A program made the position numbers and the translations under genes. A DNA stretch of 47,541 bases from Ruminococcus sp. (GTDB lineage: Bacteria > Bacillota > Clostridia > Oscillospirales > Ruminococcaceae). Shown piece after piece: positions 1 through 47,541 of this stretch (within the stretch, counting starts at the first letter, position 1; each line of letters opens with the position of its first letter). The stretch is taken from positions 1-47,541 of the forward strand of contig JAJPYB010000012.1 of the NCBI GenBank assembly GCA_021205185.1, given 5' to 3'. Under the pieces are notes generated by a model, which was not told the origin of the DNA, ran no database searches, and saw only the letters and a list, made by a program, of their open reading frames with translations.

Positions 1-101
1 AGCTTTTCTTTATCGCCTTTAGGGAGTAGTAAACTTACTCTGTCATAGTTGTTCTTTGTATACTCGTTACGGTACTCAACCGATTTGTCGTTCCAAGACA
101 T
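1..101 (-). CDS. Ribbon-helix-helix-like small DNA-binding protein, 3' part cut by window edge
   Basis: The gene reads leftward off the window, so only the first 33 residues are visible. They begin MSWNDKSVEYRNEYTKNNYD and continue with RVSLLLPKGDKEK. A short acidic/basic N-terminus followed by 'D-R-V-S-L-L-L-P-K-G' is typical of Arc/CopG-type ribbon-helix-helix proteins common on mobile elements of Clostridia, where the V-S-L-L-L strand would enter the DNA major groove. An AGAGGTGAT ribosome binding site precedes the ATG. The promoter carries TTACTCA motifs that recur in the divergent promoter, which suggests autoregulation and control of the small gene at 299-412. The family call is from resemblance only; the helical part lies outside the window. 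Confidence 0.55.
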   Translation of the reverse strand, partial: MSWNDKSVEYRNEYTKNNYDRVSLLLPKGDKEK

Positions 102-114
102 TATCAATCACCTC

Positions 115-152
115 TTACTCAGTATTATACAGCAATTTTTGTTATTACTCAA
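115..152 (-). promoter_or_regulatory. Promoter and candidate operators of the RHH-like gene
   Basis: On the minus strand TTGAGT (147-152) and TATAAT (124-129) are separated by exactly 17 bp. TTACTCA occurs at 145-151, overlapping the -35, and at 115-121, just downstream of the -10. The two copies are 30 bp apart (about three helical turns) in the same orientation. This is the arrangement expected for an autorepressor site; that the RHH-like protein binds here is inferred. Confidence 0.6.
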
Positions 153-210
153 TATACAAATTGCACAAAAATCCTTGCCAAAATTTGTGCAATTTTTTTG
201 TCAAAAGCAC

Positions 211-239
211 TTGACATCTTACTCAATAAGTGATATACT
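211..239 (+). promoter_or_regulatory. Promoter of the 37-codon gene, with TTACTCA in the spacer
   Basis: TTGACA (211-216), a 17-bp spacer and TATACT (234-239) form a strong sigma-A promoter. A third TTACTCA copy (219-225) lies inside the spacer. The motif shared with the divergent promoter suggests one regulator controls both. The leader that follows contains a small GTCAAG/CTTGAC hairpin near 249-265. Confidence 0.7.
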
Positions 240-298
240 ATAGATACAGTCAAGGAAGGCTTGACGAGTATCGGGGCAAGACGAGAAAGGAGAATAAA

Positions 299-412
299 AT
301 GGACGATATGAACGATACTATGCGGATGATGATTAAGGCAATCATTCAAATCATCAAAGATAGCAAGGATAAGGAAGAAGCCCTTAAAAAAATTGAAGCC
401 TTACTAAAGTAA
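299..412 (+). CDS. Small amphipathic-helix protein, 37 aa, unknown function
   Basis: The start chosen is the ATG at 299 because GAAAGGAG lies 7 bases upstream and the promoter is at 211-239; an upstream in-frame ATG at 230 overlaps the -10 box and cannot be used. The product begins MDDMNDTMRMMIKAIIQIIK and ends DSKDKEEALKKIEALLK. It is predicted to be almost entirely helical, with a hydrophobic, Met/Ile-rich first half and a charged second half, but it is not a clear transmembrane segment. I do not recognise a family. A strong minus-strand promoter and terminator bracket its 3' end, so an antisense RNA probably overlaps the last codons and the 3' UTR. A toxin, a regulator peptide or a mobile-element accessory protein are all possible. 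Confidence 0.6.
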   Translation: MDDMNDTMRMMIKAIIQIIKDSKDKEEALKKIEALLK

Positions 413-462
413 GACTTCAGCAAAAGAACTTTAAGATTGGCGGACTTGCCGCCGCCTTTCTT
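386..462 (-). ncRNA. Predicted structured antisense RNA, about 77 nt
   Basis: A minus-strand promoter (469-497) should start RNA near 462. The RNA would fold into a first hairpin (TTAAGA plus GGCGG pairing with CCGCC and TCTTAA, about 429-463) and end in a second one at 395-418. There GAAGTCTTAC pairs with GTAAGGCTTC, including one G-U pair, around a TTTA loop and is followed by AATTTTTTT (386-394). On the plus strand the second stem has a C-A mismatch and no T tract, so it is built to terminate the minus-strand RNA. The RNA is complementary to the last ~27 nt of the 37-codon gene and to ~50 nt of its 3' UTR, as in 3'-overlapping antisense antitoxins. Function is inferred. Confidence 0.6.
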
Positions 463-468
463 AACGTT

Positions 469-497
469 ATTATACCATCCCGCGGTTGAAAAGTCAA
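469..497 (-). promoter_or_regulatory. Strong promoter for the antisense RNA
   Basis: On the minus strand TTGACT (492-497), a 17-bp spacer and TATAAT (469-474) are seen, with an extended -10 (TGG directly before TATAAT). No minus-strand gene of useful length follows before the terminator at 386-418, so the product should be a short RNA. Confidence 0.75.
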
Positions 498-555
498 CAG
501 TAAATTTTTACGGCAAGAAAAACGAACGGGCATACTATGTCCATTTGTAAAGCTG

Positions 556-606
556 AAAAGTCCCAAATTGAACGCAGTATTTTGCGGGTAATTTTTGGGA
601 CTTTTT
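556..606 (+). terminator. Long bipartite hairpin terminator
   Basis: AAAAGTCCCAAATT (556-569) pairs with AATTTTTGGGACTTTTT (590-606). An inner CGCA/TGCG stem lies in between, and TTTTTCTT follows on the plus strand. It would end plus-strand transcripts from the 299-412 gene. Confidence 0.6.
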
Positions 607-616
607 CTTATTGCAA

Positions 617-638
617 TTTGTTACTAATTTGTTACTAA
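617..638 (+). repeat. Tandem direct repeat TTTGTTACTAA x2 (third copy at 765-774)
   Basis: Two perfect 11-bp copies lie head to tail at 617-627 and 628-638. TTGTTACTAA recurs at 765-774, just before the glycosidase terminator. Short direct repeats like these are typical of arm-type binding sites of tyrosine integrases near an element end. No integrase is visible here, so this role is a guess. Confidence 0.5.
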
Positions 639-647
639 CTGACCTCA

Positions 648-706
648 TTTTAGCACTACTCACACAGCATAAAATATTGAATTTTCGGGGTTTTCAAGTG
701 CTAAAA
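648..706. repeat. Inverted repeat TTTTAGCACT / AGTGCTAAAA
   Basis: Perfect 10-bp arms lie at 648-657 and 697-706 with 39 bp between them. The repeat sits between the tandem GTTACTAA copies and the third copy, in a gene-free stretch. It could belong to a recombination site; nothing else is recognised between about 607 and 775. Confidence 0.4.
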
Positions 707-775
707 ACCGTAAATATTTATGCGTAAATACTTTTAGTATATGCGTTTTCTTTGAAGTGTGTGCTTGTTACTAAA

Positions 776-803
776 CCACCCCACCGCATAAGCAGTGGGG
801 TGG
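776..803 (-). terminator. Terminator of the GH26-like gene
   Basis: CCACCCCAC (776-784) pairs with GTGGGGTGG (795-803) around a 10-nt loop. It lies 9 bp beyond the stop codon of the leftward glycosidase gene and is followed by TTTAG on that strand. Confidence 0.6.
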
Positions 804-811
804 AGCTTTAA

Positions 812-2257
812 TTATTCTACAATTGGTTCAAATCTTACTCTGATGTAAGGGAGCTTTTCAATAGTTGAATATGTGTTTAAAAGACCGTCAGGAGCTGAAA
901 GGTCGTTTACTCCGCTTGCAGGTGGAGCAAAGATTTTAAGAGTTAAATCAGCCTCTGCTTCAAGCGGCTTTTCGTAAAACGCCGACATAAGGTCAATAGT
1001 TTTAGCACTCGGAGCTTTGTAGAACCACTTGCCGTTAATTTCCATCATAAGGTTAGAGTCGTCGTCAAAAACAACCTCGCAGAAGGTAGGATTCTTATCA
1101 AAATGAATCGGTACGCAAATACCCTCTGCGTCCTCGCTTCCGCCCCAGCGTAGCGTAACAGGAAGTGAGATCTCATCTCCCATAGTCATCTTAGGCGAGA
1201 AGTATTCGTCGTGGATAATATCCTTGTATGTGCTCATCACAGGCTGTTCGATTCCAACATCATGATTGTTCGGGTCCTCAATTTCAAGTCCCAGTCTTCC
1301 TCTGTCTCTGAATTGATAGAAGGTAAAGCCTGTGTACCATGTAGCCTGCTCACGCTTAACTCTGTCGCAGAACTCCTTAACCATCTGAGCCTGATCGTAA
1401 GGACCGGTTACGTCGCCGTCAGCGTTAAACTCGCTCATTACCATTGGCTTTGAAACGCCGCCGTTGATTTCCTTGAAGCGTTCGTAAGCTGCCTTTGTGT
1501 AATCGAAAACGTCGTCAACCTTTTCTCTCTTGAAGGTGTGACCTCCCTTTTCAGCAACATCATAAGGCCAGCCCCAGTGAAGCGCCATATACTTGTCAAT
1601 GCTCCAAATATCCGTATCCTTTACAGCCTGAGAAAATTCCTCTTCCTTTTCAATTTTGCCGCTCGCCTTGTCCTCAACTCCGCCAATGCAAAGAATTGTC
1701 TGAACGTTAGGTGCATACTCCTTTAAAATCTTGTTGAAGCGGCAATAGAACTCGCCGATTTCAGCATAGCTGGCTCTCTTAGTGAATGAGAACCAGTCGC
1801 CGGTTGCCTCGTGATTGATTCTAAGCATCATTCTTCCGTAAGGCTTTAGGTCGTTAGCAATAGCAATCAGCTGCTCGTCTGAAACGTGCGGGTCAACTGT
1901 GAGCGTCAGAATAACGTCCTGTCCGTGACGGCGAACGTCCTTCATAAATGTGAAAGGCTCTCCGTCGGTATTTCCTTCAAGACCGCCCTTGTAGGTGAAA
2001 TAGTCGTCGTAAGGGTAATCCCATTGAAAGGAAACGTTAGCGTCCTTCATAACCTCAGAAATTCTTCCCGGCCACTCCTTGTCGAGCGGATAGTAGCAGT
2101 ACATCAGGCTGATAGCTCTGTGAGGTCTGCCCATTTTGTGGAGAATATAATCCTGATTTACATATTCTCCTCTTTCTGAGCCGTCGCCTAAATCAACGGC
2201 ACACATTGCTTTTCCCATATGAATCGCATAAGCCTTAAAGCTCTCGTTGTTTTCCAT
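812..2257 (-). CDS. GH26-like (clan GH-A) glycoside hydrolase, cytoplasmic
   Basis: The product has 481 aa with a (beta/alpha)8-barrel pattern. The segment RINHEATGDWFSF around Glu150 resembles the acid/base motif of GH26 enzymes, and PMVMSEFNADGD around Glu276 sits where the nucleophile is expected. After the barrel, residues ~365-481 form a beta-rich accessory domain. There is no signal peptide, so it probably acts inside the cell on imported oligosaccharides. The start is supported by AGGAGG spaced 9 bases before the ATG. It is followed by its own terminator and preceded, 50 bp away, by a lipoprotein gene on the same strand, so the two may be co-transcribed. The clan assignment is fairly secure; the GH26 label and the substrate (for example beta-mannan) are uncertain. 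Confidence 0.6.
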   Translation of the reverse strand: MENNESFKAYAIHMGKAMCAVDLGDGSERGEYVNQDYILHKMGRPHRAISLMYCYYPLDKEWPGRISEVMKDANVSFQWDYPYDDYFTYKGGLEGNTDGEPFTFMKDVRRHGQDVILTLTVDPHVSDEQLIAIANDLKPYGRMMLRINHEATGDWFSFTKRASYAEIGEFYCRFNKILKEYAPNVQTILCIGGVEDKASGKIEKEEEFSQAVKDTDIWSIDKYMALHWGWPYDVAEKGGHTFKREKVDDVFDYTKAAYERFKEINGGVSKPMVMSEFNADGDVTGPYDQAQMVKEFCDRVKREQATWYTGFTFYQFRDRGRLGLEIEDPNNHDVGIEQPVMSTYKDIIHDEYFSPKMTMGDEISLPVTLRWGGSEDAEGICVPIHFDKNPTFCEVVFDDDSNLMMEINGKWFYKAPSAKTIDLMSAFYEKPLEAEADLTLKIFAPPASGVNDLSAPDGLLNTYSTIEKLPYIRVRFEPIVE

Positions 2258-2307
2258 ACAGTAATACCTCCTATATTTTTAAATTTTTTCAATAATTGAC
2301 TTTGATT

Positions 2308-3351
2308 TTATGCATAAATAACTGTGTTTATGTTGTCAAAAATCACAGCAAGATTCTGAAATACCTTTGCACTCTCGTCTGTTTCAGGATACTGATCGGT
2401 AAAGATTGTCAAAACAAACGGCGAGTCAGCATATACTATCGCACAAGCGTGAAATTGAGAGCCTGAATTAAACTGCGAGCCGTATTTTTCAGCTACCGTA
2501 TACTTGGATTCCAAAGCATATCTTATTTGCATATTGACGTCAACGTCGTCAGCCGTCATATATTCCAGCATCAGATCGCCATATTCTCCGTCCTCTATGT
2601 AATAGTAAATATCCTCGAAGTTTTTAAGCATATCCAAAGAGGTGCAATAGGTGAATATCCACGAGCTGCCAAGCGTAATCGAGGTTCCAAGCTCCGTCTG
2701 ATTAGCGTTGAACTGACTGTATCCGTAGTAATTGTGAAGATTATAATACGCTGAGTTGTCGCTGTATGAAAGGGTTCTGCGAATAAGCTCTTTAGCTGTA
2801 AGCTGCGTTCCGTATTCAAGTGAAGCTACATAGCCTGTATCGCCCGACCATGTAAGCGTTTTGGAAATCATTTCATCGAGGTCGATATTTTGTTCAAGAA
2901 TCGACTTTACAAAAGGCGCCTTTATAGTTGAACAGGTCAGAAAGCTTGCGCTTTCGTTGTAATTTATCGCAGCGCCTGTTTCTATATTCTTAAAGCTGAA
3001 TGCAAGCTTGAAATCAGCTTCGTTTACTACCTCCTGAAGCTCGTCAAGAAAATTCTCAAAATCAGATGGGGAGGTTACCATATCAAAATCAGAAAGCGAG
3101 AACGAGTAATCAAAGCTGTTTGTATCTACAGATGCAGGATTGTACTCCTGAGTTACAGCCGTAGTTGTAGTAGTTGTTGTAGTAGTTGTAGTAGTGGTTG
3201 TGGTAGAAGTCGTAGTAGTTTCTTCCTGTTCGGTTACTGATGAGGAAGAATCAACTGTTGAGCTTTTTTCAACGGTATCAGTACAGCCTGCAAATACTGC
3301 TATAAAGCATACAGCCATTATAACGGAAGTTAAGCGTTTGCATATAGTCAT
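2308..3351 (-). CDS. Lipoprotein serine hydrolase of the class A beta-lactamase fold
   Basis: The product has 347 aa. A signal peptide ends in the lipobox FAGC with Cys23, so the protein should be a membrane-anchored lipoprotein. A Ser/Thr-rich linker with an almost pure Thr run (about residues 45-64) leads to the catalytic domain from ~90. The S-T-I-K tetrad (Ser141, Lys144) and S-D-N (197-199) match the SxxK and SDN motifs of class A beta-lactamases and related DD-peptidases. Near the C-terminus KYG followed by HACAIVYADSPFVLTIFTD takes the place of KTG. It more likely acts on cell-wall peptides or as a penicillin-interacting housekeeping hydrolase than as a true beta-lactamase, because no Glu166-type loop is obvious. 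TGAGGTAA precedes the start. Confidence 0.75.
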   Translation of the reverse strand: MTICKRLTSVIMAVCFIAVFAGCTDTVEKSSTVDSSSSVTEQEETTTTSTTTTTTTTTTTTTTTAVTQEYNPASVDTNSFDYSFSLSDFDMVTSPSDFENFLDELQEVVNEADFKLAFSFKNIETGAAINYNESASFLTCSTIKAPFVKSILEQNIDLDEMISKTLTWSGDTGYVASLEYGTQLTAKELIRRTLSYSDNSAYYNLHNYYGYSQFNANQTELGTSITLGSSWIFTYCTSLDMLKNFEDIYYYIEDGEYGDLMLEYMTADDVDVNMQIRYALESKYTVAEKYGSQFNSGSQFHACAIVYADSPFVLTIFTDQYPETDESAKVFQNLAVIFDNINTVIYA

Positions 3352-3432
3352 TGTGTTTACCTCACATCGTTTTACTATACCCCTTATTTAATCCCCGAAA
3401 GCTTCTTACAACAAGCACCAAACTATCTATAT

Positions 3433-3461
3433 ATTTTAACAGTTTTGGCCTATTATGTCAA
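3433..3461 (-). promoter_or_regulatory. Promoter for the serine hydrolase/glycosidase pair
   Basis: On the minus strand TTGACA (3456-3461), a 17-bp spacer and TAAAAT (3433-3438) precede the lipoprotein start at 3351. No better promoter is seen before the glycosidase, which supports a two-gene unit. Confidence 0.65.
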
Positions 3462-3542
3462 GGTTTACAGTCGCTTGATTGGTGAGAAGTTGATGATATT
3501 TGTGTGATAATCTAATTTTGTGCACAAAGGCAAAAAGCAGCG

Positions 3543-3571
3543 TTGATTTTTTTGCCGCTATGATGTATAAT
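3543..3571 (+). promoter_or_regulatory. Promoter for the cyclophilin operon
   Basis: TTGATT (3543-3548), a 17-bp spacer and TATAAT (3566-3571) lie about 45 bp before the cyclophilin start. The three following genes are closely spaced or overlapping and probably share this promoter. Confidence 0.65.
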
Positions 3572-3616
3572 TATAGTGCTTGAAAAAATGTATTTGACAA
3601 TAAGGAGATTTTCACA

Positions 3617-4090
3617 ATGGTAGTAATTGAAATGGAAAACGGACATAAAATCACTCTTGAGCTTTATCCGGAGGCTGCGCCTATTACGGTAAAGAACTTT
3701 GAAAGACTTGTATCTGAAGGCTTTTATGACGGACTTATTTTTCACAGAGTAATTCCTGGCTTTATGATTCAAGGCGGCGACCCGGAAGGCACAGGAATGG
3801 GTGGAGCCAAGGAAAAGATAAAGGGCGAGTTTTTATCAAACGGCGTTAAAAACGACCTCAAGCATACAAGGGGAGTTATTTCAATGGCGAGAAGTATGAT
3901 GCCAAACTCCGCCTCATCGCAGTTCTTTATTATGCACAAGGATGCGCCGCATCTGGACGGAAGCTATGCGGCATTTGGAAAGGTAATTGACGGCATTGAG
4001 GTAGTCGACGAGATAGCGGCTGTAAAGTGTGATTATAATGATAAGCCGCTAACCCCACAGGTAATGAAGAGAGTATACATCAAGGACTAA
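3617..4090 (+). CDS. ppiB: Peptidyl-prolyl cis-trans isomerase, cyclophilin type
   Basis: The product has 157 aa and is a compact single-domain cyclophilin that catalyses cis-trans isomerisation of Xaa-Pro bonds during folding. Hallmarks are FHRVIPGFMIQGGDPEGTG with the catalytic Arg, SQFFI, and the LDGSYAAFGKVIDG segment. There is no signal peptide, so it is cytoplasmic. AAGGAG lies 9 bases before the ATG. The next gene starts 5 bp after the stop, so the two are co-transcribed. Length and motifs are normal for the bacterial PpiB group. Confidence 0.93.
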   Translation: MVVIEMENGHKITLELYPEAAPITVKNFERLVSEGFYDGLIFHRVIPGFMIQGGDPEGTGMGGAKEKIKGEFLSNGVKNDLKHTRGVISMARSMMPNSASSQFFIMHKDAPHLDGSYAAFGKVIDGIEVVDEIAAVKCDYNDKPLTPQVMKRVYIKD

Positions 4091-4095
4091 GGCTT

Positions 4096-5241
4096 ATGAT
4101 TTTAAAAAATGCGACAATTCACACGATGAATGATAACGGCGATGTGATTGAAAACGGCTTTGTTGAAACTGACGGAAGAATTATTAAAAGCGTTGGCGCA
4201 GACAACCCGCAAGAGGGGATTGACTTAAACGGCGCTGATATTTATCCGGGCTTTATCGACGCTCATTCTCACTTGGGACTTTTTACAAGCGGCGTTGGAA
4301 TTGAAGGGGAGGACTTTAACGAGGATTCAGACCCCGTAACTCCTCAGCTTGACACCAAGGACGCTATTTATCCGTTTGATTCTTCCTTTGCTGACGCTAT
4401 TTCAGCAGGCGTTACTACATCCGTTGTTTCGCCAGGAAGCACAAATACGATAGCCGGTAAAATCTCAGCCATTAAAACTCAAGGTAAGCGTATCGACGAT
4501 ATGCTGATTCGCACAGTCGGTATGAAGTTTTCGCTCGGTGAAAATCCAAAGATGACCTACATCGATAAGGATTCGTCGCCCGTTACAAGAATGGCGATAG
4601 CGTCCCTTATCAGAGAAGCCTTAAGCAAGGCAAAAAGATATATGGAGCAAAAGCAAAAGGCTGACAGCATTGACGACGAGCCTGAATTTGACACAAAATG
4701 CGAAGCTCTTATTCCGCTTTTAAAAAGGGAAGTCAAGGCGCATTTTCATTGCCACAGAGCCGACGATATTTTTACTGCTATCAGAATCTCAAAAGAATTT
4801 AACCTCGACTGCGTTTTGATTCATTGTACTGAGGGACATCTTATTGCCGACGAGCTTAAAGACGAAAATGTAAGCTGCGTTTTAGGACCTTTGCTTTGCG
4901 ACAGGTCAAAGCCTGAGCTTGCAAATTTAAACGACAAGAACCCTTCGATCCTTTGCTCGAAGGGAATTGATATTGCAATCTGTACCGACCATAGCGAGGT
5001 GCCTGTTCAGTATCTTCCTTTAAGCGTTGGCGTTGCAATTAAAAACGGACTGAGCTTTTCGGACGGACTTAAAAGCATAACCTGTAATGCGGCGAAAGCG
5101 GCGGGAATTTATGACAGAGTTGGAAGCATAGAAGCAGGCAAGGACGCAGATTTTGCAATTTTCGATTCTAATCCATTTGAGGTTATGTCGTCGCCTGTTA
5201 TGGTAGTATCAGACGGGAGAATAGTATATGAGAGAAATTGA
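4096..5241 (+). CDS. Imidazolonepropionase-like amidohydrolase
   Basis: The product has 381 aa and belongs to the amidohydrolase superfamily. A small N-terminal beta domain leads into PGFIDAHSHLG, whose His57 and His59 are the first two metal ligands. Further metal-ligand candidates are HFHCHRADD, the His in LIHCTEGHL, and the Asp in CTDHSE near the C-terminal end of the barrel, followed by the usual 'GxIEAGKDADFAIFD' closing segment. It is closest in style to imidazolonepropionase-like or aryldialkylphosphatase-like hydrolases of unknown substrate; no other histidine-degradation gene is nearby. The ATG follows the cyclophilin stop by 5 bp, and the stop overlaps the start of the fumarase subunit gene by 14 nt, so translation is probably coupled. 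Confidence 0.8.
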   Translation: MILKNATIHTMNDNGDVIENGFVETDGRIIKSVGADNPQEGIDLNGADIYPGFIDAHSHLGLFTSGVGIEGEDFNEDSDPVTPQLDTKDAIYPFDSSFADAISAGVTTSVVSPGSTNTIAGKISAIKTQGKRIDDMLIRTVGMKFSLGENPKMTYIDKDSSPVTRMAIASLIREALSKAKRYMEQKQKADSIDDEPEFDTKCEALIPLLKREVKAHFHCHRADDIFTAIRISKEFNLDCVLIHCTEGHLIADELKDENVSCVLGPLLCDRSKPELANLNDKNPSILCSKGIDIAICTDHSEVPVQYLPLSVGVAIKNGLSFSDGLKSITCNAAKAAGIYDRVGSIEAGKDADFAIFDSNPFEVMSSPVMVVSDGRIVYERN

Positions 5242-6070
5242 CGTTAGCAAAATTACAGAGGTAGTTTCAAGGCTTTGCATTGAAGCTAATTTGCACCTGC
5301 CGAGCGAGCTTGAACAGCTTATAAAAAGCTCTAAGGAAACAGAGCAGTCAAAGGTAGGTAAGAACGTATTCTGCGACCTGCTTGATAATATTGACGTTGC
5401 CGACAAGCTTAATATTCCAATCTGTCAGGACACAGGAATGGCGGTGATTTTTGCCGAGGTAGGGCAGGACGTACATATTGTTGGAGGAAGCTTTGAGGAG
5501 GCTGTAAATAAAGGCGTCAGCGAAGGCTATACGAAGGGGCTTTTAAGAAAGTCAATCGTTTCAGACCCTCTTGAGCGAGTTAATACAAACGACAACACTC
5601 CTGCTGTTATTCATACAAAACTCACAAGCGGCGACAAAATAAAGCTTACTGTTGCTCCAAAGGGCTTTGGAAGCGAAAATATGTCCGCTTTAAAAATGAT
5701 GACGCCGTCAGCGACCGACGACGATATTGTAAGGTATGTAACTCAGGTTGTATCAGATGCCGGAAGCAATCCTTGTCCGCCAATAGTAGTAGGCGTTGGA
5801 ATCGGCGGAGATTTTGAATATTGCGCTTACCTTGCTAAAAAGGCTCTTTGCAGAGATGTTTCTGTTCGTAATCCGAAAGAACGCTACTTGCTTCTTGAAG
5901 CTCGGATGCTTGAAAGCATAAATAAGCTTGGAATCGGACCGCAAGGCTTTGGCGGAACTGTTACCGCTCTTGCTGTAAACATCGAGCAGAGCGCAACACA
6001 TATTGCAGGGCTGCCAATCGCCGTAAATATAGGCTGCCATGTAACAAGGCACGCAAGCGAGATAATTTAA
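5228..6070 (+). CDS. Class I fumarate hydratase / L-tartrate dehydratase alpha subunit, orphan
   Basis: The product has 280 aa, the usual length of the separate alpha (N-terminal, Fe-S) subunit of two-subunit class I fumarases and tartrate dehydratases. The three [4Fe-4S] cysteines are recognisable in ICQDTGM, SNPCPPIVVGVGIGG and IGCHVTRHA. In this family the alpha chain binds the cluster and needs a ~180-residue beta chain to convert fumarate to malate (or dehydrate tartrate). That beta gene normally follows directly but here is replaced by a terminator and a convergent gene. The start overlaps the amidohydrolase by 14 nt. Either the beta subunit is encoded elsewhere or the enzyme works on another substrate. 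Confidence 0.85.
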   Translation: MREIDVSKITEVVSRLCIEANLHLPSELEQLIKSSKETEQSKVGKNVFCDLLDNIDVADKLNIPICQDTGMAVIFAEVGQDVHIVGGSFEEAVNKGVSEGYTKGLLRKSIVSDPLERVNTNDNTPAVIHTKLTSGDKIKLTVAPKGFGSENMSALKMMTPSATDDDIVRYVTQVVSDAGSNPCPPIVVGVGIGGDFEYCAYLAKKALCRDVSVRNPKERYLLLEARMLESINKLGIGPQGFGGTVTALAVNIEQSATHIAGLPIAVNIGCHVTRHASEII

Positions 6071-6099
6071 TAATTTAATACTCAGGTTTTATCAAAAGT

Positions 6100-6136
6100 A
6101 ATTGCCCCAAGGTCATAAAGACTTTGGGGCAATTTG
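6100..6136. terminator. Bidirectional terminator between convergent genes
   Basis: AATTGCCCCAA (6100-6110) pairs perfectly with TTGGGGCAATT (6124-6134). It separates the fumarase subunit gene from the leftward surface-fibre operon and can serve both. Confidence 0.7.
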
Positions 6137-6175
6137 CTGAGTGAGTGTATATAAAAGGTGAATTACAAGTTTATT

Positions 6176-9100
6176 CTATGAAGCTATAAACGTGTTGTAC
6201 GAATATGCCTGACCTGAGCGATAAGCGTAAATGCTCTCGGTATTTTCAAATGAAGCTGTCATATAAGTGCCGTCCTCAAGTGAACCGAGTGCTGTCGGAA
6301 ATGCACCGCCGTCGCCAACAATAACCAGAGTTACTGAATCTCCACTTGCGCTGCCAGAATAATACGAGCTGTAATTGCTCGGTACTGTAACGCTCGAAGA
6401 AACATCCTCATAATCGGTATACGACCAGTCGGTAATCTCAGTTATAACATAAGTACCTCGCTTGTCAGTCTGAAGTATTTTGCTTGCAGATTTATCCGTG
6501 CAGTTTAACACAACATAAGTAATACTATCCGCTGTACCGCTCGTATCACCGTCAGCGTAATACTTTACCTCGAACAGGAACGTCTGCTCGGAGTCGTCGT
6601 TCTCTATTTTCTTTTCAACGCTAAAGTAGAGATGCGTAACGTCCGTTTGAACCTCGTTTGTTGTAAGCTCCGTTCCGTCATTCAGAGTAACCGTCGCCGT
6701 ATTTGTCAAGGTGTCGCTAAGCGTGCTTGCGGCAATCTGATCTACCGTTACCTGATACTCAATATAGAAGATTTCGCCTTCTTCAATACTGCTGAACGAC
6801 CACGTTATCTTGTTGCTTCGGTCAGGTCCATAAATCGAAATATCATCCGTCACATCGCCGACCGCTCCGTAGCTGCTCGTACCGGAATTGTACATCTGCT
6901 CATAAACCTTAATCGAGCCTGTCACAAACGTACAGCCGTCCGGAATTGTATCCGCAACCTGTACATTATACGCCGCTACCGTACCGTCTAAGTTGTCAAC
7001 AGCTATACGATAGGTGAGGGTATCGCCGCTAAGAACCGCTAAGCTTGTTGTAGCGTTAGTATTATCTACTGAACGAGCTTCTTCGTACTCAGCTAAGCTT
7101 TCTCCGCCCAGACCGTTTATATCAGTAATTTCAGCAGTATTTGTTACGCCGTAAAGAACGTCCTTGCTCGTTTGAACGTCAGCTTCTCCGGGAACAAACA
7201 GTGCCGTAACCGTTATACAGTCAGGATCAACGCCCGTCTTTGTGAAGTTAAATACAATATCCTTGATAAGGTCGTTTATATTACTTGAACTTACAGATGC
7301 CGTCAGCGTTTGCTGCTCGGTAGCGGTGGTTATTGTTGAAATGGTAAATGTCTTTGTTTCGGTGTTTTGCGTTATGGTATATTCCCGTCGGTCGTAATCG
7401 TAAGTGAAGTCGTGCGTTGTTACTAAGTTATCAACTTCAATTTCCTGATAATACTGCTGAACGCCCTCCGTGTTGGTAACCTCAATTATAATCGTTTTAA
7501 GCAAAAGATTTGTGTTATCAGTATACCAACCGACCTGCGACTGCTTATTGTTATTAGATTGATCGAGTGTGTTTGAATTACAATAATAGGTTTCGTTATC
7601 ATACTCAATCGCTCTGTTGTAATAGTCATAAAGTGTTGTGTTGCTGCCGTCCAAGTAAGTAGGGTTTGAAGTCGTATCAGCTACAACATACTGATTTACA
7701 TCATTCTCTACTCTTTGCGTTCCTAAGATACCCGTTATCAGGGTTACCGTGTTTACGCTGCTTTTAATCTGAACGAGCTTTGTGTCTGTGAGGTAGCGTG
7801 AATCGTCAAGCTGCCAATAGTAAACCATATAGTAGTAGCCTCTGTCGGTGTTTGTGAACGTTTCCTCGCCGCTCCACTTTAAAAGCTCGTCAGCGTTTGT
7901 TATCTCATCGCCCATTTCAAGTGTAAATACATCAGGATTTGAATTGTCAATTACCGTGTTGTACACTCTTACAATAGTCTGACCACCGACCGCTGTTGTG
8001 CTGCTCCAGCTTCCGTCTGTTATTGACGTTTGCGTTGAAAGATTATCAACGCTGTTGTTAGTGAACTTCTCATCAACCCATTCGGCAACCGTCGTATTGC
8101 TGTTGTTTGAAGATGTTAAGTTATATCTGCCGTAAAATGCAAAGCTTGATGTATTGGAAGCAGCATTATTATCGTAATACTCAGTCAATACGTGGTTTGT
8201 GTACTGATTGCTGGCGTCGCCCATTCTCGTTTTATCAGAAATCGCATAAGCTACTCCGACAGAATGGTCAAAGCTATTAAGCGTTGTTGTATTGCTGGTT
8301 GAGTCGCCGATAGTAACTGTATTTGTTGTACCCGCCGTCTGGTCGTTTGAAACCTCAACTGTAATCGTTTCGCCAGCGTTTATATAAGCGGACGGCAACA
8401 AACGCAGGTTTCTTACTCCCGTTGTGTCATACTCAGTATCAACCGCTTCAATCGAGCTTAGCGTGCCGTCAGTATAATTTGCCTGAGTAAGACTGTTGTT
8501 CTGGTCATAGCTGATTGTAACCCATTGCTTACCGCAGGAGAAGTCGTAACACTTATACCTGCCGATTTCAGTCGTTATATCAACCGCTATCGTTAAAACG
8601 CTCGGGTTGTAGCTTACTGTATAATCTGTGTTATAGTACTCAAGGCTTACACCGCTCCCGTTTTCTGTTGTATCAATATAAGAATAAAATTCGCTGTTAA
8701 GCGACGAATCGGTCGTCCAGGAAATATTTCCTCCGCTTTCTGTAGAATTGGTTGAGGAAAGCGAAACGCTCGGCATATTTCCGTTTGAATCGGTGCTTGT
8801 AAACTCAAATTTTCTCGTAATATCACGAACTGTGTCGTAAACAAGCCGCTGCTCTGATAGACCGCCGAGGTTTGCAAGCTCCGTGTTGTTAAGGTAACAA
8901 TATTCCTTTGTGTAGCCATTCATAGTAAGAACGGTATCGTAATGGTCAAGCAGCACTGCCGCAGTTGAAGCCATAGCGTAGTTAAATACAAGCTCCTGCT
9001 TATCCTCGCTGAAGTTGTTTAAGTTTGAATCAAAGAATACTGCAAGCTGCGGATAATATTCATCAACATACCTCCAGCTTGAGTCCGCCATACTAACGCT

Positions 9101-11689
9101 GTAATTCTTGGTGCTGTCGTATGTCAGACCTTCAATTTCCTTGTACTTGTCGGTTGAAGGGGTAGTATAAACTCCTGTCAGATCCCAGTCGTCGTCATAA
9201 GTAAAATTGTTGCCGCTTCCTGCGCATGTACCTGTGTAAGCTGTTGAAACATTGCTGACAACATACCTGTAAGCACAGCTTTGTTCCTCAAGACTTGATT
9301 TTGAAATGTTAAGCGTGCTGTTTGATGTGCTGTCGCAAAACGTAGCAGGGTAGAGCGCATTGGTTATCGTGTCGTAGCTAAAGTCTATGCTACTATCAAT
9401 ACAATATCCGCTGTTAATCAGCTTTTTCGCCACAGCAATATACGGAATATTGTCATCCGTTAGCTGCGTAGTTTTGTCTGTATTGGTATAGGTAGCGGCG
9501 TCTTTATACAAGAAGTAGCCATCGTCGTCAACACTAAAGTTAGTCATAGCTAAGCTGGCAGTAATTTTATGTGAGTAAATGTAGTAGTTTAATGTATCGC
9601 TTGTGGTTCCCGGGTCGCCAATATCTTTTTCTCTCATTCCCGTTGTCTGCATATCATAGTAGCAGTTTACAAGCCTGAATGAAGAATCATACAAAATTGC
9701 GTGGTCTATTCGGTATTCGCCAATAAATGCTCCAATCGAGCTGTCTTCTCCGCCTGTCGTAGAGGTGGTAATTCCGCCGACCTCTCCCGCAACATAGCAA
9801 TTTATAAACAGGTGGTTCTGAGCGTTATAGTTTGTAATATCCGTGCTTAGAGTATTACTTAAAATTATATCATTACAACCAGTATTTGCACTGCTTGCGG
9901 TGGAATAACTGGAACCGCTGTCATTAGAATATGCAAACGAACTTGACATAGCCGTACCGACGTTTCCTCTGATTACGCCCACAAAGCCGCCAATGTCATA
10001 GCCTGAATATTGCATACCAACCGATGAGGTAGAGTAGCAATCCTTAAATACAGCTACTCCCATTCTATTATTATTGTAACAGCGGTAGTCGTCAAAAATC
10101 ATTCCTACAAAGCCGCCCAGTCGGGAAGAGCCTTCTACCGTTCCGCTGGTGTAGCAGTCTTCAAAATAAGCGTTTACACGAGTGTCAACCAGATCTCCGA
10201 CGCCATTCTCCTCGACTTCCATAATAAAGCCCTGACCACCGGAACCAATTACTGCACCTATAAATACGCCTAATCTGTCACTTCCGTAAAGTGTGGAGTT
10301 TGTAAAGCATCTTCGACATACAAGACCGCCCTGAGTACAGGAAATAAACGTACCCGAGTGCGTTCCGCCGTAGTCGTAAACATAGCTGTCGACCACATAG
10401 CTGTCTTCAAAAATTGCAAGATATATGGTTGAATTGCTCATATATCCTTCAATTTCAGAAAGCGTTTCAGGAATTTCCGTGCTCTTTACAACATTATCCG
10501 TGCTGTCGCTTGTATAATCGTAATTCATATTGGTATTTGTCCACGATGCAAAGCAAGCGGTGTGTTGATTTGCAAGAACTATACTGTCTGAAACAGAACA
10601 ATCTCTTACATATACAGAATAATAGCTGTTTCCTAATAAAAAGCAGGCAGCAGATGAGCTGGTAGCTAAAACGCATTCGTTAAAATTGACATTATTAAAA
10701 TAGCAAAAACGGCTGTTTGAACCTAACAAACCAGTGCTAGCTGTAAGTGACATAAACGAGTTGCAAATATCCAAGTCCTGTACGATAACTCGATTTCTAT
10801 CAGGTAAAAGGCAGCAAGCCGAGCCGGTCTTTGACTTGTTAAAGTTTCCGTTATAAAGTGTATGGTTATTTCCGTCAAGCTGCAGCATTGCGGAGTAAAG
10901 GCCTTGCGTAAATCCCCACAGACTATGGCTTGTTCCTGCGCCGCCTAAATTCAAGTCGCAAAGCAGGCAGATGCGAAGCTTATACTTTGAAAACGCAGTT
11001 GAGCTGTCAGCTTCAAAAAGTGCGCTGCTTGTCATTTTGGTAGCATCATTTGATACCGAATAATTTGCTTTATATCTCGCCAAAAGCTTAGCAAGCTGAG
11101 CAGCTGTCGAAATATAATAGGTTCTGTAATTTGTACCAAGCGATTCGTCATAGCTTACCGTATAATAAAGGTTATCCTCAGAAGCGCCAGTTGTAGGAGT
11201 GGTAGCTCCAACTGCTGTTACATCATATGAATTGTCGTCCCCCTCATACATAGTATCAGCAATTTCATCCGTGCTTTGCGTTGTACAAGCTGTTATATCG
11301 TCGTCTGATAATTCGTTGGTATAGCTGATTTTGTAGCCAACAGCACCAGCTACTGCAGTTATCTCATAGCCAGCGTCTATCAATTTTTCAGCGTCCACAT
11401 AATAAACGTACTTATCTTCGTCCGAAACGTCGTCCCATGTATACCAATTATAATCATCGCCTGCTGTATAGGTGTCTGAGCTTACAGTAACTCCTCTTTC
11501 TTTTATAGCAGTCTGACCCATACTTTTAACAAGCGTTGTAGTCATAGAAGTTGTAGCCGCTTCCGCTACAAGCTCCTGCTCTGAAAATAAATCCCAGTCT
11601 AAAGCTGTGCCAACGACTTCAAAGACCAAAAGCAAAGCTGTGAGTGCCGCTAAAACACGTACTTTTTTAGTTCTGATCAGATTTTTCAT
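6176..11689 (-). CDS. Giant secreted adhesin with beta-helix-like, DUF11 and SpaA-like regions
   Basis: The product has 1837 aa and is the last gene of the surface operon. An N-terminal signal peptide (basic start, hydrophobic residues ~12-30, cleavage probably near VAEAA at ~43) directs export. Residues ~190-760 are rich in short Gly/Asn/Ser strands with repeated 'G-G-F-V-G'-type motifs, as in GLUG/right-handed beta-helix adhesins. The middle is Thr/Asn-rich. Residues ~1550-1700 match a DUF11 domain (TYRIAVDNLDGTVAAYNVQV onward, ending in TNTATVTLNDG). The C-terminal ~120 residues resemble a SpaA/Cna-B-like pilin domain. No LPxTG-type motif, transmembrane tail or positive C-terminal tail is present, so it is not anchored in the usual way. 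It follows the sortase gene by 40 bp. Substrate or ligand is unknown. Confidence 0.75.
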   Translation of the reverse strand: MKNLIRTKKVRVLAALTALLLVFEVVGTALDWDLFSEQELVAEAATTSMTTTLVKSMGQTAIKERGVTVSSDTYTAGDDYNWYTWDDVSDEDKYVYYVDAEKLIDAGYEITAVAGAVGYKISYTNELSDDDITACTTQSTDEIADTMYEGDDNSYDVTAVGATTPTTGASEDNLYYTVSYDESLGTNYRTYYISTAAQLAKLLARYKANYSVSNDATKMTSSALFEADSSTAFSKYKLRICLLCDLNLGGAGTSHSLWGFTQGLYSAMLQLDGNNHTLYNGNFNKSKTGSACCLLPDRNRVIVQDLDICNSFMSLTASTGLLGSNSRFCYFNNVNFNECVLATSSSAACFLLGNSYYSVYVRDCSVSDSIVLANQHTACFASWTNTNMNYDYTSDSTDNVVKSTEIPETLSEIEGYMSNSTIYLAIFEDSYVVDSYVYDYGGTHSGTFISCTQGGLVCRRCFTNSTLYGSDRLGVFIGAVIGSGGQGFIMEVEENGVGDLVDTRVNAYFEDCYTSGTVEGSSRLGGFVGMIFDDYRCYNNNRMGVAVFKDCYSTSSVGMQYSGYDIGGFVGVIRGNVGTAMSSSFAYSNDSGSSYSTASSANTGCNDIILSNTLSTDITNYNAQNHLFINCYVAGEVGGITTSTTGGEDSSIGAFIGEYRIDHAILYDSSFRLVNCYYDMQTTGMREKDIGDPGTTSDTLNYYIYSHKITASLAMTNFSVDDDGYFLYKDAATYTNTDKTTQLTDDNIPYIAVAKKLINSGYCIDSSIDFSYDTITNALYPATFCDSTSNSTLNISKSSLEEQSCAYRYVVSNVSTAYTGTCAGSGNNFTYDDDWDLTGVYTTPSTDKYKEIEGLTYDSTKNYSVSMADSSWRYVDEYYPQLAVFFDSNLNNFSEDKQELVFNYAMASTAAVLLDHYDTVLTMNGYTKEYCYLNNTELANLGGLSEQRLVYDTVRDITRKFEFTSTDSNGNMPSVSLSSTNSTESGGNISWTTDSSLNSEFYSYIDTTENGSGVSLEYYNTDYTVSYNPSVLTIAVDITTEIGRYKCYDFSCGKQWVTISYDQNNSLTQANYTDGTLSSIEAVDTEYDTTGVRNLRLLPSAYINAGETITVEVSNDQTAGTTNTVTIGDSTSNTTTLNSFDHSVGVAYAISDKTRMGDASNQYTNHVLTEYYDNNAASNTSSFAFYGRYNLTSSNNSNTTVAEWVDEKFTNNSVDNLSTQTSITDGSWSSTTAVGGQTIVRVYNTVIDNSNPDVFTLEMGDEITNADELLKWSGEETFTNTDRGYYYMVYYWQLDDSRYLTDTKLVQIKSSVNTVTLITGILGTQRVENDVNQYVVADTTSNPTYLDGSNTTLYDYYNRAIEYDNETYYCNSNTLDQSNNNKQSQVGWYTDNTNLLLKTIIIEVTNTEGVQQYYQEIEVDNLVTTHDFTYDYDRREYTITQNTETKTFTISTITTATEQQTLTASVSSSNINDLIKDIVFNFTKTGVDPDCITVTALFVPGEADVQTSKDVLYGVTNTAEITDINGLGGESLAEYEEARSVDNTNATTSLAVLSGDTLTYRIAVDNLDGTVAAYNVQVADTIPDGCTFVTGSIKVYEQMYNSGTSSYGAVGDVTDDISIYGPDRSNKITWSFSSIEEGEIFYIEYQVTVDQIAASTLSDTLTNTATVTLNDGTELTTNEVQTDVTHLYFSVEKKIENDDSEQTFLFEVKYYADGDTSGTADSITYVVLNCTDKSASKILQTDKRGTYVITEITDWSYTDYEDVSSSVTVPSNYSSYYSGSASGDSVTLVIVGDGGAFPTALGSLEDGTYMTASFENTESIYAYRSGQAYSYNTFIAS

Positions 11690-11729
11690 AAGAAACTCAA
11701 GCCACCTTTCTGAAAAATCCTAAAGAAAT

Positions 11730-12458
11730 TCATTCTTCAATATATCCAACCAGCACAGTTCGTGCGGTGTCGTAATCACCTGAACAGGTTGATAAAACAA
11801 CCAACCGAGCGTTTACAAGGCTTTCAGGCTCAAACTCTGCGCTCGTAACAGCGCATTCTGAAAGCTCGTTTAAATATAGAAGTCTATCCGACTCAGCAGG
11901 GTGAGAAACGCTGTAAATAAAGCTGTCGTTTTCAACTACCGCGCAAGCGATAAACTTGATAGTGCATTTCTCATCTGGCAAAATAAGCGTACTGCTCGGG
12001 TGCGAGTCGAAATATTCCTGCTCACGGAAGCTTAACAGGGGAGCAAAAACGTATTTGTTGCTCCAGTTGTGTCCATAAATAATAGAGTTAAAATCGCTGA
12101 AGTCCGAGCTGTTTCTGTAATCCAAAAACGGACAGCCTCGCTCGTACTCGCTTTTATCGAAGCCGTGCGTGAGGTAAAATTCATTGTCCTCGCTTTGAAC
12201 GATAGGGAAGTCAATCTCCGTGTCCTCGATTGTAAGCCACGCTACCGTATCCTCGTTAATTTTTAAAGCGTCGGCAAGATAATTTCCCTCATCACTTTCA
12301 TCAGGCTTTGCATTTTTGATAATTTCCGCCTGCTCTTTGTCCGCCTGCTCGCTTTTTATGATAATAAACCTTACCACCAAAGCCGCAACCGCCAGAATCA
12401 ATATAATAACAAGCAGCGCCAAACCTACTCGTCTTACCCTGTGTGATTTATGATTCAT
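11730..12458 (-). CDS. srtB: Class B sortase
   Basis: The product has 242 aa from the ATG at 12458; an in-frame TTG at 12470 is possible but neither has a strong ribosome binding site. One N-terminal membrane segment (~12-34) anchors it outward. The catalytic triad is visible as His130 in IIYGHNW, Cys225 in VVLSTCSG and Arg233 in DTARTVLVG. The FxLTHG and RGCPFLDYRN segments fit class B enzymes. It should cleave a sorting motif and attach or polymerise surface proteins; the best candidate substrate in the operon is the PPNTG protein at 13634-14398. The start lies within the end of the upstream gene, which suggests coupled translation. Confidence 0.9.
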   Translation of the reverse strand: MNHKSHRVRRVGLALLVIILILAVAALVVRFIIIKSEQADKEQAEIIKNAKPDESDEGNYLADALKINEDTVAWLTIEDTEIDFPIVQSEDNEFYLTHGFDKSEYERGCPFLDYRNSSDFSDFNSIIYGHNWSNKYVFAPLLSFREQEYFDSHPSSTLILPDEKCTIKFIACAVVENDSFIYSVSHPAESDRLLYLNELSECAVTSAEFEPESLVNARLVVLSTCSGDYDTARTVLVGYIEE

Positions 12459-13128
12459 AAACTTCGACAAACTTAGTTACTATATCGCTAAAGCTGATAC
12501 TTGCTACCGAATCAACAGTAATAGCCTGCGCTGTAACGACAATGTTAAACTCTTCCTCAAAATATTGGTATTCTGCCTTTGTGACAGGAAATGTTATGTA
12601 GTTAAAAAGCTTTTCGGTGCTTGCCTCAGCTTCAAGCTGTTGAAGCTCTATAGTCGAGTTATCTAACATATAGTAATAATACCCTTCATAGTAGTAAAAG
12701 CTAGAGTTATTGCAGGTAATATTTGCGCCGTCAATCGTTACAAACGCCGTGTTGCCGTCAGAAAGCAATATAGCCTTCAAAATAGCATTTTCAGTATCAT
12801 CATCAACAGCCTTGCCGTTAGCGTCGGTTACATTAACCATTATTCTGACGTAAACTGCTTCGCCTGAGTTGTTGTAAACGTAAGGGTCCTTGTCAATCGT
12901 AGTGCCGGGCTCGCTGTGCTTTGCCGCTTCGCTGCCCGTTGAAGTCCAGTTCGGCTCAAGCAGCTGAATTTCAGGCGTTGTGCCGCTGACCTCGTTGTCA
13001 ACTCTGTCCTGACTTGTGAAAAAGGCGTAGGAAATCCCTGCAACCACAAGGGCAACAGCAAGAACAAAAATACTTATCACACGGTAAGAATGCTTACCGC
13101 TGAAAATTTTCTTTATTTTCGTCCTCAC
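12448..13128 (-). CDS. BsaA/TasA-like SipW-dependent secreted protein
   Basis: The product has 226 aa and starts at a GTG that overlaps the signal peptidase stop codon (GTGA), with GGAGG eight bases upstream. The N-terminus is a basic segment plus hydrophobic helix (residues ~17-35) ending ISYAFFTSQDRVDNEVSG. This matches the 'A-x-F-T-S-x-D-x-V-x-N' cleavage region of BsaA/TasA-type biofilm matrix proteins processed by SipW. The mature part has a beta-sandwich pattern with YVRIMVNV. The adjacent SipW-type peptidase is the likely processing enzyme, and the mature protein probably forms fibres or their base. Confidence 0.75.
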   Translation of the reverse strand: MRTKIKKIFSGKHSYRVISIFVLAVALVVAGISYAFFTSQDRVDNEVSGTTPEIQLLEPNWTSTGSEAAKHSEPGTTIDKDPYVYNNSGEAVYVRIMVNVTDANGKAVDDDTENAILKAILLSDGNTAFVTIDGANITCNNSSFYYYEGYYYYMLDNSTIELQQLEAEASTEKLFNYITFPVTKAEYQYFEEEFNIVVTAQAITVDSVASISFSDIVTKFVEVYES

Positions 13129-13637
13129 TTATTACGCCTCCCTTTTATTTTAGCTACAATTTTTATTATAAGACTGACTATCAGATAAATCGCCAGCAGC
13201 GCCAGCAAAACAATCAGCGCAATCTTCACATATTTCTTTCGTAAGTATAACGCCGCGTTTCCGATATACGGAATACCAAACACAATGCACCCTAACACAT
13301 TATCATATGCGATAGGGGAGCTGTCCTCGCTGTCGTTCATATCGCCCTTTGTGTAAATAAGCTCATTTTCAGTATCGTTTTTGGTTACCCTGTGAGTAAC
13401 CACCGTGTTCTTAGCGACTGTGAATGAAATAACGTCGCCAACCTCTATATCCTCCGCCGCCGTGCTGTCAGTTATAATAAGCGTACCGGCAGGGTATATG
13501 TTTTGCATACTTTGCGTTTTAACGGCATAAAGCTTGTAGCCCATAGCACGAAGCGCAAGTAACGCTACTCCCAGTATCAGCAGCAGCGTAAAAGCTACAT
13601 TTAAAAATACGCTTAGTATTTTTCTGAGCTTTTTCAT
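13125..13637 (-). CDS. sipW: SipW-type (ER-type) signal peptidase I
   Basis: The product has 170 aa. An N-terminal membrane helix (~8-30) precedes the catalytic Ser43 in KTQSMQNIYPAGT. His82 in VVTHRVT replaces the Lys of ordinary bacterial signal peptidases, and the acidic GDMNDSED (Asp99/Asp102) completes the ER-type active site. A second helix (~136-160) and a basic tail follow. Enzymes of this group cleave TasA/BsaA-like precursors, which fits its neighbours on both sides. Start and stop overlap the flanking genes by 4 nt each (ATGA and GTGA), a clear sign of coupled translation. Confidence 0.92.
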   Translation of the reverse strand: MKKLRKILSVFLNVAFTLLLILGVALLALRAMGYKLYAVKTQSMQNIYPAGTLIITDSTAAEDIEVGDVISFTVAKNTVVTHRVTKNDTENELIYTKGDMNDSEDSSPIAYDNVLGCIVFGIPYIGNAALYLRKKYVKIALIVLLALLAIYLIVSLIIKIVAKIKGRRNK

Positions 13638-14398
13638 ACTTCGCTCCGCTTATTTTTTCGTTTCTTTATCCAGATTGCTATCAGCATAGCCGCTATCAAA
13701 ATTGCCAGTATTATTATCACCACAATATACATCAGCGTGCTGCCAAAAAATCCTGTGTTTGGCGGGGTATAGCTTTCGTCCACCTCAGCGTAGAAAATCC
13801 AGCGAAATTCTACCTGTCCGTAAATTGAAACTGTGCCGTTTCCTTCTGAAATTATCTCCGTGCCGTCCGCAGTTATCTTTTTAGAACCGTTATCGGCAAC
13901 GCCGTCAAGTCCAGTGCCGTCCCAGTTTACTGTAAATGTCATCTTACCCGAGTCGTTAGGCTCGTAGTAGCCTAAATTTATCGGCTCCTTAGACAGGTCG
14001 GTTTCTCCGTCCGAGGAAATTCCCGAAACGCTTCCGACAAACACCGTTTCGCCGTTTAATGTAATTGTAGCTATTGTATTTTCTTCGAGGTCAATTTCTC
14101 CTGTCTTTGAAACAGGCTCTGCATAGAAGTATATATTATACGCCTTGTCCTCGCGCAGATTTAAGATTTCAATATTCTTTGTGTAGTCAGTATTCGGCTG
14201 CATATCGTCAACGCAGAAATAATATTCTCCGCTTTCAGGAACCGAATTTCCTTCATCGTCCATAACTGTCAGCTCTTCCGGAAGTCCCGCTACCGTGCCG
14301 TCTGGTAGTGCAACCTCCGCAACCGCCGAGAGGGGGTTGCATAAAAGCAGAGCGGCAGTTATAATACACGCCATAGAAATTCTAAAAGCCCTTTTCAT
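13634..14398 (-). CDS. Cell-wall-anchored surface protein with PPNTG sorting motif
   Basis: The product has 254 aa. A signal peptide (MKRAFRISMACIITAALLL with cleavage near AVAEVA) is followed by a ~190-residue beta-rich extracellular part with a NIEILNLREDKAYNIYFYAE stretch. The C-terminus has the full sorting architecture: PPNTGFFG at ~216-223, a hydrophobic helix, then the basic tail KKRKNKRSEV. It is therefore the clearest sortase substrate in the operon. An AAGGGAGAG site precedes the ATG. By position, just before the SipW-type peptidase, sortase and fibre genes, it may be the wall anchor for the fibre. Confidence 0.8.
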   Translation of the reverse strand: MKRAFRISMACIITAALLLCNPLSAVAEVALPDGTVAGLPEELTVMDDEGNSVPESGEYYFCVDDMQPNTDYTKNIEILNLREDKAYNIYFYAEPVSKTGEIDLEENTIATITLNGETVFVGSVSGISSDGETDLSKEPINLGYYEPNDSGKMTFTVNWDGTGLDGVADNGSKKITADGTEIISEGNGTVSIYGQVEFRWIFYAEVDESYTPPNTGFFGSTLMYIVVIIILAILIAAMLIAIWIKKRKNKRSEV

Positions 14399-14455
14399 AC
14401 TGCCACTCTCCCTTCATATATTTTTAATTCTCGAAATCTTGTTTACAAGCTGCGT

Positions 14456-15682
14456 TTAATTATTTTCCCAGCTCAATACGTTTGTATTCAAGCCCACAGC
14501 TGTTCCAGTTGAATCACAAACAGTACCTGTTGCATCTACATATAGAGTGCTGCTTGAATTTGCATCAAGATTCCACGTTAAGCTGCTTGAAGGAAGCTCA
14601 ATTGTTCCAATGCCTGCTGTATTAGCGTCAACTGTAACTACCTGAACGCTGTCAAGTCCAACAACAAGATCGTATGTAAACGATGTGTAAGCGTCCTGTG
14701 AAACGCTCTCGTCAAGCTGCATATCAGTTACTAAAAGCTCGCTTGTTGTACCTGCTGAAAGAACGTGGTTATAATAGAATATCCATGTGTCGTCAGTACT
14801 GTCATAAACAGCTGTCCAGTCTGTTGATGTGTAAGAACCAGCAATACCTGTCCAAGTGCCATTTAAAGCGATATTCATAATAATTTCATCGCCTGAACCT
14901 GTTGCTGAGTCTGGATCATATACTGCCTGAATGTAGTAAACGCCGCTTTCTGTATAGCCTGTGCCATATGTAGGTGTATCTGTGCCTGACAGATAAATCG
15001 TATTGCTGAATGTAACATTTGCCGAGTCTACCGTTACCTCCTGAACGAAGTTAAAGGTATAATCTGTGCCGACTAATGCAACATTATCAATCTCGTAGTA
15101 GTTTGTACCGTCAAAGTAGTAGCCTACATAAGAGCTGTCTGAACGCTCAAATATATAAAGACCAGCTACAGTTGGTACAAAGTCAGCAGAAGCTACAGCA
15201 CCTGTTGTAACACCTACTGGTGCGTATACAAGCTGACCGCCTGCCTGAAGTGACTGAACCTCTGAGTAAGCGTTGCCGTTGCCGTCTGCGATTGTTGCAG
15301 TAGTATCAAGCGTTAAGGCACCTGTTGGTACGGTAATTGTGCTAGCAGTTGTATACTGCGAACCGCCATTGTCAAGAGCTGTCTCATAAGTAAGTGCAAG
15401 AGTATCTGTTAAGTCAAGCTTAACAAATGCTGCAACTGTACCTGTATTTACAGCAGCAACCTCCTTGTCCACATTCTGTCCCGGGGTGAGCTGTGTGGTT
15501 GGAATAAATGTTTCTGCAAGAGCTACATTGTAGTCATTTGAAGCGCTAAGCTCATTGGTTACCTCGTCCTTTGAAGTAAACCAAGCGAATGTAGCGCCCA
15601 TAGCAATTATTACCGCCAAAACAACAGCGCACGCTAAAGCTTTCTTTTGTCCTGAAGTTTTCTTCTTTGTTACTGTTTTCAT
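14456..15682 (-). CDS. TasA/BsaA-like SipW-dependent matrix protein
   Basis: The product has 408 aa from the ATG at 15682; an adjacent GTG at 15685 is also in frame, but AAAGGAG is eight bases from the ATG, the normal distance. The N-terminus has a basic start, a hydrophobic helix (~15-33) and ATFAWFTSKDEVTNELSA, the typical SipW cleavage region. The mature part is acidic, very rich in Thr, Ser, Val and Tyr, with almost no Cys or Lys, as expected for an extracellular beta-sandwich fibre subunit. It lies between the two signal peptidase genes. It may be the major matrix or pilin-like subunit of the locus. Confidence 0.75.
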   Translation of the reverse strand: MKTVTKKKTSGQKKALACAVVLAVIIAMGATFAWFTSKDEVTNELSASNDYNVALAETFIPTTQLTPGQNVDKEVAAVNTGTVAAFVKLDLTDTLALTYETALDNGGSQYTTASTITVPTGALTLDTTATIADGNGNAYSEVQSLQAGGQLVYAPVGVTTGAVASADFVPTVAGLYIFERSDSSYVGYYFDGTNYYEIDNVALVGTDYTFNFVQEVTVDSANVTFSNTIYLSGTDTPTYGTGYTESGVYYIQAVYDPDSATGSGDEIIMNIALNGTWTGIAGSYTSTDWTAVYDSTDDTWIFYYNHVLSAGTTSELLVTDMQLDESVSQDAYTSFTYDLVVGLDSVQVVTVDANTAGIGTIELPSSSLTWNLDANSSSTLYVDATGTVCDSTGTAVGLNTNVLSWENN

Positions 15683-15734
15683 CACTTAATCTCCTTTTTC
15701 AAAATTTTCATAAAGATGAATGTTGACCGTGTGT

Positions 15735-16337
15735 TTATTGTTTGCCCGAATCCTCGGGCGGAGTAACTTGTTTCTCCTTCGGGGGAGATAAATAGAATTT
15801 TAAAAGCCTGAAAAATACAAATATCAGCACTACAATCGCCAAGACTAAGTACCAGCGTAATTGTGCAAACGAACTTATGTATCCAAGCAGAGGAATTGAA
15901 AAGGTTACCTTTCCGATTACCCGGTCCTCATCGATAAGGAATCCATCCTCATCCTTATTTGCATCACCCTTTGTCGTAAAGCAGGTGACTCCCGTACCTT
16001 CATAGTCCTCGTATTTTTGAGTAACTCGGTTAGTAAGGTAGGTGTCGCTGTCGTTTGACGGGTTAAAGGTGATAATGTCGCCCACTTCGATATCCTCAGC
16101 GTCGTTGATCTTAACAAAGACCATATCGCCGACCGAAAGCTCAGGCTCCATAGAGGGCGTTAAAACCGTATAATACCTGAACCCGAAGAGGGACTTTTGC
16201 GGACTGTTGTTCATAGCGAATAATATCGCCGTAACAACGATGCAGATTGCAACAATGTACAGGAATATTCTTTGGAAAAATCCTAATACCTTAGCCGCTG
16301 CTGATTTTTTTGGTGTGTCTGTTACCTCTTCACTTAT
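15735..16337 (-). CDS. Second SipW-type signal peptidase, non-AUG start, catalytic His replaced by Asn
   Basis: From the first ATG (16214) the product would be 159 aa and lack the N-terminal membrane helix that the family needs. The helix is encoded in frame just upstream (RIFLYIVAICIVVTAILFA). No ATG, GTG or TTG lies in that frame after the previous stop, but AGGAGG sits eight bases before an ATA at 16337. I therefore extend the gene to 16337 (200 aa), 1 nt after the preceding stop. Ser62 in VLTPSMEPEL and the GDANKDEDG acidic site are present, but the expected His is Asn103 (LTNRVTQ, codon AAC instead of CAC). A C-terminal helix and short hydrophilic tail follow. It may be an impaired or divergent enzyme; start codon use is inferred. 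Confidence 0.65.
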   Translation of the reverse strand: MSEEVTDTPKKSAAAKVLGFFQRIFLYIVAICIVVTAILFAMNNSPQKSLFGFRYYTVLTPSMEPELSVGDMVFVKINDAEDIEVGDIITFNPSNDSDTYLTNRVTQKYEDYEGTGVTCFTTKGDANKDEDGFLIDEDRVIGKVTFSIPLLGYISSFAQLRWYLVLAIVVLIFVFFRLLKFYLSPPKEKQVTPPEDSGKQ

Positions 16338-16338
16338 A

Positions 16339-17094
16339 TTAACCGCCTCCTGCCGTCGTTGTCAGTGTGCCGTCAGAGCTAATGGAAATATTGGCGCTAC
16401 TCCACCTCGCGTCAACAGCTCCGCCTAGTGTTTGGATTGAATCTGCAATAACGTCGACCTCAAGCTCAATGCCGTTTGCTTTTAAAATAGAATAGACATC
16501 ACTTGAAATTGATACCGATTTAAGTAGGGGCTCGGTTGTACTGCCCGGCGAAACGATAGCCTTGTAATAAAAGTAACCGTCAGTAGGATTCCAAAACCAG
16601 TAATCGTCCCAATTGTCCGCCAGAGTAAAGGTAACGTCTCCCATAGTAAACCGATCGCCCGAGATAGTAATGTCCGTAAGCTCACCGAAGCTAGAAAGAC
16701 TGTAGCTCGGCGTGATAACCTCAACATCAACGCTTGTCTGAGTAGAAACCTCTACCGTCGCATTGTAGGACGGTATAAGCGCCACACGAATATAAGCGTC
16801 AGCATTGTTGACATCATCCTCGTCTACATTTTTGATTTGTACCTCTTTGTCCGCCGTGTAGGAACCGCTATCCTGCTCCCAGGTAAGCTCCGTCGTCGCT
16901 TCAGGATCGCTGTTATCGTCGCCATTTTCGACAACGGCAACAGTTATCTCATCCGACGTAAACTTGTTGCTCACAGTTTTCGTCAGCTTAGCGACAGCGT
17001 ACACAACAACTGTCGAAACCAAAGCTATTGACAGGATGACGCAGATAGCGACAAAGCATTTCTTTCGCCATGTTTGCGTACTTAGCTGTTTCAC
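16339..17094 (-). CDS. Secreted SipW-locus protein, first gene of the operon
   Basis: The product has 251 aa. The start is the GTG at 17094, eight bases after GGAGGAG; an upstream ATG at 17127 would place this ribosome binding site inside the gene. A basic N-terminus and hydrophobic helix (~13-37) lead to LTKTVSNKFTSDEITVAVVENG, which resembles the processing region of SipW-dependent proteins. The rest is an acidic beta-rich domain with AYIRVALIPSY and a tail TLTTTAGGG. It probably is a minor fibre or matrix subunit. It is followed with almost no gap by the second signal peptidase. Confidence 0.6.
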   Translation of the reverse strand: MKQLSTQTWRKKCFVAICVILSIALVSTVVVYAVAKLTKTVSNKFTSDEITVAVVENGDDNSDPEATTELTWEQDSGSYTADKEVQIKNVDEDDVNNADAYIRVALIPSYNATVEVSTQTSVDVEVITPSYSLSSFGELTDITISGDRFTMGDVTFTLADNWDDYWFWNPTDGYFYYKAIVSPGSTTEPLLKSVSISSDVYSILKANGIELEVDVIADSIQTLGGAVDARWSSANISISSDGTLTTTAGGG

Positions 17095-17162
17095 ATCACA
17101 AACTCCTCCTTGTCGTACTGGTATCAATGTAGCTTTTGCAAATTCACACTATTTAATAAGGT

Positions 17163-17240
17163 AGATAATGAAGAAGTAAGCGTCTGTAGAGTTTTGAACT
17201 CTTAAGCTGCTCAAAACAGGACATTATTTGTTCATTATCT
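17163..17240 (-). promoter_or_regulatory. Structured 5' leader of the surface operon
   Basis: AGATAATGAA (17163-17172 on the plus strand) pairs perfectly with TTCATTATCT (17231-17240), right at the expected 5' end of the leftward mRNA. Inside is a second hairpin, GTTTTGA with TCAAAAC (17191-17217). It may protect the long operon mRNA from decay or be a binding site; it does not match a riboswitch class that I recognise. Confidence 0.5.
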
Positions 17241-17247
17241 ATAATAA

Positions 17248-17307
17248 ATTATACCATATTCCTTTCAATTTATAAATACCGTTCGTGAAAGGAAACCTAC
17301 CATTCGT
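17248..17307 (-). promoter_or_regulatory. Surface-operon promoter with two LytTR-type repeats
   Basis: The minus-strand -10 is TATAAT (17248-17253), extended by TGG, with no good -35 hexamer 17 bp upstream, as in activator-dependent promoters. On the plus strand ACCGTTCGT (17278-17286) and ACCATTCGT (17299-17307) form direct repeats with a 21-bp period, both followed by GAAA. The first fits the LytTR consensus for 9-mers spaced by 12-13 bp. A LytTR response regulator (not in the window) is the likely activator. Confidence 0.55.
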
Positions 17308-17418
17308 GAAATGGGCGGATTTTTTTTGTAAATTTTTTGCGAATTGATAATACAGAACTCGTAAAAACTGATTTTAGCATTTCAGAAAAATTTTTCCCAA
17401 AAATCAGGGCAAAAACGC

Positions 17419-17447
17419 TTGACAAAATCGTCCGATTATTATATAAT
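17419..17447 (+). promoter_or_regulatory. rpoBC promoter
   Basis: TTGACA (17419-17424), a 17-bp spacer and TATAAT (17442-17447). The leader to the rpoB start is about 155 nt and contains a stable GAAA-tetraloop hairpin, AAAACC/GGTTTT (17513-17528), and a possible long-range GTACC/GGTAC pairing (17475 with 17567). rplJ/rplL are not upstream, so rpoBC is transcribed on its own. Confidence 0.8.
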
Positions 17448-17608
17448 AGTAAACTGTATCATAATGGAGTTTTGTACCTTTTTAAACGCAAAATAGAGAT
17501 GAAAAGGAAGTGAAAACCGAAAGGTTTTAATCCATTGCTTGTTTTAAAATGTCATTCACGAAATTGGTACACCCAATGTATTTTTAGTATTGAGGAGTGA
17601 TTAAGCCT

Positions 17609-20600
17609 ATGGTAAATGTCAAGGACGTAAAGCTTGGCAAGACAACGCGTAAGAGTTTTGCTAAGATCAATGAGGTTTTGGAAATGCCTAACCTTATTGA
17701 GGTTCAGAAAAACTCGTACAATTGGTTTTTGAATGAAGGTTTAAAAGAGGTTTTCAGGGATATTTCAACTATTACCGATTACAATGGAACTCTTGAGCTT
17801 AGCTTTGTCGGATACAGGTTTGACGACGAAGCGAAGTATTCGGTTGCTGAATGCAAAGAGCGGGATGTAACATATGCAAAGCCTCTGAGAGTTACTGCAC
17901 GCCTTAACAACACAGAAACGGGTGAAATTAAGGAAAGCGAAGTCTATATGGGCGACTTTCCTATAATGACCGACAGTGGAACGTTTGTAATTAACGGTGC
18001 GGAGAGAGTAATAGTTTCACAGCTTGTCCGTTCACCGGGAGTGTATTATGCAGTCGATAAGGATAAAACTGGTAAGGATTTATTCCGTTCAACTGTAATT
18101 CCGAACAGAGGAGCATGGCTTGAATACGAAATGGATTCAAACGATGTTGTCTATGTCAGAATTGACAAGAACAGAAAGATTCCTCTGACGACCTTCATAA
18201 GAGCAATAGGAATTGGAACTAATACGGAAATTGAAGAGGTTTTCGGTGCTGATGAAAGACTTCAGCAGACCATTGAGCAAAAGGACGCAACAGCTAACCG
18301 TGAGGAAGCGCTTTTAGAGGTTTATAAAAAGCTTCGTCCGGGCGAGCCGCCAACGGTTGACAGCGCAATTACTCATTTGAACAACCTTTTCTTTGACGCA
18401 AAGAGATATGATCTTTCACGCTTTGGAAGATATAAATACAACAAAAAGCTTGGTATTGCATCACGACTTGCAAATCAGGTTTTGTCGCAGCCTGTCGTAA
18501 ATCCAATGACTGGTGAAATTATGGCTGAGGCGGGAGAAGTAGTTTCTCCGGATCTCGCTAAAGAAATTGAGCAGGCAGGAGTTGACACCGCTTTTGTTAC
18601 AGTTGAGGTAAAAGAGGTTTTGACAATCGAGGGAGAAACCATTACCAAGACTGAGCAAAGAGATGTTAAAATCATTTCCAACGGAATGGTTGACATCAAG
18701 GGCTACGTTGACTTCGATTGCTCAGAGCTTGGCATAAACGAGCTTGTTTCCTTTAAGGTTTTGAAGGAAATTCTCGATAGCGCAGACGGCGATGAAGAGG
18801 AGCTCAAGGAGCAGATTAAGCTTCGTGCAGACGAGCTTGTTCCGAAGCATATTACCGTTGACAATATTATCGCTACAATTTCGTACTTTTTGAACTTGTG
18901 CGAAACTGTTGGAACGGTTGACGATATCGACCATTTAGGCAACAGACGTATAAGAAGCGTTGGAGAGCTTTTACAAAATCAGTTCAGAATCGGAATGACG
19001 AGAATGGAGAGAGTTATTCGTGAAAGAATGAATCTTCAGACTCAGGATATTGAAGAGATTACTCCCGCTTCCCTTATAAATATAAGACCTATAACTGCGG
19101 CGATCAAGGAATTTTTCGGTTCCTCACCACTTTCGCAGTTTATGGACCAGAACAATCCATTGGCTGAGCTTACTCATAAGAGAAGATTGTCAGCATTAGG
19201 CCCTGGAGGACTTTCCCGTGACCGTGCAGGATTTGAGGTTCGTGACGTTCACTATACTCACTATGGAAGAATGTGTCCTATAGAAACGCCAGAAGGCCCT
19301 AACATCGGACTTATTTCCTACTTGGCTTCATATGCAAGAATTAACGAATACGGCTTTATTGAAGCGCCTTACAGAAAGGTGGATAAGGAAACCGGAGTTG
19401 TCACCGACGAGGTTATTTATATGACGGCTGACGTTGAGGACAACTATATAGTAGCTCAGGCGAACGAGCCTCTCACAGAGGACGGTAAGTTTGCAAGAGC
19501 CAAGGTAAATGGCAGATACAGGGATCAGATTTCCGAATTTGACGCTAGTCAGATTGACTTTATGGACGTTTCTCCAAAGATGGTAGTATCAGTTGCTACT
19601 GCTTTGATCCCGTTTCTTGAAAACGACGACGCTAACCGTGCGCTGATGGGTTCGAATATGCAAAGACAGGCTGTTCCGCTTCTGAAAACCGAAGCGCCTA
19701 TCGTTGGTACCGGTATGGAATATAAGGCTTGTCTTGACTCGGGAGTTGCTGTAGTTTCAACAGCCGCTGGAGTTGTTCAGAAGGTTAGTGCAGATGAAAT
19801 TATCGTAAAGGAAAAAGGCGGAAATCTTCATACGTATCAGCTTACAAAGTTTAAGCGTTCAAACGCAGGAACCTGTACAAATCAAAGACCTATCGTCGAA
19901 GTTGGCGAAAAGATCGGGGAACATCAGATTATTGCTGACGGCCCTGCAACTGCTGACGGAGAGCTGGCTCTTGGTAAGAATGCTCTTATCGGCTTTATGA
20001 CCTGGGAGGGTTATAACTACGAGGACGCTGTACTTCTTAATGAAAATCTTGTCAAGGAAGACAGATACACATCCATTCACATTGAAGAATACGAAATTGA
20101 AGCAAGAGATACAAAGCTTGGGCCTGAGGAAATCACTCGTGATATTCCAAACGTCGGCGAGGACGCATTAAAAGACCTTGACGAAAACGGAATTATCAGA
20201 GTCGGCGCTGAGGTTCGTTCGGGCGACATCTTGGTAGGTAAGGTAACGCCAAAGGGTGAAACCGAGCTTACTGCTGAGGAAAGACTTCTTCGTGCAATTT
20301 TTGGTGAAAAGGCAAGAGAGGTAAGAGATAATTCTCTTAAGGTTCCTCATGGTGAATCTGGCGTTATTATCGACGTTAAGATTTTCACAAGAGATAACTG
20401 TGATGAGCTAAGTCCCGGAGTTAATAAGCTTGTAAGATGCTATATCGCTCAGAAGAGAAAGATTTCTGTCGGCGACAAAATGGCTGGACGTCACGGAAAC
20501 AAGGGTGTTGTTTCAAGAATCCTGCCTCAGGAGGATATGCCTTTCTTAGAGGACGGAACTCCTCTTGACATAGTTTTAAACCCTCTTGGCGTTCCTTCTC

Positions 20601-21358
20601 GTATGAACATCGGACAGGTACTTGAGGTTCATCTTGGTATGGCCGCTAAGGCTCTTGGCTGGAAGATTATGACGCCTGTATTTGACGGCGCACACGAAGA
20701 GGACATCAGAGAGTGCTTCAGAATGGCTAATCTTCCGGAAGACGGAAAGACCGTTCTTTACGACGGAAGAACCGGTGAGAAGTTCGATAACAGAGTAACT
20801 GTTGGATATATGTATTACCTGAAGCTTCACCACTTGGTTGACGATAAGATCCACGCTCGTTCGGTAGGACCTTACGCTCTTGTAACTCAGCAGCCTTTAG
20901 GAGGTAAAGCTCAGTTCGGCGGACAAAGATTCGGTGAAATGGAGGTTTGGGCGCTTGAAGCTTACGGCGCTGCTTACACTCTTCAGGAAATTCTGACAGT
21001 CAAGTCGGACGATACCGTTGGACGTGTAAAGACTTATGAGGCTATTGTCAAGGGACAGAATGTTCCGAAGCCTGGTATTCCTGAATCGTTTAAGGTACTT
21101 GTTAAGGAGCTTCAGTCGCTTTGCCTGGACGTAAGAGTTCTTAACGAAAATAACGAAGAAATTGATTTAAAGCAGACGTTTGATGATGACGACGACTTTA
21201 CACCTCAGCCTGCAATAGAAGAAGAAATGGAAATGAAGCTTGACGAAAACGAGCTTGATGAAGGCTTTTTCGCAGAGGACGAGGACGGAGAGATTAGTGA
21301 ATTGGATTTAGGAGATGAGCTTGACGATTCTGATTTATTCGTTGATGATGAAGAATAA
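17609..21358 (+). CDS. rpoB: DNA-directed RNA polymerase beta subunit
   Basis: The product has 1249 aa from the ATG at 17609, with GGAGTGAT at the normal distance; a GTG at 17597 overlaps that site and is rejected. All core regions are present: the rifampicin-pocket segment ([19 protein letters not shown] and [20 protein letters not shown]) with Asp, His and Ser at the positions that usually mutate to resistance, so a sensitive type is expected. [11 protein letters not shown], the [11 protein letters not shown] motif and [20 protein letters not shown] follow. The C-terminus is an acidic tail, as in many Clostridia. With rpoC it forms the catalytic core. Confidence 0.98.
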
Positions 21359-21405
21359 GCTTATCGGAAAAAATTGTTCACAAAACTAGGAAGAAGGGTC
21401 GAATA

Positions 21406-24400
21406 TTGGAATTTAATACATTTGCATCAATCAAAATAGGCCTTGCATCGCCGGAAAAGATCAGAGAATGGTCTTACGGCGCTGTAGAAAGACCTGAAAC
21501 AATAAATTACAGAACTCAGAAGCCTGAGAAGGACGGACTTTACTGTGAAAAGATTTTCGGACCGTCAAAGGACTGGGAATGTCATTGCGGAAAGTATAAG
21601 AAAATCAGATACAAGGGCAAAATCTGTGAACGATGCGGCGTTGAGGTTACCAGAGCAAAGGTAAGACGTGAGCGTATGGGTCATATCGAGCTTGCTGCTC
21701 CTGTTTCACACATCTGGTACTTCAAGGGTACCCCGTCAAGAATCGGTCAGATGCTTGAGATTTCTCAGAAGCGTCTGGAAGAGGTACTCTATTTTACAAA
21801 GTATATAGTAATTGATCCGGGCGATACAGAGCTTGAAAAGTGTCAGCTTCTCTCCGAAAAGGATTACCTTGATATGAGGGAAAAGTACGAGGATCAGTTT
21901 AAAGCTGGTATGGGCGCTGAGGCTGTCAAGGAGCTTCTTAAAGAAATTGACCTTGAAGAACTTTCGGCTTCTCTGAAGGCTGAGCTTAAGGATCTGCCAA
22001 ACGGACAGAAGAGAATCAAGCTTTTAAAAAGGCTTGAAATTGTCGAAGCTTTCAGAACCTCAGGTAACCGTCCCGAGTGGATGATTTTAGACGTTATTCC
22101 TGTAATTCCGCCTGATTTAAGACCAATGGTTATGCTCGACGGCGGAAGATACGCCACAAGCGACTTAAACGACTTGTACAGACGTGTCATCAACAGAAAT
22201 AACCGTTTGAAGAGAATGCTTGAGCTTGACGCTCCTGACATTATTGTCAGAAACGAAAAGAGAATGCTTCAGGAAGCTGTTGACGCTTTGATTGACAACG
22301 GCCGTCACGGCAGACCTGTTACAGGACCTAACAACAGAGCTTTCAAGTCGCTTTCCGATATGCTTAAGGGTAAGCAGGGAAGATTCAGACAGAACCTTTT
22401 GGGTAAGCGTGTTGACTATTCAGGACGTTCGGTTATCGTTGTAGGACCTGAGCTTAAGATGTATCAGTGCGGATTGCCGAAGGAAATGGCTTTTGAGCTG
22501 TTCAAGCCTTTCGTAATGAAGAGATTGGTTGACACCAACCCTACAATAAATATCAAGAGTGCAAGAAAAATGGTTGAGCGTGCAAGTACAGAGGTATGGG
22601 ACGCACTTGAAAATGTAATTCAAGGCCATCCGGTGCTTTTAAACCGTGCGCCAACGCTTCACCGTTTGGGAATCCAGGCATTCGAGCCTGTCTTGGTAGA
22701 GGGCAGAGCTATAAAGCTTCACCCGCTTGTTTGTACAGCTTACAATGCTGACTTCGACGGCGACCAGATGGCTGTTCACGTTCCGCTTTCAGCAGAAGCT
22801 CAGGCTGAGGCAAGGTTCTTAATGCTTGCAGCTAACAACCTGTTAAAGCCGTCTGACGGAAAGCCTGTTGCAGTACCGACGCAGGATATGGTGCTTGGTT
22901 CTTATTACCTTACAATGACAAAGGACGGAGAGCCAGGCGAGGGCAAGGTCTTTAAGGACCCTGATGAAGCTTTAATGGCTTACGATGCAGGCTTCGTTTC
23001 ACTTCACGCTAACATCAAGGTAAGAGTATCAAAGACAATCGGTACAAAGACAGTTTCAAAGATTATTGACGCTACTGTCGGAAGACTGATTTTCAACAGC
23101 GTAATTCCTCAGGATTTAGGCTTTGCTGACAGGACAAATTCCGACAAGCAGTTTGATCTTGAGATTACTCAGAAGGCTGACAAGAAGCTGCTTTCAAAGA
23201 TTTTTGACAGATGTATCCACGTTCATGGTACATCAAAGACAGCTGAGGTTTTGGACAACGTAAAATCACTTGGATATAAATATTCGACAAAGGCAGCTAT
23301 TACAGTTGCGGTTTGCGATGCTACAATTCCTGAAAAGAAGAAGGATATTATAGCTGACGCTGACGCTAAGATTGATAAGATTGATAAGCAGTTTAAGAGA
23401 GGCTATATCTCAAGAGAAGAAAAGTCCAAAAAGTTTATCGAGGTTTGGAATAAGGCTACTGATGACGTTACTGACGCTCTTCGTGACGGACTTGATCCAT
23501 ACAACCCGATTAACATGATGGCGGATTCCGGAGCGAGAGGTAGTATCAACCAGATAAGACAGCTCGCAGGAATGAGAGGACTTATCGCCAATACGTCAGG
23601 TTCTACAATCGAGATGCCTATCAAGGCTAACTACCGTGAGGGATTAAACGTACTCGAATATTTTATCTCTTCTCGTGGAGCCAGAAAGGGACTTGCCGAT
23701 ACGGCTCTTAGAACTGCCGACTCAGGTTACCTTACAAGACGTCTTGTAGACGTTTCACAGGACGTTATCATTCATCAGGATGATTGCGGCGCAACCGACG
23801 GACTTGAGGTCTTTGAAATCAAGAACGGAAACGAGGTTATCGAGCCGCTTGCTGAAAGACTTGTCGGAAGATTTTTGGTTGACAATTTAGTTGACAACGC
23901 AACAGGCGAGATAGTAATTCCGAAAACTCGTCTTATGAATGAAAACGACGCTAAGAAGGCCGTTGAAACCATGAAGGCGAACGGCGATGAAAAGATTAAG
24001 ATTCGCTCTGTACTTCATTGTAAGGCTAATAACGGCGTTTGCGCTAAGTGCTATGGTGCGAACCTTGCTACCGGAAAGGTTATTTCTGTCGGTGAAGCTG
24101 TCGGAATTATTTCAGCTCAGTCAATCGGTGAGCCGGGTACACAGCTTACAATGAGAACCTTCCACACAGGTGGTATTGCTAACGCTGAGGACATCACACA
24201 GGGCCTACCTAGAGTTGAAGAGCTGTTTGAGTCGAGAAAGCCAAAGGGCGCTGCAATTATTACCAGAGTTTCAGGAACAGTTAAGATTGAGGACGTAAAG
24301 AAGACAAAGCAGATTACTGTTACAAGCCTTGATCCCGAGAATCCTGAGCAGGAGTCGTATAACATTCCTTACGGATTTAAGATTCGTGTTCGTGAGGGCG

Positions 24401-24981
24401 ATGAGGTTAAAAGAGGAGATCCTCTTACAGAAGGTTCTATCAACCCGTCGGATATTCTTGCAGTCAGCGGAGTTCAGGCAGTTCAGAACTATATCATTAC
24501 TGAGGTTCAAAAGACCTATCGTTTGCAGGGTGTTGACATCAACGACAAGCATATCGAGGTAATTGTTCGTCAGATGATGAGAAAGGTTAAGGTTGAAGAT
24601 CCGGGCAGCAGCTATCTATTGCCGGGAGCTTTGATGAGCAAGTATCAGATTGAAGACTTAAACGCTGAAATCCAGCAGAAGATTGACGAGGGCGATCTGG
24701 AAGCTAAGCTTATTACAACCGTTCCTGTTTTACAGGGAATTACAAAGGCTGCTTCAAATTCAGATTCCTTCCTGTCTGCCGCTTCATTCCAGGAAACGAC
24801 AAAGGCTCTTACAGACGCCGCTATCAGAGGAAAGACTGATAAGCTGATGGGACTTAAGGAAAATGTTATTATCGGTAAGCTGATTCCAGCGGGAACCGGA
24901 ATGGACGTTTACAACAATGTACAGATTGTTAAAAACGAAACTACAATTCCTTCTCCAGAGCATCAAATCCCTGTTGTTTAA
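21406..24981 (+). CDS. rpoC: DNA-directed RNA polymerase beta' subunit
   Basis: The product has 1191 aa and starts with a TTG at 21406 that has AAGAAGGG upstream and aligns with the usual family N-terminus ([21 protein letters not shown]). The N-terminal zinc site ([20 protein letters not shown]), the Mg-binding active site [14 protein letters not shown], the second zinc cysteines ([14 protein letters not shown]) and the trigger-loop region ending TMRTFHTGG are intact. It lies 47 bp downstream of rpoB in the same operon and is followed by a strong terminator. Confidence 0.98.
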
Positions 24982-25000
24982 TGAAAATAGTTTAAATAAA

Positions 25001-25041
25001 AAGTGGCGTCAAGCTTTAAAAGCTTGACGCCACTTAGTTTT
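25001..25041. terminator. Bidirectional terminator, rpoC / asnB
   Basis: AAGTGGCGTCAAGCTTT (25001-25017) pairs with AGCTTGACGCCACTT (25021-25035), followed by AGTTTTTT on the plus strand and preceded by an A-rich stretch. It serves the convergent rpoC and asnB genes. Confidence 0.85.
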
Positions 25042-25051
25042 TTGTTATGTA

Positions 25052-26878
25052 TTAGTCCTCAAAATATACCTTGTGCCAAACGAGGAAGGTAAATACTGTC
25101 CAGATTTTTCTTGAATAGTCGTACTTTCCCGCTTTGTGGTCGTCGAGAAGCTTGACTAACTTATCCGAGTTAAAATACTTCTTGCCGGTTTCGCTTAAAA
25201 ATGCGTCCTTGACGATGTTATAATATTTATCCTCCTTGAGCCAGACTCTGATAGGAACAGGGAAGCCGAGCTTTTTCTTGTTAGCTGTAAATGGTGGGCA
25301 AGCCTTTAGTGCTGCCACTCTCATAGCGTACTTTGTGTTCTCGTCATTAACTCTGTACTTGACAGGAATACCCTCCGCCAGCTTCATTATTTCCTTATCA
25401 AGGAAAGGAACTCTAAGCTCAAGCGAGTGTGCCATTGACATTTTATCCGCCTTGAGAAGAATATCTCCTGTCATCCAGAGATTAAGGTCAAGGTATTGCA
25501 TTTTAGTTGCAGGCTCCTCGCCCTCAACCTTGTCGTAAAACGGCTTGGTGATTTCCTTTGCGTCTGGTGCGTCTGTCTTGATTTTAAGAAGCGCCTTTCT
25601 TTCCTTTTCGGTGAATATATAAGCGTTTCCTATAAATCTTTCCTCTAAGTCTTTGGATCTTCTTACAAGGAAGTTAACTCCACGCTTTGCAGGAAGCTTT
25701 TCAGCAACCGCACCGATGCCTTTTCTGATAAATTTAGGAACCTTGTTGTAAAGTGCGGCGTCGTAAGGCTCCTTGTAAATTCTATATCCGCCGAAAATTT
25801 CGTCTGCGCCTTCGCCCGACAAAACAACCTTAACCTTTTCTGATGCAATCTGGCAAACAAAGAACAAAGCTATCGCCGCAGGGTCAGCGAGCGGTTCGTC
25901 CATGTGGTATTGAATCTTAGAGAGATTTCCCCAGTATTCTTCCGGCGTGATAACCTTCGAGTAGTTATCCTTGCCGATAAATTCAGAAAATTCCTTAGCG
26001 TAGCCAATTTCGTTGTACTTTTCGTCCTCGCCGAAGCCAACTGTAAACGTCTTGTCGACATTAGCGACTGCTGCAACGTAGCTTGAGTCAACACCGCTTG
26101 ATAAAAAGCTTCCAACCTCAACGTCAGCTATTTTATGAGCTTCTACAGAATTTTCAAACGTATCTGAAATCTTATCAACCCATTCCTTCAGCGACGGCTC
26201 ATCGTTAGCAGCAAAATGAACGTCCCAATAACGCTTAACGTCAAGCTTTCCGTTTTTGTAAATAAAGTAATGCGCCGCAGGAAGCTTATATACGTTTTTG
26301 AAGAAGGTTTCAGTAGTAGGGGAGTATTGGAAAGTGAGGTAGTTTTCCAGCGCAGTTTCATTAAGCTCCTTAACGAAAGCCGGGTGGTCGAGAAAGCTCT
26401 TGATTTCCGAACCCCACATAAACGTATCTCCGAAAAGTCCGTAATACATCGGCTTGATTCCAAAGAAATCCCTTGTTCCGAAAATTTCGTTTTTCTTTTT
26501 GTTGTAGATTATAAAGGAAAACATTCCACGAAGCTTGTTGAGCATATCCGTGCCCCATTGCTCGTAGCTGTGAACCAGAACTTCCGTATCTGATTTCGTG
26601 CTGAAAATATGGCCGTAGCCCAAAAGTTCCTCCCGAAGCTCCTGAAAGTTATAAATCTCGCCGTTAAAGGTAATAACAACAGTTTTATCCTCATTGAAAA
26701 TCGGCTGATGACCAGCATTTAAGTCGATAATTGAAAGTCGCCTGAATCCCATAGCTACATTATCATCAACATACTTACCGTCAGAATCAGGACCTCTGTG
26801 CTTGATTCTATCCATCATTTTGCCGACAACAGTATCAGCGTCGTTGATTTTATTTGTAAAACCGACAAATCCACACAT
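25052..26878 (-). CDS. asnB: Asparagine synthase (glutamine-hydrolysing)
   Basis: The product has 608 aa. The N-terminal glutaminase domain starts MCGFVG with the nucleophilic Cys2 that is exposed after Met removal. It frees ammonia from glutamine. The C-terminal synthetase domain has the PP-loop SSGVDSSY that binds ATP and activates aspartate, and LSGEGADEIFGGY further on. The length is normal for the class. It is a single-gene unit with a promoter at 26942-26970 and shares the terminator with rpoC. Confidence 0.95.
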   Translation of the reverse strand: MCGFVGFTNKINDADTVVGKMMDRIKHRGPDSDGKYVDDNVAMGFRRLSIIDLNAGHQPIFNEDKTVVITFNGEIYNFQELREELLGYGHIFSTKSDTEVLVHSYEQWGTDMLNKLRGMFSFIIYNKKKNEIFGTRDFFGIKPMYYGLFGDTFMWGSEIKSFLDHPAFVKELNETALENYLTFQYSPTTETFFKNVYKLPAAHYFIYKNGKLDVKRYWDVHFAANDEPSLKEWVDKISDTFENSVEAHKIADVEVGSFLSSGVDSSYVAAVANVDKTFTVGFGEDEKYNEIGYAKEFSEFIGKDNYSKVITPEEYWGNLSKIQYHMDEPLADPAAIALFFVCQIASEKVKVVLSGEGADEIFGGYRIYKEPYDAALYNKVPKFIRKGIGAVAEKLPAKRGVNFLVRRSKDLEERFIGNAYIFTEKERKALLKIKTDAPDAKEITKPFYDKVEGEEPATKMQYLDLNLWMTGDILLKADKMSMAHSLELRVPFLDKEIMKLAEGIPVKYRVNDENTKYAMRVAALKACPPFTANKKKLGFPVPIRVWLKEDKYYNIVKDAFLSETGKKYFNSDKLVKLLDDHKAGKYDYSRKIWTVFTFLVWHKVYFED

Positions 26879-26941
26879 ATTGATTCCTCATTTCATACTA
26901 AATTACTCAAGCAATATGCACTGCTTCATATCATAGTAAAT

Positions 26942-26970
26942 AGTATATCACAGTTTATGAAATTAAGCAA
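26942..26970 (-). promoter_or_regulatory. asnB promoter
   Basis: On the minus strand TTGCTT (26965-26970), a 17-bp spacer and TATACT (26942-26947) lie about 65 bp before the asnB start. Confidence 0.6.
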
Positions 26971-27044
26971 GGGAAAACAGCCGTTTTTGCAAGAAATGCA
27001 AGAAAAGAAAAAATGAAAAGAGAATGAAATTTTGTCAAACAGGC

Positions 27045-27073
27045 TTGCGTAACTCAGAATAATCTATTATAAT
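27045..27073 (+). promoter_or_regulatory. Promoter of the small membrane protein gene
   Basis: TTGCGT (27045-27050), a 17-bp spacer and TATAAT (27068-27073). An ATG at 27072 overlaps the -10 and so cannot be the start. Confidence 0.6.
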
Positions 27074-27095
27074 GTGTATAGATGAGGTGAAGGAA

Positions 27096-27401
27096 ATGGG
27101 AACAATAAATATCGAAAAGCTCAGGGAACAGGAAGCCAAGAAAAACGACATTATAAAGGAAGAATATAAAACGGATAAGGAATTTGAACGATTCCACAAA
27201 AGCTCACAGGACGAATACAAGGGCAGGGCAAAGTTTAACGGTAAGCTGTTGGCAATAATTTCATTGATAGTTTTACTTATCTTTTTCATTGCCTATTTGT
27301 GTACAACCTCTATTTCTGATGTTGTCGAAAAAAATACTGGATCAAGTGTGATAACTGCCGAAGCAAACTGTTCACAATCGAGCGTTTTTGTTATTGAATA
27401 A
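27096..27401 (+). CDS. Single-span membrane protein, 101 aa, unknown function
   Basis: The ATG at 27096 is chosen because GAGGTGAAGGAA lies just upstream. The N-terminal half (~1-48) is strongly charged and helical (KLREQEAKKND, EEYKTDKEFERF), possibly a short coiled coil. A transmembrane segment (LLAIISLIVLLIFFIAYLC, residues ~51-69) and a ~30-residue Ser/Val-rich outer tail follow. No family is recognised. It is a single gene with its own promoter and terminator, next to asnB in the opposite direction. Confidence 0.65.
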   Translation: MGTINIEKLREQEAKKNDIIKEEYKTDKEFERFHKSSQDEYKGRAKFNGKLLAIISLIVLLIFFIAYLCTTSISDVVEKNTGSSVITAEANCSQSSVFVIE

Positions 27402-27426
27402 ACGGTTAATAATTTCTGATTTTAGC

Positions 27427-27461
27427 AGGACTGAGATGTTACAATTCTCAGTCCTGTTTTT
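27427..27461 (+). terminator. Terminator of the 101-aa membrane protein gene
   Basis: AGGACTGAGA (27427-27436) pairs with TCTCAGTCCT (27446-27455), followed by GTTTTTG. Confidence 0.85.
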
Positions 27462-27588
27462 GTCGATTTAATAGAATATTCACAATATATTGCCGAAAAA
27501 CTGAGAAATTTGAAATCTGTAAATTTATTTTGCTTGACAGGCTTTCAAATTCTGACATACTGTAAAGAAAAATCCCTTTATTTTTCAC

Positions 27589-27652
27589 TTTTCGCGAAAA
27601 CCATTGTAAAGTTGAACAACTTTAATTTGTTATTTTTGTGCATATTGCACAA
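27589..27652. promoter_or_regulatory. Three stacked palindromes upstream of nrdD
   Basis: Perfect or near-perfect dyads follow each other: TTTTCGCGAAAA (27589-27600), AAAGTTGAACAACTTT (27608-27623) and TTGTGCATATTGCACAA (27636-27652). The last resembles redox-sensor Rex-type half sites (TTGTG...CACAA) but is 17 rather than 18 bp. They lie 30-100 bp upstream of the nrdD promoter in a gene-free stretch (27462-27878) and are likely operators for more than one regulator. Confidence 0.5.
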
Positions 27653-27684
27653 TTTTCAACAGAAATTTTTTACATCGAATTCTA

Positions 27685-27749
27685 TTGACAATTCCAGACA
27701 AATGCTATATACTTGTGCTTAGCAAACAAGGAAACACAAGATATTGTGG
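27685..27749 (+). promoter_or_regulatory. nrdDG promoter with NrdR-like boxes
   Basis: TTGACA (27685-27690), a 17-bp spacer and TATACT (27708-27713) form the promoter. ACACAAGATATTGTGG (27734-27749) is a good match to the NrdR box (ACACnATATnTnGTGT type). A weaker related site overlaps the -10 (about 27702-27718), 31-32 bp upstream, the spacing typical for NrdR box pairs. Repression by NrdR when dNTP levels are high is therefore likely. Confidence 0.6.
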
Positions 27750-27878
27750 TTGAATCAAGAAAAATCTTCAAGATACAGAATTTTGAACAAAATATTAAGG
27801 TGATTGAGAGGCTTTTTTTGTACTCTTACAGACTTAGACTATGATTTTTAAAGCGTTTTGAAGTAGCGGGAGGATATT

Positions 27879-30194
27879 ATGATACTAAAAATTCAAAAGC
27901 GTGACGGCAGACTGACTGCCTTTAACATCGAAAAAATTGCGAACGCCATTTACAAGGCTTCGCAGAGCGTTGGCGAGGACGACTATGATAAGTCGTTGGC
28001 TCTTGCTGGAAAGGTTTGCGACGAGCTTAATAAAAAGGATCTGGAGGTTCCGACTGTTGAGCAGATACAGGATGTTGTAGAAGAGGTTTTGATTCACGAG
28101 GGTTATGCGTCTGTCGCTAAGAGCTATATCTTATATAGAAGCGAGAGAACTCGTGCCCGTGATATGAACACTCGTCTTATGAAGCTGTACGAGGATCTTA
28201 CCTTCAGAACCTCTGAGGATTATGATTATAAGAGAGAGAACGCAAATATCGACTGTGATACGCCAATGGGAACAATGCTCAAATATGGTTCGACAGGCGC
28301 TAAGGAATTTAACGAGCTTTATGTTTTGCCGCCTGAAATTGCAAAGGCACACGCTGATGGCGATATTCACATCCATGATATGGATTTTTACACTCTCACG
28401 ACAACCTGCACCCAGATTGATCTTACAAAGCTTTTCAATACAGGCTTTTCAACAGGTCACGGCTATCTGAGAACGCCTAACGATATTCAAAGCTATGCTG
28501 CTCTCGCTTGTATTGCTATCCAGTCGAACCAGAACGACCAGCACGGCGGACAGAGTATTCCAACCTTTGATTATGCAATGGCTGACGGTGTCAGGAAGAC
28601 ATTTATCAAGCGTTACAGAGATAATCTTGCAAAGGCTTTAGAGCTAAAGAGTGAGGTTATAGATATTGATAAAATCATTCAGGAAATTTTCAACAGACTG
28701 GCTGGTATTAACGAGCTTTTCCCGGTTCTTGACAATTCAAACGAGTATCAGGCTGAGGAATTTAAGCTTCTTATCAAGTACATAGACAGAGAGCTTGCTG
28801 AAAGCTTGCAGAAATTCGCTTATGAAAAGGCGGTCAAGGAAACGGACCGTGCTACCTATCAGGCAATGGAAGCTCTTATCCACAACTTGAATACAATGAA
28901 TTCAAGGAGTGGAGCGCAGACGCCGTTTTCATCAATCAACTACGGTACGGATACCTCCGCCGAGGGAAGAATGGTAACCAAAAACGTTCTTTTAGCTAAT
29001 GAAGCTGGTTTAGGTAACGGCGAAACTCCAATTTTCCCGATACACATTTTCAAGGTTAAGGAGGGCGTCAACTATAATGAAGGCGATCCTAATTACGACC
29101 TGTTTAAGCTCGCTTGTAGAGTTTCCGCAAAAAGGCTTTACCCGAACTTCTCGTTTATTGATGCTCCGTTCAACCTGAAATACTACAAAGAGGGTAAGCC
29201 TGAAACCGAAATTGCTTATATGGGCTGTCGCACGAGAGTAATCGGAAATGTTCACGACCCTGACAGGGAAATCGTAACAGGAAGAGGAAACCTAAGCTTT
29301 ACTTCGATTAACCTCCCTCGTCTTGCTATTAAGGCGAAGGGTGATGTTAATAAATTTTTTGAAAGCCTCGATGAAATGCTTGATTTGGTTGTAAACCAGC
29401 TCTTACACCGCTTCAAGATTCAGGCTTCCAAAAAAGTAAGAAATTATCCCTTTTTAATGGGACAGGGCGTTTGGATTGATTCTGAAAAGCTCGGTCCTAA
29501 CGACGAAGTCGGAGAGATTCTCAAGCACGGAACTTTATCCATTGGCTTTATAGGGCTTGCAGAAGCACTTAAAGCTCTTGTTGGAAAGCATCATGGAGAG
29601 GATGCGAGAGCTAGAAAGCTTGGGCTTGAGATAGTTGAGCGTATGAGAAACTGTACAGATTCGGAAACTGCTAAAACGGGACTCAATTTTACGCTTTTAG
29701 CAACGCCTGCTGAGGGTCTTTCCGGTAGATTCGTTGCCATGGACAGGGAAAAGTACGGCAGTATTGATGGAATTACAGACAGAGAATACTATACAAATTC
29801 CTTCCACGTTCCTGTGTACTATGAGATAAGCGCAATTGACAAAATTAAAATCGAAGCGCCTTATCACGCTCTTACTAACGCAGGACATATAAGCTATGTG
29901 GAGCTTGACGGCGACCCGCTTAACAATCTTCCTGCCTTTGAAAAGGTGGTAAGATGTATGAAGGAAATGGGAGTAGGCTACGGCTCTATCAATCACCCAG
30001 TAGACAGAGATCCCGTTTGCGGATACACAGGAATAATCAGCGATACCTGTCCTCTTTGCGGAAGAAAAGAAGGCTCTGACGGAATAGGCTTTGAGAGAAT
30101 AAGAAGAATCACAGGCTATCTTGTCGGAACGCTCGATCGCTTCAATAACGCAAAGCGAGCTGAGGAGAGGGATAGAGTAAAGCACAGCATTTAA
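27879..30194 (+). CDS. nrdD: Anaerobic (class III) ribonucleoside-triphosphate reductase
   Basis: The product has 771 aa. An N-terminal ATP-cone (~1-95, starting LKIQKRDGRLTAFNIEKI) senses dATP/ATP. The catalytic barrel reduces ribonucleoside triphosphates under anoxic conditions. Near the C-terminus the zinc site CGYTGIISDTCPLCG is followed by RRITGYLVG, where Gly746 is the expected glycyl-radical residue generated by NrdG. GGGAGG precedes the ATG. The nrdG gene follows after a small hairpin. Length and motifs are normal. Confidence 0.97.
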   Translation: MILKIQKRDGRLTAFNIEKIANAIYKASQSVGEDDYDKSLALAGKVCDELNKKDLEVPTVEQIQDVVEEVLIHEGYASVAKSYILYRSERTRARDMNTRLMKLYEDLTFRTSEDYDYKRENANIDCDTPMGTMLKYGSTGAKEFNELYVLPPEIAKAHADGDIHIHDMDFYTLTTTCTQIDLTKLFNTGFSTGHGYLRTPNDIQSYAALACIAIQSNQNDQHGGQSIPTFDYAMADGVRKTFIKRYRDNLAKALELKSEVIDIDKIIQEIFNRLAGINELFPVLDNSNEYQAEEFKLLIKYIDRELAESLQKFAYEKAVKETDRATYQAMEALIHNLNTMNSRSGAQTPFSSINYGTDTSAEGRMVTKNVLLANEAGLGNGETPIFPIHIFKVKEGVNYNEGDPNYDLFKLACRVSAKRLYPNFSFIDAPFNLKYYKEGKPETEIAYMGCRTRVIGNVHDPDREIVTGRGNLSFTSINLPRLAIKAKGDVNKFFESLDEMLDLVVNQLLHRFKIQASKKVRNYPFLMGQGVWIDSEKLGPNDEVGEILKHGTLSIGFIGLAEALKALVGKHHGEDARARKLGLEIVERMRNCTDSETAKTGLNFTLLATPAEGLSGRFVAMDREKYGSIDGITDREYYTNSFHVPVYYEISAIDKIKIEAPYHALTNAGHISYVELDGDPLNNLPAFEKVVRCMKEMGVGYGSINHPVDRDPVCGYTGIISDTCPLCGRKEGSDGIGFERIRRITGYLVGTLDRFNNAKRAEERDRVKHSI

Positions 30195-30219
30195 ACGCAA
30201 AGAAGGCTGAATTTTTCAG

Positions 30220-30250
30220 GCAGGGAATAAACGCCCTGCTTTTGCTTTTG
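30220..30250 (+). terminator. Weak hairpin between nrdD and nrdG
   Basis: GCAGGG (30220-30225) pairs with CCCTGC (30234-30239), followed by TTTTGCTTTTG. It may partly attenuate nrdG relative to nrdD, which fits the lower need for an activase. Confidence 0.4.
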
Positions 30251-30259
30251 GAGGAAAAT

Positions 30260-30760
30260 ATGAAAATTAAAATTGCAGGAACGGTAAACGACTCTATAGT
30301 TGACGGCGAGGGAATAAGATTTGTAGTTTTTGTTCAAGGCTGCATTCACCATTGTAAGGGCTGCCACAATCCGCAAACTCATTCCTTTGACGGAGGAATT
30401 GAAGCTGATACAGACGAGCTTTTAAAGACTATTTTAAACAATCCACTCTTAGACGGCGTTACATTTAGCGGCGGCGAACCGTTTTGCCAGCCGGCTCCGC
30501 TTTATGAGCTAGGCAAAAGGGTAAAGGAACATGGTTTAAATGTAGTCTGCTACTCAGGCTTTACCTTTGAGCAGCTGGTAGAAAAATCAAAAACTGAGAG
30601 GGATGTTTTTGACCTGCTTTCAATTATCGACGTTTTAATCGACGGGCCTTTTATCATGGAAAAGAGAAATCTTCTTTTGAAGTTTCGTGGCAGCGAAAAT
30701 CAGCGCATAATAGACCTTCCAAAATCTCTCGCCGAGGGCAGAGCGGTAGTGCTGGATTGA
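30260..30760 (+). CDS. nrdG: Anaerobic ribonucleotide reductase activating enzyme (radical SAM)
   Basis: The product has 166 aa from the ATG at 30260, with TGGAGG seven bases upstream; an in-frame TTG at 30242 lies before that site. The radical-SAM cluster CIHHCKGC (Cys28, Cys32, Cys35) binds the [4Fe-4S] that splits S-adenosylmethionine and installs the glycyl radical on NrdD. VTFSGGEPFCQ is the SAM-binding GGE motif. It is co-transcribed with nrdD. Confidence 0.96.
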   Translation: MKIKIAGTVNDSIVDGEGIRFVVFVQGCIHHCKGCHNPQTHSFDGGIEADTDELLKTILNNPLLDGVTFSGGEPFCQPAPLYELGKRVKEHGLNVVCYSGFTFEQLVEKSKTERDVFDLLSIIDVLIDGPFIMEKRNLLLKFRGSENQRIIDLPKSLAEGRAVVLD

Positions 30761-30805
30761 GGCTTGCCAGTTCACAAAAAGTTTACATTTGCCGATTCAT
30801 TTTCG

Positions 30806-30834
30806 TTGACAAAACTCAAAAATGCAGGTATAAT
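30806..30834 (+). promoter_or_regulatory. str operon promoter
   Basis: TTGACA (30806-30811), a 17-bp spacer and consensus TATAAT (30829-30834) lie about 55 bp before rpsL. Confidence 0.85.
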
Positions 30835-30890
30835 ATTTTGTATGCGTGGCATTATGCTATGTAGAAAATTTTTAGGAAAGGAGAGAGGAT

Positions 30891-31310
30891 ATGCCAACCT
30901 TTAACCAGCTTGTTCGCAAGGGAAGAGATGTTTCGACAACCAAGTCGACAGCGCCTGCACTTCAGAAGGGCTTTAACGCTCAGAAGAAGCAGTCTATCAA
31001 TCAGAGCTGCCCGCAAAAGCGTGGAGTTTGTACCGCTGTAAGAACTGCGACCCCTAAAAAGCCTAACTCAGCTATGAGAAAGATTGCCAGAGTAAAGCTC
31101 ACAAACGGTCAGGAAGTTACAGCTTACATTCCGGGTGTTGGACACAACTTGCAGGAGCATAGCGTTGTACTTATCCGTGGCGGAAGAGTTAAGGACCTCC
31201 CAGGTGTACGTTATCACATCATCAGAGGAACACTCGACGCACAGGGCGTTGCAAACAGAATGCAGGCTCGTTCCAAGTACGGTGCTAAAAGACCGAAGGG
31301 TTCAAAGTAG
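30891..31310 (+). CDS. rpsL: 30S ribosomal protein S12
   Basis: The product has 139 aa, the usual length with the normal basic N-terminus. The decoding-centre loops [11 protein letters not shown] and [11 protein letters not shown] carry Lys at the positions that mutate to streptomycin resistance, so a sensitive type is expected. The C-terminus [14 protein letters not shown] is standard. It is the first gene of the str operon, with AAAGGAGAGAGG before the ATG. Confidence 0.98.
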
Positions 31311-31347
31311 CTTTAAACTTTGACCGAAATTTAGTAGAACTCAAATA

Positions 31348-31426
31348 CCACAGTCATGTGGAGTATTATATATATTTTATATAAAACCTCTGCATTGGAC
31401 TGACGGAGCTATGGCTGCGACCATAG
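31348..31426 (+). promoter_or_regulatory. Structured rpsL-rpsG intercistronic region
   Basis: Two hairpins are visible: CCACA/TGTGG (31348-31361) and CTATGG/CCATAG (31409-31426), with an AT-rich stretch between. The gap of about 158 bp is long for this operon. In E. coli the rpsL-rpsG gap is the S7 repressor site; a similar role here is possible but not shown. Confidence 0.35.
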
Positions 31427-31468
31427 AGCGAGTACCTATGATATCATTATGTGAAGGAGGGAATTATA

Positions 31469-31939
31469 GTGCCAAGAAGAGGTAAAGTTGCAAAGAGAGA
31501 CGTTCTTCAGGATCCAGTATACAACTCAAAGCTTGTAACAAGACTTATCAACAACATTATGCTTGACGGTAAGAAGGGCGTAGCTCAGAAGATTGTTTAC
31601 GGAGCGTTTGAAATCGTTGAGGAAAAGACAGGTAAGCCTGCTCTTGAAGCTTTTGAAGAAGCTCTCGAAAACATTATGCCTAACCTTGAGGTTAAGGCTC
31701 GTCGTGTCGGCGGTGCGACATATCAGGTTCCTATGGAGGTTCGTCCTGCAAGACGACAGACATTGGGCTTGAGATGGTTGACTAAGTATTCAAGAGAAAG
31801 ACACGAAGCAACAATGAAAGAAAGGCTTGCTGCTGAAATTATGGATGCGCTTAACGGCGTTGGCGGCTCTTGCAAGAAGAGAGACGATACTCATAAGATG
31901 GCAGAGGCTAATAAGGCTTTCGCACATTATAGATGGTAA
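31469..31939 (+). CDS. rpsG: 30S ribosomal protein S7
   Basis: The product has 156 aa, exactly the usual length, starting at the GTG at 31469 ([20 protein letters not shown]). AAGGAGGG sits eight bases upstream. An in-frame ATG 18 bases earlier overlaps this site and would add residues not seen in the family. S7 binds the 3' major domain of 16S rRNA and nucleates the small-subunit head. Confidence 0.97.
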
Positions 31940-31962
31940 TTTAGTGTAGGAGGAATAATTTT

Positions 31963-34044
31963 ATGGCTAGAAATTGCTCATTAGAGGATACCAGAAATAT
32001 TGGTATTATGGCTCATATTGACGCTGGTAAAACAACAACAACCGAGCGTATTCTGTTCTATACTGGTATTAACTATAAAATCGGTGAAACGCATGACGGC
32101 GCTTCTACAATGGACTGGATGGAGCAAGAGAAGGAGAGGGGTATCACAATCACTTCTGCTGCTACAACCGCATTTTGGAATAAGCACAGAATTAACATCA
32201 TCGACACACCGGGACACGTTGACTTTACAGTTGAGGTTGAGAGATCTTTAAGAGTTCTCGACGGATCTGTTACAGTTTTATGTGCCAAGGGCGGAGTTGA
32301 GCCACAAACTGAAACTGTTTGGAGACAGGCAGACAAGTATCAGGTTCCTAGAATGGTTTATGTAAATAAGATGGACATTATGGGAGCTGATTTTTACAAC
32401 GTACTGAATATGCTTCACAACAGATTAAAGACAAACGCTGTTCCTATTCAGCTTCCAATAGGTGCTGAGGACGAATTCAAGGGTGTCACCGACCTTCTTG
32501 AAATGAAAGCGTATGTTTATTATGATGATCTCGGAAAGGACATCAGAGTTGAGGAAATTCCTGAGGATATGAAGGAAAAGGCTGAGGAATATCACGAAGC
32601 GTTGATGGAGCACGTAGCCGAGCAGGACGAAGAAATCATGGAAAAGTATTTCGCCGGCGAAGAGATTACAATTGATGAGATAAAGAAATGTATCAGAAAG
32701 TCTACCATTGCTAATACTATGGTACCTGTTGTATGCGGAACTTCTTATAGAAACAAGGGTGTTCAGAAGCTTCTTGACGCAATCGTTGATTATATGCCGT
32801 CGCCTCTTGACGTTCCTCACATTAAGGGTGTTAATCCTGAAACTGGTGAGGAAGAGGAAAGACCTTCGTCTGACGAAGAGCCGTTCTCAGCTTTAGCATT
32901 TAAAATTGCTACCGACCCATTCGTTGGAAAGCTTTGCTACTTCAGAGTCTACTCAGGAGTTTTGTCAAAGGGTTCTTCCGTTTACAACGCTTCTAAGGAT
33001 GACCGTGAGAGAATTGGTAGAATTCTTCAGATGCACTCAAATGAAAGAAAAGACATTGACGAGGTATACGCCGGAGATATCGCAGCAGCAGTTGGCTTGA
33101 AGAACACAACTACTGGCGATACTCTTTGTGATGAAAAGAATCCTATTATACTTGAGTCAATGGAATTTCCTGAGCCTGTTATTCAGCTCGCTATCGAGCC
33201 TAAGACTAAGGCAGGACAGGAAAAAATGGGTATTGCTTTATCAAAGCTTGCTGAAGAGGACCCAACATTCAAGACTTATACCGATGAAGAAACAGGACAG
33301 ACAATTATCGCTGGTATGGGTGAGCTTCACCTTGAGATTATTGTTGACAGACTTCTTCGTGAATTCAAGGTAGAAGCTAACGTCGGCGCACCTCAGGTAG
33401 CTTATAAGGAAACAATCAGATCTGCTACTAACGTTGACCACAAGTACGCAAGACAGTCTGGTGGTAAAGGTCAGTACGGTCATGTTAAGATTGAAGTTGA
33501 GCCTAACGAAAGCGGTAAGGGCTACGAGTTTACAAACGCTATTGTCGGCGGAGCTATTCCTAAGGAATATATTCCTGCCGTTGACGCTGGTATCAGAGGC
33601 GCTATGGAAGCAGGCGTTCTGGCTGGTTACCCTGTAGTAGACGTTAAGGTTAAGCTTTACGACGGTTCGTATCACGAGGTTGACTCGTCTGAAATGGCAT
33701 TTAAGATTGCCGGATCTATGGCATTCAAGGAGGCTATGAAGAAGGCTGACCCTGTAATACTCGAGCCTATTATGAAGGTAACTGTAATTGTTCCAGAGGA
33801 GCATATGGGAACCGCTATCGGCGACCTGAACTCCAGACGTGGACAAATTCAGGGACAGGAAATCAGAATGGGTACAGCTCAGATTGACGCACTCGTTCCG
33901 CTTTCTGAAATGTTCGGATACTCAAACGACCTTCGTTCAAAGACGCAGGGCAGAGGACAGTATTCAATGGAGCCGCACAGCTATATTGAGGTTCCAAAAT
34001 CAATCGCAGAAAAAATTATGTCAAACAGAAGCAAGGAAAACTAA
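31963..34044 (+). CDS. fusA: Elongation factor G
   Basis: The product has 693 aa. The G domain shows [12 protein letters not shown] (G1), RGITITSAA (G2), DTPGHVDF (G3) and NKMD (G4). Domains II-V follow, with [10 protein letters not shown] and the ribosome-contacting domain IV including [10 protein letters not shown]. It drives translocation of tRNA and mRNA. The gene follows rpsG by 23 bp with TAGGAGGA before the ATG. Confidence 0.98.
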
Positions 34045-34064
34045 TAATTATTGCGAAAAAAGGC

Positions 34065-34093
34065 TTGCAATTTTTGCGGATGTTTGTTATAAT
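34065..34093 (+). promoter_or_regulatory. Internal promoter before tuf
   Basis: TTGCAA (34065-34070), a 17-bp spacer and TATAAT (34088-34093) lie in the fusA-tuf gap, giving tuf extra expression independent of the str promoter. Confidence 0.7.
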
Positions 34094-34158
34094 ATTTTTG
34101 TAATTTTATTCGACAAGTAATTGACAAAAATCTTTTTATCAAAGGGAGGAAATTCCAA

Positions 34159-35358
34159 ATGGCAAAGGAAAAATTTGAAAGAACCAAACCACACGTAAAC
34201 ATTGGTACTATCGGACACGTTGACCACGGTAAGACAACTCTTACTGCTGCTATCACAAAGACACTCGCTATGAAGGGTCAGGCAAAGTATGAGGCTTACG
34301 ATATGATCGACAAGGCTCCAGAAGAGAGAGAGCGTGGTATTACAATCAATACAGCTCACGTTGAGTACGAAACAGACAAGCGTCACTACGCACACGTTGA
34401 CTGCCCGGGACACGCTGACTATGTTAAGAACATGATCACAGGTGCTGCTCAGATGGACGGTGCTATCCTTGTTGTTGCTTCTTCTGACGGACCAATGGCT
34501 CAGACAAGAGAGCACTTGCTCCTTGCTCGTCAGGTTGGCGTTCCATACATCGTAGTATTTATGAACAAGGCTGATCAGGTTGACGACGAAGAGCTTCTCG
34601 AACTCGTCGAAATGGACATCAGAGAGCTTCTTAACTCTTATGATTTTCCTGGCGACGACACACCAATCATCAAGGGTTCTGCTCTTGCAGCTCTTGAGGC
34701 TCCAGATGATCTTTCAGATCCAGCTTACAAGCCAATTCTTGAGCTTATGGACGCTGTTGACGAGTATATCCCAACACCTGACAGAGCTTCAGATCTTCCG
34801 TTCTTAATGCCTGTTGAGGACGTTTTCACAATCACAGGTCGTGGAACAGTTGCTACTGGTAGAGTAGAAAGAGGACAGCTCAAGACTGGTGACGAAGTTG
34901 AGATTATCGGTCTTACAGAGGAAAGAGCTAAGACAGTTGTTACAGGTATCGAGATGTTCAGAAAGATTCTTGATTACGCTGAGGCTGGAGATAACATTGG
35001 CGCACTTCTCAGAGGTGTTCAGAGAAATGAAATCGAAAGAGGACAGGTTCTCTGTAAGCCTGGTTCAATTCACCCACTGACAAAGTTCACAGGTCAGGTT
35101 TACGTTCTTAAGAAGGAAGAGGGCGGAAGACATACACCTTTCTTCAACAACTACAGACCACAGTTCTATTTCAGAACAACAGACGTTACTGGTGTTATTA
35201 CACTTCCTGCTGACAAGGAAATGTGTATGCCTGGTGATAACGTAGTTATGGACGTTGAGCTTATCACTCCTATCGCTATCGAAGTTGGACTTCGTTTCGC
35301 TATCCGTGAAGGTGGTAGAACAGTAGGTTCAGGCGTTGTTACAGCTACTAAGGACTAA
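34159..35358 (+). CDS. tuf: Elongation factor Tu
   Basis: The product has 399 aa, a normal length. [10 protein letters not shown] (G1), [12 protein letters not shown] (G2), DCPGHADY (G3) and NKADQ (G4) are intact, followed by the two beta-barrel domains ending SGVVTATKD. It delivers aminoacyl-tRNA to the ribosome. Codon choice is strongly biased, as expected for one of the most highly expressed genes. A strong terminator follows. Confidence 0.98.
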
Positions 35359-35374
35359 TTTAAGTCATAATAAT

Positions 35375-35409
35375 ATATGCTCTCGCTTTTAGGTGAGAGC
35401 ATATTTTTT
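35375..35409 (+). terminator. str operon terminator
   Basis: ATATGCTCTC (35375-35384) pairs with GAGAGCATAT (35395-35404), followed by TTTTTG. Confidence 0.88.
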
Positions 35410-35417
35410 GTGCAATT

Positions 35418-35452
35418 AAAAACCTCTTGCGTGAAGCTCACACAAGAGGTTT
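35418..35452 (-). terminator. ilvB terminator
   Basis: AAACCTCTTG (35420-35429) pairs with CAAGAGGTTT (35443-35452). On the minus strand the stem runs into GGTTTTTAATT, so it ends the leftward ilvB transcript. Confidence 0.8.
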
Positions 35453-35456
35453 AACT

Positions 35457-37154
35457 TTAATCAATTTCAATTTCCATAATCGGCTCGTTTACGTCTGCTC
35501 CTGCCGGAACCATTGGTAAAACATTGTGATCCTTGTTTATGATAACATTTATAAGACAAGGCTCGCCGCACGCAAGCGCTTCCTTTAGCTTCGGCTCAAT
35601 TTCATCGCTTGTAGAAATTGTAATTCCCTTAATGCCGAACGCTTCTGCAAGCTTCATAAAATTTGTCGGCCGCTCAATGGTAGTTTCCGAGAAATGCTTG
35701 TCGTAAAAGAGTCTTTGCCATTGCCTTACCATACCGAGAACGCTGTTTGAAAATACAAGCTCAATTACTGGTATGTTGTGCTTTTTGAGTGAGGAAAGCT
35801 CCTGAAGATTCATATAAAAGCTTCCATCGCCCGCGATGTTAATTACCTTTTTGTCAGGATTTCCAACCTGAGAGCCCATAGCTGCGCCTAAGCCGTAGCC
35901 CATAGTACCAAGTCCGCCGCTCGATGCAAATTGCCTGGGCTCGGTGAAGTTGTAAAACTGCGCCGCCCACATCTGATGCTGACCAACCTCTGTTGTAATA
36001 ATCGCCTTGCCACCTGTGAGCTTATCAAGCGTTCTGATAACGTCGCAGGGGAGAACCTCGTTGTCGTCCTCAATAGGCTTCATGGTGAGAGGATATTCCT
36101 CCTGCCAGCTGTAAATTTGCTCAAGCCAGTCCGGGTGACTTTGATTTTTAAGCAAAGAATTAAGCTTGGTTAAGATGTACTTTATGTCGCCGTTTACTGT
36201 GTATGTAGGCTTGATATTCTTTCCGATTTCCGCTGGGTCAATTTCAATGTGCATAATCTTCTTGTCCTTAGCAAAAGTAGACGGATTGCAAATAACTCTG
36301 TCTGAAAAACGAGAGCCTATAACTACAAACAGGTCGCACTCTGAAAGAGCCAAAGAGCTTGTCTTCGTTCCGTGCATACCAAGCATACCTGTATAGTTCT
36401 TTCTAGTGTTGTCATAAGCGCATTGTCCCATAAGCGAAAGGGAAATTGGTGCGTCAACCTGTTCGACGAGCGTTGTAAGCTCCTCGCAAGCGTCGCATGA
36501 AACAACTCCTCCTCCGGCGTATATAAACGGCTTCTTTGCATTTTCAATAAGCGTTACAGCTTGCTTTATCTGATCGTTTATGCCGTCAGGATTATGAAAT
36601 ACGATTTTCTTAGGCTTCTTCCTCTCGTATTCGCAAACTGCCGCTGAAATATCTTTTGGAATATCAATAAGAACAGGACCCTTTCTTCCGTGATTGGCAA
36701 TATAAAACGCTTCACGAATAGTATCAGCAAGTTTAGTTACGTCCTTTACAATGTAATTGTGCTTGGTTATCGGCATTGTAATTCCGCAAATGTCGACCTC
36801 CTGAAACGAGTCAAGTCCCAAAAGGGAAGTGCCAACATTTCCTGTAATTGCAACAAGCGGAATAGAATCCATATAAGCAGTAGCAATTCCTGTTATCAGA
36901 TTAGTAGTTCCGGGACCGCTGGTAGCGATAACAACTCCTGTTTTTCCGGTTGTTCTCGAATAGCCGTCTGCCGCATGGCAAGCGTGCTGCTCGTGAGCTG
37001 TTATTATATGCCTGATTTTATCTCTATACTTGTAAATTGCGTCGTAAATGTTAAGCACAGAGCCTCCAGGATAACCAAAAATTGTGTCAACTCCCTGTTC
37101 CAGCAAGCACTCAAGTATTATATCTGAGCCTGTAAGCTTCATAAGTTTACCCAT
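35457..37154 (-). CDS. ilvB: Acetolactate synthase, large (catalytic) subunit
   Basis: The product has 565 aa. This thiamine-diphosphate enzyme condenses two pyruvates (or pyruvate and 2-oxobutyrate) in the first common step of branched-chain amino-acid synthesis. TAHEQHACHAADGYSR contains the catalytic Glu, and GDGSFYMNLQELSSLKKHN is the ThDP/Mg motif. The FAD-binding middle domain is present. No ilvN regulatory subunit gene is adjacent, so the partner must be elsewhere or absent. The gene stands alone between its own promoter (37197-37225) and terminator. Confidence 0.93.
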   Translation of the reverse strand: MGKLMKLTGSDIILECLLEQGVDTIFGYPGGSVLNIYDAIYKYRDKIRHIITAHEQHACHAADGYSRTTGKTGVVIATSGPGTTNLITGIATAYMDSIPLVAITGNVGTSLLGLDSFQEVDICGITMPITKHNYIVKDVTKLADTIREAFYIANHGRKGPVLIDIPKDISAAVCEYERKKPKKIVFHNPDGINDQIKQAVTLIENAKKPFIYAGGGVVSCDACEELTTLVEQVDAPISLSLMGQCAYDNTRKNYTGMLGMHGTKTSSLALSECDLFVVIGSRFSDRVICNPSTFAKDKKIMHIEIDPAEIGKNIKPTYTVNGDIKYILTKLNSLLKNQSHPDWLEQIYSWQEEYPLTMKPIEDDNEVLPCDVIRTLDKLTGGKAIITTEVGQHQMWAAQFYNFTEPRQFASSGGLGTMGYGLGAAMGSQVGNPDKKVINIAGDGSFYMNLQELSSLKKHNIPVIELVFSNSVLGMVRQWQRLFYDKHFSETTIERPTNFMKLAEAFGIKGITISTSDEIEPKLKEALACGEPCLINVIINKDHNVLPMVPAGADVNEPIMEIEID

Positions 37155-37196
37155 CCTTTCAATTGCCCGACAAACGGACGAGCATTGTTAATCTTT

Positions 37197-37225
37197 ATTA
37201 TATCTAATATAGATAATAATGTCAA
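37197..37225 (-). promoter_or_regulatory. ilvB promoter with a 15-bp palindromic operator
   Basis: On the minus strand TTGACA (37220-37225), a 17-bp spacer and TATAAT (37197-37202). The spacer is filled by the perfect palindrome TATCTAATATAGATA on the plus strand (37201-37215), placed to block polymerase. No T-box leader is visible before ilvB. Confidence 0.65.
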
Positions 37226-37300
37226 GACCAAAAATCGTAAACCGCTAAATGTCGGTGCTTATTCAACGATTCAAATTTCACACAGCTTAGAATTTCGCTA

Positions 37301-37329
37301 TTGCAAAATTTCTTTATATGTGGTATACT
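37301..37329 (+). promoter_or_regulatory. Promoter of the diguanylate cyclase gene
   Basis: TTGCAA (37301-37306), a 17-bp spacer ending in TGG and TATACT (37324-37329). Confidence 0.65.
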
Positions 37330-37368
37330 AAATTGGGAAGAACTAATGCTTTGATGGGAGGTGCAGTT

Positions 37369-39303
37369 ATGGATAAGAGGACAAATATTGCGGTAGCTTT
37401 TTCCGGAATAAACGAGGAGTATCAGGGCAAGATGTGCGTCGGAATATCCAGAAAGCTTAAAAGTCTTAAAAATGTAACTGTAGCCTACTTTTCGGCATTT
37501 AATGCAAATTTAGGTATACAAGAGGTTGAAGACGCAGAGAATGAAATCTTTTCTCTTATAAACTTTGACATTTTTGATGCGCTTGTAGTAATACCAAATA
37601 ATTTTTTGTATTGTAAGGATGTTCTGTCAGCACTTGTAAAAAGAGCGAATGACAGTAATACGCCCGTTTTTGCTATGGACATAGCCTGTGACGGCTGCAA
37701 GAATATTCTTATAAATAACGTGCCTGCTTACAAGAAGCTCGTGGATCATCTTATAGACGTTCATGGACTAAAAGATTTGATGTATGTCGGCGGCGTTAAG
37801 GATAAGCCGTATTGTGCTGAAAAGCTCACGCAGTTTAAAAAATCTCTTGCCGATCACGGTATGGAGTTTGATATTGAAAGGTGCCTCTGGGGCGAGTTTT
37901 ATGACGGCGCCGCAAAAAGAGAGCTTGCAAAATACTTGGATAACGGCGGCAAGCTTCCCGAAGCCTTCGTTTGTGCGAACGATTCTATGGCGCTTGGAAT
38001 TTGCTACGAGCTTGAAGAAAGAGGATACACCGTTCCTGAGGACGTTTATGTAACGGGCTTTGACGGAATTATTACAAATCTTTTGCATCAGCCTGCAATT
38101 ACAACCGTTGAGGTGCCTTATCAGGAACTAGGCGGCAAGACGCTGGAAGCTGTACTTGATTATTTGCAAAATCCAAGCGAGGATAATGACGTTGAGAAAA
38201 AATATTCTATTGTATCAGATCCCAGCTTCTTTGGCTCTTGCGAATGTGTTGCAGATGAGAGAATGATAAGAAATCAAATTTCCAAAAATTTAAGCGTGGA
38301 TCTTTACAGAAGAAATTACATGAACTCGTATTTTGTAAAAATGTCTACCGATCTTTCAACCTGCAACGATATGGAAACCTACTTTAAAACGCTGGAGCAT
38401 TACGTAAACGAAATACAGGTAAAGTCAATTTATCTTTGCTATAGCTTAGAATACACGCTTAGCTACGAACGCTACGACAGCTTTCTGGAAAATTACTCGA
38501 TTCCTTCAAAGGCTCAGCTTTCAGATGATATTTGCGCTAAGATTATTTACAAACACGGCAAAATTTGCGAGCCGGAGGTATTTAAAAAGCAGGAAATTCT
38601 GCCAGATATGTTTGTAAGCGGCGACGATTGCAGGGAATACTATTTTGTCCCAATTCATTTTCTGTCCAGAACCTTTGGATATGTTGCTTGCGAGGTACGA
38701 GGGGATTTAGAAAGCGGAAACTCCGCTATGTACAATTCGTGGGTAAGCTACATTGCAATTTCACACAACAATGTTCTTGAGCAAATAAAATCCAAGCGTT
38801 ATACTGACGTTTTGGAAGATTTATACAATAAGGATTCGCTCACAATGCTTTTGAACAGGCGAGGGTTGCTTACTCAACAGGCAGAAAAGATAGATTGTAT
38901 CACCGAAAACAATTTGTCCGTTATGCTATTTTTACTTGACCTTGACAATATGAAGGGCATAAACGACGGCTTTGGCCATGCGGCAGGCGATGAAGCTTTG
39001 CTGTTAATTGCTGAAAGTCTTAATGAAGTAAAGGGTGAAGAGGATATTGTTTGCAGATACGGCGGCGATGAGTTTTTACTCTTTGGAATTGGTTACGACG
39101 AAGCGGCAGCAGAGGAATTTGGCAGGCGACTGGAAAAAGAAATTTCTCGTCGAGGAGAAGAAAATCAGGTTAAATACGACCTGAGCGCAAGCTTCGGTTA
39201 TTCGATTAGCAAAAACTATACTGCCGAACATCTTGACGAGCTTTGCAGCGAAGCGGATACAAATATGTATATCCATAAAAGAAGTAAAAAGGCAAATGCC
39301 TGA
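37369..39303 (+). CDS. Cytoplasmic diguanylate cyclase with LacI-type ligand-binding sensor
   Basis: The product has 644 aa from the ATG at 37369 (GGGAGGTG upstream; an earlier in-frame ATG lies upstream of the -10 box). Residues ~1-300 have the periplasmic-binding-protein/LacI fold (NIAVAFSGINEEYQGK, later FVCANDSMALGICYELEERG and DVYVTGFDG) but no DNA-binding helix-turn-helix. A middle region (~300-480) is of unknown, GAF-like character. The C-terminal GGDEF domain has an intact active site (CRYGGDEFLLF) and should make cyclic di-GMP. The inhibitory I-site Arg is missing (Gly at that place, GEED). No signal peptide or membrane helix is seen. Sugar or nucleoside sensing is inferred. Confidence 0.85.
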   Translation: MDKRTNIAVAFSGINEEYQGKMCVGISRKLKSLKNVTVAYFSAFNANLGIQEVEDAENEIFSLINFDIFDALVVIPNNFLYCKDVLSALVKRANDSNTPVFAMDIACDGCKNILINNVPAYKKLVDHLIDVHGLKDLMYVGGVKDKPYCAEKLTQFKKSLADHGMEFDIERCLWGEFYDGAAKRELAKYLDNGGKLPEAFVCANDSMALGICYELEERGYTVPEDVYVTGFDGIITNLLHQPAITTVEVPYQELGGKTLEAVLDYLQNPSEDNDVEKKYSIVSDPSFFGSCECVADERMIRNQISKNLSVDLYRRNYMNSYFVKMSTDLSTCNDMETYFKTLEHYVNEIQVKSIYLCYSLEYTLSYERYDSFLENYSIPSKAQLSDDICAKIIYKHGKICEPEVFKKQEILPDMFVSGDDCREYYFVPIHFLSRTFGYVACEVRGDLESGNSAMYNSWVSYIAISHNNVLEQIKSKRYTDVLEDLYNKDSLTMLLNRRGLLTQQAEKIDCITENNLSVMLFLLDLDNMKGINDGFGHAAGDEALLLIAESLNEVKGEEDIVCRYGGDEFLLFGIGYDEAAAEEFGRRLEKEISRRGEENQVKYDLSASFGYSISKNYTAEHLDELCSEADTNMYIHKRSKKANA

Positions 39304-39334
39304 AAAGCTTTGATTTATTAAAAGAACACAAAAA

Positions 39335-39366
39335 TTAAGCCCCATTCGTAACCGAATGGGGCTTAA
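39335..39366 (-). terminator. tRNA-Lys terminator
   Basis: TTAAGCCCCATTCG (39335-39348) pairs with CGAATGGGGCTTAA (39353-39366), a perfect 14-bp stem. On the minus strand it is followed by TTTTTG, directly after the tRNA CCA end. Confidence 0.88.
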
Positions 39367-39442
39367 TGGTGAGCTATCGGGGATTCGAACCCCGGACCCT
39401 TTGATTAAAAGTCAAATGCTCTGCCAACTGAGCTAATAACTC
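39367..39442 (-). tRNA. tRNA-Lys (anticodon UUU)
   Basis: The RNA has 76 nt including an encoded CCA. The acceptor stem GAGTTAT pairs with ATAGCTC (one G-U). The D-arm AGCTCAGTTGGCAGAGC, anticodon loop CTTTTAA and T-arm GGGTTCGAATCCC are canonical. It is single and in the opposite direction to its neighbours; the rest of the 39303-39758 gap holds only its terminator and the promoter of the next gene. Confidence 0.97.
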
Positions 39443-39601
39443 ATAGCCAAAAATACAGCTTAATTATTATAACAAACATCACCTGAGATGTCAAGACTTT
39501 TTTTCGATAATTTTGGCTCGCCGCCACATAATTTTATGATTTAACAAGTCGACATTTTGTTCGTCAAAAGTGTTATATAAATGAAAATTTCTCCTGATTC
39601 G

Positions 39602-39630
39602 TTGACTAATTGGCAGCTATTTGTTATAAT
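39602..39630 (+). promoter_or_regulatory. Promoter of the LTA-synthase-like gene
   Basis: TTGACT (39602-39607), a 17-bp spacer and TATAAT (39625-39630). The leader to the ATG is about 120 nt. Confidence 0.65.
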
Positions 39631-39757
39631 GTAATTCAAGCGCTTTGTCTATGGTAAAAATTTCAAATAGCAGTTTATTCAAAATCCAGTAGGGGGAGCT
39701 GGTAATAAGCGCTTGTCAAAAGAATAGAATTTACTTTTAATTCAATTCGGAGGATTT

Positions 39758-42094
39758 ATGGGAAAAATAAAGGACTTTGTTGTCGGTGAGAAGCCGATTC
39801 ATAAAAGAATACTTAGCGCAACAGCGCATTATTGCCATTACAATATATTGTTTTTAGGCTTTGTCGTTTTATGCCTTTTTAACTCAACATATCTTAGAAT
39901 GGTTACGATACATGACTACTTTTACATTAAGCCGCTCTTAGCGGATATTGCTGTTATGCTGGTGTTTGGTCTTATAGGTTATTTTATCCGGCCTTCCAGA
40001 AGATTTGTTTACTATTTCGTTATGCTGACAGCGTTTTCAATTTTAAGCTTTGGAAACAGCGTTTATTACACAAACTTCAAGTCATTTATTTCATCGTCGC
40101 AAATTGCTACTGCGCTTCAGCTAAAGGGAGTAATGGACGCAGTAACGCAAAACATTATGGAGGTTAAGGACTTTGTTTTCTTCCTGCCGATTGTTTTGTA
40201 TATTGCCCTTTATGTTTATCTCAGAAAAAAACATCCCGAGGTTTTATCAAATGATTACAACAAAAAGATCGCTCATAAAACAGCAATAAGAACCTTTATA
40301 GTTTCGCTTTGCTTTTGCTTGATTTTCTGTACTAAGCTTACAAGCACAGATCTGTCTCGTCTGGTCAAGAATTGGAACAGAGTAAGCGTTGTAACGGAAT
40401 TTGGAGAATACACTTATACCTTTTCCGACCTTATTTCTACAATAAGAACCTCTTTGAATACAGTTTTTGGCGTTGAGGAAAGCAAGGAAACCTTTAATAG
40501 CTTTTATGAAAGCGACGATTCTGATGAGGAGGAAGCTGAGGAGGAAGAAGAAAACAAGTACGAGGGAATTTTTGAAGGCAAAAATATGCTCGTGATTCAC
40601 GCTGAGAGCATTCAGCAGTTTTTGATGGATACTTCCTTCAACGGTGAGGAGGTTACGCCTAATCTTAATAAGCTTGCAAGCGAAGGATTGTATTTCAGCA
40701 ACTTCTACGCTCAGGAAAGCGTCGGCACAAGCTCGGACAGCGAATTTACATTCTCGTCCTCGCTTTTGCCTGCATCAAGCGGAACGGTAGCCGTAAACTA
40801 CACCGACAGGCTTTATGTTACAACTCAAAAGCTGCTAAAGGAAAAGGGATATTATACCTTTAGTATGCACGCTAACAACGGCTCCTTCTGGAACAGAATC
40901 AAGCTACATGAATCGCTTGGTTATGACTATTTTTACAACTATACCACCGACTATGATATTGACCTCGACGACGAGGATCAGATTTTAGGAATGGGTCTCA
41001 ACGATAAAGACTTCTTTGCTCAATCGGTTGAAAAGATAAAGGAAATTGACGAGGAAAACGATACATGGATGGGAACTTTGATAATGCTTTCAAACCACAC
41101 TCCGTTTACCGATGCTGCCGAAGCGAGCGACTACGAGGTTGATTTTAAGTATACCGAGTACAACGAGGAAACAGGCGAGTATGAAGAAAAGTCCGCATCG
41201 TTTCTGGAGGGCACAAAGCTCGGAGATTACATCAAGAGCGCTCACTATGCCGATGAAGCGATAGGCGAGCTTATTGACGAGCTTGACGAAGCGGGATTGC
41301 TTGACGATACGGTTATTGTTATTTACGGCGACCACGACGCTAAAATCAAAGAATCCGAGTACGAATATTATCTCAACTACGATCCTTATACTGATACTGT
41401 TTTAGAGGAAGGCGACGAGGGATACGTGCCTGTTGACGAGTATTGCTACAACTTAAACAGAAAGGTTCCGTTTATAATCTGGACTAAGGATCAGGCAGAA
41501 TATACTCCTGAAGAAATTACTACAATCGGCGGAATGTACGACTGCCTGCCGACGCTCGGAAATATGTTCGGCTACGAAAGCGAATATGCTCTCGGCCACG
41601 ATTTGTTCAACGAAGGTTCGTCTGACAATACGGTAATTTTACCGAGCGCTAATTACATCACCGATGAAATTTACTACTCTTATGCCGACGACGAGTATTT
41701 CGACCTGACCGATTACGAAAATGTAATGACTACAATTCCTGTAAATCAGCAGACCGACTATTCAGAAGGCCTGCCTGTGTACGTGCCGCCTGACCCCGAA
41801 GAAACGGAAGACGATGATGACAGCGGAGGCGAAGAGGAAGAGTTTACTCTGAGGGATATGTATTCAGGCTCTGAAATGGCGAAGCGTTATAACGACGGAA
41901 TAGTCGACGAGGAATATATAAATGAGCACAACACCTATACCGAGCAGCGAATGGCGGTGTCTGACGCTATTATATTCCACGATATGATAAGAGTAAGTCT
42001 TGAGGGAGAGGATTCTGAGGATTCAACAGACGACACGTCCAGCGACTCTTCAAGCGAAGCAGATACAACCTCTCAGACTGAGAGCACCTCATAG
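39758..42094 (+). CDS. LTA-synthase-family sulfatase (phosphoglycerol transferase)
   Basis: The product has 778 aa. Five membrane helices (about 28-45, 56-78, 84-104, 137-156, 176-194) lead to an acidic linker (250-268) and an extracellular alkaline-phosphatase-fold domain. Expected LtaS ligands are visible: Glu283 in IHAES, the nucleophilic Thr324 in VGTSSDSEF, and Asp525/His526 in IYGDHD. The enzyme would transfer glycerol phosphate from phosphatidylglycerol to build lipoteichoic acid or decorate another surface polymer. The C-terminus is a ~100-residue acidic Glu/Asp/Ser/Thr-rich tail of unknown role. CGGAGG precedes the ATG. It is a single gene with terminator. Confidence 0.9.
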   Translation: MGKIKDFVVGEKPIHKRILSATAHYCHYNILFLGFVVLCLFNSTYLRMVTIHDYFYIKPLLADIAVMLVFGLIGYFIRPSRRFVYYFVMLTAFSILSFGNSVYYTNFKSFISSSQIATALQLKGVMDAVTQNIMEVKDFVFFLPIVLYIALYVYLRKKHPEVLSNDYNKKIAHKTAIRTFIVSLCFCLIFCTKLTSTDLSRLVKNWNRVSVVTEFGEYTYTFSDLISTIRTSLNTVFGVEESKETFNSFYESDDSDEEEAEEEEENKYEGIFEGKNMLVIHAESIQQFLMDTSFNGEEVTPNLNKLASEGLYFSNFYAQESVGTSSDSEFTFSSSLLPASSGTVAVNYTDRLYVTTQKLLKEKGYYTFSMHANNGSFWNRIKLHESLGYDYFYNYTTDYDIDLDDEDQILGMGLNDKDFFAQSVEKIKEIDEENDTWMGTLIMLSNHTPFTDAAEASDYEVDFKYTEYNEETGEYEEKSASFLEGTKLGDYIKSAHYADEAIGELIDELDEAGLLDDTVIVIYGDHDAKIKESEYEYYLNYDPYTDTVLEEGDEGYVPVDEYCYNLNRKVPFIIWTKDQAEYTPEEITTIGGMYDCLPTLGNMFGYESEYALGHDLFNEGSSDNTVILPSANYITDEIYYSYADDEYFDLTDYENVMTTIPVNQQTDYSEGLPVYVPPDPEETEDDDDSGGEEEEFTLRDMYSGSEMAKRYNDGIVDEEYINEHNTYTEQRMAVSDAIIFHDMIRVSLEGEDSEDSTDDTSSDSSSEADTTSQTESTS

Positions 42095-42116
42095 CTATGT
42101 TTAAAGTATATACAAA

Positions 42117-42157
42117 CACCGTGCAAGGCTTCAAAAAGTCCCTGTACGGTGTATTTT
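42117..42157 (+). terminator. Terminator of the LTA-synthase-like gene
   Basis: CACCGTGCA (42117-42125) pairs with TGTACGGTG (42143-42151), followed by TATTTTTAT. Confidence 0.75.
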
Positions 42158-42162
42158 TATGC

Positions 42163-42192
42163 AAAAAAATAACAGCCGGCAAAAACCGACTG
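42163..42192 (-). terminator. rpmB terminator
   Basis: CAGCCGG (42173-42179) pairs with CCGACTG (42186-42192, one G-U pair in the RNA). On the minus strand the stem is followed by TTATTTTTTT. Confidence 0.8.
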
Positions 42193-42216
42193 CAGACTGA
42201 TTATCTTGGATATAAT

Positions 42217-42402
42217 TTATGCTCTTTTAACTTTACCTGAACGTAAGCATCTTGAGCAAGCGTAAATATGACAAGGAGTGCCGTTTACGATAGCTTTAAC
42301 CCTCTTTACATTTGGCTTCCAAGTTCTGTTTGTTCTTCTGTGAGAGTGCGAAACCTTAATTCCGAAAGTAACGCCCTTTCCACAAATACTGCATTTTGCC
42401 AT
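42217..42402 (-). CDS. rpmB: 50S ribosomal protein L28
   Basis: The product has 61 aa, the normal length of the zinc-binding form. Cysteine pairs C-S-I-C (positions 4 and 7) and C-S-R-C near residues 50-53 should bind zinc. SHSHRRTNRTWKPN is the family signature. AGGAGGTG precedes the ATG. It is transcribed alone from the promoter at 42441-42469. Confidence 0.97.
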   Translation of the reverse strand: MAKCSICGKGVTFGIKVSHSHRRTNRTWKPNVKRVKAIVNGTPCHIYACSRCLRSGKVKRA

Positions 42403-42440
42403 AATGCCGCACCTCCTTCTAATTTCCTAGCAACTATGTT

Positions 42441-42469
42441 ATTTTAGCAGATTTCAACTGTAAATGCAA
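42441..42469 (-). promoter_or_regulatory. rpmB promoter
   Basis: On the minus strand TTGCAT (42464-42469), a 17-bp spacer and TAAAAT (42441-42446). Confidence 0.65.
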
Positions 42470-42527
42470 GGTTTTTTTGTATTGTTTATAATTTGTTCAC
42501 AATTTGAGAATCTGAAATATATCTCTT

Positions 42528-43448
42528 TTATCTCAACTTCTCAATAGCTCTTAAAAGCTCGTCGCTTAAATTAAACTCATGTATTTTGTCAAGCTCCACC
42601 CATTTAAATTCTTCAAACTCAGCCTTGCGAAGCTTGATTTCGTCGTCAAATACGGCTGTTTTAAGCTCGTAGCAGTCGACAAAGGAGTGATGCGAACAAA
42701 CAGCTTTCAAAAATTTAAGCTCTTCCTTTTTGCGCCTTATACCGTTTTCCATAAGCTTTCGGCAAGCGCCGTTCAGGCTGCTCTCGCCAGCCACTACCGT
42801 GCCGCCGATTCCACTCCAAAGGTCATTTGAGCTTGTAGGCTTTACGAGCAAAAGCTCATTATTTGTGCTTTTAACAAGCACCAGAACCTTTAAGCTATAG
42901 CAGCCTTCAGGCAAGGGATTAACACTTAAATGTGTTTTGCCAACAGGCAGTCTGCCCTTGTCAAATAAATCCCAAAGCTCATATTTATTTGAAGGCTTTT
43001 CTCTTTTGCTTTTGAAAAATTCGCTAAGCACAGCCTTGCATTCGTTTTCCAAAACGCCGCCTTGAAGCTGCGGCGTATGAGTGCTTGTTTCTTTGAATAA
43101 ATCTATTGCCGAGCCGCAAGCGCCCGCTCTTTTGTCAAATGCGCCGAAAACAACTCTGTCAATGCGAGCGTTTATAATAGCGCCTGTACACATAGCGCAT
43201 GGTTCAAGCGTTACATAAAGAGTTGTGTTTGCAAGTCTCCAGCTTCCAAGCTCCTTAGCGGCGGCTTCGATAGCAATCATTTCGGCGTGCTTGACAGGGG
43301 AATGCAGCTGCTCGCACATATTGTACCCTTCGCCTAAAATCTCGCCGTTTGAATTGTTTACAATAACAGCGCCAACAGGAATTTCTCCCTGTGACGCTGC
43401 TTTCTTTGCAAGCTCCAAAGCTTTATTTAAGAAAAATAAATCGTCCAT
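42528..43448 (-). CDS. tadA: tRNA adenosine deaminase TadA fused to a degenerate Nudix-like domain
   Basis: The product has 306 aa, about twice normal TadA length. Residues 1-150 are a complete TadA: zinc/catalytic motif HAE (His54, Glu56) and PCAMC (Cys84, Cys87), converting A34 to inosine in tRNA-Arg(ACG). From ~157 a second domain begins ELWDLFDKGRLPVGKTH, typical of the entry to Nudix hydrolases, but its Nudix box (GGTVVAGESSLNGACRKLME, ~215-234) has Arg-Lys instead of Arg-Glu, one residue too few, and only one of the paired Glu, so catalysis is doubtful. The stop-to-start distance to recR is zero. The extra domain may bind a nucleotide or the tRNA. Confidence 0.88.
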   Translation of the reverse strand: MDDLFFLNKALELAKKAASQGEIPVGAVIVNNSNGEILGEGYNMCEQLHSPVKHAEMIAIEAAAKELGSWRLANTTLYVTLEPCAMCTGAIINARIDRVVFGAFDKRAGACGSAIDLFKETSTHTPQLQGGVLENECKAVLSEFFKSKREKPSNKYELWDLFDKGRLPVGKTHLSVNPLPEGCYSLKVLVLVKSTNNELLLVKPTSSNDLWSGIGGTVVAGESSLNGACRKLMENGIRRKKEELKFLKAVCSHHSFVDCYELKTAVFDDEIKLRKAEFEEFKWVELDKIHEFNLSDELLRAIEKLR

Positions 43449-44051
43449 TTAAATCTCGTTTCTGTTTTCAAGCGCCTTGAAAAGCGTTACCTCGTCAGCG
43501 TATTCGAGCATACCGCCAATCGGCAGTCCAAAAGCAAGCCTTGTGACCTTAACGCCAAGGGGCTTCAAAAGCTTTGATACATACATAGCAGTAGCTTCTC
43601 CCTCGACCGTCGGGTTAGTAGCCATAATAACCTCCTTGACATTGCCGTTTGAAATTCTTGCAAGAAGCTCCTTGATTTTCAGCTTGTCAGGCGTTATGTT
43701 GTCAATAGGGGAAATGAGTCCGTGCAAAACATGATACACACCCTTGTATTCCTTTGTGCGCTCAAAGGCACTTATATCCTTTGGATTTTCGACAACGCAA
43801 ATAGTCGAGTGATCTCTCGTTACGTCATCACAGATAGGGCAAACGTCCTTGTCTGTAAGATTCTGACAAATTTCACAGCAATGAATTGTTGAATGAGCTT
43901 TTATAATAGCGTCAGCAAATTGCTTCGCTTCCTCGTCGGTCATTCCCATAACAAAGTAAGCGAGCCTTTGTGCCGTTTTCATTCCTATTCCCGGAAGCTT
44001 TGCAAACTGCTCTGCAAGCTCAACTAACGGGAGTGCGTTTGACTGTGCCAT
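43449..44051 (-). CDS. recR: Recombination mediator RecR
   Basis: The product has 200 aa. The N-terminal helix-hairpin-helix ([14 protein letters not shown]), the four-Cys zinc finger ([17 protein letters not shown]), the Toprim core ([13 protein letters not shown]) and the C-terminal [16 protein letters not shown] are all present. With RecO it loads RecA at gaps. It sits in the standard dnaX-ybaB-recR order, 3 bp after ybaB. Confidence 0.97.
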
Positions 44052-44054
44052 AGC

Positions 44055-44402
44055 TTAAAACAACCCCGGGAATGAAGCTCCGCCTGTAATCTTGCCCATT
44101 TCCTCTTCGCTTGTCTTTTCAACATTTTCAATAGCTTGATTAAATGCGCTCATTACCAGATCCTCAAGCATTTCAACGTCGTCAGGGTCGACAGCCTCAG
44201 GCTTGATCTTAATAGAAAGAAGCTTCTTAGCGCCTGTCATTTTAACCTCAACAGCTCCGCCGCCTACAGTAGCTACAAATTCTCTTTCCTCAAGCTCGTT
44301 TTGCTTTGCAGTAATTTCCTCCTGCATTTTCTGAGCCTGCTTTAGCATTTGATTCATATTTTGCGGACCACCGCCCATACCTGCCGGTAATCTTGCTTTC
44401 AT
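44055..44402 (-). CDS. ybaB: YbaB/EbfC family nucleoid-associated protein
   Basis: The product has 115 aa. After a short Gly/Pro-rich start, a helical segment (MLKQAQKMQEEITAKQNELE) is followed by the compact EFVATVGGGAVEVKMTGAK beta unit, the family signature. Dimers bind DNA. It lies between dnaX and recR, the usual place. AAGGAGG precedes the start. Confidence 0.95.
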   Translation of the reverse strand: MKARLPAGMGGGPQNMNQMLKQAQKMQEEITAKQNELEEREFVATVGGGAVEVKMTGAKKLLSIKIKPEAVDPDDVEMLEDLVMSAFNQAIENVEKTSEEEMGKITGGASFPGLF

Positions 44403-44484
44403 AATATTTCCTCCTTCTTTGAGGTAACCCTCAAGATTTTAAATATTCTATTCCGCTAAAGGTTTGCGGAAAAATAAGGCAAAT

Positions 44485-46101
44485 TTAAATAACCTCTGTG
44501 TCGATATTTAGCTTCTTTGCTTTGTCAAGAAGCTTATTTATCGGACTTTCCTTGTCGCTTTGCTCGTCGTTTGAAACAGCTCTTACCCTTATAGCGTATC
44601 TTGAGCCGAGCGTTTCATAAATTGCTTCATCGAGATACTTTACATGATCCTTCAGCATCTTAATCAAAAGCTTGTTCTTGACTACTATAAGAATTATATT
44701 TTGATAAACATAAGCCGATGAATCGTTCATAAAAGCTGAGGTTGAAGGGCTTTTCTCAACAAGCCTGCTTAGTATTTCCGCCCAGTTTCCAAGCGGTTCA
44801 AAGTCCTCAGGTCGTACAGAACTCAGGTCAACCTTCGGCTTTTCTGCTGTTTGCTGATTGGTTGGAATTATCGGGTCGTACTGCTTTTTCGGTTGAGGTG
44901 CCTGAACTTCGACACTTCCTGCATTTTTAAGCTGCTCTTCAAGTCTTGAAATCCGATTTAATAGCGGCGCTATATCAACGCTTGCGCTCCCACTTGTCTG
45001 ACCAGTCGGTGCATTTACACTTTTATTTCCGCAGATTTTTACAAGTCCCATTTCAAATTGAATACGCTTGTTGGTAGCTCTTAAAAGATGCTCGTTCAGA
45101 TCTTCCAGTCCCTCAAGCTTTTCAATTATTTTCTCTAAGCTGTTGTCCTTAGCAATTTTCTCCAGCTGCTTGTACTCCTCAGGCGTACAAGCTATCAAGT
45201 CGCTGGCTTTGCCAACAGTTTTGATTATCATAGCGTTTCTCGTCTGGGAAATCAGCTCCTCACAGAGCTTTTGCATATCCTTAGACATAGAGTAAAGCTC
45301 GTTTATTCCGTTTATTGCCTTTGCAGTATCGTTAGACATAATCGCTAAAAGAATGTCAAAAACATACTCGCGTCCTGAAATTCCAACTGCCGTTGTAACC
45401 GTGTCTATTGTAACCTCGTCAGAGTATGCCGTACATTGATCTGTCATCGAAAGAGCGTCTCTCATACCGCCGTCTGAAAGCTTTGCTATAAGCTCCGCTG
45501 CATCCTCGTGAAGAACAAAACCTTCCTTTGAAGCAATATACAGCAGTCGATTTTTAATATCGTCTGGTTTAATTCTCGAAAAGTCAAAGCGTTGACATCT
45601 CGAAAGAATAGTCGGCGGAATTTTATGAACCTCAGTTGTCGCTAAAATAAACTTGATATGCTCAGGCGGCTCCTCCAAAAGCTTTAGCAACGCGTTGAAT
45701 GCGTTGTTGGAAAGCATATGAACCTCGTCGATGATATAAACCTTGTACCTTGTCTGCTCAGGCAGATAAAGCGCAGATTCTTTTAGCTGACGAACGTCGT
45801 CAACTCCCGTGTTTGAAGCGGCGTCAATTTCAACAATATCGGTAAGCGATTGATTTTCAGCAGATTTACAAATATCACACTCAAGGCAAGGCTCGCCGTC
45901 GTGCATATTCGGGCAGTTTATCGTCTTGGCAAAAATTCTCGCACAGGTGGTTTTACCTGTTCCTCTTGAGCCTGTAAACAGGTAAGCGTGAGCAGTTTTT
46001 CCTGCAATTATCTGATTTTTAAGCGTTGTCGTTATATAACTTTGTGAAACAACGTCGTCAAAGCTAAGAGGACGCCATTTTCTGTATAAAGCGCAGTACA
46101 T
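44485..46101 (-). CDS. dnaX: DNA polymerase III subunits gamma/tau
   Basis: The product has 538 aa. The AAA+ clamp-loader domain has Walker A SRGTGKTT, the four-Cys zinc site (CPNMHDGEPCLECDIC), DEVHML (Walker B) and the sensor region LSRCQRFDF. A Pro/Gln-rich linker and the C-terminal tau-like domain that contacts the polymerase follow. No obvious slippery poly-A run for a gamma form was noticed. TTGGAG precedes the ATG, and the SRP RNA gene is directly upstream on the same strand. Confidence 0.96.
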   Translation of the reverse strand: MYCALYRKWRPLSFDDVVSQSYITTTLKNQIIAGKTAHAYLFTGSRGTGKTTCARIFAKTINCPNMHDGEPCLECDICKSAENQSLTDIVEIDAASNTGVDDVRQLKESALYLPEQTRYKVYIIDEVHMLSNNAFNALLKLLEEPPEHIKFILATTEVHKIPPTILSRCQRFDFSRIKPDDIKNRLLYIASKEGFVLHEDAAELIAKLSDGGMRDALSMTDQCTAYSDEVTIDTVTTAVGISGREYVFDILLAIMSNDTAKAINGINELYSMSKDMQKLCEELISQTRNAMIIKTVGKASDLIACTPEEYKQLEKIAKDNSLEKIIEKLEGLEDLNEHLLRATNKRIQFEMGLVKICGNKSVNAPTGQTSGSASVDIAPLLNRISRLEEQLKNAGSVEVQAPQPKKQYDPIIPTNQQTAEKPKVDLSSVRPEDFEPLGNWAEILSRLVEKSPSTSAFMNDSSAYVYQNIILIVVKNKLLIKMLKDHVKYLDEAIYETLGSRYAIRVRAVSNDEQSDKESPINKLLDKAKKLNIDTEVI

Positions 46102-46135
46102 AATAAATCAACTCCAACCTGCCAAAACAACTCAA

Positions 46136-46260
46136 TCCGACATATAGGCGTACAGGCGAAACTGTGTCACACAAAACAAACTGCTTAATGCTGCTCGGTT
46201 CCCCGCCTGACATGGTTCACAGCGTTTCGTTGCACAGGACCTGCACACCTATATCTCGGA
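46136..46260 (-). ncRNA. ffs: Signal recognition particle RNA, short (4.5S-like) form
   Basis: On the minus strand the ends TCCGAGATATAGG and CCTATATGTCGGA close a long hairpin. The helix 8 core is present: ACCATGTCAGG, then CGG-GGAA-CCG with a GGAA tetraloop, then AGCAGC, the Ffh-binding signature. An additional CGAAAC/GTTTCG helix supports the fold. About 125 nt leaves no room for an Alu domain. The position just upstream of dnaX is conserved in Firmicutes. This and the hairpin at 46382-46503 account for most of the 46101-46497 gap. Confidence 0.9.
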
Positions 46261-46288
46261 TTGATAATGAACCTGTATTAACTTAATT

Positions 46289-46317
46289 ATTTTACCATAC
46301 CTGCCTGAATTTTTCAA
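46289..46317 (-). promoter_or_regulatory. SRP RNA promoter
   Basis: On the minus strand TTGAAA (46312-46317), a 17-bp spacer ending in TGG and TAAAAT (46289-46294), about 30 bp before the RNA gene. Read-through probably also expresses dnaX. Confidence 0.75.
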
Positions 46318-46381
46318 GTGCTTTTTTGCTTTTTCTTAAAAATGCAAGTTCTATAATTAAATGCAAGAGGTAACAAATTAC

Positions 46382-46503
46382 ATCTTAAACCGCTAATTGA
46401 CCTTTTGCACTATAAAAATGCAGCTGTCAAGGGCGGCGGTAGCCGTTTATTTACCCTTTACAGCTGCATTTTTATGTGCTATATAAGCGGAGCGGTTTAA
46501 GAT
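46382..46503. repeat. Large nested hairpin, possible phage origin/packaging signal or terminator
   Basis: Outer arms ATCTTAAACCGCT (46382-46394) and AGCGGTTTAAGAT (46491-46503) are perfect 13-bp inverted repeats. Inside, GCAC/GTGC and then TAAAAATGCAGCTGT (46413-46427) with ACAGCTGCATTTTTA (46460-46474) form a 15-bp stem, followed by AAGGG/CCCTT and an apical CGGC-GGTA-GCCG. The right arm overlaps the end of the leftward small gene, so it also works as that gene's terminator. Its size and layering exceed an ordinary terminator and recall the packaging/replication hairpins of filamentous phages. Confidence 0.6.
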
Positions 46504-46688
46504 TTATCTTTTAAATCTTTCAGCAGTTCATTGTTGATTTTTAGTAATTCTTTAGTTTTATGTAATTCAACGTAAATACCAATATCAATTACTAAAAATA
46601 AAATTATGATAAGTGCAATTATTATTGGTGCTCTGTTAATTAGATTTGAAATTATATCAAAGCTTATTTTGTATTCAGCTAGTACCAT
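46497..46688 (-). CDS. Small single-span membrane protein, 63 aa
   Basis: Residues ~22-42 (APIIIALIIILFLVIDIGIY) form a membrane helix, followed by a charged, Leu-rich helix (ELHKTKELLKINNELLKDLK) that could be a coiled coil. AAGGGAAGTGATT precedes the ATG, and the gene has its own strong promoter (46715-46743). It is divergent from the candidate phage genes and ends in the large hairpin. No family is recognised; on an inovirus it could be an accessory or superinfection-immunity protein. Confidence 0.6.
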   Translation of the reverse strand: MVLAEYKISFDIISNLINRAPIIIALIIILFLVIDIGIYVELHKTKELLKINNELLKDLKDKS

Positions 46689-46714
46689 TTAATCACTTCC
46701 CTTCTGCTGTAATT

Positions 46715-46743
46715 ATTATACAATGCTAATTGTCTAAAGTCAA
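46715..46743 (-). promoter_or_regulatory. Promoter of the 63-aa membrane protein gene
   Basis: On the minus strand TTGACT (46738-46743), a 17-bp spacer and TATAAT (46715-46720). A small AACATC/GATGTT hairpin lies just beyond at 46745-46761. Confidence 0.7.
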
Positions 46744-46795
46744 TAACATCTACTTGATGTTAAATAAATTTTTTAAAAAGGAGGTATCCATAATA

Positions 46796-47074
46796 ATGAC
46801 TAAGGTTATAGGATACGAATATTCAAAAGGTGAGTTCACAAGTGACAAAGGCGATGTTATTAGCTATGATAACATCAAAATCTACACGATTACAGATGTT
46901 TTTCAAAACATTGTCGGGTGTGGTTCTTCAATGCTTAAAATAAAGCGTGATGAACTGTTCAAGCTTACAGGGTTAAATAACCCAGATGATTTGCTGGACA
47001 AGGAAATTTTCCCGATTTACACACCAGTTGGAAATAGTGTTCGACTTACTTCTATTAGGATTGAGGAAAAATAA
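46796..47074 (+). CDS. Candidate phage ssDNA-binding protein, 92 aa
   Basis: The ATG at 46796 follows a perfect AAAGGAGG. The product begins MTKVIGYEYSKGEFTSDKGD, is beta-rich and has the compact OB-fold-like alternation (VISYDNIKIYTITDV, then YTPVGNSVRLTSIRIEE). In size, position and pattern it resembles the small helix-destabilising/ssDNA-binding proteins encoded just before the coat genes of filamentous phages. It is 3 bp upstream of a tiny membrane protein gene. No known family is firmly recognised, so the role is inferred mainly from gene order. Confidence 0.5.
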   Translation: MTKVIGYEYSKGEFTSDKGDVISYDNIKIYTITDVFQNIVGCGSSMLKIKRDELFKLTGLNNPDDLLDKEIFPIYTPVGNSVRLTSIRIEEK

Positions 47075-47077
47075 TCA

Positions 47078-47221
47078 ATGACAATTTATTCAGCGGATTT
47101 AGATACAATTTATGATATTTTAGTTGATATTGACGGAACTTTAAAATTTTTCGTTATCGGTTTATCAATTTTCCTTTTCTTTTATCTTTTTACACGCTGG
47201 ATTGATAATTTTCTTCGGTAA
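47078..47221 (+). CDS. Tiny single-span membrane protein, 47 aa (candidate minor coat protein)
   Basis: The product begins MTIYSADLDTIYDILVDIDG, continues with a membrane helix (FFVIGLSIFLFFYLFT, about 25-40) and ends RWIDNFLR. GAGGAAAA lies 7 bases before the ATG, and the gene starts 3 bp after the previous stop, so the two are co-transcribed. Size and shape fit gpVII/gpIX-like minor coat proteins of filamentous phages, which are similarly tiny. Function is inferred from context. Confidence 0.5.
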   Translation: MTIYSADLDTIYDILVDIDGTLKFFVIGLSIFLFFYLFTRWIDNFLR

Positions 47222-47277
47222 TAACTAGTTATTTATATATCAGTACTGTGTTTTTAATGTTTGAAAGGAGTTATTTT

Positions 47278-47475
47278 ATGCCTGTTACTACTGTTCTATT
47301 AGCTGCTGCAGACACTACTGCTATTGATTCCGCTGTTACAGATATGGTTTCAACAGTACAAGCTGTTATTACTTCAGCTTTACCGATTGTACTTCCTATT
47401 TGCGGTATTATCGTTGCTGCAGTGCTTGATTATGTTAATGCTGTGTGGAAACAAATCGAGAAATGTCAATATTGA
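47278..47475 (+). CDS. Candidate inovirus major coat protein, 65 aa
   Basis: The ATG at 47278 follows AAAGGAG at 7 bases. The product begins MPVTTVLLAAADTTAIDSAV, an Ala/Thr-rich, slightly acidic stretch, then TVQAVITSALPIVLPICGII and VAAVLDYV, a single hydrophobic helix, and ends with a short polar/basic tail (WKQIEKCQY). An acidic amphipathic front, Ala-rich helix and basic end is the pattern of filamentous phage major coat proteins, with DNA contacted by the C-terminal Lys. Such proteins share little sequence, so detection relies on form and neighbourhood. A bacteriocin-like or holin-like peptide is an alternative. Confidence 0.5.
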   Translation: MPVTTVLLAAADTTAIDSAVTDMVSTVQAVITSALPIVLPICGIIVAAVLDYVNAVWKQIEKCQY

Positions 47476-47497
47476 AGTGAGGGCGTCATAAAAACCA

Positions 47498-47526
47498 TTG
47501 TCAAACCCTTAAAAATGTGGTATATT
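47498..47526 (+). promoter_or_regulatory. Promoter at the right edge
   Basis: TTGTCA (47498-47503), a 17-bp spacer ending in TGG and TATATT (47521-47526). It would drive the next genes of the phage-like module beyond the window. Confidence 0.55.
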
Positions 47527-47541
47527 TAATATATGATAAAA

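Follow-up and report, generated by a model that had tools for sequence, protein, structure and literature searches.

Small genes at the right edge of the window

The window, which is the whole stretch of DNA that was analysed (47,541 nucleotides), is the complete contig C12 of a 1.75-Mb draft assembly of Ruminococcus sp. that consists of 13 contigs. The four small reading frames and the promoter-like site that the first-pass annotation had reported at its right edge (46497-47541) are present. That module stops at the assembly edge because the window is a whole contig, and the contig ends inside the element. The coordinates of the features are shown in Table 1.

Table 1. Features of the host flank and of the element at the right edge of the window.
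Feature	Position	Strand	Basis or remark
Host bacterial small SRP RNA	46147-46246	-	Rfam RF00169, 69.2 bits (L112 1598-1697)
Predicted SRP-RNA promoter	46289-46317	-	-10 TAAAAT 46289-46294, 17-bp spacer, -35 TTGAAA 46312-46317
Left copy of 14-15 bp target duplication	46329-46342	.	Right copy on contig C13 beside the right end; 11 bp to the -35 box
Left terminal inverted repeat	46343-46370	+	Aligned with the left ends of L032, L034, and L033; pairs with the right end on C13
Long hairpin	46414-46473	+	DNA fold z -7.5
63-aa single-span membrane protein	46497-46688	-	63-64 aa counterparts in L031 and L037
92-aa gpV-like ssDNA-binding protein (putative function)	46796-47074	+	Same-genus relatives
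47-aa single-span protein, gpVII/IX position	47078-47221	+	48-aa counterparts in L032, L033, and L034
Major coat (gpVIII-like) gene, 65 aa	47278-47475	+	Phage homology stops near 47429
Stretch between coat fragment and RM promoter	47430-47486	+	47460-47494 = C9:198173-198207
Putative promoter region of MmeI-type RM gene, gene running off the contig	47487-47541	+	Suggested by the other copies (C9 end, G007 nfeD locus)
Promoter-like site	47498-47526		-35 TTGTCA 47498-47503, -10 TATATT 47521-47526

Relatives of the 92-aa protein occur in genomes of the same genus (44-72% identity), and counterparts of the 63-, 47-, and 65-aa proteins adjoin those relatives. The four reading frames are therefore more than chance open reading frames. 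The direct scans of the four proteins against Pfam and PHROGs gave no significant match (best E 0.014 and 0.025, respectively), and the 65-aa protein matches a major coat family of PHROGs at a non-significant E of 0.38. The short single-span coat proteins follow the ssDNA-binding protein in inovirus order, with a deviating coat C-terminus. The gpV position and the gpVIII coat assignment are both supported by complete prophages of relatives and by an OB-like structure model of the 92-aa protein, which may have an OB fold.

Three prophages (L031, L032, and L034) in two genomes of the same genus share the gene order of the module. After the shared module, these prophages carry a gp3-like protein, a Zot/pI-type ATPase, and a rolling-circle Rep, and two of the three carry an IS30-family transposase. 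The Zot-like ATPase of L031 scores 23.6 bits with PF05707 (cut-off 20.3), Rep scores 133.8 bits in L031 and 130.8 bits in L034 with PF02486, and the transposase of L034 scores 426 bits with phrog_4646. The complete prophages also carry gp6-like genes, and with their Zot/pI-, Rep-, and gp3-like genes they support the filamentous-phage origin that had been proposed for the module.

In GenBank, 27 phage records match the Zot that the relatives carry. The IMG/VR searches with a single-sequence Zot and with the 92-aa alignment gave no relative. The Zot alignment recovers 9 of 68 pattern stretches in IMG/VR and 29 of 221 in genome contigs, where some of the 29 are the same prophages as L031, L032, and L034. 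The circularity check of 15 small contigs found a terminal repeat in L067 (21 bases) and none in the other 14.

The sister inovirus L031 (G001:C3) carries a tyrosine recombinase instead of an IS30 transposase, and its Zot is still 78-79% identical. Integration modules swap between sister inoviruses. L034 (14945-15517) and L032 (2822-3391) each have a divergent gene for a DUF2726 protein at the left end (PF10881 at 82 bits in L034), in the position of the 63-aa protein of the element in the window.

The basic C-terminus that had been attributed to the 65-aa protein is not there, as its final 15 residues (DYVNAVWKQIEKCQY) occupy the place of the basic tail of the relatives (e.g., KLFKKFAKG). Judged from sequence, the C-terminus of the coat gene is probably foreign because homology to the coat proteins of the relatives stops near 47429. 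The 35 bp shared with contig C9 lie there on the minus strand between pilT and an MFS transporter gene, and this counterpart looks like the promoter of the transporter gene. The central 29 bases of the match were sought in viral contigs and none was found.

The last 55 bases of the window recur without change at the end of contig C9. The genome G007, which belongs to the same genus, has a 94% identical counterpart of the last stretch between nfeD and a divergent MmeI-type gene. The site that had been called a new promoter is thus promoter-like but looks like host DNA. These 55 bases were also considered as an insertion-sequence end, which was rejected since G007 shows host DNA next to nfeD. 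The own genome probably also has a truncated second MmeI-type copy at the right end of C9. The left ends of C9 and C4 have long G-rich low-complexity runs, which are probably assembly artefacts.

Ends of the element and the restriction-modification gene

The left boundary of the module is 46343 and not 46497 as first annotated, and the module opens with a terminal repeat, followed by a hairpin that shows covariation. This boundary is given by an empty site (G007:C34), where G007 is 99% identical up to 46342 of the window, breaks off there, and does not have the prophage. The right flank of the empty site is located in the own genome at C13:3077. The insertion target of the element is the SRP RNA promoter, whose predicted position scores best as a promoter among the 240 positions examined from the insertion point. 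The left terminal repeat holds a -10-like TATAAT (46352-46357). The outer helix of the hairpin is 98.2% paired, and both partners are changed in 5 of its 19 pairs among six prophage sequences (about three lineages). The inner 4-pair helix is 37.5% paired in the six sequences, so comparison does not support it. From its position alone, the hairpin is a candidate packaging signal or origin.

The other end of the element is located on C13. This contig carries, in order, the 3' part of an MmeI-type gene (559 codons), a C-terminal remnant of Rep, an intact 343-aa IS30 transposase, and the right terminal repeat, which is followed by CTTTTTCTTAAAAA, a copy of the left duplication. The MmeI-type gene of C13 exhibits the MmeI_Mtase (303.9 bits), TRD (241.7 bits), and C (83.2 bits) domains, and the MmeI_N and hel domains are seen in the G007 copy. 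On the PADLOC type IIG model (912 positions), C13 covers positions 350-910 and the G007 copy covers positions 6-366. The transposase scores 244.6 bits with NCBIfam NF033563 (cut-off 80) and belongs to the IS30 family. The G007 copy beside nfeD (L110, G007:C36, reversed 3224-4516) departs directly after the methylase motif FLD, near the start point of C13.

The unsequenced gap between C12 and C13 is about 1.1 kb as estimated by the coordinates of the G007 copy, and it would hold the 5' half of the restriction-modification (RM) gene. Read across this gap, which is the weakest link in the story of the element, the particle-building genes appear to be replaced by the RM gene. By the refuting condition that the first-pass annotation had set, no Zot ATPase and no complete rolling-circle Rep follow to the right, and the neighbour is the RM gene. 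No match to the Zot model PF05707, which also matches in 5 of 14 controls, was found in the own assembly. The Rep and Zot of the relatives as queries against the whole own assembly also found nothing; these searches miss short remnants because the Rep remnant of C13 escaped them.

An intact phage is not supported, since no Zot and no complete Rep were found in the assembly. A complete inovirus prophage that the contig end interrupts, with its remainder on an unbinned contig, would suit a draft in 13 contigs, and contigs of the relatives G010 (two), G019, and G128 likewise end shortly after the module. However, C13 already holds the own right end of the element with the Rep tail, the transposase, the repeat, and the target duplication, and this explanation is very improbable. 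An assembly chimera at 47430-47494, in which the coat fragment was wrongly joined to the RM promoter, is very improbable. The 35 bp that equal a distant locus and an overlap of 8 bases at the joint of the coat fragment and the RM promoter would be expected of it, but a single inserted element accounts for the two flanks and for the RM gene of C13, and C13 independently gives the RM gene followed by the Rep tail and the transposase.

Very probably, the edge of the window is the left portion of an inovirus prophage that belongs to an IS30-integrating gut group and is defective, with its middle lost and an MmeI-type RM gene in its place. The element is regarded as a defective inovirus because Zot and a whole Rep were not found in the assembly, the coat homology is lost near 47429, and the RM gene is present on C13. 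The gene order shared with inoviruses of relatives, both ends, the target duplication, the empty site, the 3' part of the RM gene, and the transposase frame are observed here. The order of events would be as follows. First, the IS30-family transposase of the phage would have placed it upstream of the SRP-RNA promoter, in the position that is usual for the clade. The 3' end of the coat gene, gp3, gp6, Zot, and the greater part of Rep would have been lost later, and the single-chain MmeI-type RM gene would have entered in their place with its own promoter. The remaining element of about 5.4 kb would consist of the left repeat, the hairpin, the gpV-like gene, the 47-aa gene, the coat fragment, the RM gene, the Rep tail, the intact transposase, and the right repeat.

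The element is unable to make virions alone. Restriction by the RM gene can probably still protect the host, and the element may still be able to transpose. An active RM-carrying satellite that is replicated and packaged by a helper inovirus would also retain the terminal repeats, the hairpin, the gpV-like gene, and the intact transposase, and the size is near that of a phage (6.7 kb in L032 and L034). Such a satellite is rather improbable, as no helper Zot or Rep was found in the own genome, the coat gene is altered, and a single copy is seen.

Promoter distance and joined ends of the transposase clade

The strongest new result is an 11-bp promoter rule of the transposase clade. Among 297 family genomes, 34 (with the own genome counted) contain relatives of the own transposase at E 1e-20 or better, and 20 stretches with such relatives were taken, which cover 20 of the 38 matches listed. 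Both L032 and L034 exhibit terminal inverted repeats and 15-bp direct repeats. Because the sequence of the direct repeats varies from site to site, they represent target duplications rather than a fixed att core. For each of the seven sites whose left end is known, the best of 240 positions for a promoter is +11, counted in bp from the duplication along the strand that reads away. The duplication of the own site was taken as 14 bp here, and +10 scores equally well in G034b. A score at or above the minimum of the seven sites (9) is reached at 0.3% of the positions in the window and at 0.8% in its AT-rich stretches.

The left-end core was further searched in 396 family genomes with one mismatch allowed. 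Nineteen matches were found, and the predicted offset is the best promoter of 150 positions in 11 of them (G034b tied with a neighbour). All eight exact matches have a promoter at the predicted offset. The eight matches without a promoter at the expected place are all among the 11 one-mismatch matches. A reversed control pattern has nine matches in the same 396 genomes, near the count of these misses, so about that many chance matches are expected. Four of the 11 positive sites were known before and seven are thus new.

In total, the rule covers 14 insertion sites, which are spread over 12 genomes from nine genera. At all 14 sites, the element is located 11 bp upstream of the -35 box of a host promoter that points away from the element. 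Promoters of stable RNAs make up six of the 14 targets, namely those of SRP RNA and of tRNA-Arg, -Thr, -Ser, -Met, and -Gly. The IS30 family makes short target duplications of 2-3 bp. The duplications found here are longer and measure 14-15 bp at the 10 sites (out of 14) for which both ends could be located, with one mismatch in 15 bases at one site. The own transposase is also not of the Mutator superfamily, as that of TnGBS is, but of the IS30 family.

The initial finder of terminal repeats and duplications gave a clear pair in L032, L034, and L172 alone among 22 loci. When the right ends were fixed by motif, seven of 10 loci had no pair within the stretches first searched (L161, L162, L166, L167, L168, L174, and L178). 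L161, L167, L168, and L178 were paired later using DNA from elsewhere in the same genomes, and L162, L166, and L174 have no pair. The right copy of L201 is absent from L169. The right-copy search covered the sites other than L205, L212, and L213.

The carriers include inoviruses (L032, L034, G010, and, by Zot, G316 twice), a tailed phage in G034 (tape-measure, tail, and head proteins), and the L172 element of 8.1 kb, which has a phage-type DNA polymerase. Whole phages flanked by the repeats indicate that the phage itself is the transposon. G034 has two prophages of 30.3 kb (L167/L181/L182) and 38.4 kb (L168/L183/L184). The two share their IS30-type ends and have duplications of 15 bp, and the first of them carries the tailed-phage proteins.

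Twelve records of joined ends were examined. Eight of them (L187, L190, L192, L193, and L195-L198, with weaker forms in L192 and L193) exhibit two promoter-like boxes across the joint of the right and left ends, followed by the left-end core. The joint is TTGACT-16 bp-TAATAT in Lagaffe (L187, MG711461), TTGACT-17-TATCAT in MT837638, and TTGACT-17-TATGAT in the IMG/VR records L195-L198. The bajarodino records L188 and L189 have a weak pair (TTGCAA-17-TAAATT), which is outside the three best-scoring positions in L188. The IMG/VR contigs L191 and L194 have no promoter-like pair across the joint. In the two-box joints, the right end therefore supplies the -35 box and the left end supplies the -10 box, and IS30 itself likewise joins a right-end -35 to a left-end -10. 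The ends of the own element carry TTGACA and TATAAT. The joint promoter would fire after excision only. In Lagaffe (29200-31200), the promoter-like pair of the joint faces a small HTH gene that resembles the transposase N-terminus.

Meaning and comparison with known systems

For the small ssDNA phages of gut Clostridia, these findings offer a concrete and testable explanation of chromosome entry that spares genes. The insertion would take place 11 bp upstream of the -35 box and duplicate 14-15 bp, so the core host promoter would stay whole. The C-terminal domain of the RNA polymerase alpha subunit binds the region upstream of the -35 box where the element inserts. Filamentous phages share one transposase clade and one promoter spacing with at least one tailed phage, and the fixed spacing allows the exact ends of such prophages to be marked in draft genomes. 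A filamentous prophage that turned into a carrier of an RM gene suggests one way in which relics of phages might develop into defence islands.

A broader reading is that an IS30-family integrase clade of filamentous and tailed gut phages homes on host promoters, and that excised circles switch on the promoter of the joined ends. The own element would then be a live promoter-homing defence transposon that takes an RM gene from host to host and might travel in the particles of helper inoviruses. This whole reading is speculative and unlikely. According to the accessible text of Roux et al. (2019), sequence alone cannot separate phage-domesticated from selfish transposases. The word 'restriction' does not occur in the main text of that work, and an inovirus that carries a restriction gene was not found in the accessible parts of the open-access literature.

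The group to which the element belongs is not as new as had been suggested, since related animal-gut inoviruses are present in GenBank and inoviruses of gut Clostridia have been reported, as far as the accessible text goes (PMC10061712). The latter inoviruses of Enterocloster and Hungatella are described there as prophages of Gram-positive gut Clostridia with direct repeats at their flanks, and their secretion was shown. The word 'transposase' has no occurrence in the main text. The own element is likewise an inovirus prophage, probably of a gut Clostridia bacterium, with flanking direct repeats. The described inoviruses differ in that they were shown to be secreted.

The Faecalibacterium phage Lagaffe is described, in the part of its report that is accessible, as an active phage with an IS30-type integrase and with direct repeats at its flanks that were noted as unexpected (PMC5883640). 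The same text states that IS30-family enzymes have been described in small ssDNA filamentous phages, so an inovirus of the IS30 type is not new as such. It contains no mention of promoter targeting. The integrase of Lagaffe is 55% identical to that of G034, and Lagaffe is a 48-kb tailed phage unlike the filamentous own element.

Promoter-upstream targeting by IS30-family phage integrases was not found in the accessible open-access literature, where such targeting is described for unrelated Mutator-type transposases only. The TnGBS, ISLre2, and ISKra4 elements have Mutator-type transposases and insert 15-17 bp from the promoter -35 box, according to the accessible text (PMC3942029). In TnGBS, the right repeat adjoins the promoter at 15-17 bp, whereas here an IS30-family transposase places the left end at 11 bp.

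The known MmeI-type (type IIL/IIG) enzymes have nuclease, helical, methylase, target-recognition, and C domains in one chain. The part of the own gene on C13 has the last three of these, the G007 copy has the MmeI_N and hel domains, and the 5' half of the own gene would lie in the gap. Unlike those enzymes, the own gene is located inside the ends of a prophage. The bajarodino viruses 74 and 13 (PQ006121 and PQ006184) are animal-gut inoviruses under Tubulavirales that have Zot, Rep, and an IS30-like transposase in one circular genome. Compared to them, the own element is without Zot, gp3, and most of Rep, and it carries an RM gene.
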